NCBI RefSeq assembly: GCF_001623525.1
Contig: NZ_CP015225.1
Location: 496,001 to 560,000 of the forward strand
Source: Pseudomonas fluorescens
GTDB lineage: Bacteria; Pseudomonadota; Gammaproteobacteria; Pseudomonadales; Pseudomonadaceae
Reading direction: 5' to 3'
DNA: 64,000 nucleotides
This document shows positions 1 to 64,000 of this stretch, one piece after another. The notes beneath the pieces are model-generated. The model saw only the letters and a program-made list of their open reading frames with translations, was not told the DNA's origin and made no database searches. The translations under genes and the position numbers were made by a program. Numbering within the stretch: position 1 is the stretch's first letter; the number at the start of each line of letters is the position of its first letter.

Positions 1-332
1 CGTGAGTGGTCCACCGACTTCTGACCGAAGTACCAGTTCATCGGATGAATCAGGAAACGCGAGTGCGGGGTGGTGGTGCGGTCGCTGGCGGCCAGGTACA
101 TGACGATGCCCATCGACTCGATGTTGCCGGCGTTCACCGCACGTACCGGTATCGGCAGGGACTTGATGAAGGTGTAGAGGGTGAAACCGAAGTTGGTGCT
201 GCCACCGACTGTGGAGAGATTGAGCATCAGCGAGTCGGCGCCTTTCTCAATGGCCTCCAGGCAGTTATCGCGAAAGCGTTCCGTGGTTCCCTGATCGATC
301 TGGCAATGAAAATGGACAATGTGTTCGGACAT
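1..332 (-). CDS. ClpP-like serine protease, 3'-truncated by window edge
   Basis: The reading frame starts at an ATG at 332, with AGGAG about 8 bases upstream, and runs off the window after about 110 codons. The visible part has the ClpP/crotonase-type fold pattern. Ser73 lies in an ESMG motif at the place of the catalytic serine, and His96 in an LIHP motif at the place of the catalytic histidine. The stretch LNLSTVGGSTNFGF around residue 40 corresponds to the oxyanion-loop region. The catalytic aspartate would lie outside the window. It is not the housekeeping ClpP, whose motif is normally ASMG within a different context. It is better described as a ClpP-like peptidase paralogue that may act without ClpX. 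Substrate unknown. Confidence 0.75.
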   Translation of the reverse strand, partial: MSEHIVHFHCQIDQGTTERFRDNCLEAIEKGADSLMLNLSTVGGSTNFGFTLYTFIKSLPIPVRAVNAGNIESMGIVMYLAASDRTTTPHSRFLIHPMNWYFGQKSVDHS

Positions 333-449
333 CTGAAACTCCTGTCGACTTCACCCTTTGCAAGTGCCTGCGGATCGGCTGTGCCGTACAGTTGGGAGTC
401 CAGCGGTCTGCGGATGTTCCTCATCCATGGCTGGCTGCCGGTGAGCACA

Positions 450-1505
450 TCAAGTCGGTTGCTGCTGTTCGCATTTCTGGGCAGCTTGCGTCATGCGCTG
501 CAGGAATAACGCCAGCCCGGCTTCTTCTTCGCTGAGGCCTTTACGTGCCCGGGGTTTGGGCAACTGGGTCAGGGCACCGAGCAGGAAACTCTCCACCACC
601 GCAGGATGAATGTAGCACTTGCGACAGACGGTCGGCGTGTTGCCCAGTTGTCGGGCGACTTGCCTGACCATCTCGGCGACATGCCTTTTGGCCTCGCTTT
701 CGGTTTCCCAGCGCAGCGTCCGCAACCCGGCCAGAGCGGCTGCGCTGCCGGCCCAGGTGCGGTAGTCCTTGGCGGTGAAGTCAGCGCCAGTGAGGGTCTT
801 GAGGTAGGCGTTGATGTCCGAAGAACTGATGGCGTGGCGTTCGCCGTGTTCGTCCAGGTACTGGAACAGGTTCTGCCCGGGGATCTCCTGGCAGCGCTTG
901 ATGATCCGCGCCAGGCGCCGGTCCTTCACGGTGATCTGGTGCTCGATGCCGCTCTTGCCACGGAACTGGAAGGCGATGGCGCTGCCGTTGACCTCGACAT
1001 GCTTGTTGCGCAGGGTCGTCAGGCCATAGGAGCGATTGTCCCGCGCGTATTGGCTGTTGCCGACGCGGATCAGGGTCGTGTCCAGCAGGGTGATGACCGT
1101 GGCCATGACTTTGTCGCGGCTGAACCCGGGCGTGGCGAGGATTTGCTCCAGGCGTTTGCGCAAGCGCGGCAGGGCCCGTCCGAATTCCAGCATCCGCGAA
1201 TACTTGTCCGCATCACGGACCTCACGCCAGCGCGCATGGTAACGGTACTGCTTGCGTCCACGGGCATCGCGCCCGGTGGCCTGGAGATGGCCGCGCGGGT
1301 CGGTGCAGATCCAGACATCGGTATAGGCCGGTGGCACCGCTAGGGCATTGATGCGCTGGATCTCGGCTGTGTCGGTGATGCACTGGCCTTGCGGGTCGAA
1401 ATAACAGAACTTGCCACGCAATTTCTTGCGGGTGATGCCGGGGGCCGTGTCGTCGACGTAATGCAGGTCGGCCGGCAATGCATCCGGCGGCAGGGTGTCG
1501 GGCAT
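450..1505 (-). CDS. Type IB DNA topoisomerase (poxvirus-like)
   Basis: A 351-residue protein predicted to relax supercoiled DNA through a transient 3'-phosphotyrosyl link. The N-terminal part carries the small DNA-binding domain (YVDDTAPGITRKKLRGKFCYF near residue 16). The catalytic core follows, with RVGN and NRSYGLTTLRNKHV around residues 147-170. The second catalytic arginine lies in KDYRTWAGS and the probable active tyrosine is Tyr298 in KCYIHPAV. Length fits the bacterial family (about 330-370). It stands alone between the ClpP-like gene and the mod operon. Fold and chemistry are family knowledge; the physiological role in Pseudomonas is not evident from the sequence. Confidence 0.9.
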   Translation of the reverse strand: MPDTLPPDALPADLHYVDDTAPGITRKKLRGKFCYFDPQGQCITDTAEIQRINALAVPPAYTDVWICTDPRGHLQATGRDARGRKQYRYHARWREVRDADKYSRMLEFGRALPRLRKRLEQILATPGFSRDKVMATVITLLDTTLIRVGNSQYARDNRSYGLTTLRNKHVEVNGSAIAFQFRGKSGIEHQITVKDRRLARIIKRCQEIPGQNLFQYLDEHGERHAISSSDINAYLKTLTGADFTAKDYRTWAGSAAALAGLRTLRWETESEAKRHVAEMVRQVARQLGNTPTVCRKCYIHPAVVESFLLGALTQLPKPRARKGLSEEEAGLALFLQRMTQAAQKCEQQQPT

Positions 1506-1600
1506 GAAGAAAGTCCTTGGCAGCGAATCCGGTGGCCATGTGATCGATTGACCGCAGCCCGTTGCGGTCGTGCCAAGATTCTGCGGTTACCCGCAACCCC

Positions 1601-1684
1601 TGTGTGCGAGCTTGCTCGCGATAGCGGTGAATCAGCTTGCATCAATGTTGGATGCGTCGTCATCGCGAGCAAGCTCGCACACAA
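1601..1684. repeat. REPIN, family B (two inverted REPs)
   Basis: Two inverted copies of the TGTGCGAGCTTGCTCGCGATAG-type repeat flank about 40 bases. The left copy is at 1601-1626 and the right copy at 1659-1684. It lies between the topoisomerase start and the modC stop. Confidence 0.8.
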
Positions 1685-1690
1685 GGTGGA

Positions 1691-2770
1691 CTACGCCAAC
1701 ACCGCCACCGCCTTGATCTGCGCCCACAGCAACTGCCCTGGATGCAGCTTGAGCTGATCGCGCGAATAGCGGGTGATGCGTGCCAGCAGCGGGGTGCCGG
1801 CGGCTTCCAGGCGGACCAGCACATGGGCGGCGTTGTCGGCGGCCTGTTCGCTGACCACGGTGACCGGCAGGCGATTGAGGATGCTGGTCTGGGCATCGTT
1901 CGCCAGGCTGAGGCTGACGTCCCGGGCCTGGACCTTGAAGCGCAGCGGCTGGCCGAGGGCCAGGGACGTGTGGGCCACGCGTACGTTCAGTTGGCTATCG
2001 GGCAGATTCAGGGTCAGCAGTTGATAAGCCAGGTCATAACCGCTGACCTTGCCCTCGATCACCACGCCGGCGTCGTCCCCCAGGGCCAACGGCAGGTCGA
2101 GCCGGGCCAGGGTTTCGCCGATCGGCCCACTGGCCAGCGCGCGGCCGCCGTCGAGCAACACGATGTGATCGGCCAGGCGCGCCACTTCGTCCTGGGAATG
2201 GCTGACATACAGCACTGGAATGTCCAGCTCATCGTGGAGCCGTTGCAGGTACGGCAGGATTTCGTTTTTGCGCCGGGTATCGAGGGCCGCCAGCGGCTCA
2301 TCCATCAGCAGCAGTTGCGGGCTGGTGAGCAAGGCGCGGGCGATGCCCACCCGCTGGCGCTCGCCGCCGGACAGGTTGTGCGGCTGCCGATCGAGCAAGT
2401 GCCCGATGCCCAGCAGTTCGGTCGCCTGTTGCATGTCCACCCGCCGTTGTGCCGGCGCGATGCGCTTGAGGCCGAACGCCAGGTTGGCCCGCACCGACAG
2501 ATGGGCGAACAGGCTCGCCTCCTGGAACACATACCCCACCGGCCGTTTATGGGGCGGCATGAACACCGCGTGCTCACTGTCTTGCCAGACTTGGCCGTTG
2601 ACCTCGATAAAACCCCGGGCCGGTCGCTCCAACCCGGCAATGCAGCGCAGGCAGGTGGTTTTACCGGAACCGGAAGGTCCGTACAGTGCGGTCACGCCAC
2701 GGCCGGGCAGTTGCACATCCAGGTCCAGGGAAAAAGCCCCGTGGTCGAGCTGAAAACGCGCCTGAATCAT
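1691..2770 (-). CDS. modC: Molybdate ABC transporter ATP-binding protein ModC
   Basis: A 359-residue ATPase that powers molybdate uptake at the inner membrane. Walker A is GPSGSGKT near residue 31, the ABC signature is LSGGERQR, and Walker B is LLLMDEP. The last 70 or so residues form a TOBE/Mop domain (IKAVAVLA end), which is typical of ModC and absent from most other ABC ATPases. It starts 3 bases after the modB stop, so it is the third gene of a modABC operon. The spelling IARALL in place of the usual IGRALL after the signature is ordinary variation. Confidence 0.95.
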
Positions 2771-2773
2771 CGA

Positions 2774-3454
2774 TCAGCTCCAACCGGCACGGGTTCGGCG
2801 GCTGGAATACAGCGCCAGCAGCACCAGGAATGAAAACACCAGCATCGCCGCGGCCAGCCAGTGGGCCTGGGCGTATTCCAAGGCTTCGACATGGTCGTAG
2901 ATCTGCACCGACACCACCCGGGTTTTCTCCGGAATGTTGCCGCCGATCATCAGCACCACGCCGAATTCGCCGACGGTGTGGGCAAAGCCGAGAATCGCCG
3001 CGGTGATGAAGCCGGGGCGGGCCAGGGGCAGGATGACGCTGAAAAACGTATCCCAAGGCCCGGCCCGCAGGGTAGCGGCGACTTCCAAGGGGCGACTGCC
3101 GATGGCGGCAAAGGCGTTCTGCAACGGCTGCACCACAAACGGCATGGAGTAGATCACCGAGCCGATCACCAGCCCGGTGAAGCTGAAGGTGAGGGTGCCC
3201 AGCCCGAGGGCCTGGGTGAATTGGCCGATCCAGCCGTGCGGCCCCAACGCCAGCAACAGGTAGAAGCCGATCACCGTGGGTGGCAACACCAATGGCAATG
3301 CCACCACCGCGCCCACCGGCCCGCGCAGCCACGAGCGGGTGCGCGACAGCCATAAAGCGATGGGCGTGCCGATGAGCAGCAGGATCACCGTGGTCAAGGA
3401 CGCCAGTTTGAGGGTCAGCCAGATGGCGGCATAGTCGGCGCTGGTCAGGGGCAT
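2774..3454 (-). CDS. modB: Molybdate ABC transporter permease ModB
   Basis: A 226-residue inner-membrane permease with about five hydrophobic segments. The first is near residue 17 ([17 protein letters not shown]). The cytoplasmic EAA loop is recognisable as [25 protein letters not shown] near residue 126 and contacts ModC. It starts 1 base after the modA stop and ends 3 bases before modC, so the three genes are translated as one unit. Length and loop match the ModB/CysT family. Assignment to molybdate rather than sulfate rests on the neighbours and on the ModE-type operator upstream. Confidence 0.95.
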
Positions 3455-3455
3455 T

Positions 3456-5410
<1,955 letters not shown>

Positions 5411-5559
5411 GGGCGGGGTCTCCGACGGCAGAAGGAAACAGCGGTTTTAGCAGGTGTGGACCGGCGAGGGCCAGTCGAGTTTTTCAATCGAGCGCTGCAA
5501 CTTGATCCCGACGGTGGGAGGGTTACCATGCGGGCTTCATACATCAAGGAGCCCGATCC

Positions 5560-6048
5560 ATGGACGTGAAACTCAAGACCGTCGAACCCTTCACCGTGGC
5601 CGGCCTGCAGGTGCGCACCCGCAACACCGACGAGCAGCAGCCCGGCACCGCCCGAATCGGCCCGATGTGGCAGCAGTTCTTCAACGAAGGGCTGTTCGAC
5701 ACGATTCCGGCCCGGCAGTCGGAGTCGTTCGTCTACGGGGTGTATTCCAACTACGAGTCCGACGCCACCGGCCACTTCGATGTGACGGCCGGGGTGCAGG
5801 TGGATGCGACCAGCGCAGGCTATCCCGCCGTGGACATCGAGGGCGGCGACTACCTGGTGTTTTCGGCCAAGGGGCCGATGCCCGATTGCGTGATCCAGAC
5901 CTGGGGCCTGATCTGGGCGTACTTCGCGGATAACCCGCAGACATTGCGCCGTTTCACCACCGATTTCGAGGTCTACAGCGGCCCCGACTCGGTGGCGATC
6001 TACATCGGCATTCAATCCCCGGATGAGCGCTCCAGCGCCAGCAACTGA
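5560..6048 (+). CDS. GyrI-like / integron-type effector-binding protein
   Basis: A 162-residue stand-alone ligand-binding domain of the GyrI/Rob C-terminal (SHS2) superfamily. Typical features are PFTVAGLQVRT near residue 9, FVYGVYSNYESDATGHFDVTAG and IPARQ in the middle, and PMPDCVIQTWGLIWAYF near residue 112. AAGGAG lies 9 bases upstream of the ATG. No DNA-binding domain is present. Its 3' end overlaps the ada stop by 37 bases in the convergent direction, which keeps the two mRNAs partly antisense. Ligand unknown; members bind amphipathic or drug-like molecules, so a sponge or hydrolase role is possible but not shown. Confidence 0.8.
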   Translation: MDVKLKTVEPFTVAGLQVRTRNTDEQQPGTARIGPMWQQFFNEGLFDTIPARQSESFVYGVYSNYESDATGHFDVTAGVQVDATSAGYPAVDIEGGDYLVFSAKGPMPDCVIQTWGLIWAYFADNPQTLRRFTTDFEVYSGPDSVAIYIGIQSPDERSSASN

Positions 6049-7085
6049 CGCTTGCGTTCCACACCCCAGCGATAGCCCGACAGGTTGCCGTCGCTGCGTA
6101 CCACCCGATGGCAAGGGATCGCCACCGCCAGGCTGTTGGCGCCGCAGGCCTGGGCCACGGCGCGCACGGCCTTGGGCATGCCGATGCGCTGGGCGATCTC
6201 GGCATAGCTGGCGGTGCTGCCTGCGGGAATGTCCCGCAAGGCTTGCCAGACCCGCTCCTGGAAGGCGGTGCCGCGCAGGTCCAAGGGCAGGTCCAAGCCT
6301 AGGGCCGGTGTTTCGATGAAGCCAACCACCTGGGCGATCAACTGCTCGAACTCGCGGTCGGCGCCGATCAGGTTGGCCCGGCGGAATTTGTCCTGCAGGT
6401 CGCGCACCAACGCGTCCGGATCGTCTCCCAGCAGGATCGCGCACACGCCACGCTCGCTTTGCGCCACCAGGATGGCCCCGAGGGAGCATTGGCCGACGGC
6501 GAACCGGATGTCGGTGTTCTGCCCGGCGGCGCGATAGTCGGCGGGTTTCATGCCCAACACCTTGTCGGCAGCCTCATAAAAGCGGCTGTTGGAGTTGAAA
6601 CCGGCGTCGTACAGCGCCTCGGTGATGCTGCCGCCATCGGCCAGGCGTTCGCGAACCTTGCGTGAGCGGTGGGCGGCGGCATAACCCTTGGGGGTCAGGC
6701 CGGTGACAGCCTTGAAGACCCGATGAAAATGGAACGGGCTCAAGCCCGCGCTTTCTGCCAGCTCATTCAGGCCAGGCAGTTGCTCGGCCGCCTCGATTTG
6801 CCGGCAAGCGGCGGCAACCCGTGCCGCTTGTTGGGCGGCGATCTGGGTCTGGTCCCGGGCTACGCGCTTGCTGGGCCGATAACCGGCGGCCTGGGCCTGT
6901 TCCGGCGTGTCGAAGAACTCGACGTTGCGCGGGTTGGGCAGGCGCGACAGGCTGCTGGGGTGGCAATAGATGCCAGTGGTTTTTACGCCATAGACGAAGG
7001 TGCCGTCGGCGCGTGGATCCCGGGCGAGCACGGCGGCCCAGCGCGGATCCAGTTCAGGGGCGAGATGATTCGAAGTGCTGTTCAT
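6012..7085 (-). CDS. ada: Ada-type regulator / O6-methylguanine-DNA methyltransferase with degenerate zinc site
   Basis: A 357-residue protein if started at the ATG at 7085; an in-frame ATG at 7100 is possible. Domains: Ada N-terminal metal-binding domain (TTGIYCHPSS), AraC HTH (SPFHFHRVFKAVTGLTPKGY), and a C-terminal methyltransferase with the active PCHRVV motif. Of the four zinc cysteines of E. coli Ada (38, 42, 69, 72) only the first, the methylphosphotriester acceptor, is kept. The others read Ser (CHPSS), Ser (RPSKR) and Val (KRVA). So O6-methylguanine repair should work, but activation by phosphotriester transfer to a zinc-bound Cys looks doubtful. It lies downstream of alkB and the PF09859-type oxygenase, all on one strand. 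Confidence 0.92.
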   Translation of the reverse strand: MNSTSNHLAPELDPRWAAVLARDPRADGTFVYGVKTTGIYCHPSSLSRLPNPRNVEFFDTPEQAQAAGYRPSKRVARDQTQIAAQQAARVAAACRQIEAAEQLPGLNELAESAGLSPFHFHRVFKAVTGLTPKGYAAAHRSRKVRERLADGGSITEALYDAGFNSNSRFYEAADKVLGMKPADYRAAGQNTDIRFAVGQCSLGAILVAQSERGVCAILLGDDPDALVRDLQDKFRRANLIGADREFEQLIAQVVGFIETPALGLDLPLDLRGTAFQERVWQALRDIPAGSTASYAEIAQRIGMPKAVRAVAQACGANSLAVAIPCHRVVRSDGNLSGYRWGVERKRQLLALERSSGD

Positions 7086-7173
7086 GGTCGTTATGTCCAT
7101 TGGCCCGTTTTGGCTACAGTAGCGAGCCTGGGGAGCGGCGACACTCCGGGTCTTGCGGTTGAATTCTGCACCT

Positions 7174-7854
7174 TCATCCGGCGGTGCGAAACGTCAGGTT
7201 GATGCGCTGGGCGCCCAGGCGCGGATGCTCTCCCGCCTTGAGCGGCAGCACGCCGTGGTAACGCAACCGGTCCACGCCGCCCCAGACCACGATGTCACCA
7301 TGGAACAGTGGCACACGCAGGCTTTTGTCGCTGCGCTCGAACCCGCCGAACTGAAACATTGCCGGCAGGCCCAGGGACATCGAGACGATAGGGGCGCTGA
7401 GTTGGCGTTCGTTTTTATCTTGATGCAACGACATCCGTGCGCCGGGCACGTAGCGGTTGATCAGGCAGGAGTCCGGCTCGAAATGCTCGAACCGTGCCTG
7501 CCGGGCGGCGGCCTGGGCCAGTTCGCGAAACACCGCCGGCATGGCGGGCCAGGGGTGGCCGGTCTGAGGATCAACGGCGCTATAGCGATAGCCGCTGCGG
7601 TCGGTGGTCCAGCCCAGGGCGCCACAACTGCTCAAGGCCACCGACATAGTAAAACCGCCGGGCGTGACCATCTGCCGGAACGGCGCGGCCTGCAACACGG
7701 TTTCCAGGGCCGGCAGCAAACGGTCGAGCCAGGGCAGGGCAAAGCCACGCAACACGAACGATTGCGGGCCAATCTGTTCGACCTGGCCGGGCGTCGTCGG
7801 CGTCTCGTCGGCGAACAGGTCCAGGGTGATCGGGTTGTCGTCATTGCGCATCAT
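7174..7854 (-). CDS. alkB: DNA oxidative demethylase AlkB
   Basis: An iron(II)/2-oxoglutarate dioxygenase that removes 1-methyladenine and 3-methylcytosine from DNA. It closely follows E. coli AlkB: LDLFAD at the N-terminus, PFRQMVTPGGFTMSVA, GWTTDRSGYRYS, the iron ligands His-x-Asp in LHQDKNE and the later His in RYHGVLPL, and the 2-oxoglutarate arginines in RINLTFR. The Met-Met at 7854/7851 is preferred as start over an upstream Met, giving about 226 residues. The start overlaps the end of the upstream oxygenase gene by about 14 bases, which implies translational coupling. ada follows 90 bases downstream. Confidence 0.93.
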   Translation of the reverse strand: MMRNDDNPITLDLFADETPTTPGQVEQIGPQSFVLRGFALPWLDRLLPALETVLQAAPFRQMVTPGGFTMSVALSSCGALGWTTDRSGYRYSAVDPQTGHPWPAMPAVFRELAQAAARQARFEHFEPDSCLINRYVPGARMSLHQDKNERQLSAPIVSMSLGLPAMFQFGGFERSDKSLRVPLFHGDIVVWGGVDRLRYHGVLPLKAGEHPRLGAQRINLTFRTAG

Positions 7855-8569
7855 GAAAAATGATTCCCAAGGTGTGTCGTCTACCGTCGTGCACGCGGCT
7901 GACGCCATGGCGCATGTTCACTCGATAATAACCGCGAACGCCTTTGACGGGCCGCTGATGCACCGCGAACACCACTGCGTCACCCTGTTTCAGATCGATG
8001 ACCTGCGGCCGCGACTGCATGCGTGGGCGTTGTTCGGTCAGCACGAACTCGCCGCCGGTAAAATCCTGGCCCGGTGCCGACAGCAGGATCGCGACTTGCA
8101 GCGGGAACACCTGCTCGCCGTACAGATCCTGGTGCAGGCAGTTGTAGTCCTGGGGGCCGTATTGCAGCAACAATGGCGTCGGACGCGATTGTCCGGCAGC
8201 GTGACAGCGCTGGATGAAGTCGGCGTGCTGGTCGGGATATCGCCCTTCAAGGCCCATGCATTCATTCCAGCGGTTCGCCAGTGGCACCAGCATTGGGTAC
8301 AACGCCTGACGCAGCTGTTGGATGAAGTCCGGTAGTGGATAGCGAAAATACTGATACTCGCCACGCCCGAACCCATGACGGGCCATGACCACCCGCGAAC
8401 GAAAAAGCCCGCTCTCTGCGTACAGACCACTGAGCATTCGACATTGCGTGGCGGGCAGCAGGTTGCGGATGAGCGCGCTGCCGTCCTGCTCGAGACTGTG
8501 TTCCAGGGCCGACCAATCCAGTTGATTTATTCGTTGGGTCAGTGAGGGCAGATGCGGGGGAGTGGGCAT
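7841..8569 (-). CDS. 2OG-Fe(II) oxygenase of the PF09859 type (DNA-damage associated)
   Basis: About 242 residues from the ATG at 8569, which has AAGGA 8 bases upstream; the longer frame to 8650 lacks a comparable site. Iron ligands are seen as HQDLYGE (His-x-Asp) and the late HGVSR. GEQVFPLQVAILLSAPGQDFTGGEFVL and RGYYRVNMRHGVSRV are hallmarks of the family described as an oxygenase catalysing oxidative methylation of damaged DNA. It is the first gene of an oxygenase-alkB-ada operon, and the context supports alkylation-damage repair. Its exact substrate is not established from sequence. Confidence 0.85.
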   Translation of the reverse strand: MPTPPHLPSLTQRINQLDWSALEHSLEQDGSALIRNLLPATQCRMLSGLYAESGLFRSRVVMARHGFGRGEYQYFRYPLPDFIQQLRQALYPMLVPLANRWNECMGLEGRYPDQHADFIQRCHAAGQSRPTPLLLQYGPQDYNCLHQDLYGEQVFPLQVAILLSAPGQDFTGGEFVLTEQRPRMQSRPQVIDLKQGDAVVFAVHQRPVKGVRGYYRVNMRHGVSRVHDGRRHTLGIIFHDAQ

Positions 8570-8690
8570 GATGACAATCCTTGGTGCAAAGGATTGGTCA
8601 GTCTGGAGGGTGTTTCGTTGGTCAGCACTCCGGTTCTTGCGATGCATCAATGTCCTGAGTCACTCCCGTCAGCAGGCACGACAAATCCCC

Positions 8691-8821
8691 TGTGGCGAGG
8701 GAGCTTGCTCCCGCTCGACTGCGCAGCAGTCGTAAAACCTGCCAGCGCGGTCTGCCTGCAAGAATGCACCAGGCAATTGGGGCGGCTTCGCCGCCCAGCG
8801 GGAGCAAGCTCCCTCGCCACA
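8691..8821. repeat. REPIN, family A
   Basis: Left REP TGTGGCGAGGGAGCTTGCTC at 8691 with hairpin GACTGCGCAGCAGTC. Inverted right REP ends at 8821. Inner spacer is about 45 bases. It lies upstream of the alkylation-repair operon and downstream of the 8871 gene. Confidence 0.9.
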
Positions 8822-8870
8822 AAAGCATCGTGCCCGCCCTGGAGCCACAAACATTTATCAGGGTGAGTCT

Positions 8871-9041
8871 TTACAGCGCCTTGCTGACACTGACGTTGCT
8901 GATCACATCGTCGGTTTCGCCATGCAGCTTTTGCAACGCGGCTCGGGCTTCTTCCTCGGTGCCGGTTTCCAGTTGCGCGAATTCGAAGCGGCGTTCGTCG
9001 TTGAGCTTGTACTTGATGACGTATTTGGTCGTCTGGGCCAC
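8871..9041 (-). CDS. Small conserved protein, 56 residues, GTG start
   Basis: A short frame beginning (as M/V)AQTTKYVIKYKLNDERRFEF and ending VISNVSVSKAL, followed by TAA. It has an even spread of charged and hydrophobic residues and strong third-position GC, as expected for a real gene. The GTG at 9041 is the only good start; GACAGG lies about 7 bases upstream. It follows the DUF1883 gene by 30 bases on the same strand, so they may be co-transcribed. Predicted to be a small soluble alpha/beta protein; function unknown. Confidence 0.7.
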   Translation of the reverse strand: MAQTTKYVIKYKLNDERRFEFAQLETGTEEEARAALQKLHGETDDVISNVSVSKAL

Positions 9042-9071
9042 GGTTTTGCCTGTCTTGAAAGTGGGCGAGGC

Positions 9072-9374
9072 TCAGCTCAGTTTCGAGCTGGAACGCCGGA
9101 TGATTTTGATCTTGTGGGTCAGGGTCGGCTTGCGCGTGACGCTGATTGCACGGCGGTTGACGGTGTCGATGGTGATGTTCCAGAAACCGGTGCTAGGGGC
9201 AGTGATCCGGGCCGGAAAGGTGTCGAACGCGCCGCCGTGATACGTGTGCCGGCCGCCGTTCTTGAAGCTACGGAAGTTGGCGTCGTTCATCAAACGGATG
9301 TTGCACATTTGGGAGCATTCGATGACGACAATGTCGTCTTCGTTCAGGTGCTCGCGCTGGTGGATGAATTTCAT
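9072..9374 (-). CDS. DUF1883 domain protein
   Basis: A 100-residue protein from the ATG at 9374, which is preceded by GGAGG at 6 bases; the upstream Met at 9488 has no such site. MKFIHQREHLNEDDIVVIECSQ and CNIRLMNDANFRSFKNGG match the DUF1883 family. The C-terminal tail HKIKIIRRSS is basic. These small beta-rich proteins are found alone or fused to TIR domains; function unknown. Followed at 30 bases by the small gene at 8871. Confidence 0.75.
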   Translation of the reverse strand: MKFIHQREHLNEDDIVVIECSQMCNIRLMNDANFRSFKNGGRHTYHGGAFDTFPARITAPSTGFWNITIDTVNRRAISVTRKPTLTHKIKIIRRSSSKLS

Positions 9375-9577
9375 GGGCGCCTCCAGAAGGGCTTTTTCTA
9401 CAAAATCAAAACGATAGCAAGGGGCAATGATGCGCAGTTTATCAGCCCCGAGTGTTAATATCCGGCCCGCGCTCCAGGCTTTGTTCATTTATTGCAGGTT
9501 GCGGGAAAAATAAAGCTGTGCGGCGCCGGAGAAAAACGGGGTCTGCACTGTCGGAGGATCTTTATCGGAGGAATCAT

Positions 9578-9928
9578 ATGAAGCGCAGCGTGTGGGTGTT
9601 GGCATTGGCCATGAGTGGATGTGCATCGGTATCGGACATCAACCAGACGCCCCCCACCATGAGCGTCATCTCCGGAAAGAAACCTCACGAATATGCCAAG
9701 TGTGTTTCCGACAAACTGGCCAAAAGCCGTGGTCCGCTGCAAGTGGAGCCACACAAGAATGGTGTTCGACTGATCGTCCCGGGCAAACTGTCGACCCTGC
9801 CGGCGGCGGTGTTCGACATTGACGAGCGCTCCAGCGGCAGCAGCATCAAGCTGCACGAAAGCATGTCCAATGTACCGGTGCGTCCGGGCGACGTGCAGGA
9901 TGCGGCCAACGCCTGCATTTCCGGCTGA
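9578..9928 (+). CDS. Putative lipoprotein, 116 residues
   Basis: Starts at the ATG at 9578 behind a strong CGGAGGA site. Residues 1-15 form a lipoprotein signal (MKRSVWVLALAMSGCAS) with the lipid-modified Cys at position 15. The mature part has two further Cys (KCVSDKLAKS and NACISG) that could form a disulfide. HEYAKCVSDKLAKSRGPLQVEPHKNG suggests a small periplasmic alpha/beta fold. No specific function recognised. Similar short lipoproteins are common in Pseudomonas. Confidence 0.75.
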   Translation: MKRSVWVLALAMSGCASVSDINQTPPTMSVISGKKPHEYAKCVSDKLAKSRGPLQVEPHKNGVRLIVPGKLSTLPAAVFDIDERSSGSSIKLHESMSNVPVRPGDVQDAANACISG

Positions 9929-9988
9929 TCACATTCCGCGCCTGACGAGCGGACCGGGCATCGGATAAACTACGGCCCTCGACAAAAG

Positions 9989-10016
9989 ATGCCGCCACGG
10001 TTCACGTTGGCGGCAT
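9989..10016. promoter_or_regulatory. Hairpin between lipoprotein gene and 10038 gene
   Basis: Arms ATGCCGCCA (9989-9997) and TGGCGGCAT (10008-10016) give a 9-bp stem with a 10-base loop. The following TTGTCATTT is only a weak T-run. It could be a weak terminator for the lipoprotein gene or a 5' leader hairpin of the next gene, whose ATG is 21 bases away. Confidence 0.5.
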
Positions 10017-10037
10017 TGTCATTTATGGAGCCAGTCG

Positions 10038-10268
10038 ATGAAACGCGAGCAGGTGCGCGAGCGCCATGCAGAAGGTCTTATCTGTGCCACTCACGTGATC
10101 CAGAACCCGGCGAGCCCGGGCGAATGGATCGTGTTCTTCAAGAAAAGCGCCGGGCGCAGTTTTTTCCTGGTGGATGACCAGGATGAAGTGGAGTCCTTCA
10201 GCCGTCTTGATGAACTGATCGATACCTTGCGCGGGCTGGGCATCAAGTTTGCCGAGATCCACATTTGA
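10038..10268 (+). CDS. Conserved hypothetical protein, 76 residues
   Basis: Small acidic soluble protein (MKREQVRERHAEGLICATHV start, ending LGIKFAEIHI). The middle reads EWIVFFKKSAGRSFFLVDDQDEVESF, a beta-hairpin followed by a helix, then a second helix. No catalytic motif or signal peptide. It converges tail-to-tail with the lipoprotein gene at 10269, with no gap. Function not recognised. Confidence 0.75.
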   Translation: MKREQVRERHAEGLICATHVIQNPASPGEWIVFFKKSAGRSFFLVDDQDEVESFSRLDELIDTLRGLGIKFAEIHI

Positions 10269-10550
10269 TTACTTGCAGACCACCACGACACTGCGGCTGG
10301 TGAAGTTACCGACGTCGACGCCCAGGGTCTTCTCGCTTTCCTTGGCCTGGGGTGTGCCGTCGGTGCCGACAATGCGGTAGCCGGTGCCGGCACAGGACGC
10401 GTCAGCCTTTTCGTAGCACGTCGCCCAGGAGTTGGCCTCGCCCGAGCAGTCGATGGCCAAGCCCTGCTCGCCGTTATCGAGATAGGTTTTTTCGGCCGAG
10501 GCACAGCCCGCCAGGGCCAGGACTGTAAACAGTGCCAGAAGTGTCTTCAT
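10269..10550 (-). CDS. Putative lipoprotein, 93 residues
   Basis: Residues 1-15 are a classic lipoprotein signal with lipobox LAGC (Cys15). The mature region holds four more cysteines: AIDCSGE, ATCYEKADASC and VVVCK. This spacing suggests two disulfides. Similar short proteins with the motif CxG...WxxCYxKA recur in Pseudomonas genomes. Probably periplasmic and outer-membrane anchored. Function unknown. Convergent with the 10038 gene. Confidence 0.8.
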   Translation of the reverse strand: MKTLLALFTVLALAGCASAEKTYLDNGEQGLAIDCSGEANSWATCYEKADASCAGTGYRIVGTDGTPQAKESEKTLGVDVGNFTSRSVVVVCK

Positions 10551-10676
10551 GGGATCGTCATCGAGAAGGGAAGGGCAATGGCGAGATTATAGCGAATGGC
10601 CATTGCGGTACAGCTAAAGCACTGCTGAACCAGCCTCGTTCAATGCCCGGGAGGCATCTACTAGAGGCTCGTTTGT

Positions 10677-10892
10677 TTATTTCTTGCGGCGGGGGCTGCG
10701 TGCGGGAGCGGTGTCGCGTTCTTTCGCCGCCGGGGCAGCGCGCTCATCCTGGAATACCGCGGCCACTTCCACCGCCATGGCCTTGCTGGGCAAGGGACCG
10801 GCGACCTGCTCGCCGTGGTAGTTGATAATCCACCACTGGCCGTCCTTGCCCTGGCTGACCGAATAGCCGTTTGCGTTTCTTGTTACCGACAT
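10677..10892 (-). CDS. Hypothetical protein, 71 residues, basic tail
   Basis: Starts MSVTRNANGYSVSQGKDGQW and ends in ARSPRRKK. The central part (WWIINYHGEQVAGPLPSKAMAVE) looks like a small beta-sheet domain, and the C-terminal 20 residues are disordered and basic. It may bind nucleic acid, but nothing proves this. It stands alone. The 234 bases between it and galU show no other gene. Confidence 0.65.
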   Translation of the reverse strand: MSVTRNANGYSVSQGKDGQWWIINYHGEQVAGPLPSKAMAVEVAAVFQDERAAPAAKERDTAPARSPRRKK

Positions 10893-11126
10893 CTAGCTGC
10901 CTCATTGGCGTGATCAAGGGCGCCATGATACGTCAAATGCTCGCAAACAGCGCCTACTGGCGTACAGTGAGTCCGCTGCAGCCATCGAAACGAAAGGCGA
11001 TTGAACTATCCGCCGTTTTTTATTTCTCTATGATGGCACCGGTTGGCCAGTGCGGGCATTGTAAGGTGCCCGTCGCCTGATTAGACTGCGCCGAAACTCG
11101 TACACACCGCCTTTTCAAGGACTTAT

Positions 11127-11966
11127 ATGATCAAGAAATGCTTGTTCCCAGCAGCCGGTTACGGTACTCGCTTCCTGCCAGCGACTAAAGCCATGCCCAA
11201 AGAAATGCTGCCGGTGGTGAACAAGCCACTGATCCAGTACGGCGTCGAAGAAGCCCTCGATGCGGGCCTGACGGAAATTTCCATCGTCACCGGCCGCGGC
11301 AAACGCGCCCTGGAAGACCATTTCGACATCAGCTACGAGCTGGAAAACCAGATCAAGGGCACCGACAAGGAAAAATACCTGGTCGGTATCCGCAAACTGC
11401 TGGATGAGTGCTCGTTCTCCTACACCCGCCAGACTGAAATGAAAGGCCTGGGTCACGCGATCCTGACCGGCCGCCCACTGATCGGTGACGAACCGTTTGC
11501 CGTGGTCCTGGCGGACGACCTGTGCGTCAACCTCGAAGGCGACGGCGTACTGACGCAGATGGTCAAGCTGTACAAGCAGTTCCGCTGTTCCATCGTGGCA
11601 ATCCAGGAAGTCGATCCGCAGGAAACCAACAAGTACGGCGTGATTGCTGGCGAAATGATCCGTGACGACATCTACCGCGTTCACAGCATGGTTGAAAAAC
11701 CAAAACCTGAAGACGCACCGTCGAACCTGGCGATCATCGGTCGCTACATCCTGACCCCGGACATCTTCGACCTGATCGAACAGACCGAGCCAGGCAAGGG
11801 CGGCGAAATCCAGATCACCGACGCCCTGATGAAACAGGCCCAGAACGGCTGCGTCATGGCCTACAAGTTCAAAGGCAAGCGTTTCGACTGCGGTGGCGCC
11901 GAAGGCTACATCGACGCGACCAACTTCTGCTTCGAGAACTTCTACAAGACCGGCAAGGCTTACTGA
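11127..11966 (+). CDS. galU: UTP-glucose-1-phosphate uridylyltransferase GalU
   Basis: A 279-residue cytosolic nucleotidyltransferase making UDP-glucose from UTP and glucose-1-phosphate, for LPS core, exopolysaccharide and trehalose. The nucleotide-binding start MIKKCLFPAAGYGTRFLPAT and the PKEMLPVVNKPLIQY loop are diagnostic. FAVVLADDLCVN is the metal-binding segment, and FDCGGAEGYIDAT lies near the end. A strong terminator follows, so it is probably monocistronic. Confidence 0.97.
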   Translation: MIKKCLFPAAGYGTRFLPATKAMPKEMLPVVNKPLIQYGVEEALDAGLTEISIVTGRGKRALEDHFDISYELENQIKGTDKEKYLVGIRKLLDECSFSYTRQTEMKGLGHAILTGRPLIGDEPFAVVLADDLCVNLEGDGVLTQMVKLYKQFRCSIVAIQEVDPQETNKYGVIAGEMIRDDIYRVHSMVEKPKPEDAPSNLAIIGRYILTPDIFDLIEQTEPGKGGEIQITDALMKQAQNGCVMAYKFKGKRFDCGGAEGYIDATNFCFENFYKTGKAY

Positions 11967-11985
11967 TAGCCTGCGCCGCGCCTTG

Positions 11986-12014
11986 AAAAAACGCCCCGAC
12001 GGGGCGTTTTTTTT
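11986..12014 (+). terminator. Intrinsic terminator after galU
   Basis: Stem ACGCCCC/GGGGCGT with a GAC loop, flanked by A6 and followed by eight T residues. Confidence 0.95.
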
Positions 12015-12166
12015 GTCTCCAAATCACAGGCGCTGAAGCTCCCTCGCCACAAAGGCAAGCTGCGAAAGATGCCGTTTGGCTTTTCAGGTTCCGCCCCCAT
12101 AACCATCGCAACGCTGCCTCAGGTGAAAACAGCAGGTATGCTGATGACCTGCCGAAGGAGATAGAA

Positions 12167-13525
12167 ATGGCCTACGATTTTGACTTGTATGTGATTGGCG
12201 CCGGTTCCGGCGGTGTACGGGCGGCGCGGTTCGCGGCCGGTTTTGGCGCGAAAGTGGCCGTGGCGGAGAGCCGCTACCTGGGCGGTACCTGCGTGAACGT
12301 GGGGTGCGTGCCCAAGAAGCTGCTGGTCTATGGTGCGCATTACGCCGAGGATTTCGAGCAAGCGTCGGCCTATGGCTGGACGGCGGGGGAGCCGAGTTTC
12401 GACTGGGCCACGCTGATCGCCAACAAGGACCGGGAAATCAATCGCCTCAACGGCATCTACCGCAGCCTGCTGGTCAACAGCGGCGTCGTGCTGCACGAAG
12501 GTCACGCCAGGCTGACCGGGCCCAATGAGGTCGAGATCAACGGCCAGCGCTACACCGCCAAACACATCCTGATCGCCACGGGCGGTTGGCCGGTGATCCC
12601 GGACATTCCGGGGCGCGAGCATGCCATCAGCTCCAACGAAGCGTTCTTTCTCAAGGAACTGCCCAAGCGCGTCATCGTCGTGGGCGGCGGCTACATCGCG
12701 GTGGAGTTCGCCGGGATTTTCCACGGCATGGGCGCGCAGACATCGTTGCTATATCGCGGCGGACTGTTCCTGCGCGGCTTTGACGGTGCGGTGCGCAAGC
12801 ACCTGGCAGAAGAACTGACCCGCCGTGGCCTGGATCTGCAATTCGACGCTGACATCAAATGCATCGAAAAACTGGACGATGGCAGCCTGAGGGTCGAGCT
12901 CAAGAATGGCCAAACGTTGCTCACCGATTGCGTGTTCTACGCCACCGGCCGGCGGCCGATGCTCGATAATCTTGGCTTGGAGAACACCGCGGTCACGGTG
13001 GACGAGAAAGGGTTTGTCCAGGTCAACGAAAAATACGAGACCACCGAGCCGTCGATCCTGGCTATTGGCGATGTGATCGGTCGTGTCCAGCTCACACCCG
13101 TGGCCCTGGCCGAGGGCATGGCGGTTGCGCGACGTCTGTTCAAGCCCGAGCAATATCGCCTGGTGGATTACCGGATGATCCCCACCGCCGTGTTCAGCCT
13201 GCCGAATATCGGCACGGTTGGCCTGACGGAAGAGCAGGCCCGGGAAGAAGGCCATGAGGTGCAGATTTTCGAAAGCCGCTTCCGGCCGATGAAGCTGAGC
13301 TTGACCGAATGCCAGGAACGCACCCTGATGAAACTGGTGGTGGATGCCCGGACCGACAAGGTGTTGGGATGCCATATGGTCGGGCCGGATGCCGGTGAAA
13401 TCGTCCAAGGGCTGGCCATTGCCCTCAAGGCCGGCGCCACCAAGCGTGACTTCGACGAAACCATCGGCGTGCATCCGACGGCTGCCGAAGAGTTCGTGAC
13501 GATGCGTACGCCCGTCGCCTCCTGA
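12167..13525 (+). CDS. gor: Glutathione-disulfide reductase
   Basis: A 452-residue FAD/NADPH flavoenzyme reducing oxidised glutathione in the cytosol. The FAD-binding GAGSGG is near residue 11, and the redox-active disulfide lies in [13 protein letters not shown] (Cys42 and Cys47). The NADPH fold is [13 protein letters not shown]. The C-terminal dimer domain holds the active His-Glu pair in [24 protein letters not shown] gives a good ribosome site. The gene shares an oxidative-stress setting with ahpC/ahpF immediately downstream. A fragment of a REP (GAAGCTCCCTCGCCACA) lies in the upstream gap at about 12032-12048. Confidence 0.96.
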
Positions 13526-13699
13526 TCACCGGACGAACATATGGCGGGCGAGCCGGCTCGCCATATTAAGTTTTCTTCTATCTATTTAGCTGCTGATAGC
13601 CAAAACCAATCATTCACATCAGGTTTGCCAATGAGCCAGCCTGGGGATGAGTGGTTAAGATCCTCTCCATCAACTTTCAACCCTGACGGAGAAACATCG

Positions 13700-14263
13700 A
13701 TGCCTATCATCAACAGCCAAGTTAAACCGTTCAACGCTACCGCCTTCAAAAATGGCGAATTCGTCGAAGTATCGGACGCCAACCTGAAAGGCAAGTGGTC
13801 TGTCGTGTTCTTCTACCCGGCTGACTTCACCTTCGTTTGCCCAACCGAGCTGGAAGACCTGGCCGACAACTACGCCGAATTCAAGAAGCTGGGCGTCGAG
13901 ATCTACAGCGTTTCCACCGACACTCACTTCGCCCACGCCGCCTGGCACAACACTTCGCCAGCCATCGGCAAGATCCAGTACACCATGATCGGCGACCCGA
14001 CCCACGTCATCTCCCGCAACTTCGACGTGCTGATCGAAGAAGTCGGCCTGGCTGACCGCGGTACTTTCGTGATCAACCCAGAAGGCCAGATCAAGATCGT
14101 CGAGATCAACGACGGTGGTGTCGGCCGTGACGCTTCCGAACTGCTGCGCAAGGTCAAGGCCGCCCAGTACGTTGCCGCTCACCCGGGCGAAGTCTGCCCA
14201 GCCAAGTGGAAAGAAGGCGAGGCCACCCTGGCTCCGTCCCTGGACCTGGTCGGCAAGATCTAA
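13700..14263 (+). CDS. ahpC: Alkyl hydroperoxide reductase C (2-Cys peroxiredoxin)
   Basis: 187 residues from the ATG at 13700, with GGAG upstream; longer readings to 13541 lack a site. Peroxidatic Cys lies in [12 protein letters not shown] (about residue 47) and resolving Cys in [10 protein letters not shown] (about 166). AhpC-type [13 protein letters not shown] is present. It reduces hydrogen peroxide and organic peroxides and is recycled by AhpF, encoded next. The upstream 170 bases contain AT-rich sequence with CTAT and ATAG half-motifs, but no clean OxyR site could be read. Confidence 0.97.
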
Positions 14264-14322
14264 GACCGTGCGTCCCTTGAGGGCGGTCATCCGCACCTAA
14301 GCAAGCTGCACCGCCCACAAAA

Positions 14323-14358
14323 AACGCCCGGGCGAGATTCGCTCGGGCGTTGTTTTTT
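14323..14358 (+). terminator. Intrinsic terminator between ahpC and ahpF
   Basis: Arms AACGCCCG (14323-14330) and CGGGCGTT (14344-14351) plus an inner GC pair, preceded by A-run and followed by a T-rich run. It separates the abundant ahpC message from ahpF, whose start is about 30 bases downstream. Confidence 0.85.
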
Positions 14359-14387
14359 CTGAAATTCAAAAAATGGAAATCGCCCGT

Positions 14388-15950
14388 ATGTTGGACGCCA
14401 ATCTTAAAGCTCAGTTGAAGTCATACCTGGAACGGGTCACCCAGCCGATCGAGATCGTCGCTTCCCTCGACGACGGTGCGAAATCCCAGGAAATGCTTGC
14501 GTTACTCAAAGACGTTGCCAGTCTTTGCGACCAGATTACTTTGCTCGACAACGGCACCGATGCGCGCAAGCCTTCGTTTTCGTTGAATCGCCCGGGTGCC
14601 GATATCAGCCTGCGTTTTGCCGGCATCCCCATGGGCCACGAATTCACTTCGCTGGTGCTGGCCTTGCTGCAAGTCGGCGGTCACCCATCGAAGGCCAGTG
14701 TCGACGTCATCGAACAGATCCGCTCCCTCAAGGGCGAATTCAACTTCGAGACCTATTTCTCGCTGTCGTGCCAGAACTGCCCGGACGTGGTCCAGGCGCT
14801 GAACCTGATGGCGGTGCTGAACCCGAACATTCGCCACGTCGCCATCGACGGCGCGCTGTTCCAGGCCGAAGTCGATGAACGCCAGATCATGGCCGTGCCC
14901 AGCATCTACCTGAACGGCGTGAACTTTGGCCAGGGCCGCATGGGCCTGGAAGAGATTCTTGCCAAGATCGACACCAGCGGTATCGAGCGCCAGGCCGAGA
15001 AGATCAGCGCCAAGGATGCGTTCGATGTGCTGGTGGTGGGCGGTGGCCCGGCCGGTGCTTCGGCGGCGATCTATGCGGCCCGTAAAGGCATCCGCACCGG
15101 TGTGGCGGCCGAGCGTTTCGGCGGTCAGGTGCTCGACACCATGGCCATCGAGAACTTCATCTCGGTCCAGGAAACCGAAGGGCCGAAACTGGCCGTTGCC
15201 CTGGAAGAACACGTCAAGCAGTACGACGTGGACATCATGAACCTGCAACGTGCCGATGCCTTGGTGCCAGGCAAGGCCGGCGGGTTGCATGAAATCAAGT
15301 TCGCCAGCGGTGCGAGCCTCAAGGCCAAGACCGTGATCCTGGCGACTGGTGCCCGCTGGCGTGAAATGAACGTGCCGGGCGAGCAGCAGTATCGCAACAA
15401 GGGCGTGGCGTACTGCCCGCACTGCGACGGTCCGCTGTTCAAAGGCAAGCGCGTGGCGGTGATCGGCGGTGGTAACTCCGGTGTCGAGGCGGCCATCGAC
15501 CTGGCCGGTATCGTCGCCCACGTCACCTTGCTGGAGTTCGATGTGCAATTGCGTGCCGACGCGGTATTGCAGCGCAAGCTGCACAGCCTGCCGAACGTGA
15601 CGGTGATTACCAACGCCCAGACCACCGAAGTGACTGGAGACGGTCAGAAGGTCAATGGCTTGCGCTACAAGGACCGTCCGAGCGGTGACGTGCGGGATGT
15701 GGAGTTGGAGGGGATCTTCGTGCAGATCGGCTTGTTGCCCAACACCGATTGGCTCAAAGGCACCGTCGAGCTGTCGCCGCGGGGTGAGATTATCGTCGAT
15801 GCCCGGGGTGAAACCTCGATCCCTGGCGTGTTCGCCGCCGGTGACGTGACCACCGTGCCGTACAAGCAGATCGTGATTGCCGTAGGCGAGGGCGCCAAGG
15901 CTTCGCTGAGTGCCTTCGACCACCTGATCCGCACCTCCGCGCCGGCATAA
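14388..15950 (+). CDS. ahpF: Alkyl hydroperoxide reductase subunit F
   Basis: A 520-residue flavoprotein that recycles AhpC with NADH. The start [15 protein letters not shown] equals the family start; the frame can extend 5 codons further. The N-terminal double-thioredoxin domain has the SCQNC redox pair near residue 127. The FAD motif is [17 protein letters not shown], the second redox pair is YCPHCDG near residue 342, and the NADH motif is [15 protein letters not shown]. The C-terminus reads [17 protein letters not shown]. With AhpC it forms a complete peroxide-reduction system. Confidence 0.97.
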
Positions 15951-15970
15951 GCAGCCGAAAGCGGCAAGAC

Positions 15971-16004
15971 AAAACCCCATGGGCCTGGCTCATGGGGTTT
16001 TTTA
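15971..16004 (+). terminator. Intrinsic terminator after ahpF
   Basis: Arms AAAACCCCATG (15971-15981) and CATGGGGTTTT (15991-16001) with T-run. It may act for both ahpF and convergent gloA. Confidence 0.92.
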
Positions 16005-16037
16005 TCGGCCCTTATTTTGCGGGAGCGGTGGTGAGGT

Positions 16038-16559
16038 TTACAGCGGTGCAGGCTGGATGATTTCCACCCAGTAGCCATCCGGGTCCTTGATGAACGCCAG
16101 GCTTTTCATGCGACCGTCGTTCAGGCGTTTCTGGAAATCGCAGCCCAATGCTTCGAAGCGCTCGCAGGCGGCGGCGACGTCCGGTACCGAGATGCAGATG
16201 TGGCCGAAGCCGCGTGGGTCGGTGTTGCCGTTATGGTAGGCGAAGGCCGGGTCGCTTTCGGTGCCATGGTTGTGGGTCAATTCCAGGATGCCAGGGATCG
16301 ACTTCATCCATTCGGTTCGCGCCGCCGCGTCCGCCGGGATCTGGTTCTTGTCCACCAGCGCCAGGAAATACAGGCTGAATTCGGCTTCCGGGAAGTCGCG
16401 TTTTTCCACCAGCGAGAAACCCAGCACGCGGGTGTAGAAATCCAGGGACTTGGTGATGTCCTTGACGCGCAACATGGTGTGGTTGAAGACGAACTTGGCC
16501 GTGGCAGCGTCGGGTTGGGCGGTGACGCCAGGGAAAGTGTTGAGTTCGTGCAGGCTCAT
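16038..16559 (-). CDS. gloA: Lactoylglutathione lyase (glyoxalase I)
   Basis: 173 residues from the ATG at 16559, with GGAGG 6 bases upstream. It isomerises the methylglyoxal-glutathione adduct to S-lactoylglutathione. Metal ligands can be placed: His in [10 protein letters not shown], Glu in [10 protein letters not shown], His in GFGHICISV and Glu in YWVEIIQP. The insert [12 protein letters not shown] is typical of the longer, zinc-type GloA. It works with glutathione kept reduced by Gor upstream. Confidence 0.95.
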
Positions 16560-16753
16560 GGGCCCTCCGGATATAAGTGGGGCAAACGGCGTCGCATGCT
16601 TGGTTGCGACGGTTCCTGGGCTTGCGTCAGACGGCTTCCTTGCAGGTGCGAGCATGATACGCAAGGGATGCGGTGTCGCCAAACCGTGTGTGGCTATTGC
16701 CTGCTTCTGTCTCGGGCTTCAGACTTTACGATTCGCCCTTGAGTGCCAACGCA

Positions 16754-17281
16754 ATGATTCGACCGTTCCTTTCGCTGTTTGTCCTGCTGTTTGCCTGCAT
16801 TGCGAGTGTCGGCGGCGTCCAGGCGGACGAACCGCAGATCGCCTGGCCCCAAGGCTGGGTTGTCGAGCCTCTGCCCGCCGACGCCGCGGCACCGGGCCCC
16901 TTGCGACAACGTGCAACCAAGAGCGATTCGGCAGGCAATGCCGTGATGGTCATGGAATTGACCACGACTACCATCGAACCCGATCACCAGGTCAACTTGC
17001 AAGGCGTGTTGCTGGAAATGCGCAAATCGATCCAGAAGGATTTCTTCCAGGGCGGTTACCAAAGTGTGTGCAATAAAATCCATGCTTCCATGTTGGGCGG
17101 CGTAACTGCGTTGGAAACCACTTGTACGATCACGCAAAACGGACGACATGTATTGTCTCAGGCACTCGTCGCGGCACTAAATGAGGGCAAGGCTTATGTG
17201 CTGTCCTATGCAGGGCAGGCGCAGGTGTTTGTTGAAAGCCAGGATGAAATACAGTCGGTGCGAAACAGTTTGAAACTATAA
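16754..17281 (+). CDS. Secreted protein, probable DUF4946 family
   Basis: 175 residues from the ATG at 16754. A signal peptide covers about residues 1-24, cleaved after VQA before DEPQIAWPQGW. The mature part is mixed alpha/beta with two Cys (VCNKIHAS and ETTCTIT) that may pair. RKSIQKDFFQGGYQ and LSYAGQAQVFVE are distinctive. It resembles DUF4946 proteins of Pseudomonas; that is from memory, not a search. Periplasmic, function unknown. A bidirectional terminator follows. Confidence 0.7.
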   Translation: MIRPFLSLFVLLFACIASVGGVQADEPQIAWPQGWVVEPLPADAAAPGPLRQRATKSDSAGNAVMVMELTTTTIEPDHQVNLQGVLLEMRKSIQKDFFQGGYQSVCNKIHASMLGGVTALETTCTITQNGRHVLSQALVAALNEGKAYVLSYAGQAQVFVESQDEIQSVRNSLKL

Positions 17282-17328
17282 CGCCGTCAGCGTAGTACGC
17301 TCGGAATTTAATCCAAAAGTTTAGCCCA

Positions 17329-17362
17329 TAAAAAAGCCCTGAGTGTATTCAGGGCTTTTTTG
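17329..17362. terminator. Bidirectional intrinsic terminator
   Basis: AAAAAAGCCCTGA - loop - TCAGGGCTTTTTT between the convergent secreted-protein and MvaT-like genes. It has A-run and T-run on both sides. Confidence 0.93.
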
Positions 17363-17391
17363 CATCATGGACGCTGTCAACCGCGCCCGTG

Positions 17392-17757
17392 TCAACCACG
17401 CAACCAAGAGTCGACGGTAGCTGCACCGTACTGTTCTTTCCAGGCTTTCAGGCCGCGGTGATTGCCGCCCTTGGTCTCGATCAACTCACCGGTGTGCGGG
17501 TTCTGGTAAACCTTTACCACTCGCGCACGGCGGGTCTTGATGGGTTTGGTCGATTGCAGGCTTGCCTTGGACGGGTTCGGGTCGAGGATCGCGACGATGT
17601 CGCGCAGGCTCTTGCCGTAGGTTTTCATCAGTCCCTGGAGCTTTTCCTCGAATTCGATTTCCTTCTTGAGCCCGGCATCGTTCTTCAGCGATTCCAACTG
17701 CTTGAGCTGTTCTTGAAGGGCCTTTTCGGCTGCACGAAATTCAGCGAGTCTGGACAA
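17392..17757 (-). CDS. MvaT/MvaU-family H-NS-like silencer, TTG start
   Basis: 121 residues from a TTG at 17757, decoding MSRLAEFRAAEKALQEQ, the usual MvaT start; GGAG lies 8 bases upstream and no in-frame ATG gives this N-terminus. The N-terminal half is a coiled coil for dimerisation and oligomerisation. The C-terminal half holds the AT-pincer region, KVYQNPHTGELIETKGGNHR and GLKAWKEQYG. It silences AT-rich, often foreign DNA. Whether it is MvaT, MvaU or another paralogue cannot be settled from one window. Confidence 0.92.
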   Translation of the reverse strand: MSRLAEFRAAEKALQEQLKQLESLKNDAGLKKEIEFEEKLQGLMKTYGKSLRDIVAILDPNPSKASLQSTKPIKTRRARVVKVYQNPHTGELIETKGGNHRGLKAWKEQYGAATVDSWLRG

Positions 17758-17775
17758 AATCGTTACTCCAATCAA

Positions 17776-17968
17776 AATATTTGGCTGATACCAACCGCAA
17801 ACAAAGCTATAAGCCGAGCGCCTTGGTGTTAATGACTCTCCTGCTATCTGGCACAGGTAGAAAAATTGTAGTAGTTAATCCGTAAAGTGTAAATCGTAAC
17901 TTTTTCGTTATGTAACAACAGCAAAAGCTTTTATCAGTTGGGCATCGTCGTCAATAGATCGGCGGCGG
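17776..17968. promoter_or_regulatory. AT-rich intergenic region upstream of the MvaT-like gene
   Basis: About 190 bases, clearly richer in A and T than the rest of the window (TTGTAGTAGTTAATCCGTAAAG). It probably contains the promoter of the MvaT-like gene, and being AT-rich it is a likely autoregulation target. No specific operator could be read. Confidence 0.4.
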
Positions 17969-19513
17969 TTAACTGCCATTAAGCCCGGTCAAGGTCTCAA
18001 TGAACGCCTGTCCGCTAATCGGTCGACCAAATAGATAACCCTGTAGAAAGTTCACCCCATGGGCGCTCAGGTAGTCGCTTTGCTCGACGGTTTCGACGCC
18101 CTCGGCCACCATGTCCAGGCCCAGCTTGCCCGACAGTTCGATGATGCTGTCGAGCAGGTGCCGTGACAGAGTATCGGCACCGATCATCGCGACAAAACTC
18201 TGGTCGATCTTCAAGAAGTCCACATTGAATTGACGCAAGTACGCCAGGCTGGAATGACCCGTGCCGAAATCGTCGAGAGCGATCTTGACGCCCAACTCCC
18301 GCAGTTGGTCGAACAGTTGCCGGGTAACGGGCGTAGGTTCGATCAACTCGCGCTCGGTCAACTCCAGCACCAGGGCAATCGTACCCGGCGCGAAGGTGGC
18401 GAGAAATTCGCGACAATCGTCCACCAGCGCCAGATCCTGGCAGTGGCGGGCGGTGATGTTGATGCCCACATGAAACGGCGCTTCCAGATGAGGCGCCAGC
18501 GGTTCCAGCAGGCGCATGGTCTGCTGCATCAGCGCCCGGGTCATCGGTACGATCAGGCCGCTGTGTTCGGCGAAGGGAATGAACAGGTCCGGGCGAACCA
18601 GGCCTTCCTTGGGGTGGTTCCAGCGCATCAGCACTTCGACGCCGGCCCAGCGTTTGCTGTCGCTGTGTACGACCGGTTGCAGATAGGGCACGAACTCACC
18701 GGCTTCCAGGGCCCGTTGCAGTTCACGACTGGGCGAGGAGGCGCGTTTTTGCAGCCAGTGTCCGAGGGTCCCCGCCACGACGCCGAAGAAGATCAGCAAG
18801 CTGAACAGCGGCGGATATTCCCTGGCCATGTAGCGCCAGGTTTCACCCGCGTCGAAGCCGGCTTCTACATTGAAGGCGTAGCGCGATGACCCCAGCTCAT
18901 GCTGGGCGACCGGCAGCCCGGGCATGGGCGCTGGCCGGACCTTGCCGTCCGCCGCCAGCCAGTTCGGCCCGACTTGCAGCCGTAGCCGGGTCTGGCGGCC
19001 GATCAAGCGCAAGACGTTCGTCAGGTGGTACCCGTCAAGCGTGGCCAAGGCGCCTTGATGGCCCTCGTTGAGCCGGTAAATCAGCAGCGCGGTGTTCGGC
19101 GTGACCGGGTTGCCGTCCATGAGCCACAAGCTGCCTTGATGGTAGTCGCTCGGGTTGACGCGTTCCTCGAAGGCACCGAACAGCGAGCTGCAATACAGGT
19201 TGTTGTCCCAGATAAGGTTGGTCGAACGGACAAAGGGCCGGCGCGTCACTTGTTCGCGTAATGCCAGCTTCACCGCTTCGCAGGGCTGGCCGGCCAGGGG
19301 TAATAGTTCATGGGCCGCCTGGGCCGTGTTGTCGAGCATCAGTTCGATCTGCCTGACCAGTTCCTCGGCTGTCTGCCGGGTGTGTTGCGCCAGCGTCCGT
19401 TCGGCCTGCATGTACAAAATGGCCAGCCCTGACAGCATCGGTACCAGGCCGCAAAGCAGGGTGACGAGCGCGCGACGGGGCCGGGTGTGCGAGCGTGTGG
19501 CGGTCAAGGGCAT
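17969..19513 (-). CDS. c-di-GMP phosphodiesterase, CSS-motif sensor plus EAL
   Basis: About 514 residues. The N-terminal half is a periplasmic CSS-motif sensor between two membrane helices: RRALVTLLCGLVPMLSGLA near residue 15 and LFSLLIFFGVVAGTLGHWL near residue 240. The CSS motif reads NLYCSSLFG. The C-terminal EAL domain has EVLMRW in the EAL position, NITARH, ELTERE, DDFGTGHSS, KIDQSFV and EGVE, so metal and catalytic residues look intact. It should hydrolyse c-di-GMP, controlled by a disulfide or ligand signal in the periplasm. It stands alone. Confidence 0.9.
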   Translation of the reverse strand: MPLTATRSHTRPRRALVTLLCGLVPMLSGLAILYMQAERTLAQHTRQTAEELVRQIELMLDNTAQAAHELLPLAGQPCEAVKLALREQVTRRPFVRSTNLIWDNNLYCSSLFGAFEERVNPSDYHQGSLWLMDGNPVTPNTALLIYRLNEGHQGALATLDGYHLTNVLRLIGRQTRLRLQVGPNWLAADGKVRPAPMPGLPVAQHELGSSRYAFNVEAGFDAGETWRYMAREYPPLFSLLIFFGVVAGTLGHWLQKRASSPSRELQRALEAGEFVPYLQPVVHSDSKRWAGVEVLMRWNHPKEGLVRPDLFIPFAEHSGLIVPMTRALMQQTMRLLEPLAPHLEAPFHVGINITARHCQDLALVDDCREFLATFAPGTIALVLELTERELIEPTPVTRQLFDQLRELGVKIALDDFGTGHSSLAYLRQFNVDFLKIDQSFVAMIGADTLSRHLLDSIIELSGKLGLDMVAEGVETVEQSDYLSAHGVNFLQGYLFGRPISGQAFIETLTGLNGS

Positions 19514-19618
19514 CGGCACAACCTGAGAAGAAAAGGGATGAGGGGGAATCGTCGGGTGCCGTCCATGATAGATGGCTTGCCGAGAGCTTGCTGACGCAGC
19601 GTGACTGTGGGAGCGGGC

Positions 19619-20482
19619 TCATGACTGTCGGGCCAGCTCGATGAACGCCAGGGTGGCGGGCGAGGCCTGGCGGCTGTCCAGGACTGCCAGGCCAATCTGA
19701 CGCGGCACTCGTGGGGACAAGGGGCGGGCAACGTAACCGGGATTTCCATCGTCCGGCAACGACCCCTCGGACACCACGCTCACCGCCTCACCGCGCCTGA
19801 CGATATCCAGGGTGCTGAGCAGTTGCGAACAACGAAAACGCACATTCGGGGTCAGCCGGGCGGCATTGAACAGGCGCGAAACCAGTTCCGACGATCCGGC
19901 CTCGGTGTGCACGAAGGGGTCGTTGCACAGGTCCTTGAGGCTCAGGCTGGCCTGGGCGGTGAGGGGATGGTTAGTGGGCAGCAGGGCGACCATCTGATCT
20001 TCCATCAGCATGAACGTATCGAAACGCTCCTCGGGCAGCACCACGAAGCCGACGTCGATCCGCCGTTCGTCCAGCCATTGGAGGACCTGCCTGTCGGGCC
20101 CTTCATCGATGTGCACTTCGATGCCCGGGTGCAAGTCTCGATAGCGCCGCAGGATACCGGGCAACAGTTTCATCGATGACGTCGGCCCGAACGAGCCGAT
20201 GCGCAAGGTGCCTCGGCGCATGCCTCGGGCATCGGCGGCTTCCTGGCGCAAGGTGTTGGCCAGCCCGAGCATGGCCCGGGCCCGCAGCAGCAATTGCTGA
20301 CCAATGTCGCTGAGTTCCACCTGGGATTGATGACGCCTGAGCAATTCCACGCCCAATTCTTGTTCCAGGGACTTGATGGCGTGGGACACCGCTGACTGGC
20401 CGATGCCCAGACGCGTTGCCGCCGCCGTGAACCCCCGCAGCTCGGCGACCAGAGAGAAGATTTCGAGTTGGGTGAGGGTCAT
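19619..20482 (-). CDS. LysR-family transcriptional regulator
   Basis: A 287-residue regulator. The N-terminal winged HTH reads LEIFSLVAELRGFTAAATRLGIGQSAVSHAIKSLEQELG, followed by the linker helix and a periplasmic-binding-protein-like effector domain starting near RRGTLRIGSFGPTSS. It would normally be read divergently from the EamA transporter at 22251. The IS110 element A now lies between them. The transporter is thus a likely regulatory target, by arrangement only. Effector unknown. Confidence 0.9.
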   Translation of the reverse strand: MTLTQLEIFSLVAELRGFTAAATRLGIGQSAVSHAIKSLEQELGVELLRRHQSQVELSDIGQQLLLRARAMLGLANTLRQEAADARGMRRGTLRIGSFGPTSSMKLLPGILRRYRDLHPGIEVHIDEGPDRQVLQWLDERRIDVGFVVLPEERFDTFMLMEDQMVALLPTNHPLTAQASLSLKDLCNDPFVHTEAGSSELVSRLFNAARLTPNVRFRCSQLLSTLDIVRRGEAVSVVSEGSLPDDGNPGYVARPLSPRVPRQIGLAVLDSRQASPATLAFIELARQS

Positions 20483-20568
20483 GAGGGATTGCTCATTTTA
20501 CGATGATTAAGCATGAGGCAAACAATGCGACATCTCAACCGTGCACGGAACCGCGGTCCAGGCTTTTC

Positions 20569-20602
20569 TGTGGCGAGGGAGCTTGCTCCCGCTGGGCTGC
20601 GA
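20569..20602. repeat. Left part of a family A REP, cut by IS110 element A
   Basis: TGTGGCGAGGGAGCTTGCTC through GGGCTGCGA. The REP hairpin normally continues AGCAGCCC, which is found after the IS at 22151. The 2-bp GA at 20601-20602 recurs at 22149-22150 as the presumed core. Confidence 0.88.
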
Positions 20603-20614
20603 TATAGGTAGTCC

Positions 20615-20818
20615 GTTCCTTGCTCCCCCATACTGATACTCGCTGGAGTCCGGTTGTTGCGAGGAAGGAACATGCACCTGCGAGCTACGAATAGGGCTGC
20701 AACGCATCTCGATGATTACTGCTTCACCTTCGAGCCCAGCAGGTGCGCTTGCGCCCTCTAACGAACACTCAGGGAAAGCCGGGCACGGCTCTCTATATCG
20801 CCTTCGCTGGACGCAAGC
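20615..20818 (+). ncRNA. Predicted bridge RNA of IS110 element A
   Basis: Three helical parts can be read. A 5' stem-loop pairs GTTCCTT (20615-20621) with AAGGAAC (20665-20671). The target loop is closed by GCACCTGC (20674-20681) with GCAGGTGC (20739-20746) and by CGAA/TTCG (20688-20691, 20729-20732). Inside it, GGGCTGC (20694-20700) equals the left target at 20594-20600, and CTGCTTC (20719-20725) is complementary to GAAGCAG at 22149-22155. The donor loop is closed by GCTTGCG (20747-20753) with CGCAAGC (20812-20818) and again CGAA/TTCG. Its right guide CTATATC (20793-20799) is complementary to GATATAG at 20601-20607. The left guide CTCAGGG (20768-20774) occurs at 22139-22145, three bases out of register. 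Confidence 0.8.
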
Positions 20819-20861
20819 ATGCATGTTCCTGCATGTACTTTAGCGTCTGTGGAGGTGTGCG

Positions 20862-22130
20862 ATGCAAACGCTCTTGTCTCAGAAATTCACTGCTTATATC
20901 GGAATTGATTGGGCCGATACCAAACATGACGTCTGTTTGCAGGTTGCTGGGCAAGCCCAGCGGTGCTTCTCGGTCATCCGACACAACCCCGAAGCTATTG
21001 ATCAATGGGCTCATGCGCTGTATCAGCGTTATGGCGGTCCTATCGCCATTGCCGTGGAGTTAGACAAAGGACCGTTGATAGCGGCCCTGCAAAAATATGA
21101 TTTTTTTTGTTTGTTCCCGATCAACCCCGCCACCTTAGCCAAGCAGCGTAAGGCCTTCGTTCCCAGCGGTGCGAAGGACGATCCGAGCGATGCCCAGTGG
21201 GCACTTGAGCTATTGCTCAAGCATCCCGACAGATTTCCCCAGCAGGAGAAACAAAGTCCTGCCATACGTTCTCTGGCTAGCTTGACTGAACATCGGAGAA
21301 CCTTGGTTGATGAGCGGGTAAGAATCAGTAATCGGTTGGTTTGCATGCTCAAGCAGTACTATCCGTTGGCGCTGGAGTTGTTCCACGATCATGACACACA
21401 GGTGTTCTGTGATTTCCTGGAGCGCTGGTCGACGTTGGAAACACTTAAACGTGCTCGGCCTACAAGCGTTTTGAAGTTTCTTAACGCGCATAATGTTCGC
21501 CATGCAGAACTCAATCAGCAGCGTCTGGCCTTGATCCTCAAGGCCACGCCGCTGACAGAGGATCCGGGGATTGTTAACCCTTCAGCGCTGTATGTGCGGA
21601 CCCTGGCATCGCAACTGAGTGGGATGCTGGTGGCGATCAAGCAGTTTGATGCGGCGATCGAAGAAACGGCCAATACCCTGGCCGATTACAGCCTCTTCAA
21701 ATCCTTGCCTGGAGCCGGGCAACAGCTTGCACCACGGCTAATGGTAGCTTTTGGTGAGCAACGTGATCGCTTCAAGGATGCTGGTGCTATGCAGCGATAT
21801 GCCGGGATCGCTCCGGTTACCGAGCGCAGTGGCAAGAAGAAAATCGTTCGCTGGCGCTATCAATGTTCAACCTTTTTGCGCCAGACATTTGTCGAGTGGG
21901 CTGCCCACAGCATCAATCAATCGGTATGGGCAGGGGCGTACTATCGCCAACAGAAGGCCAAAGGCTGCTCTCATCAAGCAGCCCTGAGGGCACTGGCTTT
22001 TAAATGGATCAGGATCGTTTATCGGTGCTGGAATGCTGGATCCCAGTATGACGAGAGCGTCTATTTACAAGCCTTGGCCCGCCACGACTCGCCTTTGATA
22101 AGAGCACCGGAGGCAACGAAAGCATGTTGA
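20862..22130 (+). CDS. IS110-family transposase (DEDD/serine recombinase), element A
   Basis: A 422-residue transposase. The N-terminal RuvC-like DEDD domain shows Asp in IGIDWADTKHDV, Glu in AVELDKGP and the Asp pair in AKDDPSDAQ. A long coiled-coil linker follows. The C-terminal Transposase_20 domain has LPGAGQQLAPRL and the catalytic serine in APVTERSGKKK. GGAGG precedes the ATG. The frame looks intact, so the element may be active. In IS110 systems this protein is guided to donor and target DNA by the bridge RNA from the left end. Confidence 0.93.
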   Translation: MQTLLSQKFTAYIGIDWADTKHDVCLQVAGQAQRCFSVIRHNPEAIDQWAHALYQRYGGPIAIAVELDKGPLIAALQKYDFFCLFPINPATLAKQRKAFVPSGAKDDPSDAQWALELLLKHPDRFPQQEKQSPAIRSLASLTEHRRTLVDERVRISNRLVCMLKQYYPLALELFHDHDTQVFCDFLERWSTLETLKRARPTSVLKFLNAHNVRHAELNQQRLALILKATPLTEDPGIVNPSALYVRTLASQLSGMLVAIKQFDAAIEETANTLADYSLFKSLPGAGQQLAPRLMVAFGEQRDRFKDAGAMQRYAGIAPVTERSGKKKIVRWRYQCSTFLRQTFVEWAAHSINQSVWAGAYYRQQKAKGCSHQAALRALAFKWIRIVYRCWNAGSQYDESVYLQALARHDSPLIRAPEATKAC

Positions 22131-22150
22131 CGGAAGAGCTCAGGGCGTGA

Positions 22151-22218
22151 AGCAGCCCTCCGGGCCAAATCAGCAGGGGCCCGCTGCGCGGTCCAGCGGG
22201 AGCGAGCTCCCTCGCCAC
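22151..22218. repeat. Right part of the REPIN cut by IS110 element A
   Basis: Starts AGCAGCCC, the second arm of the broken hairpin. After a short spacer comes an inverted REP, GGTCCAGCGGGAGCGAGCTC to CGCCAC at 22218. Confidence 0.85.
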
Positions 22219-22250
22219 GGATGTCCGATTGATCTCAATGTGGTGAAATC

Positions 22251-23195
22251 ATGAAAACCCTCGAACAAACCCTCCCAACCCCATCAGACCTGCCGGTCTA
22301 CCTGAAGCTCGCCATGGTCACCATGATCTGGGGCGGGACCTTCGTCGCCGGCCGGATCCTTTCCGATGCCTTGGCGCCGATGTTTGCCGCCAGCCTGCGT
22401 TTCCTGTTGGCGAGTATCGCGCTGCTGGCGTTTCTCGCCCTGGCCGGGATCCCGCTGGCCAGGCCCAGTGTGAAGCAGGGGCTGCACTTGGCCGCGCTGG
22501 GCTTCTTCGGCATCTTTTTCTACAACCTGTGCTTCTTCTATGGCTTGCAGTACATCAACGCGTCGCGGGCTTCGCTGATCGTGGCCTTGAACCCAGCGGT
22601 GATCGGGCTGGCGTCCTGGTGGTTGTTCAAGGAGCGGTTGAGCCGCTTGAAAGTGGCGGGCATCGTGCTCTGCATCGGTGGGGCGGGGCTGGTAATCGTC
22701 AGTCGTGATCCGTCCTTGTTGCAAGGCGCCGCGCAGGGTTGGATCGGCGACCTGCTGATTTTTGGTTGCGTGCTGGGCTGGGGCATCTATTCGCTGTTTT
22801 CCAGGCGCTTGAATGACAGCCTCGGCCCCTTGCAGACCGTGACCTGGTCGATTCTGCTGGGCACGCTGATGCTGTGGCTGGCCTGCGCGGCGGCGGGCGA
22901 GATTCGTGTCGAAGCCCTGCGCGCGCTGGATTTGGAGCAATGGCTGAGCCTGTTGTACCTCGGCGTGCTGGGCTCGGCCCTGGCCTATATCGCCTGGTAT
23001 GACGGCATTCGCCGGATCGGTGCGACCCGTTCCGGGGTGTTCATCGCGCTCAATCCGTTGACGGCGGTGCTGTTGGGGGCGCTGCTGCTGGACGAACGGC
23101 TCACGGCCTTGATGTGTGTCGGCGGGGGCGTGATTCTGGTGGGCATTTTCCTGTGCAACAAACCCCTTGCGCGGTCGAAGGAAAAGGCGATTTGA
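22251..23195 (+). CDS. EamA/DMT-family transporter
   Basis: A 314-residue inner-membrane protein with ten predicted helices in two EamA repeats: the first from TMIWGGTFVAGRILSDALAP, the second from LLIFGCVLGWGIYSLFSRRL. The motif LNPAVIGLASWWLFKERLS in repeat one and LNPLTAVLLGALLLDERL in repeat two are family signatures. It probably exports a metabolite or amino acid; substrate not predictable. The start has only a weak ribosome site. The IS110 element ends 100 bases upstream and may have displaced its promoter. Confidence 0.88.
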   Translation: MKTLEQTLPTPSDLPVYLKLAMVTMIWGGTFVAGRILSDALAPMFAASLRFLLASIALLAFLALAGIPLARPSVKQGLHLAALGFFGIFFYNLCFFYGLQYINASRASLIVALNPAVIGLASWWLFKERLSRLKVAGIVLCIGGAGLVIVSRDPSLLQGAAQGWIGDLLIFGCVLGWGIYSLFSRRLNDSLGPLQTVTWSILLGTLMLWLACAAAGEIRVEALRALDLEQWLSLLYLGVLGSALAYIAWYDGIRRIGATRSGVFIALNPLTAVLLGALLLDERLTALMCVGGGVILVGIFLCNKPLARSKEKAI

Positions 23196-23302
23196 TACAG
23201 AAGGCGGACAAACCAGTTTACGCTGTGTAGAATCGGGTTACGCATATAAGAATAACGTCTTCTGGCAGCAGAAGCCTCGCCCGCAAGAGCCTTGGGTCGA
23301 CA

Positions 23303-23407
23303 ATGAAGATACTTGGGTTTCAACTGATCTATGGCGATTTCCTCGCCCGCAGCGTTCGTGGCATTTCCTGCGCGCCGCCCCGTGTCCTCAGCATCGCCAG
23401 CAACTAA
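23303..23407 (+). CDS. Candidate 34-residue small ORF upstream of hppD
   Basis: The 250-base gap before hppD holds one short frame, MKILGFQLIYGDFLARSVRG to VLSIASN, ended by TAA. It has gene-like codon use but only a weak ribosome site (TTGGGTCGACA). It could be a small protein, a leader peptide or chance. The stop is 38 bases before the hppD ATG, in T-rich sequence (ACGTTTTTTGTTAATTGACC). Confidence 0.35.
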   Translation: MKILGFQLIYGDFLARSVRGISCAPPRVLSIASN

Positions 23408-23445
23408 CGTTTTTTGTTAATTGACCCGACTGATGAGGCGCCGAC

Positions 23446-24522
23446 ATGGCAGATCTATACGAAAACCCCATGGGCCTGATGGGCTTCGAATTCATCGAAT
23501 TCGCATCCCCGACCCCCAATACCCTGGAGCCGATCTTCGAGATCATGGGCTTCACCAAAGTGGCCACCCACCGCTCCAAGGACGTGCACCTGTATCGCCA
23601 GGGCGCGATCAACCTGATCCTCAACAACGAACCCCACAGCGTGGCGTCATACTTTGCCGCCGAGCATGGTCCGTCTGTGTGCGGCATGGCGTTCCGGGTC
23701 AAGGATTCGCAAAAGGCCTACAAACGTGCCCTGGAGCTCGGCGCCCAGCCGATCCACATCGAGACCGGCCCGATGGAGCTGAACCTGCCGGCGATCAAAG
23801 GCATCGGCGGTGCGCCGCTGTACCTGATTGACCGTTTTGGCGAAGGCAGCTCGATCTATGACATCGACTTTGTGTTCATCGAGGGCGTTGACCGCAACCC
23901 GGTGGGCGCGGGCCTGAAAATCATCGACCACCTGACCCACAACGTGTATCGCGGGCGCATGGCCTACTGGGCCGGATTCTACGAGAAGCTGTTCAACTTC
24001 CGCGAGATCCGTTACTTCGACATCAAGGGCGAATACACCGGCCTGACCTCCAAGGCCATGACCGCCCCGGATGGCATGATCCGTATCCCGTTGAACGAAG
24101 AATCGTCCAAGGGCGCCGGACAGATCGAAGAGTTCCTGATGCAGTTCAATGGCGAAGGCATCCAGCACGTGGCTTTCCTCACCGATGACCTGGTCAAGAC
24201 CTGGGATCACCTGAAAAGCATCGGCATGCGCTTCATGACCGCGCCGCCGGATACTTACTACGAAATGCTCGAAGGCCGCCTGCCGAACCACGGCGAACCG
24301 GTGGATGAACTGCAATCGCGAGGCATTCTGCTGGACGGTGCTTCCGAGCAGGGCGACAAGCGCCTGTTGTTGCAGATCTTCTCGGAAACCCTGATGGGGC
24401 CGGTGTTCTTCGAATTCATCCAGCGCAAGGGCGATGATGGTTTCGGCGAAGGCAACTTCAAGGCGCTGTTCGAATCCATCGAGCGCGACCAGGTGCGCCG
24501 TGGAGTGCTGGCGACCGAGTAA
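23446..24522 (+). CDS. hppD: 4-hydroxyphenylpyruvate dioxygenase
   Basis: A 358-residue non-haem iron enzyme converting 4-hydroxyphenylpyruvate to homogentisate in tyrosine catabolism. It has two VOC-fold halves. The facial triad is His in [11 protein letters not shown], His in [11 protein letters not shown] and Glu in [15 protein letters not shown]. The C-terminal helix [13 protein letters not shown], which gates the active site, is present. Monocistronic with a strong terminator. IS110 element B follows about 80 bases downstream. Confidence 0.97.
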
Positions 24523-24533
24523 GGCCTGAGTGC

Positions 24534-24573
24534 AAAAAAAGCCCGCCTGGCAGTGATGCCAGGCGGGTTTTTT
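24534..24573 (+). terminator. Intrinsic terminator after hppD
   Basis: A-run, stem GCCCGCCTGGCA / TGCCAGGCGGGT, T-run of six. Confidence 0.95.
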
Positions 24574-24593
24574 CATGCCGATACAAATCCAGA

Positions 24594-24602
24594 CTGTGGG
24601 AG
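24594..24602. repeat. Left stub of a family B REP, cut by IS110 element B
   Basis: CTGTGGGAG, which in intact copies continues CGAGCTTGCTCGC. That continuation is found after the IS at 25780. AG at 24601-24602 is the presumed core. Confidence 0.85.
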
Positions 24603-24625
24603 ATTCTATGGTGCAGGACTACCCC

Positions 24626-25573
24626 CTAAATGCCTTTCGGTAAGTATTCGCTCTGGTTCTTCAGCAGGGCGAATACCACTCGGGCAAGCTTGCGGGCCAG
24701 TGCCACTAATGCTTCGGTTGTGCTGAGTCCCCGGGCCCTTAGTGCCTCATAAAAACCCTTCCATGCCGCTGTGCGCCTTGCCGACATCGCGGCGTTATGC
24801 ATCAATCGACGGGCCTCTGGGTCACCTCGCTTAGACAGGCAGCGGCGTCCCTTCTTTTTCCCTGAGTCCGATATACGCAGGTCTAGGCCCAGAAAAGCGA
24901 TGAAGGCATCGGCATTTCTGAAATCCCCACGCTGAAACGACGTGAGCAAACGGGCACCGTTCAACAGGCCAATGCCTTCGACTTTCATGCAACGCTTGAG
25001 CTGAGCGCCCAAGCCAGCGGCTTCCAACTGCGTCTGGATTGTTTTCTCGAGCAAGATCTCCAGTCGTTGCATGGCTTTTATCTGGTTCTCAAAGGCCCTT
25101 TTGAGCAACGGTTCGTTGGACCAACTTTGCTTGAGGCTGACACGCGCCTGGACCAAGGCTGCCCGACGTCGGAAGAGGCTTATAAGCCGGCAATACAAGG
25201 GCGATGGCGGGGTCCACGGGTGCAACTGGTGGCCTTCGTTGTTCAAGTAGCGAGCCAACAACCGAGCATCCAGCGCATCGGTTTTAGCGCGAACTTTCAC
25301 ACCTTTGCGGTAATGGCTGAGCTCGTAGCCGCCGATCATGTAGATCACACAGCCTTTCGCATAAGCCAGGTCGGCGAATTCCTGATGATAGATATTGGTG
25401 GCTTCGATGGCGACATCCACTGGCGCGGACAACTCCTTGAGCCACTTTTTGATCGCTGCCTTGGTGTTGGGGATCGCTTCCAGTCGATCTGTTTCTGCGT
25501 GATAAATCACCAACTCATCTTTGGCGACATCAACACCCACGATCGGCTTTGCGACAGAAACCGGCATTGCCAT
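24626..25573 (-). CDS. IS110-family transposase, element B
   Basis: A 315-residue transposase. The DEDD residues are Asp in VGVDVAKDEL, Glu in VAIEATNIYH and the Asp pair in KTDALDARL. The C-terminal Transposase_20 domain has VEGIGLLNGARLL and the probable catalytic serine in RISDSGKKKGR. GGAGG lies 7 bases before the ATG. The frame is complete. About a hundred residues shorter than the element A protein and only distantly similar, so the two elements belong to different IS110 lineages. Confidence 0.93.
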   Translation of the reverse strand: MAMPVSVAKPIVGVDVAKDELVIYHAETDRLEAIPNTKAAIKKWLKELSAPVDVAIEATNIYHQEFADLAYAKGCVIYMIGGYELSHYRKGVKVRAKTDALDARLLARYLNNEGHQLHPWTPPSPLYCRLISLFRRRAALVQARVSLKQSWSNEPLLKRAFENQIKAMQRLEILLEKTIQTQLEAAGLGAQLKRCMKVEGIGLLNGARLLTSFQRGDFRNADAFIAFLGLDLRISDSGKKKGRRCLSKRGDPEARRLMHNAAMSARRTAAWKGFYEALRARGLSTTEALVALARKLARVVFALLKNQSEYLPKGI

Positions 25574-25601
25574 TGAAAATCCTCCGGGCTAAGGTTTGAA
25601 C

Positions 25602-25766
25602 ACTTGAAGGGTTCACCCAGAGGCGCAGGCTTGTTCCTATCGTCGGTCTAGGCCAGATGCATTCTTTATCGGCGCTTGGGTGAAAGGAGGAGGGGTGAAA
25701 TCTCCCACGGTCTGTACTGCGGCTAACAGTCAGAATCGAGCTTTGTCCCTCCTCCTCCCTTCAAGT
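25602..25766 (-). ncRNA. Predicted bridge RNA of IS110 element B
   Basis: A clean three-way junction on the minus strand. The basal stem pairs ACTTGAAGGG with CCCTTCAAGT (10 bp; 25757-25766 with 25602-25611). The target arm is closed by 25747-25755 with 25686-25694 (GGAGGAGGG/CCCTCCTCC) and contains AAGCTCG (25743-25737), identical to the left target, and GTGGGAG (25708-25702), complementary to CTCCCAC of core plus right target. The donor arm is closed by TTCACCCA/TGGGTGAA (25684-25677 with 25619-25612). It holds AAAGAAT, 6 of 7 against the right-end ATAGAAT, and GAACAAG, 5 of 7 against the expected ATACAAG. Confidence 0.82.
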
Positions 25767-25779
25767 CCTACCATACAAG

Positions 25780-25858
25780 CGAGCTTGCTCGCGATAGCGG
25801 CGGCACAGCCTACATCTGCGCCAACTGATCCACCGCCATCGCGAGCAAGCTCCCACAG
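25780..25858. repeat. Remainder of the family B REPIN after IS110 element B
   Basis: CGAGCTTGCTCGCGATAGCGG, a 36-base spacer, then an inverted copy CCGCCATCGCGAGCAAGCTC ending CCCACAG at 25858. It lies downstream of the rarD stop. Confidence 0.85.
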
Positions 25859-25872
25859 GGCAGGCGGTGACC

Positions 25873-26757
25873 TTAAGTCCTGCGCTGCTGCCGCACCAGG
25901 TGCTTGAAGCCTTCGAACACCAACACCGCCACGGCCATCCAGATCGGGATATAGGTCAGCCATTCACCGGCCTTGATGCTTTCACCCAACAGCAGCGCAA
26001 CGCCCAGCAGCAACACCGGCTCAACATAACTCAACAGCCCGAACAGGCTGAACGGCAGCAATCGACTGGCGACGATGTAGGACACCAGCGCGCTGGCGCT
26101 GATCACCCCGAGCACCGGGATCAGCAGCGACAGCCATGGGTATTGATCGAAAACGTCGAGGCCCTGTTCACCGCTTTGCACGAACCACAGTGCAACGGGG
26201 AGCATCAGGGTCATGTCCAGCCAGAGTCCACCCAGGTTGTCGGTCTTGATGCGTTTGCGCAGGATGAAATAGATCGGGTAGCCAATCACCACCAGCAAGG
26301 TTGCCCAGGAAAAACCACCCACCTGGTACAACTCGTTGAACACGCCCAGGGTGGCGAAGAACACGGCGACTTTCTGCAGGTAGGAAAGACGTTCGCCATA
26401 GACGATGCGTCCGGTCAGGACCATCGACAGCGGCAACAGGAAGTACCCCAGCGACACGTCCAGGCTGTAGCCATTGAGCGGCGCCCACATGAACAGCCAC
26501 AGTTGCGCGCCCATCAGTGCCGACGAGGCTATTGCTGCGATCAACAGCCGTGGCGTGGCGATCAGGCGTTGGATCAGCGCCGTGACCAGTTTCCATTCCC
26601 GCGTCACCAGCATGAACGCGGTCATGCACGGCATCGTCAGCAGCATGCGCCAGCCGAAGATCTCCACGCCGGTCAGCGGTGAGAGCAACGAGGTGTAGTA
26701 GTACATGACGGCGAACAGCGCGGAGGCCGAGACCGATAGAGCGATGCCTTTGGACAC
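25873..26757 (-). CDS. rarD: RarD, EamA-family permease
   Basis: 294 residues from a GTG at 26757 (MSKGIALSVSASALFAVMYY), which matches the usual RarD start; a GTG at 26787 is possible but less likely. Ten membrane helices. Family marks include YYTSLLSPLTGVEIFGWRML, NELYQVGGFSWATLLVVIGYP and SYVEPVLLLGVALLLGE. RarD is linked to chloramphenicol sensitivity, but its transport substrate is unknown. Flanked on both sides by REPINs. Confidence 0.88.
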   Translation of the reverse strand: MSKGIALSVSASALFAVMYYYTSLLSPLTGVEIFGWRMLLTMPCMTAFMLVTREWKLVTALIQRLIATPRLLIAAIASSALMGAQLWLFMWAPLNGYSLDVSLGYFLLPLSMVLTGRIVYGERLSYLQKVAVFFATLGVFNELYQVGGFSWATLLVVIGYPIYFILRKRIKTDNLGGLWLDMTLMLPVALWFVQSGEQGLDVFDQYPWLSLLIPVLGVISASALVSYIVASRLLPFSLFGLLSYVEPVLLLGVALLLGESIKAGEWLTYIPIWMAVAVLVFEGFKHLVRQQRRT

Positions 26758-26791
26758 TTTTATTCTCTTGAGGGGAGCAACTAGCACCCTT

Positions 26792-26911
26792 TGTGGCGAG
26801 GGGATTTATCCCCGCTGGGGGCGAAGCCCCCGTTCGTGAAACCTGAGATTTCGTGGTGCCAGGCCCAGGGGGCTGCTTCGCAGCCCAGCGGGGATAAATC
26901 CCCTCGCCACA
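26792..26911. repeat. REPIN, family C
   Basis: TGTGGCGAGGGGATTTATCC at 26792 with hairpin GGGGGCGAAGCCCCC, and an inverted copy (GGGGATAAATCCCCTCGCCA) ending at 26911. Between rarD and the aldo/keto reductase stop. Confidence 0.9.
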
Positions 26912-26931
26912 GAGGGTGCACTTCAACGATC

Positions 26932-27945
26932 TTATGAGGTACGCGGTACTCGCCCCGGCACGAAATGGCTCACATCGTTGAACCCCGGCGTCGACGCATG
27001 CCCCGGCGTCACCAGCGAATCGATGAACGCTTCATCTTCCGCGCTGATCTTCACCGATTGCGCCTTGGTGTACGAGTCCCACTGCTCCTCGGTGCGCGGC
27101 CCGACGATGGCCGAGGTCACGGCGTTGTTGTTCAGCACCCAGGCGATGGCGAACTCGACGATGCCCACGCCGCGGCCTTGGGTGTATTGCAGGATCTGCT
27201 GGGCAATGCGCAGGGACTCGACCCGCCACTCGGTTTCCAGGATGCGTTTGTCCTGGCGTCCGGCGCGGCTATTGGCGTCCGGCGCCACGTCCGGTGCGTA
27301 TTTGCCGCTGAGCACGCCTCGGGCCAGGGGGCTGAACGGCACCACGCCGAGGCCGTAGTTCTGCGCGGCAGTGATCTGTTCGGTTTCGGCCTGGCGGTTG
27401 ACGATGTTGTACAGCGGTTGGCTGATCACCGGTCGGTCGATGCCCAGGCTGTCGGCGATCCTGATCACTTCGGCGATGCGCCAGCCACGGTAGTTCGACA
27501 GGCCCCAGTAGCGAATCTTGCCTTGGCGAATCAAGTCGCCGATGGCCGATACGGTGACGTGCAGCGGCGTGTTGTGGTCTTCGCGGTGCAGGTAATAGAT
27601 GTCCAGGTAATCGGTGCCCAGGCGCGTCAGGCTGGCCTCGATTCCATTGAATATGTGCTTGCGGCTCAGGCCGCTGCGGTTGGGCATGCCGTCCGGCGGG
27701 CCGAAGCCGACCTTGGTGGCCAGCACCCATTCCTGGCGATGACGGGCGATTGCCTCGCCGACGATTTCCTCGGAGCGACCGTTGGTGTAGACGTCCGCGG
27801 TGTCGATGAAATTGATGCCCTGGTCCCAGGCCTTGTCGATGATCCGCAGCGAATCCTCGGTGCTGGTCTGTTCGCCGAACATCATCGTGCCCAGGGTCAG
27901 CGTCGAGACTTGCAACCCGGAATGGCCTAGCGTGCGGTAGCTCAT
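26932..27945 (-). CDS. Aldo/keto reductase
   Basis: A 337-residue NADPH-dependent TIM-barrel oxidoreductase. The catalytic tetrad is visible: Asp and Tyr in FIDTADVYTNGRSEE, Lys in VLATKVGFG, His in IYYLHREDHNTP. NADPH contacts lie in the C-terminal SAIVGPRTEEQWDSYTKA. It belongs to the YajO/Tas-like subgroup by the LGTMMFGEQTS start. AAGGATC precedes the ATG by about 8 bases. Substrate unknown. Stand-alone. Confidence 0.88.
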   Translation of the reverse strand: MSYRTLGHSGLQVSTLTLGTMMFGEQTSTEDSLRIIDKAWDQGINFIDTADVYTNGRSEEIVGEAIARHRQEWVLATKVGFGPPDGMPNRSGLSRKHIFNGIEASLTRLGTDYLDIYYLHREDHNTPLHVTVSAIGDLIRQGKIRYWGLSNYRGWRIAEVIRIADSLGIDRPVISQPLYNIVNRQAETEQITAAQNYGLGVVPFSPLARGVLSGKYAPDVAPDANSRAGRQDKRILETEWRVESLRIAQQILQYTQGRGVGIVEFAIAWVLNNNAVTSAIVGPRTEEQWDSYTKAQSVKISAEDEAFIDSLVTPGHASTPGFNDVSHFVPGRVPRTS

Positions 27946-28038
27946 GACAAGATCCTTTCATCCATGGGGAAAGGCCCAATCAAACCCCAGAACCACCGCA
28001 CGGATCAAACAGAATTCTCAAACACCCTCCAAATCAAC

Positions 28039-28066
28039 TGTGGGAGCGAGCCTGCTCGCGATGAGG
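28039..28066. repeat. Single family B REP
   Basis: TGTGGGAGCGAGCCTGCTCG followed by CGATGAGG, without an inverted partner. Between the aldo/keto reductase and glycerate kinase. Confidence 0.7.
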
Positions 28067-28207
28067 CCGGCAGCTTCAACCTGAATCTTCCTGGAAAACC
28101 TGTATTTGTGAATTTGAACAATAATGCCCGCTGCCTTTTGTGCAGCGGACCGGCATCATGGCGGCGGTCAACTGGCAGCATGCTGTGCATCGGAACCGGA
28201 GAATAAT

Positions 28208-29344
28208 ATGAAAATAGTCATCGCCCCCGACTCGTTCAAGGACAGCCTCAGTGCCCAGGGCGTCGCCGATGCCATCGCCCAGGGGCTGGCCGAGGTCTGG
28301 CCGGATGCGCAGTTGATCAAATGCCCGATGGCGGACGGCGGGGAGGGGACGGTGGAGTCGGTGTTGGCGGCCTGTCACGGTGAGTGGCGCCACACCCGGG
28401 TCCGCGGTCCGTTGGGTGTCGCTGTCGAGGCGCGCTGGGGCTGGTTGGCCGAGAGCCGCACCGCGATCATCGAAATGGCCGAAGCCAGTGGCTTGCAACT
28501 GGTGCCGCCGGGGCAACGCGACGCCTGTTCCAGCAGCACCTACGGCACCGGCGAGCTGATTCGCGCGGCCCTCGATGAGGGCGCTGGCCGGGTCATCCTG
28601 GCGATCGGCGGCAGTGCCACCAACGACGCCGGGGCCGGTGCGATGCAGGCCCTGGGCGTGGTGTTGCTGGATAACCAGGGCCAACCCCTTCCTCCCGGTG
28701 GCCTGGCCTTGGTGAACCTGTCGCACATCGACCTGAGTGAACTCGACCCACGCCTGGCCCGGGTCAGCTTCGAGATCGCCGCCGATGTCGATAACCCGCT
28801 GTGCGGCCCCCATGGCGCGTCCGTGGTTTTCGGTCCGCAGAAGGGCGCTTCGGCTTCTCAAGTGCAGGCACTGGACCGGGCCCTGGGGCATTTCGCCGAA
28901 CGCTGCGCGCGGGCGCTGAACAAGGATGTGCGCGACGAGCCGGGCAGCGGCGCCGCCGGTGGCCTGGGGTTCGCGGCCAAGGCGTTCCTGGGGGCGCAGT
29001 TTCGTACCGGCGTGGACGTTGTCGCCCAATTGACCGGGCTGGCCGAGGCGGTCAGCGGTGCCGACCTGGTGATCACCGGCGAAGGCCGTTTCGACGCCCA
29101 GACCCTGCGCGGCAAGACCCCCTTCGGCGTGGCCCGCATCGCCCGCCAGCACGGTGTACCGGTGGTGGTCATTGCTGGCACGTTGGGGGAGGGTTACCAG
29201 GCGCTGTATGAACACGGCATCGACGCCGCCTTCGCCCTGGCCAGCGGACCGATGACCTTGCAGCAAGCCTGCACCGACGCCCCGCGCCTGCTGAGCGAGC
29301 GTGCCCGGGACATTGCACGGCTTTGGCGGGTGGCGCATCGATAA
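28208..29344 (+). CDS. Glycerate kinase (GarK/GlxK type)
   Basis: 378 residues from the ATG at 28208; the frame can extend to 28124 but the family start is MKIVIAPDSFKDSLSA. It phosphorylates glycerate to 2-phosphoglycerate, in glyoxylate or glucarate catabolism. Motifs: CPMADGGEGTVES near residue 40, SSTYGTGELIRAALDEGA, ILAIGGSATNDAGAGAMQALG, GAAGGLGFAAKAFLGAQ and ITGEGRFDAQTL. Stand-alone, with no tartronate semialdehyde reductase beside it. A possible link to the hexuronate cluster 26 kb away is metabolic only. Confidence 0.92.
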   Translation: MKIVIAPDSFKDSLSAQGVADAIAQGLAEVWPDAQLIKCPMADGGEGTVESVLAACHGEWRHTRVRGPLGVAVEARWGWLAESRTAIIEMAEASGLQLVPPGQRDACSSSTYGTGELIRAALDEGAGRVILAIGGSATNDAGAGAMQALGVVLLDNQGQPLPPGGLALVNLSHIDLSELDPRLARVSFEIAADVDNPLCGPHGASVVFGPQKGASASQVQALDRALGHFAERCARALNKDVRDEPGSGAAGGLGFAAKAFLGAQFRTGVDVVAQLTGLAEAVSGADLVITGEGRFDAQTLRGKTPFGVARIARQHGVPVVVIAGTLGEGYQALYEHGIDAAFALASGPMTLQQACTDAPRLLSERARDIARLWRVAHR

Positions 29345-29363
29345 AGCGGTCGAACACTGTACC

Positions 29364-29491
29364 CGTGGCGAGGGAGCTTGCTCCCGTTGGGCCGCGAAGC
29401 GGCCCCGAAACCATCCACCGCAATGTGCAAGGTTGACCACGTTCGATTTGGGCTGCTGCGCAACCCAGCGGGAGCAAGCTCCCTCGCCACA
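29364..29491. repeat. REPIN, family A
   Basis: CGTGGCGAGGGAGCTTGCTC with hairpin GGGCCGCGAAGCGGCCC, a spacer of about 45 bases, and an inverted copy ending at 29491. Downstream of the glycerate kinase. Confidence 0.9.
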
Positions 29492-29634
29492 AAAAGCATT
29501 GGGAAATATTTTTTTTACACAACCCTGCACAAACCCTAAAGCCCAGCCGATAACGGATTAAGCGTATACCCCCATAACTCCAATCAGTGCGCTTGCCAGC
29601 ATGGACGCTCGACCCAACATTTCGAGGTCTTTCC

Positions 29635-31260
29635 ATGTCCCTACGCAGCCTGAATATCGCCCCACGAGCCTTTCTCGGCTTCGCCGTCATCGCGTTGCTC
29701 GTCGTTATCCTCGGCGTATTCGCCGCCAACCGCATGTCTGTCATTCGCCAGGCCTCGCTGGAGATGGAACAGACCCAGGTGCCCAGCGTCGGCTATCTGG
29801 CCAATGTGCTGGAGAACGTGCTGCGCATGCGCATCCTCTCGTTCCGCATTCTGGTCAACCGGGATCCGGCCAGCCTGACCGAGGCCGAGAGCCGCATCGG
29901 CGTGCTGGTGGAAAAACTGAACAAGGCCAATAGCAGCTACGCCGCGCTGCCGAGCACGCCGCAGGAGGCCGAACTGTACAAGGTCTTTTCCGCGACCCTG
30001 GAAAAATACCTGCAAGCCCAGAAGGAAATGCTCGACCTGTCGCGGCAGAACAAGGCCGATGAGCTGCGCACCCACATCAATACGCGAATCAAGGAAGGTA
30101 CCGACCTGATGGGCGAGCAGCTCAACAAGCTCATCGCGATCAACGTGGCCGGTGCCAGCGAATCATCGGCCAAGGCAGGTGAGCACTACGATAGCGCGAT
30201 CACCGGCATCATTATTGTCTCGATCTCCGCCGCCCTGGCCACCGTGGTGCTGGCCTTGCTGCTGACCCGCAGCATCGTCGCGCCGCTCAACCGGGCATTG
30301 GAGGCTGCGCGGACCATTGCCAGCGGCAACCTGGTCCAGGTCATCGCGGACGATGGCAAGGATGAGCCCGGCCGGTTGCTCCAGGCCTTGGCCACCATGC
30401 AAGTCAGCCTGCGCCAGACCATCGAGCAGATTGCCGGTTCGGCCACTCAACTGGGCGCTGCGGCGCAAGAGCTGAGCGCCGTGACCCAGGAATCCTCCCG
30501 CGGCCTGCAACAGCAGCACAACGAAATCGAACAGGCGGCCACGGCGGTCAACGAAATGACCGCCGCGGTCGAAGAGGTAGCCCGTAACGCGGTGTCCACC
30601 TCCGAGGCGTCGAACCAATCGACCCAGGCCGCCCAGGAAGGCCGCACACGTGTGGTCGAAACCGTCGACGCGATCCAGACCATGACCCACGACGTGCAGG
30701 CCACCGCCTCGATGATCGAAGGCCTGGCGGTCCAGGGCCGCGACATCGGCAAGGTGCTGGACGTGATCCGCGCCATCGCCGAACAGACCAACCTGCTGGC
30801 CCTCAACGCCGCCATCGAAGCCGCTCGCGCCGGGGAGGCCGGACGCGGTTTTGCGGTGGTGGCCGACGAAGTCCGGGCCCTGGCCCATCGCACTGCGCAA
30901 TCGACCCAGGAAATCGAAAAAATGGTCGCCGGTATCCAGAACGGCACCGGCCAGGCCGTGCAGTCGATGCAACAAAGCAACCAGCGTACCCAAAGCACTC
31001 TGGAAATGGCCCGCGCCGCCGGCGTGGCCCTGGAGCAGATCACTCAGTCGATCCACCAGATCAACGAGCGCAATCTGGTCATCGCCAGTGCATCGGAGGA
31101 ACAGGCCCAGGTTTCCCGGGAAGTGGACCGCAACCTGGTGAACATTCGCGACCTGGCCACCCAGTCGGCCAGCGGCGCCAAACAGACCAGCGATGCGACC
31201 CACGAACTGTCGCGCCTGGCGGTGGGGTTGAATGCGATGGTGGCGCGGTTTGTGATTTGA
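29635..31260 (+). CDS. Methyl-accepting chemotaxis protein
   Basis: 541 residues from the ATG at 29635 ([16 protein letters not shown]). Order: membrane helix 1 ([19 protein letters not shown]), a periplasmic all-helical sensor of about 150 residues (four-helix-bundle type), membrane helix 2 ([22 protein letters not shown]), a HAMP domain, then a long cytoplasmic coiled coil. The signalling hairpin tip reads [22 protein letters not shown]. Methylation-type glutamines and glutamates flank it. No CheB/CheR-docking pentapeptide at the C-terminus. Ligand unknown. Stand-alone. Confidence 0.93.
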
Positions 31261-31301
31261 GATAGGGTTGAGGCTGGATATCGCGCAATCAGGAGAGATA
31301 C

Positions 31302-32486
31302 ATGCGCTTTTCAGTCTTGACCCAACGCATCACCGGCGATGGTGCCGCCGCCTGGCAGATTCACGACCGGGCGCTGGCCATGCGCGAACAGGGCATGGAT
31401 GTGTTGTTGCTGTCAGTGGGCGATCCGGACTTCGACACCCCGCGCGCCATTGTCGATGCTGCCGTGGGCAGCCTGCGGGCCGGTGAGACCCATTATTCGG
31501 ACATCCGCGGCTTGCACACCTTGCGGACCAGTATTGCCCGGCGTCATCGCCTGCGTTGCGGCCAGCCTGCGGGGGCCGAACAGGTCGTCGTACTGCCGGG
31601 GGCGCAGTGCGCGGTGTATGCGGTCGCGCAATGCCTGCTCAACCCTGGCGACGAAGTCATCGTCGCCGAGCCGATGTATGTCACCTATGAAGCAGTGTTC
31701 GGTGCCTGCGGGGCGACAGTGGTGCCGGTGGCGGTCCGTCCGGAGAACGGTTTTCGGGTCGAACCTGCGGACGTTGCCCGTCTTGTGACCCCGCGTACCC
31801 GGGCGATGCTGCTCAACAGCCCGAACAACCCGTCCGGCGCCAGCCTGCCGATGCCCACCTGGCAGGCATTGGCCCGGTTGTGCATCGAACATGACCTGTG
31901 GCTGATCAGTGACGAGGTCTACAGCGACTTGCTCTATGACGGCGAGCACATCAGCCCCGCCAGCCTACCGGGCATGGCCGAGCGCACCGCGACGATCAAC
32001 AGCCTGTCCAAATCCCACGCCATGACCGGCTGGCGCATTGGCTGGGTCATCGGCCCTGAATCCCTCGCCGACCATTTGGCAAACCTGTCCTTGTGTATGT
32101 TGTTTGGCCTGCCGGATTTCGTGCAACGCGCAGCCCAGGTTGCCCTGGAGCAGGCGTTGCCGGAAGTGGCGCAGATGCACGACGAGTATCGCCAGCGCCG
32201 GGACCTGGTGTGCGCCATGCTCGACGACTGCCCAGGCCTCAAGCCGGTGCGGCCCGATGGCGGCATGTTCGTGATGGTCGATGTGCGCCGGACCGGTCTC
32301 GACGCCCAGGCATTTGCCGAACGGTTGTTGGACGACTATGGCGTGTCGGTGCTGGCCGGCGAGGCGTTCGGGCCCAGTGCGGCAGGGCATATCCGCCTCG
32401 GGCTGGTGGTCGATCAGGTGAAGCTGGCGGATGCTTGCCAGCGGATCACCTCGTGTGCGGCGGATCTGCTGCGGGCCCAGCGGTAA
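31302..32486 (+). CDS. aruH: Arginine:pyruvate transaminase AruH
   Basis: A 394-residue class I/II PLP aminotransferase. The start MRFSVLTQRITGDGAAAWQIH and the segments LLLSVGDPDFDTP, GAQCAVYAVAQCLLNPGDEV and AGEAFGPSAAGHIRLGLV agree closely with P. aeruginosa AruH as remembered. The PLP lysine is in SLSKSHAMTGWRIGW. AruH starts the arginine transaminase route by making 2-ketoarginine. The usual partner aruI (2-ketoarginine decarboxylase) is not adjacent. A two-component pair follows 170 bases downstream. Confidence 0.88.
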   Translation: MRFSVLTQRITGDGAAAWQIHDRALAMREQGMDVLLLSVGDPDFDTPRAIVDAAVGSLRAGETHYSDIRGLHTLRTSIARRHRLRCGQPAGAEQVVVLPGAQCAVYAVAQCLLNPGDEVIVAEPMYVTYEAVFGACGATVVPVAVRPENGFRVEPADVARLVTPRTRAMLLNSPNNPSGASLPMPTWQALARLCIEHDLWLISDEVYSDLLYDGEHISPASLPGMAERTATINSLSKSHAMTGWRIGWVIGPESLADHLANLSLCMLFGLPDFVQRAAQVALEQALPEVAQMHDEYRQRRDLVCAMLDDCPGLKPVRPDGGMFVMVDVRRTGLDAQAFAERLLDDYGVSVLAGEAFGPSAAGHIRLGLVVDQVKLADACQRITSCAADLLRAQR

Positions 32487-32588
32487 CGTTTTGTAGTGGC
32501 TGTGTGAAATTGTGTAAGGGTTTTGCTCGTGGATGAGCGGGGGCGTATATCCTTGGCAGCTTGAGATTTTCTGCGCCTGTGGCGTCTC

Positions 32589-32617
32589 CATCGCGAGCAA
32601 GCTCGCTCGCGATGAGG
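32589..32617. repeat. Compact palindromic family B REP fragment
   Basis: CATCGCGAGCAAGCTCG fused to CTCGCGATGAGG, giving an almost perfect palindrome with no spacer. In the leader of the response regulator. Confidence 0.65.
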
Positions 32618-32653
32618 CCCAACCAGGCGCCACAGCACTTTCTGGAAACACCC

Positions 32654-33355
32654 ATGCCCAACATCCTCCTGGTCGAAGACGACTGCGCACTCTCCGAACT
32701 GATCGCCAGTTACCTGGAGCGCAACGGTTATCAGGTCAGCGTGCTCAGCCGTGGCGATCATGTGCGTGAACGGGCACGCGTCGATCCGCCGGACCTGGTG
32801 ATTCTCGACCTGATGCTGCCGGGGCTGGACGGCTTGCAAGTCTGCCGCCTGCTGCGGGCCGACTCGGCGACCTTGCCGATCTTGATGCTCACTGCCCGGG
32901 ACGACAGCCACGACCAGGTCCTGGGCCTGGAGATGGGCGCCGATGACTACGTCACCAAGCCTTGCGAGCCCCGGGTGCTGCTGGCGCGAGTGCGTACCTT
33001 GTTGCGCCGCAGCAGCCTGACCGAGCCGCAGACGGTCAACGACCGCATCCTCATGGGCAACCTCTGCATCGACCTGTCCGAGCGCACCGTAACCTGGCGC
33101 GGACAAGCGGTGGAGCTGTCCAGCGGCGAATACAACCTGCTGGTGGTGCTGGCCCGGCATTCCGGCGAAGTACTGAGCCGAGACCAGATCCTGCAGCGCC
33201 TGCGCGGCATCGAGTTCAACGGCACCGACCGTTCGGTGGACGTGGCGATTTCCAAGTTGCGGCGCAAGTTCGACGACAATGCCGACGAAGCCCGCAAGAT
33301 CAAGACCGTGTGGGGCAAGGGTTATCTGTTCAGTCGTTCCGAGTGGGAATGTTGA
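32654..33355 (+). CDS. OmpR/PhoB-family response regulator (RstA-like)
   Basis: 233 residues from the ATG at 32654. The receiver domain has the acidic pair in LLVEDD, phospho-acceptor Asp52 in LVILDLMLPGLDG, the switch Thr in LTARDD and Lys in DYVTKPCEPR. The C-terminal winged helix includes SGEYNLLVVLARHSGEVLSR and TDRSVDVAISKLRRK. It is followed at 4 bases by its sensor kinase. RstA likeness is judged from the TKPCEPRVLLAR and kinase architecture. The regulon is unknown. Confidence 0.9.
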   Translation: MPNILLVEDDCALSELIASYLERNGYQVSVLSRGDHVRERARVDPPDLVILDLMLPGLDGLQVCRLLRADSATLPILMLTARDDSHDQVLGLEMGADDYVTKPCEPRVLLARVRTLLRRSSLTEPQTVNDRILMGNLCIDLSERTVTWRGQAVELSSGEYNLLVVLARHSGEVLSRDQILQRLRGIEFNGTDRSVDVAISKLRRKFDDNADEARKIKTVWGKGYLFSRSEWEC

Positions 33356-33359
33356 ACCG

Positions 33360-34661
33360 ATGTGGAAGCTGCTGATTCGCCTTTACCTGGTCACTATCGT
33401 GTCCTACAGCGCGGCGATCTACCTGATGCCGGAACTGGTGATCCGCCTGTTCCAAGACCGTTTCATGACCTACAACCTCGATTACTCCCGTGGCCTGCAA
33501 ACCTTGATGGTCAAGCAGTTCCGCGCCGTGCCCAGCGAGCAGTGGCCGGCGCTGGCGGCGCAGATGGACAAGGAGTTCGAGCCGCTGCGCATCGAGCTGG
33601 CGGCGATCGATGACGGCGGCTTCAGTGCCGATGAGCAGGCACGTCTCAAGCGCGGCGAGAACGTGGTGCGTATCGGTGACTGGGCCTGGCGCACCTTGGC
33701 GGCGGCGCCGCTGGACGGGCGCACAGCGGTGAAGATGGTCGTGCCGCCGGACCCGGCCGACGTCAGCTGGTTGTACTGGAGCATCAACGTGTTGATCGGC
33801 GCGACCATGCTGGCCTGCCTGTTGCTCTGGTTGCGGCCTCACTGGCGCGACCTGGAGCGCCTCAGGCGCACCGCCGAACGCTTCGGCAAAGGTCATCTGG
33901 GTGAGCGTACGCACATTGCCTCCAGTTCGAACATCGGCAGCCTGGCCCATGTGTTCGACACCATGGCGGGTGACATCGAGAACCTGCTCAACCAACAGCG
34001 GGACCTGCTCAACGCCGTGTCCCACGAACTGCGCACGCCACTGACACGGCTCGACTTCGGCCTGGCCCTGGCGCTGTCCGATGACCTGCCGCCGGCCAGT
34101 CGCGAGCGCCTGCAAGGGTTGGTGGCGCACATTCGTGAGCTGGATGAGTTGGTGCTGGAACTGCTGTCCTACAGCCGTCTGCAGAACCCGCAACGCCTGC
34201 CCGAACGGGTCGAGGTGGCATTGGACGAGTTCATCGACAGCATCCTGGGCAGCGTCGACGAGGACCTGGCGGCGCCGGACGTGGTGATCGACGTGCTGCT
34301 GCATGGGGCGCTGGAGCGTTTCGTACTGGACCCACGCCTGACCGCACGGGCCTTGCAGAACCTGCTGCGCAATGCCATGCGCTATTGCGAAAAGCGCATC
34401 CAGGTGGGCGTGCTGGTCAGTGATCAAGGCTGTGAGATCTGGGTCGACGACGATGGCATCGGCATTCCCGACAGCGAACGCGAGCGCGTGTTCGAGCCGT
34501 TCTACCGTTTGGATCGCAGCCGCGACCGCGCCACCGGTGGCTTTGGCCTTGGCCTGGCCATCAGCCGCCGAGCCCTGGAAGCCCAGGGCGGCACGCTGAC
34601 CGTCGAAGCCTCGCCGCTGGGCGGGGCGCGCTTCAGGCTGTGGCTGCCAACACCCGCTTGA
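33360..34661 (+). CDS. Sensor histidine kinase (RstB-like)
   Basis: 433 residues. Membrane helix 1 (LYLVTIVSYSAAIYLM) and helix 2 near residue 140 (WSINVLIGATMLACLLLWL) bracket a periplasmic sensor of about 115 residues. HAMP follows, then the phospho-His box LLNAVSHELRTPLTRLDFG. The ATPase domain has the N box LLRNAMRYCEK, D box VDDDGIGIPDSERERVFEPFYR and G box GGFGLGLAIS. Overlaps nothing, starts 4 bases after the regulator stop, so one operon. Signal unknown; E. coli RstB homologues respond to the PhoPQ system. Confidence 0.9.
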   Translation: MWKLLIRLYLVTIVSYSAAIYLMPELVIRLFQDRFMTYNLDYSRGLQTLMVKQFRAVPSEQWPALAAQMDKEFEPLRIELAAIDDGGFSADEQARLKRGENVVRIGDWAWRTLAAAPLDGRTAVKMVVPPDPADVSWLYWSINVLIGATMLACLLLWLRPHWRDLERLRRTAERFGKGHLGERTHIASSSNIGSLAHVFDTMAGDIENLLNQQRDLLNAVSHELRTPLTRLDFGLALALSDDLPPASRERLQGLVAHIRELDELVLELLSYSRLQNPQRLPERVEVALDEFIDSILGSVDEDLAAPDVVIDVLLHGALERFVLDPRLTARALQNLLRNAMRYCEKRIQVGVLVSDQGCEIWVDDDGIGIPDSERERVFEPFYRLDRSRDRATGGFGLGLAISRRALEAQGGTLTVEASPLGGARFRLWLPTPA

Positions 34662-34678
34662 GCCTCGGTCCGATCTCT

Positions 34679-34720
34679 GTGGCGAGGGAGCTTGCTCCCG
34701 CTGGACCGCGAAGCGGTCCC
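34679..34720. repeat. Single family A REP
   Basis: TGTGGCGAGGGAGCTTGCTC followed by hairpin GGACCGCGAAGCGGTCC. No inverted partner nearby. It sits between two convergent genes and could act as an mRNA-end hairpin. Confidence 0.85.
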
Positions 34721-34729
34721 AATGGCCCC

Positions 34730-35371
34730 TTACCCAAACAACCCCGCCGCAATATTGATCGAAAACCCCAGGATCGCCGTGTTGAACACAAACCCGATCA
34801 ACGACTGCGCCAGGACGATCTTGCGCAGCTGCCGGGTGGCGACTCCCACGTCGGACGTCTGCACCGCGACCCCGATGGTGAAAGAGAAATACAGGAAGTC
34901 CCAATAGTTGGGCGTGGTCAGCCCTTCGGCAAACCGTAGCGCCGGCTCCTTGCCTTCCCAGGTGTAATACAACCGCGCGTAGTGCACGCTGAAGATCACC
35001 CCGATCAGCAACCACGAACCGATCACGGTCATTGCCGTGAAACCGTAATGCAGCAGTTTGCCGGCGGCGTCCAGGTCGCGGCTGCCGGCCAGTTCGAAGG
35101 TGATGGTTGCCAGGCTGGCCAATGCCGCGATGCAGACCACCAGCAGGACCAGCCCGGCATTTTCATCTTCGATTTCGGCGATGCGCCGGACGTCGGGCGC
35201 CTTGGCCCGCACGGTCAGCCAGGACATCAGCACCAGGTAGGTCCAGACGCCGACATTCCAGCCGATCAGGATTTTGCTGATGATCGAGTCCACGGGAACC
35301 AGGATACCCACCGCCAGGCCAAGGACCGTGGCGCTGGACAGACGCGGGTGGGTGCGGGCGAGGAAGGGCAT
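34730..35371 (-). CDS. DUF1345 inner-membrane protein
   Basis: A 213-residue protein with about five hydrophobic segments: [67 protein letters not shown] and [19 protein letters not shown]. The motif [23 protein letters not shown] is the DUF1345 signature and resembles a pore loop of two-helix channels. Function unknown. It starts 42 bases after the pncA stop on the same strand, but they are probably unrelated. Confidence 0.85.
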
Positions 35372-35412
35372 GGAGACTCACTGTCCGGAACGGAGGCGCC
35401 TAGTATGAGCCG

Positions 35413-36066
35413 TCAAGCGAAGGGGCGGCCATCTATCGCGCTGGAGTCGATCAATTGCACGCCCGCTTCCTGCATCCGTCGGATTGCCGCCTCCATCGAG
35501 CCGTCGATATCGATGCCCCGGCAGGCATCCAGTATCACCAGCGCATTGAACCCCGCCAACCGGGCATCCAGCGCCGAGAACATCACGCAGAAATCCAGGG
35601 CCAGCCCCACCAGGTACACGGTGTCGATGCCGCGTTCCTTGAGATAGCCGGTCAAGCCGGTAGGGGTCAGGTGATCCGCTTCCATGAAGGCTGAATAGCT
35701 GTCGATGTCCGGGTTGCAGCCCTTGCGAATGATCAGCTTGGCATGGGGGAGGTCGAGTGCCGGGTGCAGCGCGGCGCCATTGCTGCCCTGTATGCAGTGG
35801 TCGGGCCAGAGTTTCTGCTCGCCGTAGGGCAATTGGACGATGTCGAACGGCTGCTTGCCTGGATGGCTGGACGCAAACGAGGCGTGCCCGGCCGGGTGCC
35901 AGTCCTGGGCAAGGACGACGTGCCTGAATGAATGGCCGAGTTGGTTGATCAGCGGCACGATCTCATCGCCGCCTGGCACGGCCAGTTGGCCGCCGGGGAT
36001 GAAGTCGTTCTGTACATCGATGACTACCAGCGCAGTGGTCAAAGCCCGGTTGGCGGGAACGCCCAT
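35413..36066 (-). CDS. pncA: Nicotinamidase / pyrazinamidase
   Basis: 217 residues from the ATG at 36066, behind AAGGAGG; the longer frame to 36165 has none. It hydrolyses nicotinamide to nicotinate for NAD salvage. The catalytic triad is Asp in VVIDVQNDFIPGG, Lys in IIRKGCNPD and Cys in LALDFCVMFSALDA. Metal ligands lie in QDWHPAGHASF and the cis-peptide region is VYLVGLALDFC. Stand-alone. Confidence 0.95.
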   Translation of the reverse strand: MGVPANRALTTALVVIDVQNDFIPGGQLAVPGGDEIVPLINQLGHSFRHVVLAQDWHPAGHASFASSHPGKQPFDIVQLPYGEQKLWPDHCIQGSNGAALHPALDLPHAKLIIRKGCNPDIDSYSAFMEADHLTPTGLTGYLKERGIDTVYLVGLALDFCVMFSALDARLAGFNALVILDACRGIDIDGSMEAAIRRMQEAGVQLIDSSAIDGRPFA

Positions 36067-36140
36067 GAATGAATCCTCCTTGAAGTGGTTCTTCGATAGT
36101 AGCTGAACGGCTTGGGCCTGGTGCGTAGACTGACGCACCG

Positions 36141-36166
36141 CCATCGCGAGCAGCCTCGCTCCCACA
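36141..36166. repeat. Single family B REP
   Basis: CCATCGCGAGCAGCCTCGCTCCCACA upstream of pncA, in inverted orientation and without a partner. The rest of the 36067-36362 gap shows no gene; it is AT-rich near 36200-36300 and should hold the promoter of the MHYT gene. Confidence 0.7.
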
Positions 36167-36362
36167 ACGAATCTGCGGTGAACGCAGGATTGATGGTTTA
36201 CAAAAATAGTCCTTCTGCGAGGGGTGGTGTCTTTCGTCGAAAATATTCCAGCGTTGATGGCTTTTTGATATTTGGTTCGTGCGTCCCTGTCACGATTAAG
36301 TACAATCGCCGGCCTTCAACCGGGCATGGAAGCAGTCCGGTCTCCAGTTACGAGAAAAAAAC

Positions 36363-38441
36363 ATGCTCATCGGCAGTTATTCCCCCGCCCTTGTTTCGAT
36401 TTCCTTGTTTGTTGCTGTGCTGGCTTCCTATACCGCCCTGGACCTGGCCGGGCGGATCGCGACCGCCCAGGGGCGCGCCGCGCATTTGTGGATGGCCGGG
36501 GGCGCGCTGGCGATGGGGGTGGGGATCTGGTCCATGCACTTCATCGGCATGCTCGCGTTCAGCTTGCCGGTGGAGCTTGGCTACGACGTATCCATCACCG
36601 CGCTGTCGCTGCTGGTCGCGATTCTTTCCAGCGGTTTTGCCCTGTGGCTGGTCAGCCAGCCGCGATTGCCGGCGTGGCAACTGGCGTTCGGCGCGCTGAT
36701 CATGGGCGCCGGGATCAGCACCATGCACTACACCGGCATGGCCGCACTGCGAATGCAGCCAGGCATCGATTATGACCCGACACTGTTCGGGGCTTCGTTG
36801 GTGATTGCTGTCGGCGCTTCGGCGGCGGCGTTGTGGATTGCCTTTCGCCTGCGCCAGAACACGCCCCACGTGCGCCTGGCTCGTGCAGGCGCTGCGGTGG
36901 TCATGGGTGTCGCCATCGTCGGCATGCACTACACCGGCATGGCCGGGGCGCGGTTCAGCGACGGTAGCTTTTGTGGCTCCCTGGACGGCTTGAGCGGCAA
37001 GGGCCTGGACAATCTGGTGTTGATCACCACCCTGGCGGTGCTGGCCATCGCCTTGCTGACGTCGATTCTCGATGCGCGCCTGGAAGCCCGTACTGCGGAG
37101 TTGGCCCAATCGCTGACCCTGGCCAACCGGGAACTGACCCAGTTGGCCCTGCACGACCCCCTCACCGGACTGCCCAACCGGGTATTGCTGGCTGATCGTA
37201 TCGACCAGGCCATGCACCGGGTGCAAGAGCAGGGTGGCTGCTTCGCCCTGATGTTCATCGACCTGGATGGTTTCAAGCCGGTCAACGACGCCTTCGGTCA
37301 CCACATGGGCGATTTGTTGCTGCGGGACGTGGCCCTGCGCCTGCGTGAGGACCTGCGCAGCCAGGACACCCTGGCGCGGATCGGCGGTGATGAGTTCGTG
37401 CTGCTGGTGCAACTGGCTGAACCCGACGACGCCTTGCGATTGGCGGCACGTCAGGTCGGCCTGATCGCACGCACGTTCCGGGTGGCTGAGCATGACTTGC
37501 AGATCTCCGCCAGCGTCGGTATCGCCCTTTACCCTGGCAACGGCCAGAGCGCCGACGAACTGTTGATGAACGCCGACGCCGCGATGTACCACGCCAAGGG
37601 CGCCGGCAAGAACGGCTACAGCTTTTTCGACGCGTCGATGAACAGCAACGCCCGCAAGCAATTGCAGTTGCTGCAAGACCTGCGCATCGCCGTCGAACAG
37701 CGGCAATTCAGCCTGTACTACCAGCCCAAGTTCGATGCCGCCAACGGCCAGCCGGTCGGCGCCGAGGCCTTGTTGCGCTGGAGCCATCCGACCCAGGGCC
37801 TGTTGATGCCCGACACCTTCATCGACCTGGCGGAAAAGACCGGGTTGATCATCCCCATCGGCGAATGGGTGTTGAACGAAGCCTGTCGGCAGATGCGTGA
37901 ATGGTACGTGCTCGGTTATACCGATTGGCGCATTGCGGTGAACCTGTCGGCGTTGCAGTTCTGCCATACCGGTTTGGTGCAGAGCGTGGCCAAGGCCCTG
38001 GAAACGCATCAGCTGCCGGCCAACAGCCTGACCCTGGAAATCACCGAAACCACCGCCATGAGCGATGCGGACGCGAGCATGACGGTGCTGCAACAGCTCT
38101 CGGACATGGGCGTGGACCTGTCCATCGACGACTTCGGCACCGGCTATTCGAGCCTGATGTACCTCAAGCGCCTGCCGGCCAACGAGCTGAAGATCGATCG
38201 CGGCTTCGTGCGTGACCTGGAGCACGACAGCGATGACGCGGCGATCGTCTCGGCCATCGTCGCCCTCGGCCAGGCCCTGGGCCTGCGGATCGTCGCCGAA
38301 GGTGTGGAGACCGATGTGCAACAAGACTTCCTGACCCAGTTGGGCTGCGATTCGCTGCAGGGCTATCTGCTGGGGCATCCACTGCCGGCTGAGCGGTTCA
38401 TCCACGACATTCGCCAGGCACAACGGGTGGCGGTGGGCTGA
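36363..38441 (+). CDS. MHYT-GGDEF-EAL c-di-GMP enzyme (MucR-like)
   Basis: A 692-residue membrane protein. The N-terminal MHYT domain spans about seven helices with three copies of its motif (SMHFIGM, TMHYTGM, GMHYTGM), thought to bind copper and sense a diatomic gas. The GGDEF domain reads RIGGDEFVLLV with an intact GGDEF. The EAL domain reads GAEALLRWSHP, with NLSALQF, EITETT, DDFGTGYSS, KIDRGFV and EGVET. Both domains look catalytically competent. P. aeruginosa MucR has the same architecture and links c-di-GMP to alginate and nitrate effects. The start has only a weak ribosome site. Confidence 0.93.
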   Translation: MLIGSYSPALVSISLFVAVLASYTALDLAGRIATAQGRAAHLWMAGGALAMGVGIWSMHFIGMLAFSLPVELGYDVSITALSLLVAILSSGFALWLVSQPRLPAWQLAFGALIMGAGISTMHYTGMAALRMQPGIDYDPTLFGASLVIAVGASAAALWIAFRLRQNTPHVRLARAGAAVVMGVAIVGMHYTGMAGARFSDGSFCGSLDGLSGKGLDNLVLITTLAVLAIALLTSILDARLEARTAELAQSLTLANRELTQLALHDPLTGLPNRVLLADRIDQAMHRVQEQGGCFALMFIDLDGFKPVNDAFGHHMGDLLLRDVALRLREDLRSQDTLARIGGDEFVLLVQLAEPDDALRLAARQVGLIARTFRVAEHDLQISASVGIALYPGNGQSADELLMNADAAMYHAKGAGKNGYSFFDASMNSNARKQLQLLQDLRIAVEQRQFSLYYQPKFDAANGQPVGAEALLRWSHPTQGLLMPDTFIDLAEKTGLIIPIGEWVLNEACRQMREWYVLGYTDWRIAVNLSALQFCHTGLVQSVAKALETHQLPANSLTLEITETTAMSDADASMTVLQQLSDMGVDLSIDDFGTGYSSLMYLKRLPANELKIDRGFVRDLEHDSDDAAIVSAIVALGQALGLRIVAEGVETDVQQDFLTQLGCDSLQGYLLGHPLPAERFIHDIRQAQRVAVG

Positions 38442-38447
38442 GCCACT

Positions 38448-39551
38448 TCAAGGCACGATGTCGAACGCCGTGCTGCCAAGTCGCTCGCCGTTGACCAGCA
38501 AGTGCACGGCATGCCGGCCCGCGTAGTGTTTGCGGGTGGTCAACTCGCGAATGTGCTGGGAGCGGCTGAGGTTGACGCAACCCTGGGCGGGCAGGTCGAA
38601 GGTCTTGAGCTTGAAGACTTTGGCCGAGGTGCCGCCCGAGGCTTTCACGTAGTCGACGGCATAGTCGATCACCAGGCGTTGGCTCTGCCCGAGGGTTGAT
38701 TGCACCGTGAAGGACAGCGTGACCTGTTCCCCCAGGCGAATCACCGCAGGCGTCACTTGCAAATCCAGCACCTGGACCTGCGCCTTGCCGCCGACCCCGA
38801 TGACGCCCAACGCCCTGGGGTTGCCTTGTTTGATCAGGCTGCGCAGCGCGTGCCGGGCGATCCATGCCGTGTGGCGGTCTTGCAGCGGCCAACCTTCGAT
38901 CTGGTCCAGCACCCAGTCGGGATGCTGCTTGGTGACGTCGTTGAGGTGGTTGGCCACGGATTTGCGCACATAAAGGCTATCGTCGGCCTTGAGCGTGTCG
39001 AGGATCGCGGCGGCGAGGTCAGGGTTGGCCTGGATCGGCTCCAGGTGAAACGACCACGGCAAGCGTGGCCGGCTGCCTTCGCTGGCCAGGCGGCGTACGT
39101 GCTCGTTGGCGTCCAGCGCCCAGTCGTGCATGACCTTGAGGGTGCGTTCCAGGTCATCGCGCAGGAAGTGCCGCACGGCGAACTCCGACGAGCCGAACCG
39201 GGTGAAATACTTGAGCGCGTCCAAAGACACGTCGAAGCGATGCCGGCCATAAGACGCCACGTAGTGTGGCAGGAACATGCTGACGAACATGCTGTTCAGA
39301 CGCGGGGCCAGGGCGCGCAGCACTTCCAGCGAAGCTTCATAACCGAGGGGCAGTACCGCATGCAGGCACTCACTGACCCGGGCCATGCGCTGCATCACCG
39401 ATAACTCGGCCAGCCCATCGTTAGCCATGTGCAAGAACGCCTTGGCGTCGAATGCCGGATACACCGCGCGCATTTCGTTGGCGATGTGTTCCAGGCGGGC
39501 GCTGTTGAAGATTTCCTTGAGGGCAGGGGAGGCAGTGGTCGAAGTCGTCAT
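38448..39551 (-). CDS. DNA alkylation repair protein, AlkC-like with C-terminal Ig-like domain
   Basis: 367 residues from the ATG at 39551. The first 250 residues are HEAT-like helical repeats (AVRHFLRDDLERTLKVMHDWALDANEHVRRLASEG, and LYVRKSVANHLNDVTKQHPDWVL), typical of the AlkC/AlkD glycosylase superfamily. The last 100 residues form a beta-rich domain (AQVQVLDLQVTPAVIRLGEQVTLSFTV) matching the immunoglobulin-like domain of the AlkC subclass. It should excise positively charged bases such as 3-methyladenine and 3-methylcytosine. It complements the alkB/ada operon 31 kb away. Convergent with the MHYT gene, 6 bases apart. Confidence 0.85.
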   Translation of the reverse strand: MTTSTTASPALKEIFNSARLEHIANEMRAVYPAFDAKAFLHMANDGLAELSVMQRMARVSECLHAVLPLGYEASLEVLRALAPRLNSMFVSMFLPHYVASYGRHRFDVSLDALKYFTRFGSSEFAVRHFLRDDLERTLKVMHDWALDANEHVRRLASEGSRPRLPWSFHLEPIQANPDLAAAILDTLKADDSLYVRKSVANHLNDVTKQHPDWVLDQIEGWPLQDRHTAWIARHALRSLIKQGNPRALGVIGVGGKAQVQVLDLQVTPAVIRLGEQVTLSFTVQSTLGQSQRLVIDYAVDYVKASGGTSAKVFKLKTFDLPAQGCVNLSRSQHIRELTTRKHYAGRHAVHLLVNGERLGSTAFDIVP

Positions 39552-39587
39552 GGCAGGGTCCGTCGTGCAGGGCTTGTCACTATATCC

Positions 39588-39720
39588 CGTGGCGAGGGAG
39601 CTTGCTCCCGCTCGGCTGCGCAGCAGTCGTAACCCCCGTGAATGCCGCATCACTGAATGACCGCGTCGCCTGGATTGGGGCCGCTGTGCAGCCCGGCGGA
39701 AGCAAGCTCCCTCGCCACGG
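39588..39720. repeat. REPIN, family A
   Basis: CGTGGCGAGGGAGCTTGCTC at the left and an inverted copy (GGAAGCAAGCTCCCTCGCCA) ending at 39720, spacer about 50 bases. Upstream of both divergent genes. Confidence 0.88.
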
Positions 39721-39802
39721 GGTACAGTTTCCAGGAATTAAGGAATGATTCGCCGCCCGCGAAGTCCCAGATTCAGTCCCTCGAATAACTGGAGTTTTTT
39801 CT

Positions 39803-40111
39803 ATGCGCAAACCATCCCTGATCGCCAGCCTGGTCCTGATCGCCGGCCTTGGAGCCCTTGGGCCTGTTGCGCAAGCGGTCGAGAAAACCGGAGACGCCCT
39901 GGAGCATTCGCCGAGCAATGGCCGCAGGCTGGTGGAGAACGACCGGGTACCGGCGGACTACCAGCGCGCGGACAGGGCCATGAAAGACTGGAAACAGAAG
40001 GAACTCGAGCAACCGACAAACGAGCAGCAATGGGTGCAGATCGACGACAAATACCTGCTGATCGAAACCGTATCCGGCGCCATCGTCAAGATCGTGCCGG
40101 CCACACGCTAG
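39803..40111 (+). CDS. RcnB-family periplasmic protein
   Basis: A 102-residue protein with a signal peptide (residues 1-25, cut after AQA). The C-terminal 50 residues carry the RcnB signature: QWVQIDDKYLLIETVSGAIVKIV. E. coli RcnB takes part in nickel/cobalt homeostasis in the periplasm. Most Pseudomonas members have no tested function. It overlaps the inhibitor gene by 4 bases in the convergent direction. Confidence 0.82.
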   Translation: MRKPSLIASLVLIAGLGALGPVAQAVEKTGDALEHSPSNGRRLVENDRVPADYQRADRAMKDWKQKELEQPTNEQQWVQIDDKYLLIETVSGAIVKIVPATR

Positions 40112-40431
40112 AGCACTTCGCCCTTGTCCCACAGGTGAACCAGCTCGCCGGGTGCCTGGTCCTCAGGCACCTGCAGTACCATCTCGTCATCCTGGTCGTT
40201 GGCGCGATAGCGCACCTCGATCTGGAAAAAACGCTGGTCGCCGCGCCCAGGCGTGGAGGACGTCAATGGCAGGCAACCCTCCAGGACCGAACAGATGCGC
40301 GTGCGCTGGTCGAGGTCGCACTGGGCGAATTCGATTTCCCGTGGCCGGGTCAGCGCATGGATGGCGGCCACGCCACCTTGGCGCGACAGCCGTACCACGG
40401 CTTTGTCGTCGAGGTCTGGAAGGGTTTTCAT
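40108..40431 (-). CDS. Emfourin-type protealysin inhibitor
   Basis: A 107-residue protein with no signal peptide: MKTLPDLDDKAVVRLSRQGGVA, then FFQIEVRYRANDQDDEMVLQV. This matches the emfourin family, tight inhibitors of protealysin-like M4 proteases and always coded next to them. Its ATG overlaps the protease stop (TGATG), so translation is coupled. It would neutralise the protease inside the cell until secretion or lysis. The name rests on context and family memory, since no search was run. Confidence 0.82.
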   Translation of the reverse strand: MKTLPDLDDKAVVRLSRQGGVAAIHALTRPREIEFAQCDLDQRTRICSVLEGCLPLTSSTPGRGDQRFFQIEVRYRANDQDDEMVLQVPEDQAPGELVHLWDKGEVL

Positions 40432-41492
40432 CAGCTCTCCTGTGTCAGGTCGACGCCGACCTGGGCCCAGCCGTTCTGTACCGCTTGCACTTCCCGCGTG
40501 CCGAAGCGCTGGCGGGCGTGCTCGACGGTCAGGCGGGCGAAGGCGCTGAAGGACGCGTCATTGGCCAATCTTCGGTCGCACAAGGTTTCATACCAGATCC
40601 GGCCGGCCTTTTCCCAGGCAAATCCGCCCAGCGTGGTCGCCACCAGATAAAAGGCCCGGTTGGGAATGCCCGAGTTGATGTGCACGCCGCCGTTGTCTTC
40701 ACGGGTAATGACGAATTCGCGCATGTGCGCCGGTTGTGGGTCCTTGCCCAGCAACGGGTCATCGTAGGCGCTGCCGGGGTTGGACATGCTGCGCAGGCCG
40801 TCGCCGTTGATCTTGTCGGTGAGCAGGTCGGCGCCGATCAGCCAGTCGGCTTGGTCGGCGGTCTGTTCAAGTACGAACTGCTTGACCAGCACACCGAACA
40901 CGTCGGAGATGGATTCGTTCAGCGCACCGGACTGGTTGGCGTAGATCAACCCGGCTTCGCTTTCGGTGACGCCATGGGCCAGCTCGTGGGCCACCACGTC
41001 CAGGGAACGGGTGAAGCGTTGGAAGATTTCACCATCGCCGTCGCCGAACACCATCTGCGCGCCGTTCCAGAAGGCGTTTTCATAGCCCTGGCCATAATGC
41101 ACGCTGCCCACCAGGGCGAAGCCTTTATTGTCGATGGAGTCGCGCCCCAGCACGTTCCAGAAAAAATCATAAGTGGCGCCGAGGGCGTCGTAGGCTTCGT
41201 CCACGGCCGGGTCGCCACTGGCCCGCTGGCCTTCCAGGCGGACCGGCTGGCCGGGCAGTTCCATGCTGTTCTGGGCGTCATGCACGCTGCGTTGCGGCTG
41301 TCCGGCCTTGCCGGGCTTGGGCAGCTTCGCGGCGGCGGGAAGGTTGCCGGGCGGGCCGGGGTTGTGCCGTAGGCTGCGCACGTGGGTCAAGGTGCCGAGA
41401 GCGCTGGAGCGCTGCTGTTCGGAGCCGTGGGCGATGATGCGATTGAGGATGTATGGCGGAATGAAACCGTGGAGCGGACGAGAGTCGAACAT
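40431..41492 (-). CDS. Protealysin-like M4 metalloprotease
   Basis: 353 residues from the ATG at 41492 with AAGGA upstream. There is no signal peptide. The short propeptide (about 50 residues) contains FIPPYILNRI, the PPYIL cysteine-switch-like motif of protealysins. Catalytic residues: zinc site HELAHG in VVAHELAHGVTE, third ligand Glu in NESISDVFG, and the transition-state His in GGVHINSGIPNRAFY. Protealysin of Serratia cleaves actin and OmpX and is linked to invasion or competition. Operon with its inhibitor downstream. Confidence 0.93.
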   Translation of the reverse strand: MFDSRPLHGFIPPYILNRIIAHGSEQQRSSALGTLTHVRSLRHNPGPPGNLPAAAKLPKPGKAGQPQRSVHDAQNSMELPGQPVRLEGQRASGDPAVDEAYDALGATYDFFWNVLGRDSIDNKGFALVGSVHYGQGYENAFWNGAQMVFGDGDGEIFQRFTRSLDVVAHELAHGVTESEAGLIYANQSGALNESISDVFGVLVKQFVLEQTADQADWLIGADLLTDKINGDGLRSMSNPGSAYDDPLLGKDPQPAHMREFVITREDNGGVHINSGIPNRAFYLVATTLGGFAWEKAGRIWYETLCDRRLANDASFSAFARLTVEHARQRFGTREVQAVQNGWAQVGVDLTQES

Positions 41493-41586
41493 CAGAAAAT
41501 CCTTATCTGAAATGCAGGGTCGATACCCATGTGAACCGAAGAGGCCGCTGCGGTTCCCTAGCGGGCGGGTTTGTGTGATCGACCCC

Positions 41587-41717
41587 TGTGGCGAGGGAGC
41601 TTGCTCCCGCTGGGCTGCGAAGCAGCCCCAAAACCTTGCCCCTGAATGTGTCAGGCAGACCGCATGCAACCTGTCGGGTCGCGGCGCAACCCAGCGGGAG
41701 CAAGCTCCCTCGCCACA
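41587..41717. repeat. REPIN, family A
   Basis: TGTGGCGAGGGAGCTTGCTC with hairpin GGGCTGCGAAGCAGCCC, spacer of about 40 bases, inverted copy ending at 41717. Between the divergent protease and FKBP genes. This is what an uninterrupted target of IS110 element A looks like. Confidence 0.92.
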
Positions 41718-41780
41718 AAAGATTGCCAGATGCCTGGAATTCTGCGAAAACCCGGCGCTTGAATGACACGGACAGATCCC

Positions 41781-42122
41781 ATGAATGAAGAACTGCAAAT
41801 CATCGACCTGGAACAGGGCGATGGCAAAAGCGTAGTCAAAGGTGCGCTGATCACCACCCAATACCGCGGCACCCTCGAAGATGGCACCGAATTCGATTCG
41901 TCCTACAGTCGCGGCAAGCCGTTCCAATGCGTGATCGGCACCGGTCGCGTCATCAAGGGCTGGGATCTGGGCCTGATGGGCATGCAAGTCGGTGGCAAGC
42001 GCAAGTTGTGGGTGCCGGCGCACCTGGCCTACGGTGAGCGGTCCATGGGTGCCCACATCAAGCCCAACGCCAATCTGATCTTTGAAATCGAGTTGCTGGA
42101 AGTCCTGACCCGCGACGACTGA
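41781..42122 (+). CDS. FKBP-type peptidyl-prolyl isomerase
   Basis: 113 residues from the second ATG (MNEELQIIDLEQGDGKSVVKG); the first ATG at 41763 is possible. The single FKBP domain shows FDSSYSRGKPFQCVIGTGRVIKGWD, LGLMGMQVGGKRKLWVP and HLAYGERSMG, with the aromatic pocket residues Tyr, Phe, Trp and Tyr in place. Cytosolic prolyl isomerase. Ends 13 bases from the convergent P450 gene. Confidence 0.92.
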   Translation: MNEELQIIDLEQGDGKSVVKGALITTQYRGTLEDGTEFDSSYSRGKPFQCVIGTGRVIKGWDLGLMGMQVGGKRKLWVPAHLAYGERSMGAHIKPNANLIFEIELLEVLTRDD

Positions 42123-42135
42123 TGGGCTGAGCGGG

Positions 42136-43272
42136 TCATGGCCTGTCGGTACGTGATCGCTCGCTGAACAGCGGGATGCGGCCGTTGACGGAGGGGCGAT
42201 AGCGCCAGGCTAGCTGATCCAGTGGCGGTTGCTGCTCGATAATCGCCGCCAGTGTGGCGCGGGCGATGTCCATCGCCAGGGTTTGGCCTGGGCATTCATG
42301 GCGCCCGCTGCCGAAGCTGAAACTGCGGCGGTTCGGGCGGTCGAGCAGCAGGGTGTCTGGTCGGGGGTTGAGTTGCGGGTCGCGGTTGGCTGAGGCCAGC
42401 AGCACCAAGACAACCTCCCCAGGGTTCAGCGCAGTGCCGAGGATTTCGCAGGGCGCGGCGACGAAGCGGCGAGTGTTTTGCACCGGCGGGTCGAAACGTT
42501 GGACTTCGGCCAGCAATGAGTCGACCTGTGTGGGAGCCTCCCGCAGCGTCCGGCGCAACGCTGGATCGCCGATCAGTGCCAGCAACGCGTTGCCAATCAG
42601 GCCAGCGGTGGCTTCATAGGTTTGCGAGAACAGCCCGATCAGGTTGGCGATTTTACTGTCCGGATCAGCGCCTTCGAAGCCTTGGTCAATGCCCCGCAAC
42701 ACAGCGTTGTCCTGCGCCTCTATCCGCGCCTGGAATAAACTGGCCAGTTGCTCGCTGGCCTGGTGCGCCGCGTCCAGTTGCTGTGCTTGGCTCAACGGCG
42801 ATAGGCCGGCGACGAAGTCTGCGGTCAATTCGCTGACCCGGTGACAGTCCGTCGGGCAGAAACCCAGCAACGCCGCGACCACGCTGGCCGGCCCGATGAA
42901 CTGGGCCTGGTGCAGGCCTTCGGCGCCCCCTTGGAGAACGCGGGCCCTGACCAGTGCCTCGACCTGCCGGGGGGCGATGTCCTGCAACCGCGGCGCAATC
43001 GCCGCCCTCGGGCAACGCTGCTGTTCCCCTTCGTTCATGCGCATCAGGAGCCCGAACACCCGCCCCGCCGGCCCCTCGGCGATGGCCTTTGGCACCGGCT
43101 CGTGGGCCGGACGCACATGGCAATCGGGATGGTGCAGCACCGCGCACACGGCCTCGGCGCTGCTGGCGATCCACTGGTTCAGTTCGGGATCGAAGGCCAG
43201 CCCGCCGGCAGCGCGCAGGGCGGCATAAAAAGGATAGGGGGCGGAATGTGTCGCGGCGGTGATCGGGTCCAT
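42136..43272 (-). CDS. Cytochrome P450 lacking the conserved I-helix threonine
   Basis: 378 residues from the ATG at 43272. The haem loop FSFGSGRHECPGQTLA has the Cys ligand near residue 327. ExxR is in LAEVQRFDPP. In the I helix the usual AGxET(T) motif reads QTYEATAG: Glu is kept but the oxygen-activating Thr is Ala. The enzyme may therefore use another proton path or catalyse an unusual reaction. Divergent from an ArsR regulator 82 bases away, which probably controls it. No ferredoxin partner is adjacent. Substrate unknown. Confidence 0.9.
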   Translation of the reverse strand: MDPITAATHSAPYPFYAALRAAGGLAFDPELNQWIASSAEAVCAVLHHPDCHVRPAHEPVPKAIAEGPAGRVFGLLMRMNEGEQQRCPRAAIAPRLQDIAPRQVEALVRARVLQGGAEGLHQAQFIGPASVVAALLGFCPTDCHRVSELTADFVAGLSPLSQAQQLDAAHQASEQLASLFQARIEAQDNAVLRGIDQGFEGADPDSKIANLIGLFSQTYEATAGLIGNALLALIGDPALRRTLREAPTQVDSLLAEVQRFDPPVQNTRRFVAAPCEILGTALNPGEVVLVLLASANRDPQLNPRPDTLLLDRPNRRSFSFGSGRHECPGQTLAMDIARATLAAIIEQQPPLDQLAWRYRPSVNGRIPLFSERSRTDRP

Positions 43273-43354
43273 GAAGCGCGGCCTTGTTCGTGATGGAGAA
43301 AGTGTTGCTACTATCTCCAGTCGATGCATGGCTTGATTCGTCGGGGAGCGAAAT

Positions 43355-44110
43355 ATGAACGCAGAGCACCATGACCTGGGCGTGTCCCAAGTGGCGGCGG
43401 CCATTGCCGAACCGGCGCGCACCCGGATGCTGTGCGCGTTGATGGATGGCCATGCCCGCACCAGCACCGAATTGGCGAGCATTGCCGAGGTCAGCGCCTC
43501 GACCGCCAGCGCCCATCTGGCGAAACTCAAGCAAATGGCCTTGGTGCGCTTGCATGTCCAGGGCCGTCATCGTTATTACAGCCTGGCCGACCCGCGCGTC
43601 GCCCAGGCACTGGAGGCACTGATGGTGATCGGCCAGAGCGCCGCACCGACCTTCACCCCGCGCACACCGGATCGCCTGCAATTTGCCCGCACCTGTTACG
43701 ACCATATGGCCGGCACTCTGGCGGTGCGCCTGCATGACCGGATGATTGAGGCTGGATGGCTGATAGAGGTGGAAGGCGATGGCTATCGGCTGAGTGATTC
43801 CGGCGAGGCGGTGCTCGAGGGCTTGGGCATCGATGTCCTGCACCTTGCCACGCAACGCCGTCGATTCGCCTGCCCCTGCCTGGATTGGAGCATGCGCCGC
43901 CCCCACCTGGGCGGTGCCTTGGGCGCGGCGTTGCTGCAAGTGGCGATCAAGCGCAAATGGGTGATCCAGGACCTGGACAGTCGGGCGCTGGGGGTGACGG
44001 CCAGTGGTCGCCGGGAGATGGCGGGGCGGTTTGGGGTCAGTGCCGAAATCGATGCCAAGCCCGCCTCCGTCATCGCGAGCAAGCTCGCTCCCACAGTGGG
44101 CCTGCGCTGA
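43355..44110 (+). CDS. ArsR-family transcriptional regulator, REP-extended C-terminus
   Basis: A 251-residue regulator with an N-terminal winged HTH (AIAEPARTRMLCALMDGHARTSTELASIAEVSASTASAHLAKLKQMALV). A second winged-helix-like part carries CPCLDWSMRRPHLGGALGAALL near residue 175. The first domain lacks the ELCVCDL metal box of classical ArsR, so the ligand is not a metal bound there. The last 16 or so residues (SVIASKLAPTVGLR) are encoded by a family B REP at 44071-44096. Likely regulator of the divergent P450. Confidence 0.88.
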   Translation: MNAEHHDLGVSQVAAAIAEPARTRMLCALMDGHARTSTELASIAEVSASTASAHLAKLKQMALVRLHVQGRHRYYSLADPRVAQALEALMVIGQSAAPTFTPRTPDRLQFARTCYDHMAGTLAVRLHDRMIEAGWLIEVEGDGYRLSDSGEAVLEGLGIDVLHLATQRRRFACPCLDWSMRRPHLGGALGAALLQVAIKRKWVIQDLDSRALGVTASGRREMAGRFGVSAEIDAKPASVIASKLAPTVGLR

Positions 44111-44169
44111 ACACAAGACCCATGAACACCCAAGATCCCGGGGGGCAGCGAGCTTGCTCGCGATAGCCG
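44071..44169. repeat. REPIN, family B, overlapping the ArsR stop
   Basis: Left copy CATCGCGAGCAAGCTCGCTCCCACAG at 44071-44096 lies inside the ArsR gene. The inverted copy GGCAGCGAGCTTGCTCGCGATAGCC ends at 44169, between the ArsR gene and the araC-type stop. Confidence 0.85.
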
Positions 44170-44186
44170 TTTCAGCACCACCCACA

Positions 44187-44981
44187 TCATCCAGCCATAT
44201 GCCGGCGCCGATACTCGTCCGGCGTGGTGCCCATCATTTTGCGGAACATGCTGATGAACGCCGAGGCGCTGCTGTAGCCCAGGTCCAGGCCGATGGTTTC
44301 CACGCTCTGGCCACGTTCGAGCAGGGCCAGGGCCTCGATGACTTTGAGACGTTGGCGCCATTCCACCAGTGACATGCCCAGGTCCCGCTGGGCCCGGCGC
44401 ATCAGCGTGCGCTCGGTGGTGTTGGCGGCGCGGGCCAGTTGCGGCAAGGAGCGCGGGTCGCCGGGGTTCGCTTCCAAGGCCCGCAGCACGGGGCCCAGCA
44501 ATGGATCGTCCGAGGAGGGCAGGTAGCTGCCGACATGGGGGGCCTGCGCCAGCTTGTCCACCAACACCTGCAGCAAGCGCTGCTGCTCGGGCGTCTGCGG
44601 TTGGCTCGGTGGATCGCTGCGCAGCTCTTCCAGCAGGGCACGGATCAGCGGGCTCAAGGTCAGCGCGCAGGGTACGGCCGGCAACGCGTCGCACAGTTCG
44701 GCGGCCAGGTACAACGAACAATGGCAGGCCTCATGCCGATTGAAGCCAACGTGTTCCATGTCCGGTGGCAACCAGATGCCGTACTGCGGTGGCGCCAGGT
44801 AATGGTGTTGGGCGATCTCGATTTCCATCACGCCACTGTAGGAGTAGACGAACTCACCCCAGGCATGTCGGTGCCGGGGGTAAGTGGCATGGGCCGGCAT
44901 GCAGGCGCTGCGAAAGAAAATCGGCGAGGGCAGGACCGCTTCGAACGGAGGAATCTTCAGATGTTGGGCTGGAGGCTGCAT
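44187..44981 (-). CDS. AraC-family transcriptional regulator
   Basis: A 264-residue regulator. The N-terminal cupin domain has YPRHRHAWGEFVYSYSGVMEIE and IWLPPDMEHVGFNRHE. The C-terminal double HTH reads SLPQLARAANTTERTLMRRAQRDLGMSLVEWRQRLKVIEAL and VETIGLDLGYSSASAFISMFRKMMGTTPDEYRR. Divergent from the EamA transporter at 45092, its likely target. This pairing (cupin AraC plus EamA exporter) is frequent in Pseudomonas. Confidence 0.92.
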   Translation of the reverse strand: MQPPAQHLKIPPFEAVLPSPIFFRSACMPAHATYPRHRHAWGEFVYSYSGVMEIEIAQHHYLAPPQYGIWLPPDMEHVGFNRHEACHCSLYLAAELCDALPAVPCALTLSPLIRALLEELRSDPPSQPQTPEQQRLLQVLVDKLAQAPHVGSYLPSSDDPLLGPVLRALEANPGDPRSLPQLARAANTTERTLMRRAQRDLGMSLVEWRQRLKVIEALALLERGQSVETIGLDLGYSSASAFISMFRKMMGTTPDEYRRRHMAG

Positions 44982-45091
44982 ATCGACCGCAATGGCGGAT
45001 TACCGGGATGGCTTGTCGGGTAATCACTATATCCAGCAAAGGTGTCAGGTAGACAATCCTTTCCATCTCTTTCTGTCCAAGGACCGTTCCC

Positions 45092-46021
45092 ATGACCACC
45101 CGCCGCGCCCTGGATGGCCAGGTCTGCGCCCTGATGACTGGCCTCTGTGCCATTTGGGGTTTCCAGCAAGTCGCGATCAAGGCCGGCGCCGCCGACATGG
45201 CGCCGATGCTGCAACTGGGCGTGCGCTCCGCCATCGCTGCGGTATTGGTCTGGTTGTTGGTGCTGGTGCGCGGTGAACGCCTGTCCCTGGCCGATGGCAG
45301 TTGGCGTCCGGGCATGCTGGTGGGATTGTTGTTTGCCTTGGAGTTCGTGATGGTGGGCGAAGGCCTGCGGCATACGACGGCTTCGCACATGGTGATTTTC
45401 CTTTACACCGCGCCGATGTTCGCCGCCCTCGGCTTGCACTGGAAACTGCCGAGCGAACGCCTCAAGCCGGCGCAATGGCTGGGCATTGCCGTTGCCTTCG
45501 GCGGGATCGTGGTGGCTTTCAGTGGGGGCTCGGGCGCGGCGGACGGCAGTTCGTTGCTCGGTGACGGCATGGGCTTGCTGGCCGGTGCGCTGTGGGGCGC
45601 AACCACGGTGACGGTACGCTGTTCGCGGTTGACGAATCTGCCGGCCAGCCAGACGCTGCTTTACCAACTGGTGGGCGCCGGGATGCTGCTGATCGGAATG
45701 TCGGTAGCTCTGGGGCAAACGACGATCAACCCTACGCCACAACTCATTGCCAGCATGGCGTTCCAGGTGTTGCTGGTATCCTTCGCCAGCTTCCTGATCT
45801 GGTTCTCCCTGCTGCGCCACTACCTCGCTTCGCAACTGGGTGTGCTGTCGTTCATGACGCCGCTGTTTGGCATCGGTTTTGGCGTCTGGTTGCTGGATGA
45901 GCCGCTGGAGCCGAACTTTATCGTTGGCGCGGTTCTGGTGCTGGGCGGGATCTTGCTGGTCAGCGGTTACGGATGGTTTCGCCAGCGTTGGGGGCGATGG
46001 CCGGTCTTGCGTCGAGAGTAG
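45092..46021 (+). CDS. EamA/DMT-family transporter
   Basis: A 309-residue inner-membrane protein with ten helices. Repeat one starts LMTGLCAIWGFQQVAIKAG; repeat two starts GDGMGLLAGALWGATTVTVR. The motifs HMVIFLYTAPMFAALGLHWKLPSERL and FMTPLFGIGFGVWLLDEPLEP are typical of DMT exporters. AAGGA lies 7 bases upstream of the ATG. Substrate unknown. Likely regulated by the divergent AraC protein. Confidence 0.9.
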   Translation: MTTRRALDGQVCALMTGLCAIWGFQQVAIKAGAADMAPMLQLGVRSAIAAVLVWLLVLVRGERLSLADGSWRPGMLVGLLFALEFVMVGEGLRHTTASHMVIFLYTAPMFAALGLHWKLPSERLKPAQWLGIAVAFGGIVVAFSGGSGAADGSSLLGDGMGLLAGALWGATTVTVRCSRLTNLPASQTLLYQLVGAGMLLIGMSVALGQTTINPTPQLIASMAFQVLLVSFASFLIWFSLLRHYLASQLGVLSFMTPLFGIGFGVWLLDEPLEPNFIVGAVLVLGGILLVSGYGWFRQRWGRWPVLRRE

Positions 46022-46035
46022 TGGGGGCAGATCCA

Positions 46036-46166
46036 TGTGGCGAGGGAGCTTGCTCCCGCTGGTCTGCGCAGCAGCCCCAAACCAGGCAACCCGGCCATTC
46101 AGACAGATCGCGTTTACCGGGTTGCGACTGCTGCGCAGCCGAGCGGGAGCAAGCTCCCTCGCCACA
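46036..46166. repeat. REPIN, family A
   Basis: TGTGGCGAGGGAGCTTGCTC at 46036, spacer of about 40 bases, inverted copy with GACTGCTGCGCAGC ending at 46166. Between convergent EamA and ilvE genes. Confidence 0.9.
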
Positions 46167-46196
46167 AAAGCTCCCGAGTGCTGCCGGGGGCTTGGA

Positions 46197-47216
46197 TCAA
46201 ACCTTGACGATCCAACCCGCTGGCGCTTCCACGTCACCGGTCTGCACGCCGGTCAGCTCTTTGTAGAGCTTCTGGGTGATCGGGCCGACTTCGGTTTCGC
46301 TGTGGAACACGTGCAGCTTGTCTTTGTAGCTGATGCCGCCAATCGGGGTGATCACCGCCGCGGTACCGCAGGCGCCGGCTTCCTTGAAGTCCGACAGCTT
46401 GTCGATGAACACGTCACCTTCGATCACTTCCAGGCCCAGGCGCGATTTGGCCAGTTCGATCAACGACAGGCGAGTGATGCCCGGCAGGACCGAAGGGGAG
46501 TTGGGCGTGACGAATTTGTTGTCGTGGGTGATACCGAAGAAGTTGGCCGAGCCGACTTCCTCGATTTTCGAGTGGGTCATCGGGTCCAGGTAGATGCAGT
46601 CGGCGAAATTGGCCTTTTTGGCCTGGGAACCGGGCATCAGGCTGGCGGCGTAGTTGCCACCGACCTTGGCCGCGCCGGTGCCTTGTGGGGCGGCGCGGTC
46701 GAAGCTGGAGATCAGGAAGTTGTGCGGGGTCAGGCCGCCCTTGAAGTAGGCGCCGACCGGGATGCAGAAAATCGAGAAGATGAACTCGGGTGCGGTGCGC
46801 ACGCCGATGTTGTCACCCACGCCGATCACGAACGGGCGCAGGTACAGCGCGCCGCCGGTGCCGTAAGGCGGGATGAAGCGCTCGTTGGCGCGGACCACTT
46901 GCTTGCAGGCCTCGACGAACTGCTCGGTGTCGACGTGCGGCATCAGCAGGCGGGCGCAGCTGCGCTGCATGCGGGCGGCGTTCTGGTCCGGGCGGAACAG
47001 GTTGATGGAGCCGTCCTTGCAGCGATAGGCCTTCAGGCCTTCGAAGCACTGCTGACCGTAGTGCAGGGCGGTGGAGCCCTCGCTGATGTGCAGCACATTG
47101 TCTTCGGTCAGGGTGCCCGCGTCCCAGGCACCATCGCGCCAGTGCGACAGGTAGCGCTTGTCGGTCTTGATGTAGTCAAAGCCCAGTTTGTCCCAATTGA
47201 TGCTCTCGTTACCCAT
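46197..47216 (-). CDS. ilvE: Branched-chain amino acid aminotransferase
   Basis: 339 residues from the ATG at 47216, behind GAGGG. Fold-type IV PLP enzyme that interconverts Leu, Ile and Val with their 2-oxo acids. PLP lysine in AAKVGGNYAASL near residue 184; phosphate-binding residues in EVGSANFFG and GACGTAAVITP. HYGQQCFEGLKAYR and RPFVIGVGDNIGV are subgroup marks of the longer, mammal-like BCAT2 form. The next genes on the same strand upstream degrade branched-chain keto acids, so the neighbours share substrates. Confidence 0.95.
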   Translation of the reverse strand: MGNESINWDKLGFDYIKTDKRYLSHWRDGAWDAGTLTEDNVLHISEGSTALHYGQQCFEGLKAYRCKDGSINLFRPDQNAARMQRSCARLLMPHVDTEQFVEACKQVVRANERFIPPYGTGGALYLRPFVIGVGDNIGVRTAPEFIFSIFCIPVGAYFKGGLTPHNFLISSFDRAAPQGTGAAKVGGNYAASLMPGSQAKKANFADCIYLDPMTHSKIEEVGSANFFGITHDNKFVTPNSPSVLPGITRLSLIELAKSRLGLEVIEGDVFIDKLSDFKEAGACGTAAVITPIGGISYKDKLHVFHSETEVGPITQKLYKELTGVQTGDVEAPAGWIVKV

Positions 47217-47354
47217 GACACCCTCTATTTCTTGACAGCCGTCGAAACGGTTCAAGGCTTCTGACGTTTTTTGGATGGGGACAACAATACTTCATTCCGG
47301 GGCTGTTTCGCAGCCTGCTCGATGGGTGACAGGCAGATTTTCTGCCGACTCCCC

Positions 47355-47485
47355 CGTGGCGAGGGAGCTTGCTCCCGCTCGGCTGCGAAGCAGTCGTCAC
47401 CCGGCCAACGCGGTGTGACTGACCGATCCTAGTGCTCGGATAGGGGCTGCTGCGCAGCCCAGCGGGAGCAAGCTCCCTCGCCACA
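47355..47485. repeat. REPIN, family A
   Basis: CGTGGCGAGGGAGCTTGCTC at 47355, inverted copy with GGGGCTGCTGCGCAGCCC ending at 47485. It lies between the lpdV stop and ilvE. Confidence 0.9.
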
Positions 47486-47499
47486 GGTGAAACGCATGC

Positions 47500-48885
47500 C
47501 TACAGATGCAACGCATGCCCCAACGCCCGCAACGCCGCTTCCTGCACGGCCTCACCCAGCGTCGGATGGGCGTGGATGGTGCCGGCGATGTCCTCCAGGC
47601 GCGCGCCCATCTCCAGGGATTGGCCGAAGGCGGTGGACAGCTCCGACACGCCGACGCCGACCGCTTGCCAGCCAACGATCAGGTGATTGTCCCGGCGCGC
47701 CACGACCCGGACGAAACCGCTTTTCGATTCCAGGGTCATGGCCCGACCGTTGGCGGCGAACGGGAAGCTCGACACAATGCAATCGAGCCCGGCCGCCTTG
47801 GCTTCGTCCGGCGTCTTGCCGACCACCACCAGTTCCGGATCGGTGAAGCACACCGCGGCGATGGCCGTGGGGTTGAATTCCCGATGCTGGCCGGCGATCA
47901 GCTCGGCGACCATTTCTCCCTGGGCCATGGCTCGGTGGGCGAGCATCGGTTCACCGCTCAGGTCGCCGATGGCCCAGACGTTGCGCATGCTGGTCTGGCA
48001 GCGCTGGTCGATTTTCACTGCCGCACCGTTCATCGCCAGGTTCAACGCTTCGAGATTCCAGCCCTGGGTGTTGGGTTTGCGACCCACGGCCACCAGTACC
48101 CGGTCAGTGTCCAGGTTCAGCGTGTCGCCAGCGGGGTCACGCACTTGCAAAGTGCTGGCCTGGGCATCGAACCCTTCGACGCTGTGCTTGAGGTAGAGCT
48201 TCACGCCCAATTGCTTGAGCGCTTCGTGCACCGGTTGGGTCAGTTCGCCGTCGTAGGCCGGCAGGATCCGTTCCTGGGCCTCGACCACGCTGACCTCGGC
48301 GCCGAGCTTGCGGTAGGCGATGCCCAGTTCCAGGCCGATGTAGCCACCGCCGACCACCACCAGGTGCTTGGGCACCGAGGTGGGGGCGAGGGCTTCGGTG
48401 GAGGAAATGATTGGCCCGCCCACTGGCAGCATCGGCAGGTCGACGCTTTTCGAACCGGTGGCCAGCAGCAGGTGTTCACACTGGATGCGGGTGTCACCGA
48501 CCTCGACCGTCTTGCCATCGATCACCTTGGCCCAGCCGTGAATGACCTGGACCTTGTGCTTTTTCAACAGCGCCGCGACGCCGGTGGTCAGGCGATCGAC
48601 GATGCCGTCCTTCCATTCCACACTCTTGCCGATGTCCAGGCTCGGCGCCGACACCGTGATGCCCAGGGCCGAACCCTGGCTGTGGTGCCGCGTCTGGTGG
48701 AACTGCTCGGCCACGTGAATCAAGGCCTTGGACGGGATGCAGCCGATGTTCAGGCAGGTCCCGCCCAACGCCTGGCCTTCCACCAGGATGGTCGGGATGC
48801 CCAGTTGACCGGCGCGGATTGCCGCCACATAGCCGCCGGGGCCGCCGCCGATGATCAGCAGCGTGGTGTTCAAAGTCTGTTGCAT
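47500..48885 (-). CDS. lpdV: Dihydrolipoyl dehydrogenase of the branched-chain complex (E3)
   Basis: A 461-residue FAD enzyme that reoxidises lipoyl groups of the branched-chain keto acid dehydrogenase. FAD motif [17 protein letters not shown], redox disulfide in [16 protein letters not shown] motif [17 protein letters not shown] and the His-Glu pair in [15 protein letters not shown]. Last gene of bkdA1-bkdA2-bkdB-lpdV, 3 bases after bkdB. The dedicated E3 is the Pseudomonas LPD-Val. Confidence 0.96.
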
Positions 48886-48888
48886 GCC

Positions 48889-50160
48889 TTACTCCACAAA
48901 CAGCGTTGCGGGTTGTTCGAGCAGGCCACGCAGGGCCTGGATGAATTGCGCCGCGTCCATGCCGTCGACCACCCGGTGATCGAAGGAACTGGAGAGGTTC
49001 ATCATCTTGCGGATCACGATCTGCCCCTTGATCACCACCGGCCGTTCGACGATTTTGTTCACCCCGACAATGGCTACTTCCGGCAGGTTCAGCACCGGCG
49101 TGCTGACGATGCCGCCCAATGCCCCAAGGCTGGTCAGGGTGATGGTCGAACCGGACAGCTCATCGCGACTGGCCTTGCCCGTGCGGGCCGCCGTTGCCAG
49201 GCGCGAAATTTCCGCCGCGTTGTCCCACAGGCTGCGGGCTTCGGCGTGGCGCACCACCGGCACCATCAGGCCAACGTCGCTCTGGGTCGCGACGCCCACG
49301 TGCACCGCGCCTGAGCGGTGGATGACCTGGGCTTCGTCGTCGTAGCGGGCGTTCATTTGCGGAAAATCGCGCAGGGCCACGACCAACGCACGAACCAGGA
49401 ACGGCAGCAAGGTCAGCTTGCCGCGACTGGCGCCGTGTTTTTCATTCAGATGCACCCGCAGCTCTTCCAGGGCCGTGATGTCGATTTCCTCGACGTAGCT
49501 GAAATGCGCGGCGCGTTGAGTCGCCTCCTGCATGCGCTGGGCGATCTTGCGGCGCATGCCGATCACCGGGATCTGTTGCTCATCGTGGCGCTCGGCATAG
49601 CCCGAACCGCCCTTGGCCTGGACCGACGGACCTTGGGCCAGATAGGCCTCGAGGTCTTCGTGCAGGACCCGCCCGGCCGGGCCGCTGCCCTGGACCAGGC
49701 GCAATTGAATGCCCAGGTCCAGCGCGTGTTTGCGCACGGCCGGCGACGCCAGTGGACGCTCGTCGGGATCGCGGGCCACAGGCGCTTGCGGGGCGCAGCG
49801 CGGCGCGGCGGTTTTTTCCAGTACCGGTTCAGGTGTCGCCACGGGTGCCGGCTTCGGTGCCTGCGCAGCCGGCGTTGGCGTTGGCGCCTGTTGGGCCGAT
49901 TCTTTCAGGTTACCCGCACCTTCGACTTCAATGCGGATCAGTTCGCTGCCCACTGCCATGACTTCACCGGGCTCGCCACCCAGAGCGATGACCCGGCCAT
50001 GCACCGGTGAGGGGATGTCGACCATGGCCTTGTCGGTCATGACATCGGCCAGTACCTGGTCTTCGACCACCATGTCGCCGACCTTGACGTGCCACACCGA
50101 CAGTTCAACTTCCGCGATGCCTTCGCCGATGTCCGGCATCTTGATAACGTGCGTGCCCAT
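48889..50160 (-). CDS. bkdB: Branched-chain keto acid dehydrogenase E2 (lipoamide acyltransferase)
   Basis: 423 residues. An N-terminal lipoyl domain has the lipoylated Lys in ADVMTDKAMVDIPSP near residue 43. An Ala/Pro-rich linker follows (QQAPTPTPAAQAPKPAPVATP). The peripheral E1/E3-binding domain is SPAVRKHALDLGIQLRLVQGSG. The catalytic acyltransferase domain has the SSSFDHRVVDGMDAAQF active site near the end. Abuts bkdA2 without a gap. Core of the complex that turns branched-chain 2-oxo acids into acyl-CoAs. Confidence 0.96.
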   Translation of the reverse strand: MGTHVIKMPDIGEGIAEVELSVWHVKVGDMVVEDQVLADVMTDKAMVDIPSPVHGRVIALGGEPGEVMAVGSELIRIEVEGAGNLKESAQQAPTPTPAAQAPKPAPVATPEPVLEKTAAPRCAPQAPVARDPDERPLASPAVRKHALDLGIQLRLVQGSGPAGRVLHEDLEAYLAQGPSVQAKGGSGYAERHDEQQIPVIGMRRKIAQRMQEATQRAAHFSYVEEIDITALEELRVHLNEKHGASRGKLTLLPFLVRALVVALRDFPQMNARYDDEAQVIHRSGAVHVGVATQSDVGLMVPVVRHAEARSLWDNAAEISRLATAARTGKASRDELSGSTITLTSLGALGGIVSTPVLNLPEVAIVGVNKIVERPVVIKGQIVIRKMMNLSSSFDHRVVDGMDAAQFIQALRGLLEQPATLFVE

Positions 50161-51219
50161 TCAGACCTCCATGACCCGTTTCAACGCCGCGCCCACACGG
50201 GACGGCCCTGGGAAATACGCCCATTCTTGCGCGTGCGGGTAGGGGGTGTCCCAACCGGTGACACGCTCGATAGGCGCTTCCAGGTGGTGGAAGCAGTGTT
50301 CTTGCACCAACGCCACCAGCTCGGCGCCGAAACCGCAGGTGCGGGTGGCTTCGTGGACGACCACACAACGGCCGGTCTTCTTCACGGATTTGACGATGGT
50401 CTCAAGGTCCAGCGGCCAGAGGCTGCGCAGGTCGATGACTTCGGCGTCGATGCCGGTCTCTTCGGCAGCCACTTGGGAGACATAGACCGTGGTGCCGTAG
50501 GTGAGAACCGTCACGTCCTTGCCCGGACGGGTGATGGCGGCGACGTCCAGCGGCACGGTGTAGTAACCGTCTGGCACTTGGGCCGAGGGGTGTTTCGACC
50601 ACGGCGTTACCGGGCGGTCGTGGTGGCCGTCGAACGGGCCGTTATACAGGCGCTTGGGTTCGAGGAAGATCACCGGGTCATCGTTTTCGATGGAGGCAAT
50701 CAGCAGGCCCTTGGCGTCGTAGGGGTTCGAAGGCATGACGGTGCGCAGGCCGCAGACCTGGGTGAACATCGCTTCGATGCTCTGGCTGTGGGTCTGGCCG
50801 CCATAGATGCCGCCGCCGCAAGGCATGCGCAGGGTCATCGGTGCGGTGAACTCGCCGGCCGAGCGATAGCGCAGGCGCGCCGCCTCGGAAATGATCTGGT
50901 CCGACGCCGGGTAGACGTAGTCGGCGAACTGGATCTCGGCGACGGGCCGCAGGCCGTAGGCGCCCATGCCCACCGCCACGCCGACGATGCCGCTTTCGGA
51001 AATCGGTGCGTCGAACACCCGCGAGGTGCCGTACTTGTTCTGCAGGCCTTCGGTGCAGCGGAACACGCCGCCGAAGTAACCCACGTCCTGGCCGAACACC
51101 ACGACGTTGTCGTCGCGTTCGAGCATCACGTCCATGGCCGAGCGCAGGGCCTGGATCATGGTCATGGTGGTAGTGGTCATGGCGGTATCCAGCGCAATAT
51201 TGGTGTTGTGATCGTTCAT
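50161..51219 (-). CDS. bkdA2: Branched-chain keto acid dehydrogenase E1 beta
   Basis: A 352-residue beta subunit of the thiamine-diphosphate E1. Marks: MTMIQALRSAMDVMLERDDNVVVFGQDVGYFGGVF near residue 20, FDAPISESGIVGVAVGMGAYG with the catalytic Glu, and DAEVIDLRSLWPLDLETI. Starts 1 base after bkdA1 ends. Cytosolic, part of the isobutyryl/isovaleryl-CoA forming complex. Confidence 0.96.
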   Translation of the reverse strand: MNDHNTNIALDTAMTTTTMTMIQALRSAMDVMLERDDNVVVFGQDVGYFGGVFRCTEGLQNKYGTSRVFDAPISESGIVGVAVGMGAYGLRPVAEIQFADYVYPASDQIISEAARLRYRSAGEFTAPMTLRMPCGGGIYGGQTHSQSIEAMFTQVCGLRTVMPSNPYDAKGLLIASIENDDPVIFLEPKRLYNGPFDGHHDRPVTPWSKHPSAQVPDGYYTVPLDVAAITRPGKDVTVLTYGTTVYVSQVAAEETGIDAEVIDLRSLWPLDLETIVKSVKKTGRCVVVHEATRTCGFGAELVALVQEHCFHHLEAPIERVTGWDTPYPHAQEWAYFPGPSRVGAALKRVMEV

Positions 51220-51220
51220 C

Positions 51221-52648
<1,428 letters not shown>

Positions 52649-53137
52649 ATGCGTAAATTGGATCGCACCGACATCGGCATTCTGAACAGCCTTCAGGAAA
52701 ACGCCCGCATCACCAACGCCGATCTCGCCCGTTCGGTCAATCTGTCGCCCACTCCGTGCTTCAACCGTGTCCGGGCCATGGAGGAGTTGGGGGTGATCCG
52801 CGAGCAAGTCACCTTGCTTGATGCCGATATGTTGGGTTTGCACGTGAACGTGTTCATCCACGTCAGCCTGGAGAAACAGGTGGAAGAGGCGCTACAGCAT
52901 TTTGAAGAGGCGATCTCCGACCGACCGGAAGTGATGGAGTGCTACCTGATGGCAGGCGATCCGGATTACCTGATCCGTGTGCTGGTGCCGACCATCCAGT
53001 CGCTGGAGCGCTTCATGATGGACTTCCTGACCAAGGTCCCGGGCGTGGCGAACATCCGCTCCAGCTTTGCCCTCAAGCAAGTGCGCTACAAGACTGCGCT
53101 ACCGTTGCCGGCCAATGGGTTGACCTTGGGGACCTGA
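52649..53137 (+). CDS. bkdR: Lrp/AsnC-family activator of the bkd operon
   Basis: A 162-residue regulator. N-terminal [52 protein letters not shown]-terminal RAM (AsnC ligand-binding) domain with [22 protein letters not shown]. It senses branched-chain amino acids and activates bkdA1A2B-lpdV, and may repress itself. Position directly divergent from bkdA1 is the conserved arrangement. Confidence 0.95.
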
Positions 53138-53156
53138 AGATCAAATGGTTTTTGAG

Positions 53157-53283
53157 GGCCGCTTCGCGGCCCAGCGGGAGCAAGCTCCCTCGCCACGGGG
53201 ATGGGTGGCTGGCGAGCCGGTAGCCATCAAGCACCGTCCTGTGGCGAGGGAGCTTGCTCCCGCTGGGCTGCGCAGCAGCCCCA
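53157..53283. repeat. Family A REP pair in reversed (back-to-back) order
   Basis: The inverted-type copy comes first (CCGCTTCGCGGCCCAGCGGG to CGCCACG, 53157-53197) and the direct-type copy second (TGTGGCGAGGGAGCTTGCTC, from 53240). Most pairs in this window have the opposite order. Confidence 0.88.
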
Positions 53284-53288
53284 AGCTT

Positions 53289-54152
53289 CTAAAGCTGATT
53301 GATCGGAATCTTCAGGTAGGTCACGCCATTGTCCTCGGCCGGCGGCAGGTGGCCGGCCCGCACATTGACCTGGATTGCCGGCAACAGCAGCGTCGGCATG
53401 CCCAGCGTCTTGTCGCGCTGGGTACGCATGGCCACGAACGTGGCTTCATCGATCCCATCGCGCACATGAATGTTGTGCTGGCGTTGTTCACCCACGGTGC
53501 TCACGCAATGGGGCTCGCGCTCATCCGGTGGATAGTCGTGGCACACATAGAGCCGCACGCTGGCGGGGAAGGCCAGCAATTTGTGAATCGAGGCGTAGAG
53601 TTGATGGGCGTTGCCGCCGGGAAAGTCGCAGCGGGCGGTGCCCACGTCCGGCATGAACAGCGTGTCGCCCACCAGGATCGCATCGCCGTCGATCAGGTAG
53701 GCCATGTCCGCCGGAGTGTGGCCGGGCACATGCAATGCGGTGGCCTTGAGGTTGCCAATGAAAAAGGACTCGTCGTCGGCGAACAGGTGATCGAATTGCG
53801 AGCCATCCACCGCGAATTGCGGTTCGAGGTTGAACAACGCCTTGAAGACGCTCTGGACCTGGTGAATGGACTGGCCGATGGCGATCTTGCCGCCCAGCGC
53901 TTGGCGCAGGTAAGGCGCGGCGGACAAATGATCGGCGTGGGCGTGGGTTTCCAGTAGCCATTGCACGGTCAATCGGTGTTCGCCCACGAAGGCAATCACC
54001 CGGTCAGCCTGTTCGGTGCCGGTGCGTCCCGAAGTCGGGTCGTAGTCGAGCACCGGGTCGACCACTGCGCATGGCCCACCGTCGTGCTCGAAAATGACGT
54101 AGGTGTAGGTCTTTGAGGCAGGGTCGAGAAAGCTTTGGATCTGCGCGGGCAT
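53289..54152 (-). CDS. MBL-fold metallo-hydrolase (persulfide dioxygenase/glyoxalase II-like)
   Basis: 287 residues from the ATG at 54152. The metal motif HAHADH is in LLETHAHADHLSAAPYL. Further ligands: His in HVPGHTPADMAYL, Asp in ILVGDTLFMPDVGTARCDFPGG and His in YVCHDYPPDE. The pattern (DTLF..D.GTARCDF) is that of the ETHE1/Blh-like subgroup, often non-haem iron persulfide dioxygenases in sulfide metabolism. No rhodanese or sulfide reductase is adjacent, so substrate is uncertain. Confidence 0.85.
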   Translation of the reverse strand: MPAQIQSFLDPASKTYTYVIFEHDGGPCAVVDPVLDYDPTSGRTGTEQADRVIAFVGEHRLTVQWLLETHAHADHLSAAPYLRQALGGKIAIGQSIHQVQSVFKALFNLEPQFAVDGSQFDHLFADDESFFIGNLKATALHVPGHTPADMAYLIDGDAILVGDTLFMPDVGTARCDFPGGNAHQLYASIHKLLAFPASVRLYVCHDYPPDEREPHCVSTVGEQRQHNIHVRDGIDEATFVAMRTQRDKTLGMPTLLLPAIQVNVRAGHLPPAEDNGVTYLKIPINQL

Positions 54153-54185
54153 GACAGCGAACCTGTGCGGGAAGAACGCATGAAA

Positions 54186-54229
54186 GGGGCTGCAGCGCAG
54201 CCCAGCGGGAGCAAGCGCCCTCGCCACAC
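54186..54229. repeat. Single family A REP (inverted, one mismatch in the core)
   Basis: GGGGCTGCAGCGCAGCCC followed by AGCGGGAGCAAGCGCCCTCG. Core T to G change (AAGCGCC in place of AAGCTCC). Upstream of the MBL-fold gene. Confidence 0.85.
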
Positions 54230-54355
54230 ACCCATCTAAAATAGCGTGTTGCAACGCTTGGGACTTACACCCTACGGTCCGCAGCTTAGTGAGGGCCAAG
54301 GCGTCCTGCAAATGCGATCGCACCTGCCAACAGGAACCGCGATTACCATGGCCCC

Positions 54356-54468
54356 TGTGGCGAGGGAGCTTGCTCCCGCTGGACTGCGAAGCAGGCCCAA
54401 GTTCTTTGTTTTAGCACAAATTTTTGGGGCGGCTTCGCCACCCAGCGGGAGCAAGCTCCCTCGCCACA
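54356..54468. repeat. REPIN copy 1 of a 113-bp near-identical set
   Basis: TGTGGCGAGGGAGCTTGCTC to CTCCCTCGCCACA, including the spacer AAGTTCTTTGTTTTAGCAC. It differs from the copy at 61988 by one base in the spacer (T for C). Confidence 0.95.
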
Positions 54469-54472
54469 GGTG

Positions 54473-55342
54473 TTACAGCAACCTGCATTGCATCGAAAAC
54501 CCCAGCGCCACCGATTGCCCTCGCTCCAGCAAGCGCAACCCCGGTCGCCCCGGCAGGTGGTGGGCGTTGACCGGATGGCTGACCGGTTCGATGCAAAAGA
54601 AATCCAGGCCCACGGGGCAGTAGAGCAGGAAGTAATCGCAGCCGCTGGCCCGGCATTCTAGCTCATAACCTAGGTCCGGCTGCTGGATCAGGCATTGCCC
54701 GTCCCAGCCACCGAAGCCGTTGTCGACAAGCGTGTCCGGCAGTAAACGGAGCGTCTGGAAATCCCAGTGTTCAGGAATGTGGGTCAGTTCCGTGGGCAGT
54801 TTCGTGGCATCGCACATCCAGACCTCGCTGGCGCGGGTTTGCAGGCGCGTGGCGGCGGTGCGTGGAAAGTACGGATGCAAGCCCAGCCCGTGCCACGCGG
54901 CCTGTTCGGCCATGTGGGTGACGTGCATTGCGAGCTGCAACTGGCCGCCGCTCAGACCGATCCGCAGGCTAGCGCGGTAGGTGAACGGCTGTTGGCTGTC
55001 GAGTTGCAGCAACGCTTCCTGGGCACTGTGCTCGATCACCTGCCACGCTTGTTGCCACGCACTGCCATGGATCGGAAACGGATCGTTGGGGCTGTTGGCG
55101 TCCAGGGCCAGCCAGCCGCCGGGACAGTCGAAGCCGCCGTGGGCGATCCGGTTTGACCAGGGAATCAACGGGAAGCCGCCGAGCTTGCCAGGCAGGCCGT
55201 TTTCCAACGCGTGGGGCGCTGGCGGGCGCAGTAGCGGGGCGCCGTTACTGCGCAACGTCCAGTCGACCAGGCTGGCGCCCAGATGCGGGGCCAGGGTGAG
55301 ACGAGTCAGTTCGTCTTCGAGGTGGAGAAGGGGTGGCGTCAT
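54473..55342 (-). CDS. Aldose 1-epimerase (mutarotase)
   Basis: 289 residues from the ATG at 55342 (MTPPLLHLEDELTRLTLAPH). A galactose-mutarotase-like beta-sandwich: GASLVDWTLRSNGAPLLRP, WSNRIAHGGF, PIHGSAWQQAWQV with the catalytic-type His, GLGLHPYFPR with the second His, and FFCIEPVSHPVNAHH with the Glu. It interconverts sugar anomers. It lies downstream of and co-directional with the hexuronate cluster, separated by a REPIN, and would suit uronate supply to Udh, but its true substrate is not known. Confidence 0.85.
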   Translation of the reverse strand: MTPPLLHLEDELTRLTLAPHLGASLVDWTLRSNGAPLLRPPAPHALENGLPGKLGGFPLIPWSNRIAHGGFDCPGGWLALDANSPNDPFPIHGSAWQQAWQVIEHSAQEALLQLDSQQPFTYRASLRIGLSGGQLQLAMHVTHMAEQAAWHGLGLHPYFPRTAATRLQTRASEVWMCDATKLPTELTHIPEHWDFQTLRLLPDTLVDNGFGGWDGQCLIQQPDLGYELECRASGCDYFLLYCPVGLDFFCIEPVSHPVNAHHLPGRPGLRLLERGQSVALGFSMQCRLL

Positions 55343-55402
55343 GGTGGTTGTCTGCTGGATTGAAAAGCAGTGAGGGGAATGCAGATTTTGTGTGGACGCT
55401 GT

Positions 55403-55515
55403 TGTGGCGAGGGAGCTTGCTCCCGCTGGACTGCGAAGCAGGCCCAAGTTCTTTGTTTCAGCACAAATTTTTGGGGCGGCTTCGCCACCCAGCGGGAGCA
55501 AGCTCCCTCGGCACA
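55403..55515. repeat. REPIN copy 2 of the 113-bp near-identical set
   Basis: Same 113 bp as the copy at 61988 except one base near the right end (CTCGGCACA for CTCGCCACA). Between dctM and the mutarotase gene. Confidence 0.95.
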
Positions 55516-55538
55516 AGGGGGCTTGCTGGTTGATGGGA

Positions 55539-56819
55539 TTACAACACCAGATGCGGCAACCACAGGGAAATGGCGGGCACATAAGTCACGAGCATCAGCA
55601 CCACGAACAACATGGCGTAGAACGGCAGCAGCGCCTTGACGGTGCTTTCGATGCTGACCTTGCCAATGGCCGAGCCCACGAACAGCACCGCGCCCACCGG
55701 TGGCGTGATCAACCCGATACCCAGGTTCACCAGCATGATCATGCCGAACTGCACCGGGTCCACGCCGATGCCCACGATCACCGGCATCAGGATCGGCGTC
55801 AGGATCAGGATCAATGGCGCCATGTCCATCACGGTGCCCAGCAGCAGCAACATCACGTTGATGCACATCAGGATCACGTAACGGTTGTCCGACAGCGTCA
55901 GGAACGCGGTGGTGATCTTCGCCGGGATTTCCATCAGCGTCATGATGTAGCCGAAGCTGGCGGCGAAGCCGATCAGGATCATCACGATGGAGATGGTGCG
56001 CACCGTACGGTGCATCAGTTTCGGCAACTCGCTCCACTTGTAGTCGCGATAGATGCACATGGTCACGAAGAACGCCCACACCACGGCGATGGCGGCCGAT
56101 TCGGTGGCGGTGAAAACACCCGAGAGAATGCCGCCAAGGATGATGAACAGGGTCATCATGCCCCACATGGCTTCCCTGCAGATCTTCAGCGCTTGCTTGA
56201 GCGGAATCACTTCACCTTTGGGGTAGTTGCGCTTTTTCGCGAAGACCAGGCACAGCGCCATCAGGCAGAGGTTCATCATGATGCCGGGGACGATGCCGGC
56301 CATGAACAGCGAACCGATGGAGACGGTGCCGCCCGCGGCGAGCGAATACAGCACCGCGTTGTGGCTGGGCGGTGTTAGCAGCGCTTGTACCGAACCACTG
56401 ACGGTGACGGCGGTGGCGTAATCACGCGGATAGCCTCGGCGTGTCATTTCCGGGATCAACACCGAACCGACCGAGGCGGTATCGGCTACCGAGGAACCGG
56501 AGATTGCGCCAAAAAAACTCGAGGCCACGAGGTTGACCAATGACAGGCCACCGCGCACGAAGCCTACCAACACGCTGGCGAATGCCACCAGTCGGCGGGA
56601 CATGCCGCCTTCGGCCATGATCGCACCGGCCAGAACGAAGAAGGGAATGGCCAACAACGAGAACTTGTTCACGCCGCCCGTTACCTGGATCATCATGGCC
56701 TGGAACGGAATATCGATCCACCACGCCCCGATCAGGGCGGCAGCGCCCAACGCGTAGGCGACCGGCATGCCGATCAGGATCAACAGTAAAAAACTGCCCA
56801 GCAAAATCAGAGCGTCCAT
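55539..56819 (-). CDS. TRAP transporter large permease DctM (hexuronate type)
   Basis: A 426-residue inner-membrane protein with about 12 helices. Marks: MDALILLGSFLLLILIGMPVAYALG at the start, AEGGMSRRLVAFASVLVGFVRGGLS, and GMIMLVNLGIGLITPPVGAVLFVG near residue 345, the DctM signature. It carries substrate with a sodium gradient. Its start overlaps the dctQ stop (TAATG). Substrate assignment to galacturonate/glucuronate comes from the adjacent udh and lactonase. Confidence 0.93.
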   Translation of the reverse strand: MDALILLGSFLLLILIGMPVAYALGAAALIGAWWIDIPFQAMMIQVTGGVNKFSLLAIPFFVLAGAIMAEGGMSRRLVAFASVLVGFVRGGLSLVNLVASSFFGAISGSSVADTASVGSVLIPEMTRRGYPRDYATAVTVSGSVQALLTPPSHNAVLYSLAAGGTVSIGSLFMAGIVPGIMMNLCLMALCLVFAKKRNYPKGEVIPLKQALKICREAMWGMMTLFIILGGILSGVFTATESAAIAVVWAFFVTMCIYRDYKWSELPKLMHRTVRTISIVMILIGFAASFGYIMTLMEIPAKITTAFLTLSDNRYVILMCINVMLLLLGTVMDMAPLILILTPILMPVIVGIGVDPVQFGMIMLVNLGIGLITPPVGAVLFVGSAIGKVSIESTVKALLPFYAMLFVVLMLVTYVPAISLWLPHLVL

Positions 56820-57346
56820 TAAGCGGCACCTTCGTTTTCTTCAACCAGGTCGAACTGCACGACCCGACGCTGGCTTTGATCACCCAGGAAGAGTTTTTCC
56901 AGGACAAAAATCAGGGTCAGGAAACCTCCAATCGGAATCGGCATGTAGGTGATGCCGACGCGCAGGGTGGGTATGGCACTCATGAATTGATTCCAGGTGG
57001 TCATGCACAGCTTGGCGCCCCAGACCGTCATGAAAATGCACACCGCGGCCATCAATAACTGGGTGAAGACCGACGCCACTGTGCGCCAGTGCGAGGGCAG
57101 GCGGCTGGTGACCATATCCACGGCCATGTGCGAGCCAGAGCGGTAACTGGCGGCGGCGCCGATGAAGGTAAATACGATCATCAGCAGGATGGCGGTGGGC
57201 TCGGGCCAGCTCGAGCCGGAACCCAGCACGTAGCGGGCGAACACACCCCAGGGAATCATCAGCGCAACGGCGAGGACAGAGAGGCCGGCCACCCAGATGC
57301 AAGTCATGTAAATCGTGTCGTTGATACGCAGCAGCAAATTCTTCAT
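56819..57346 (-). CDS. TRAP transporter small permease DctQ
   Basis: A 175-residue protein with four membrane helices (CIWVAGLSVLAVALMIPWGVFARYVL; AILLMIVFTFIGAAASY; TQLLMAAVCIFMTVWGAKL; MPIPIGGFLTLIFVLEKLF). SSWPEPTAILLM and AAASYRSGSHMAVDM are DctQ marks. It pairs with DctM and is coupled to it by a 1-base overlap. Confidence 0.92.
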   Translation of the reverse strand: MKNLLLRINDTIYMTCIWVAGLSVLAVALMIPWGVFARYVLGSGSSWPEPTAILLMIVFTFIGAAASYRSGSHMAVDMVTSRLPSHWRTVASVFTQLLMAAVCIFMTVWGAKLCMTTWNQFMSAIPTLRVGITYMPIPIGGFLTLIFVLEKLFLGDQSQRRVVQFDLVEENEGAA

Positions 57347-57363
57347 CGGGTTCCACCGTAACT

Positions 57364-57391
57364 GGGCGCGCCTTCAACCGCAGGCGCGCCC
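57364..57391. promoter_or_regulatory. Intercistronic hairpin between dctP and dctQ
   Basis: GGGCGCGCC (57364-57372) pairs with GGCGCGCCC (57383-57391), 9 bp of GC. On the minus strand no T-run follows, so it is not a classical terminator. Such hairpins after a binding-protein gene commonly stabilise its mRNA and lower expression of the permease genes. Confidence 0.6.
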
Positions 57392-57421
57392 GGCCTTTTC
57401 ATGAGTGCAGATTGAGAGGCT

Positions 57422-58390
57422 TTACTGGACAGCTTCGATACGCTTGATCAGGTCGGCATACGGCGCGCCGTATTTGGCCCGGATTGGCGCCGTGGCGTCG
57501 TAGAAGGGTTTTTTGTCGACGGTGATGAACTCGACGCCGGCGGCCTTGAGTTTTTCTTCACTGGCGGTGGACTTCTTGTCCCACAGCACGCGCTCTTCAG
57601 CCTGGGCGGCCTTGGCGGCTTTTTTCACCATGTCTTGCTGCTCTGGGGTGAGTTTGTTCCAAGTGATTTTCGACATCACGATCGGCTCAGGCAGGATCAG
57701 GTGGCCGGTCAGGCTGTAGTACTTGGCGTTCTGGTAGTGGTTGTGTTCGAGCAGGGTTGGTGGGTTGTTTTCCGCGCCGTCGATCACGCCAGTCTGCAAG
57801 GCGCTGAAAATTTCGCCGGTGTCCATGGCGATGCCGTTGGCGCCCATGGCATTGAAAGTCTCGATGAACATCGGGTTGCCTTGGACGCGGATCTTCATGC
57901 CCTTCAGGTCTTCGAGCTTGTGCACGGGTTTCTTGGTGTAGAGGTTGCGCGTGCCGCCGTCCATCCAGGCCAGGGCCACCAGGCCGAACTCGGAGTTGGT
58001 GATCCGGTCGAGGATCGCATCGCCGACATCACCGTCGATGACCGCGCGCATGTGGGCCTGGTCGCGGAAGATGAACGGCATGTTGAAGACGTTCACGTCC
58101 GGAACGACGGGGCCGACGATACCCAGGCTGACCCGGGACATCTGGACCGCACCGGTTTGCATCTGCTCGATCACTTCTTTTTCGGAGCCCAATACGCCGC
58201 CCGGGAAGTACTTGAACTTCAGTTCGCCATTGCTTTCTTTCTCCAAGGTTTTACCCATGGATTCCTCGGCGACCACGGTTGGGTAGCCCTTGGGGTGGAT
58301 GTCGGCGATCTTGATATCGAGGGCGTGCGCCGCCTGGGCCAGAAAGGCCAAGGGGAGGGCTGCGATCAGAAGCGTACGTTTGAAATTCAT
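57422..58390 (-). CDS. TRAP transporter substrate-binding protein DctP
   Basis: 322 residues from the ATG at 58390, with GGAG 9 bases upstream; a TTG two codons earlier is an alternative. Signal peptide residues 1-24 (cut after AHA). The DctP fold is shown by GYPTVVAEESMGKTLEKESNGELKFKYFPGGVLGSEKEVIEQMQTGAVQMS. The conserved carboxylate-binding Arg lies in KGMKIRVQGNPMF. It binds the uronate in the periplasm and hands it to DctQM. Confidence 0.93.
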   Translation of the reverse strand: MNFKRTLLIAALPLAFLAQAAHALDIKIADIHPKGYPTVVAEESMGKTLEKESNGELKFKYFPGGVLGSEKEVIEQMQTGAVQMSRVSLGIVGPVVPDVNVFNMPFIFRDQAHMRAVIDGDVGDAILDRITNSEFGLVALAWMDGGTRNLYTKKPVHKLEDLKGMKIRVQGNPMFIETFNAMGANGIAMDTGEIFSALQTGVIDGAENNPPTLLEHNHYQNAKYYSLTGHLILPEPIVMSKITWNKLTPEQQDMVKKAAKAAQAEERVLWDKKSTASEEKLKAAGVEFITVDKKPFYDATAPIRAKYGAPYADLIKRIEAVQ

Positions 58391-58448
58391 GGTCAATCTC
58401 CAGTCTTGTTGTTTTTTTATGGCTCATCCAGTGAAGCGGTGAAGCAGA

Positions 58449-59354
58449 TCAGTTCGCGGAGTGCTCCCGTCCTCCGAAAGCAGGTTCAGCCAGGCCCTTG
58501 ACGCCGGGGTTGAGGGCGAACACGCCACCGGCCAGGGACTGCGGGTCGTTGTCGTCACCGGGACGGATCGAGGTGACGAAGAGGGTGTCCAGGCGACTGC
58601 CGCCAAAGGCGCACATGGTCGGTTTCTTCACCGGCACTTGCAGTGAACGGTCGAGACGTCCGTCCGGGGTGAAACGGTGAATCAGCCCGGCATCGTTGGC
58701 GCAGATCCAATAGCAACCGTCGGCATCCACCGCGGCGCCATCCGGACGACCGGCCAACGGCATCATGTCGACGAACAGCCGCCGGTTGGACGGTGTGCCG
58801 CTGTCGATGTCGTAGTCGAAGGCCCAGATCTGCTGCACCAGCGGGTGTGAATCGGAGAGGTACATCGTGCGTCCGTCCGGGCTGAAGCCCAGGCCATTGG
58901 GCACGATGAAACCGCTCAGTTGCGCCTCGACCGGGCTGCGCTGGCCTGCCTCGTAACGATACATCCGGCCTTCGTCAGCGTTGGCGCCCATGTTCAGCAC
59001 CATGCTGCCGGCCCAGAAACGGCCCTGGCGGTCGCAGCGGCCATCGTTGAGGCGCATGTCGGTGCGGCTGTGCTCGACGTTCGCGCACAGTTCGCTGTCC
59101 AGGCTGCCGTCGTCATTGGGGTGCAGGCGAAAGAAACCGCTTTCCATGCCGGCTACCCAGCCACCGTCCTGGTGACGGGCAATGCAGGCGAGCATTTCGG
59201 GCGCTTCCCAGCCCTGGAGCTTTCCGCTGCTAGCGTTCCAGCATTGCAGGCCACCGCTGGGAATGTTCACCCAATACAGGGCGTTTTCCTCGGGAACCCA
59301 TACCGGGCTTTCCCCGACGGCGTTACGTGCATCGACAATCAATTCGGCTTGCAT
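58449..59354 (-). CDS. SMP-30/gluconolactonase-family lactonase
   Basis: A 301-residue six-bladed beta-propeller. Metal site residues: Glu in VGESPVWVPEENALYWVNI, Asn in RLNDGRCDRQGRFWAGSM, Asn in VPNGLGFSPDGRTMYLSDS and Asp in GAAVDADGCYWICA. It should hydrolyse the aldarolactone made by Udh. AAAGGA precedes the ATG. It lies between dctP and udh on the same strand, consistent with one operon. Not the membrane or PQQ gluconate enzymes. Confidence 0.9.
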   Translation of the reverse strand: MQAELIVDARNAVGESPVWVPEENALYWVNIPSGGLQCWNASSGKLQGWEAPEMLACIARHQDGGWVAGMESGFFRLHPNDDGSLDSELCANVEHSRTDMRLNDGRCDRQGRFWAGSMVLNMGANADEGRMYRYEAGQRSPVEAQLSGFIVPNGLGFSPDGRTMYLSDSHPLVQQIWAFDYDIDSGTPSNRRLFVDMMPLAGRPDGAAVDADGCYWICANDAGLIHRFTPDGRLDRSLQVPVKKPTMCAFGGSRLDTLFVTSIRPGDDNDPQSLAGGVFALNPGVKGLAEPAFGGREHSAN

Positions 59355-59396
59355 GGTGATTCCTTTGTGCGTGCGTATCCCATGAAAAACAGCGAA

Positions 59397-60218
59397 TCAG
59401 TCGTCGAATGGGCCGGCTGCCACAAAGGCGCCACCCTGATAAACCATGGCCGGGTCATCGGCGGCCGGCATCGGCTGCGCTTCGACCTTGGCGCGGAAGA
59501 TTTCCGAGGTGTCCTTGGGCTGGTAGCCCAGGTGCGCGGCGTGGCTGTTGTCCCACCAGACGTCGCGGTTGGCGGACATGCCGTAGACCACGGTGTGGCC
59601 AACCTTCGGCGTGTAGAGCGAACATTCGATCAGTTGGGTGAGGTCGTCGAAACTCAGCCAGGTGCTCATCATCCTGCGGTTCTGCGGTTCGGGGAACGAC
59701 GAGCCGATGCGGATGCTGACGGTCTCGATGCCGTAGCGATCGAAGTAGAAACTGGCGACGTCCTCACCGTAGGACTTGGACAGGCCGTAGTAGCCATCCG
59801 GGCGGCGAGGGGAGAGAGCGTCGATGGTCTCATCCTGTTTGTAGAAACCGATGACGTGGTTGGAGCTGGCGAAGATCACTCGCTTGACGCCGTGTTTGCG
59901 GGCGGCTTCATAAATGTGAAAGACGCCGCTGATGTTGGCGCCGAGGATTTCTTCGAACGGACGCTCCACCGAAACACCACCGAAATGCAGGATGGCATCG
60001 ACGCCTTCGACCAGTTGGTGCACGGCCTGCTTGTCCGACAGGTCGCACGGCATCACTTCTTCGCTTTCGTCGATGGCCGGGGCCATGTTGGCGATGTCCG
60101 ACAGGCGAATGTGGCGGGCGAAAGGCTTGAGGCGTTCGCGCAAGACTTTGCCAAGGCCGCCAGCGGCACCGGTCAATAGGAGGCGATTGAAGGGGTGACG
60201 AATCTGTGTCGTGGTCAT
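59397..60218 (-). CDS. udh: Uronate dehydrogenase (NAD)
   Basis: A 273-residue short-chain dehydrogenase. NAD motif LLTGAAGGLGKVLRERL near residue 14; catalytic Ser in IFASSNHVIGFY and Tyr/Lys in GYYGLSKSYGED; substrate-site IRIGSSFPEPQN. It agrees closely with the P. syringae and P. putida uronate dehydrogenases as remembered. It oxidises galacturonate and glucuronate to the aldarolactones, the first step of the oxidative hexuronate route. First gene after the operator at 60251, so likely the promoter-proximal gene of udh-lactonase-TRAP. Confidence 0.93.
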   Translation of the reverse strand: MTTTQIRHPFNRLLLTGAAGGLGKVLRERLKPFARHIRLSDIANMAPAIDESEEVMPCDLSDKQAVHQLVEGVDAILHFGGVSVERPFEEILGANISGVFHIYEAARKHGVKRVIFASSNHVIGFYKQDETIDALSPRRPDGYYGLSKSYGEDVASFYFDRYGIETVSIRIGSSFPEPQNRRMMSTWLSFDDLTQLIECSLYTPKVGHTVVYGMSANRDVWWDNSHAAHLGYQPKDTSEIFRAKVEAQPMPAADDPAMVYQGGAFVAAGPFDD

Positions 60219-60250
60219 GGCATTACCTGAGCAAACTATGAGAGGTACAG

Positions 60251-60272
60251 TTGTTATAAGTTGTCGTACGAC
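60251..60272. promoter_or_regulatory. Operator-like site A upstream of udh
   Basis: A 22-bp site ending in the palindrome GTCGTACGAC (60263-60272). 19 of 22 bases agree with site B upstream of the porin gene (61726-61747). GT...AC symmetry suggests a GntR-family regulator. The gene for the regulator is not in the window. Confidence 0.65.
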
Positions 60273-60391
60273 CGAGAGGGAATATCCTTATCCTTCCGTT
60301 ACCTTGTCAATGTTTGATCGACGAACCGCTCTGGATCGGCGTCCCTGCCGCAGGTTGCCATGGGATGCGCTCATGGCAATGGATCCTGGTG

Positions 60392-61693
60392 TTACAGAAG
60401 CGAAAGCGGGTAGCTGATGAAAATGCGGTTCTCGTCAAATTCGTTGGTGCTGTAGTCCCGACGAATCGATGCGTTACGCCATTTCACGTTGAGGCTCTTC
60501 AGCGCACCGCTCTGTACGGTGTAGGCCAGTTCGGTTTCGCGACCCCATTCCTTGCCGTCGTCGACCGTGGCGGTGTGCACGTTGTCGCCGCTGATGTAGC
60601 GGTTCATCAGGGTCAGGCCCGGCACGCCGACGGCGGCGAAGTTGAAGTCGTGGCGCAGTTGCCAGGATTTTTCCTTGGCGTTGTCGTAGCTGGAGTTGTA
60701 GCTGTCGTTGGCCAGGGTGCCGCCGCTGGTGCCGTTGACGCGCATCCAGGCATCATCGCCGCCGACTTTCTGCAGGCCGACATAAAAGGTGTTGCCGCCA
60801 TACTTGGCCGAGAGCATGGCGAACGCGGTTTTGTTGTCCAGGTCGCCGGCCAACGCACTGCCGTTTTCCTTGCCGGTGAAGTAGCCGAGGTTGGCGCCCA
60901 GGGTCCAGTCGCCGATGGGCTGGCTGTGGGTCAGGTTGAAATATTGTTGCTGGTAGATGTCGGACAGTTCCGCGTACCACACGCCGACCTGGGTGCGTTT
61001 TTCGTTGAAGGCGTATTCACCGCCGCCGAAGTTGAAACGGTCGGAGGTGAACGCGCCGCGGCCATTCATCGACATGTCTTCCATGCTCGCGTCGTTGCGC
61101 GGGCTGTTGGCGCGGAACTGGCCGCCGTACAGCGTCAGGCCGCTGATTTCGGTGGAGGTCACCTGGCCGCCACGGAAGGTTTGCGGCAGGGAGCGACCGT
61201 CGTCGGAGCGCAGGATCGGCAGCACCGGCATCCATTCGCCGACTTTCAATTCGGTCTTCGATACCTTGGCTTTCAGGGCGACACCCAAGCGACCGAAGTC
61301 ATCGGCGGGGCGACCGTCGTCATGCACCGGCAGCAATTGCGTACCTGCCGTGCCACGGCCGCCGTCGAGCTTGACTGAGTACAGGCCCAGCACGTCCACG
61401 CCGAAACCGACCACACCCTGGGTGAAACCGGACTTGGCGTCGAGGATGAAGTTCTGGGTCCATTCCTCGGCTTTGCCCTGGGCGGCGTTCGGGTTGGTGA
61501 AGTTGCGGTTGAAATAGGCGTTGCGCAGGGTCAGCGTAGCCTTGGCGTCATCGACGAAGCCTTCGGCGCTGGCGGTCATCGGGAGAAACAGGGACAGGCT
61601 GCTGCAACCGAGCAAGATCAGTGCAGGGCTGGTGTTGAGAAGGGTACGGTGGTTTGGACGGTGCTCGGGCGAAAAACGGACACGTGTGCTCAC
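60392..61693 (-). CDS. OprD-family outer-membrane porin
   Basis: 433 residues from a GTG at 61693, preceded by GGGAG; an upstream ATG is in frame but lacks a site. Signal peptide ends near MTASAEG. The mature protein opens with GFVDDAKATLTLRNAYFNRN, the OprD family start. Alternating beta-strands run to FDENRIFISYPLSLL at the C-terminus, with a terminal hydrophobic residue for BAM recognition. By context it admits hexuronates. It shares the operator motif with udh but is read from its own promoter. Confidence 0.92.
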   Translation of the reverse strand: MSTRVRFSPEHRPNHRTLLNTSPALILLGCSSLSLFLPMTASAEGFVDDAKATLTLRNAYFNRNFTNPNAAQGKAEEWTQNFILDAKSGFTQGVVGFGVDVLGLYSVKLDGGRGTAGTQLLPVHDDGRPADDFGRLGVALKAKVSKTELKVGEWMPVLPILRSDDGRSLPQTFRGGQVTSTEISGLTLYGGQFRANSPRNDASMEDMSMNGRGAFTSDRFNFGGGEYAFNEKRTQVGVWYAELSDIYQQQYFNLTHSQPIGDWTLGANLGYFTGKENGSALAGDLDNKTAFAMLSAKYGGNTFYVGLQKVGGDDAWMRVNGTSGGTLANDSYNSSYDNAKEKSWQLRHDFNFAAVGVPGLTLMNRYISGDNVHTATVDDGKEWGRETELAYTVQSGALKSLNVKWRNASIRRDYSTNEFDENRIFISYPLSLL

Positions 61694-61725
61694 TATGACG
61701 CTCCCTACTTTTTTGTTGTTTTTAT

Positions 61726-61747
61726 TTGTTATACGTCGTCGTACAAC
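61726..61747. promoter_or_regulatory. Operator-like site B upstream of the OprD gene
   Basis: TTGTTATACGTC followed by GTCGTACAAC, 33 bases upstream of the porin start. 19 of 22 bases agree with site A at 60251-60272. Confidence 0.65.
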
Positions 61748-61987
61748 ATGAGGGCGATTATTTGGAAGCCGCACGTCGTTGTCAACTGGCCATTATCGGA
61801 ATTATCCAACTCGAGTGTGCTTCAAAATGAGGCATTTCAATGGTTGCAGCTGAGCGATGTAAAGAGAGAAGGCTTTGACGCCAGGCCTGTGCGGGACTCT
61901 GAGAACAGTTGTGTGGGGTGTAGTTGTGCGATGACTGGTCTAAGACATTAGTCGAATGCCCACGATCTAATGGACGCAGAAGTCTCC

Positions 61988-62100
61988 TGTGGCGAGGGAG
62001 CTTGCTCCCGCTGGACTGCGAAGCAGGCCCAAGTTCTTTGTTTCAGCACAAATTTTTGGGGCGGCTTCGCCACCCAGCGGGAGCAAGCTCCCTCGCCACA
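61988..62100. repeat. REPIN copy 3 of the 113-bp near-identical set
   Basis: TGTGGCGAGGGAGCTTGCTC to CTCCCTCGCCACA with spacer AAGTTCTTTGTTTCAGCAC. It differs from each of the other two copies by one base or two in total, so it is the likely common form. The 61750-61987 stretch before it holds no gene that I can see. Confidence 0.95.
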
Positions 62101-62189
62101 GGTGTGCTGTTGACCCTATTCCCAGTCCAAACAGGGCAGTGTTTATCCGAATGTAGGATCGTTCTGGATTGGGCTACGTTGTCTTGCGC

Positions 62190-62481
62190 CATTGCCTACA
62201 CCTGCGCCAGAATCCGCCGGCTTGTGCACCTAGAGGCCGGGTTCTATCGTTTCCGGGTCGCTGAGGAATCAGCGATCGGGTTTGGTAGCCCTGGTGTCGG
62301 TGCATAGCGTCATCTCTTGCAAGTGCAATCATGCACTTCGCTTTTTGGTGGCCATGCGCAGGGTCTCTTCGGAGGCGCCGGCTCCGATGCCCGGTCTACC
62401 AACCTTCGTATGGCCGCCACCCTAATTCGTTTGGTAGCGAGAGGGTGTTGGCTCCCTTACTACAGCATCGGAGCTTCAACT
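62190..62481 (+). promoter_or_regulatory. Long structured leader of the DUF6124 gene
   Basis: A 290-base region with several structures. A perfect hairpin TCGCTGA-GGAA-TCAGCGA (62258-62275) has a GNRA-type loop. TTGGTAG occurs at 62282-62288 and again at 62431-62437, and CTACCAA at 62396-62402 can pair with either. A short-stem hairpin AGGG...CCCT with outer GTAG/CTAC follows (about 62434-62465). The ribosome site GGAG is 9 bases before the ATG. The two pairings exclude each other, which suggests a switch. Not matched to any known riboswitch. Confidence 0.5.
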
Positions 62482-62835
62482 ATGTTCAAAGTAACCCCCA
62501 ACCCACCGGACACCGACCCGACTCCACCACGCAAAAAAACCAAGAAACTCGACGAAGCCGCCGAACGCGTACTCGACTATTACCTGAACCCCAAGCCGGA
62601 CAAGCCCGAAGCCGAGGCTGCGCCCGGCCAACTCTTCACCGTCATCAAGGACGTCGACACCGAAAGCCTGCTCGCCAACCTCAGCGAAACCCTGGCCTCG
62701 GCCAATGTCATGGTCAGCGACCTGGCTTTCGACCTGGATGGTTCACGCCGGCATTTTGCCCTGGGCATCCAACAACTGATTGAACTGGGCACCTTATTGG
62801 CGAACCGCGCGCTGGATAACGTCGAAGCACGCTAG
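62482..62835 (+). CDS. DUF6124 family protein
   Basis: 117 residues from the ATG at 62482 (MFKVTPNPPDTDPTPPRKK). The N-terminal 50 residues are charged and disordered; the C-terminal half is helical (DTESLLANLSETLASANVMVSDLAFDLDGSRRHFALGIQQLIELGTLLANRALDNVE). This is the layout of the DUF6124 (formerly DUF3077) family, abundant in Pseudomonas. The C-terminal helices resemble a small helical-bundle domain. Function unknown. The long leader upstream is the remarkable part. Confidence 0.8.
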   Translation: MFKVTPNPPDTDPTPPRKKTKKLDEAAERVLDYYLNPKPDKPEAEAAPGQLFTVIKDVDTESLLANLSETLASANVMVSDLAFDLDGSRRHFALGIQQLIELGTLLANRALDNVEAR

Positions 62836-62853
62836 CCGCTTCACCAAAAAACT

Positions 62854-62985
62854 TGTGGTGAGGGGATTTATCCCCGTTGGGGGTGCGAAGCGCCCCCATA
62901 ACGATCAAATGCCATCCGCCTGACACACCGAGGCGAGGTCTGGGGGCTGCTGCGCAGCCCAACGGGGATAAATCCCCTCGCCACA
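62854..62985. repeat. REPIN, family C
   Basis: TGTGGTGAGGGGATTTATCC at 62854 and inverted GGGGATAAATCCCCTCGCCA ending at 62985. A degenerate family B fragment (GTGTGAGCAAGCTCCCACAG) follows at about 63024-63043. Confidence 0.9.
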
Positions 62986-63108
62986 AAAACGGCTGCGTAC
63001 ATCTGCCTGAATGGCAATAAACGTGTGAGCAAGCTCCCACAGAGATCCCAGTGTTATCGAAAGTGAGTGAATGCTAACCTTGGCCAACGCTGTCCCCAGG
63101 GAGCCCTC

Positions 63109-63729
63109 ATGGGCAATCACAAGATCGAGATTCGTCGAAGTAACGTCGAGAAAATCCTGCTGGCCGCCGAGAAGGTCTTTGCCGAAAAAGGCTTCGGCAG
63201 CACCGCCATGGCCGACATCGCCGCCGAAGTGCAATTGCCCCGTTCCAACCTGCACTATTACTTCAGCACCAAGAGCGAACTCTACAGCGCCGTGCTGTTC
63301 GACCTGCTGGAGGTCTGGAAGCAGGACGCCTTGTGCTTCGAAATGTTCGACGACCCCCGGGTGGTGCTCAGCAGTTACATCCGCGCCAAGATGAACCACT
63401 CCCGTAGCCGCCCCTACGGCTCGAAAGTCTGGGCCAACGAAGTCATCCACGGCGCCCCGACCCTGGGCGAGGCCCTGGATGCCAGCCTTTACGACTGGGC
63501 CAAGATGAAGGAAGCGAAAATCCGCCAATGGGTGGAAGACAAACGCATCCTCCCGATAGAACCCTCAAGCCTGCTCTACATGATCTGGGCCTCGACTCAG
63601 CACTACGCCGACTTCGACCACCAGATCAACATCCTCAACGACCACCAGCCGCTGTCGGACATGCAGTTCGAACGGGCGGTGCAGACGGTGACCAGTGTAA
63701 TTTTGCGGGGGATTGGGTTGGAGCCGTAG
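63109..63729 (+). CDS. TetR-family regulator, YcdC/RutR-like
   Basis: 206 residues from the ATG at 63109 with AGGGAG upstream. HTH: NVEKILLAAEKVFAEKGFGSTAMADIAAEVQLPRSNLHYYFSTKSELY. The C-terminal ligand domain has RPYGSKVWANEVIHGAPTLGEALD and MIWASTQHYADFDHQINIL, resembling the YcdC/RutR group that regulates pyrimidine degradation. Its target genes would lie to the right of, or outside, this window. Confidence 0.88.
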   Translation: MGNHKIEIRRSNVEKILLAAEKVFAEKGFGSTAMADIAAEVQLPRSNLHYYFSTKSELYSAVLFDLLEVWKQDALCFEMFDDPRVVLSSYIRAKMNHSRSRPYGSKVWANEVIHGAPTLGEALDASLYDWAKMKEAKIRQWVEDKRILPIEPSSLLYMIWASTQHYADFDHQINILNDHQPLSDMQFERAVQTVTSVILRGIGLEP

Positions 63730-63784
63730 TCGGTGACCGATTGGGATAATACATAGTAGTGCATAAGTTAGTTATAACTTGTAC

Positions 63785-64000
63785 TTACTGGCTGCGAATT
63801 CCCGTTCTCAATGTTTCTGTGAGTTTTTCAATATCGCGGCTTTTAGCGATCCATCGAGCGAGGGTAAGCTTTACCGTCGCATCATTAAGCTCTTGGCTCG
63901 ATGCGTTATTAGCGATAAGGGTTTCATGGTGTGCTTGAAGTTTTTTGTATTGTATATGTGTTGGAGTATCGCCCCACGTATCCATGATTGGATGCATTAT
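63785..64000 (-). CDS. AT-rich hypothetical gene, 5' end beyond the window
   Basis: The frame stays open from the TAA-type stop at 63785 to the window edge (about 71 codons). An ATG exists at 63997 but no ribosome site can be checked. The protein is helical and charged (YKKLQAHHETLIANNASSQE, LTLARWIAKSRDIEKLTETL). Base composition is much richer in A+T than every other gene here, suggesting transfer or a mobile cargo gene. Function not recognised. Confidence 0.45.
   Translation of the reverse strand: MMHPIMDTWGDTPTHIQYKKLQAHHETLIANNASSQELNDATVKLTLARWIAKSRDIEKLTETLRTGIRSQ

Follow-up and report, generated by a model that had tools for sequence, protein, structure and literature searches.

Element A lies in what appears to be a REP, and the question raised by this locus is whether the noncoding left end of the element encodes a bridge RNA whose guides specify that very site, as a sequence-only reading of the window (the whole stretch of 64,000 nucleotides analysed here) had proposed. 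The proposal is supported by the copies of the element at one repeat, by the covariation of guides with flanks in relatives, and by the stems of the predicted RNA, and we put the probability that the bridge-RNA explanation as a whole, that of a REP-guided IS110-type element, is correct at about 95%.

Element A spans window positions 20601–22150 (1550 bp) and contains a single forward-strand gene, in the product of which the Pfam domains DEDD_Tnp_IS110 (PF01548, 82.5 bits) and Transposase_20 (PF02371, 58.5 bits) are recognised. The protein passes the NCBIfam model "IS110 family RNA-guided transposase" (159 bits against a cut-off of 140) and matches the IS621 recombinase among solved structures with an E value of 1.6e-4. 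D16, D107, D110 and S323 align with the IS621 catalytic residues as these are named in PMC11208158, a two-residue shift in chain numbering being allowed and the three aspartates falling in a weak first-half stretch of the alignment (0.2 bits); E66 is assigned by motif only and lies three columns off the IS621 glutamate. The closest protein among the matches listed, from Pseudomonas mediterranea, shares 93% identity, and relatives of this sort suggest a Pseudomonas host. The gene is preceded by a long noncoding left end (259 bases from TATAG to the gene start) and followed by a short right end (20 bases past the stop codon), and these ends, the domains and the predicted two-loop RNA mark element A as an insertion sequence of the IS110 type. 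At gathering scores Rfam gives two matches in the window and none within element A; the two are a C4 antisense RNA (RF01695) and its a1/b1 targets (RF03163), at window 62244–62424. Matches occur in 88 plasmid records, the best of them (Cupriavidus) at 65.5% over 90%, and the next 39 of the 88 cover at most 17%.

Three guide segments had been put forward in the sequence-only reading, and their letters and coordinates proved exact (Table 1): GGGCTGC in the left end is identical to the seven bases left of the insertion, CTGCTTC is the reverse complement of GAAGCAG (22149–22155), and CTATATC that of GATATAG (20601–20607). To these we add a putative left donor guide, two predicted handshake dinucleotides (the handshake-guide concept being taken from PMC11208158), a candidate joined-end promoter sequence and an apparent preference for a GA core. 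After the left target guide the RNA reads AA at the positions of the GA core, so that the first core base (G) is unmatched. When the region 20608–20861 was subjected to 20,000 dinucleotide shuffles, the single 7-mers for the left target and for the core plus right target arose in 1052 and 1073 shuffles, and those for the right and left donors in 236 and 337, respectively; both target 7-mers arose together in 76 shuffles, and all four guide 7-mers together in none. One 7-mer match is unimpressive alone, at about 5% of shuffles per target guide; the full set, with covariation in relatives, is persuasive.

Table 1. Features assigned to element A and its flanks (window coordinates)
Feature	Position	Strand	Basis or remark
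Left target (LT) GGGCTGC, left REP half	20594..20600	+	identical in 8/9 copies; GGACTGC in L005
Left core dinucleotide GA	20601..20602	+	single GA in 79 unoccupied sites GGGCTGCGAAGCAG
Right donor (RD) TATAG, first bases of element	20603..20607	+	start of putative junction-promoter -10 (TATAGG 20603-20608)
Bridge RNA (predicted)	20615..20818	+	extent as in sequence-only reading; fold, covariation
Target-binding loop	20674..20746	+	closing stem 20674-20681/20739-20746; fold, covariation
Left target guide GGGCTGC	20694..20700	+	followed by AA at core positions
Right target guide CTGCTTC	20719..20725	+	complementary to core GA + AGCAG
Target-loop handshake guide AC	20726..20727	+	complementary to donor GT 22147-22148
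Donor-binding loop	20747..20818	+	closing stem 20747-20753/20812-20818; fold, covariation
Left donor guide CTCAGGG	20768..20774	+	absent from sequence-only reading; equals right end 22139-22145
Right donor guide CTATATC	20793..20799	+	complementary to core GA + TATAG
Donor-loop handshake guide GC	20800..20801	+	complementary to target GC 20599-20600
IS110 recombinase, 422 aa	20862..22130	+	domain profiles, IS621 structure alignment, motif
-35-like box TTGACG	22127..22132	+	overlaps stop codon; 18 bases from TATAGG once ends join
Left donor (LD) segment CTCAGGG	22139..22145	+	read by left donor guide (predicted)
CGT between LD and core	22146..22148	+	unmatched by left donor guide; last two (GT) match handshake guide
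Right core dinucleotide GA	22149..22150	+	flank comparison of copies
Right target AGCAG, right REP half	22151..22155	+	flank comparison of copies

The predicted RNA folds better than 200 of 200 dinucleotide shuffles (z = -3.40), and its minimum-energy fold contains the 8-bp stem that had been said to close the target loop, with some guide bases weakly paired inside the loop. The two loops are alike in this fold, each having a CGAA/UUCG closure, a 5' guide, an apical hairpin and a 3' guide, and share the pseudo-symmetric form described for IS621 (PMC11208158). In a MAFFT alignment of 40 bridge RNAs, 20 of 34 named pairs changed on both sides, and the named pairs formed in 91.1% of alignment cells compared with 22–44% for slid controls. 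Both-side changes were found in 10 of the 15 pairs of helix 1, which closes the target loop, and in 8 of the 10 pairs of helix 2, which closes the donor loop; the donor-loop apical stem (helix 4) is the weakest, being paired in 76.0% of cells, with one of its five pairs failing in 32 of 40 sequences. Unaided, RNAalifold called no more than the stem of the target loop plus two pairs incompatible with the apical stem of the donor loop; for the donor loop, we took the stems from the fold of the single sequence before counting their pairs in the alignment. The target-loop apical hairpin was excluded from the pair count because, on our reading of the alignment, MAFFT misregisters it in some rows.

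The genome (6.92 Mb, one contig) carries nine copies of element A at 99–100% identity. All nine are flanked by GG(G/A)CTGC-GA on the left and GA-AGCAG on the right, none being found with the same left end at an unrelated site, and all are inserted in one orientation relative to the repeat (L006, on the opposite contig strand, was read after reversal). Since their flanks differ outside the repeat, the nine copies look like separate insertions rather than one duplicated stretch. An RNA model, R1, built from 20667–20823 and relatives gave nine genome matches at E ≤ 0.01 (150 of 1564 first-look candidates scored), and CTCAGGGCGTGA has nine exact occurrences, 36 further one-mismatch places lying outside that count; among these scored candidates and exact matches, no orphan half-elements were seen. 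Over 199 genomes of the genus, the RNA model found matches in two, the element's own genome and G115, the latter being left unused. The joined flanks of the window locus were sought in 57 genomes, one of which (G010) matches both sides (query 3–520, 76%) and has at this locus a diverged repeat, GGGCAGC-GT-AGTGGCCC, without the element. From its palindromic form and its recurrence at 79 exact-GA sites, or 351 with any core, we infer that the repeat is a REP.

Relatives of element A were 46 from public genomes (47–85% best-segment identity) and further copies in G252, G262 and G274; among those listed, the left ends have a common RNA architecture with differing loop letters and flanks. Those with no guide region (L012, L032, L039, L043, L054, L055) or no left flank (L028, L052) were left out, and removal of duplicates reduced 53 left rows to 38 and 37 right rows to 26. 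Across the 38 distinct left pairs, flanks matched their own left guides at 234 of 266 bases, compared with a mean of 150.2 and a maximum of 175 in 20,000 permutations, none of which reached 234; the mean match was 6.16 of 7 to an element's own guide versus 3.89 to those of other elements. The match was 7/7 in 15 pairs, 6 in 17, 5 in four (L026, L033, L041, L053), 4 in one (L038) and 3 in one (L037), so matches of 5/7 or fewer make up 6 of 38. Right flanks matched their own right guides at 125 of 156 bases in 26 distinct pairs (permuted mean 92.5, maximum 109). The effect of kinship was lessened by the use of 16 disjoint nearest-element pairs, one of them merely 35% identical, in a test where the guide register was picked by each element's best match, a choice that leans toward agreement. 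Left positions in these pairs were the same in both flank and guide in 59 cases, changed in both in 39 and changed in one only in 14, changes thus coinciding at 39 of the 53 positions where either changes; the corresponding right-hand numbers are 33, 18 and 4, with coincidence at 18 of 22 positions, in the 11 of the 16 pairs for which both right ends were available.

The right ends of L015, L016 and L041 were registered by a wider search only, bringing the right ends to 40. CTCAGGG was not found within 260 bases past the gene's matched end in six full-length relatives with the left end present (L010, L017, L024, L025, L037, L038), and these are left out of the right-end tests. For L026, L033, L044 and L063, the register of the right guide either fails or seems spurious; among the spurious ones only L044 is below the filter of the handshake test. 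In the Paraburkholderia relatives L010, L015, L016, L017, L025, L037, L038 and L041, a right end either is absent or comes far past the gene, a post-stop stretch is common to several, and CTCAGGG is present further downstream in L015/L016 and L041; additional sequence past the gene may be present in these relatives. In G262, a 75% relative is present in four copies (L057, L061, L063, L065), all at GCCTCTC-GA, and in two of them the match is limited to residues 1–237, with an internal TGA.

The core dinucleotide also appears to be chosen. The genome contains 351 empty GGGCTGC-NN-AGCAG sites, 79 with GA and 272 with other cores, GC, GT, AT and AA among those listed, and GA, which occurs once in each of the 79 empty GA sites, is present on both sides in 9 of 9 copies, as expected of scarless insertion at a two-base core. 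If the core were ignored, the probability of this outcome for the eight copies with an exact left target would be 6.6e-6, taking the left core as target-derived; it was so taken because the left core varies in relatives while the right core is mostly GA. The possibility that the left-product core comes from the donor was set aside, 10 left dinucleotides occurring among the 22 AA-guided relatives versus a right GA in 21 of 32 rows. In relatives, the left-product core agrees with the core in the right donor guide at 48 of 72 letters (28.1 when permuted; 0 of 20,000 permutations as high), the left core being exact for 6 of 8 GA guides, 5 of 5 CT guides and, more loosely, 6 of 22 AA guides. The nine GA insertions among mixed-core sites point to real core selection, and, standing beside 351 empty sites of like shape, they amount to a natural specificity test within one genome. 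As a separate observation, the left and right cores of AA-guide relatives (e.g. L011, L013, L018, L022, L027, L040 and L042) disagree within a single element, TT and GA for instance, as though the core of the target could differ from that of the donor, each staying on its own side.

On the donor side, the match of the left donor guide to the right end is exact and ends three bases before the core. All 40 aligned bridge RNAs carry CTCAGGG unchanged, which places the left donor pairing beyond the reach of covariation. When its distance to the right target is set at 12 bases, as in our reading, 36 of 40 right-end rows give a right-guide match of at least 4/5 in the normal register, the spacing thus being constant in those rows, and L026, L033, L044 and L063 fall outside this fit. 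For the donor-loop handshake, 29 of 66 cells agree with the two final bases of the left target (20.1 expected; reached in 5 of 20,000 permutations), and for the target-loop handshake 24 of 42 agree with the donor (15.2 expected; reached in 0 of 20,000), both tests being uncorrected for kinship. By position, agreement at position 7 was 20/33 versus 14.0 for the donor loop (54 of 20,000 permutations as high) and 16/21 versus 10.4 for the target loop (2 of 20,000); the outer position 6 is weak in both, at 9/33 versus 6.1 (1219 of 20,000) and 8/21 versus 4.8 (460 of 20,000), respectively. Joining of the ends would set TTGACG 18 bases from TATAGG, a candidate junction promoter judged by sequence alone; TTG[AT][CA] is present at a spacing of 17–18 bases in 26 of 32 rows, the other six being without it. 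A joined-end promoter is already known in the IS110 family (PMC11208160; PMC11187229).

The DNA itself shows the guide matches, the joint variation of flanks and target guides, the stems, nine insertions into a single repeat with their GA cores, and the element-free locus of G010; transcription, the RNA-protein complex, the circle and the chemistry we infer from the work on IS621 and ISEc21. In the mechanism we propose, element A would excise as a circle; its ends, once joined, would form a promoter of the sigma-70 type, the junction reading CTCAGGGCGT-GA-TATAG, and this promoter would drive a bridge RNA of about 200 nt from the left end. The first loop would read the REP halves, GGGCTGC to the left of the core and GA-AGCAG across the core and rightward, and the second loop would read the joined ends of the element, CTCAGGG of the right end and GA-TATAG of the left. 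The DEDD/serine recombinase would then swap strands at the GA core, with no base loss and in one fixed orientation.

Recognition of the REP palindrome by the recombinase alone, the left-end matches being chance or relics of past insertions, would fit the frequency with which single target 7-mers arise in shuffled left ends. ISPsy8 (IS3) and ISRm22 (IS4) are not known to use a guide RNA. Both, as examples from other families, also target REP palindromes (PMC1525189). Such recognition by protein only is nevertheless barely credible for element A, as guides and flanks change together in the 38 distinct pairs and the 16 disjoint contrasts, targets other than this repeat included, and as the guides lie in two loops with covarying closing stems. 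It is also very unlikely that the left-end RNA is real and chiefly regulates the recombinase mRNA, in the manner of the sRNAs Asr9 and Ssr9 of the REP-dwelling ISPpu9: this would not predict loop letters that track the flanking DNA, even if regulatory roles do exist in the IS110 family, the two sRNAs tuning ISPpu9 transposase expression (PMC8450116). Because the RNA sits in the likely leader of the gene, it may have a second, regulatory role.

The donor half calls for more caution. We consider it unlikely, but a good deal less so, that only the target half works as stated and that CTCAGGG is a motif for protein binding or regulation common to the RNA and the right end, a reading in keeping with its invariance, and consequent lack of covariation, in all aligned RNAs and with its stopping three bases before the core, where the IS621 guide reaches the first core base (PMC11208158). 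Against a shared motif, CTCAGGG is found where the left donor guide of IS621 lies, 5' in the donor loop and by our count two bases ahead of its apical stem, and with a 12-base spacing to the right target most rows keep the normal right-guide register. Returning to CTCAGGG as a guide, we tentatively suggest, at somewhat less than even odds, that donor reading in the branch of long recombinases that includes element A follows a geometry unlike that of IS621: the guide would clamp CTCAGGG three bases short of the core, and the bases in between would fall to the handshake guide in the opposite loop. If this is true, right-end recognition and strand exchange use separate rather than shared bases, and the displacement of the left donor guide, once confirmed, would show which donor bases are separable from strand exchange.

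The window contains a second IS110 element (24601–25779; gene 24626–25573 on the reverse strand, 315 aa), the protein of which matches IS621 at an E value of 3.7e-19 and ISCro4 at 4.1e-16. Its six near-full genome copies are all (6/6) flanked by AAGCTCG-CT and CT-CCCACA, on our reading a different type of REP, and its left end contains AAGCTCG and GTGGGAG, which match its two flanks; the window thus holds two IS110 elements with predicted guides aimed at two repeats. Separately, a repeat of about 75–85 bp at window ~25778–25860 has 62 further short genome matches at 72–96% identity, and it is palindromic, since many of these are one place read on both strands.

REP targeting by the Pseudomonas IS110 elements ISPpu9, ISPpu10 and ISPa11 is described in PMC1525189, and with bridge RNAs also already described in IS110, element A adds a case to a known system. 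ISPpu10 of Pseudomonas putida, with a two-base repeat at the insertion point and 7 of 7 tabulated copies in REP (PMC1525189), and with a predicted bridge RNA and guides (PMC11208160), is, by its published description, like element A a REP-dwelling IS110 element with a two-base repeat and predicted guides. ISPpu9, all seven KT2440 copies of which lie at one REP position, differs in its two-base repeat, AG (PMC1525189) rather than GA, and its gene-flanking sRNAs have been studied as regulators (PMC8450116). ISEc21, with a seekRNA of 74 nt (PMC11187229), resembles element A in being IS110-type, in its upstream noncoding region and joined-end promoter (a candidate in element A), and in an RNA where the bottom-strand match precedes the top-strand match; it differs in its target, a conserved stretch in certain IS3-family elements rather than a REP, and in its transposase of 358 rather than 422 aa. 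Among the papers listed in a literature search, made partly on titles and abstract openings and mostly without subscription papers, none dealt with element A or with a left donor guide set back from the core. What is new here is modest, and specialists would look mainly to the core statistics and to the displacement of that guide.

The closest comparison is with IS621, whose bridge-RNA system has been tested experimentally (PMC11208160; PMC11208158). Element A would be a natural multi-copy bridge-RNA element, aimed at a repeat occurring hundreds of times in its host, and it shares with IS621 a recombinase of DEDD and Transposase_20 domains, a bridge RNA (here predicted) lying 5' of the gene, loops for target and donor that each have left and right guides and handshake bases, a REP target, a two-base core and a joined-end promoter, the last known in element A from sequence. 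The two differ in recombinase length (422 aa versus 328 in the solved IS621 chain) and in the core, which is GA in element A and not the CT of IS621 (PMC11208158) that would mark close kin of that element. They differ likewise in the left guides, the left target guide of element A leaving the first core base unmatched, unlike that of IS621, and its left donor guide stopping three bases before the core where that of IS621 pairs through the first core base (PMC11208158). Set beside IS621, the four predicted guides, two handshake pairs and GA core of element A offer a worked parts list for a non-CT bridge recombinase.
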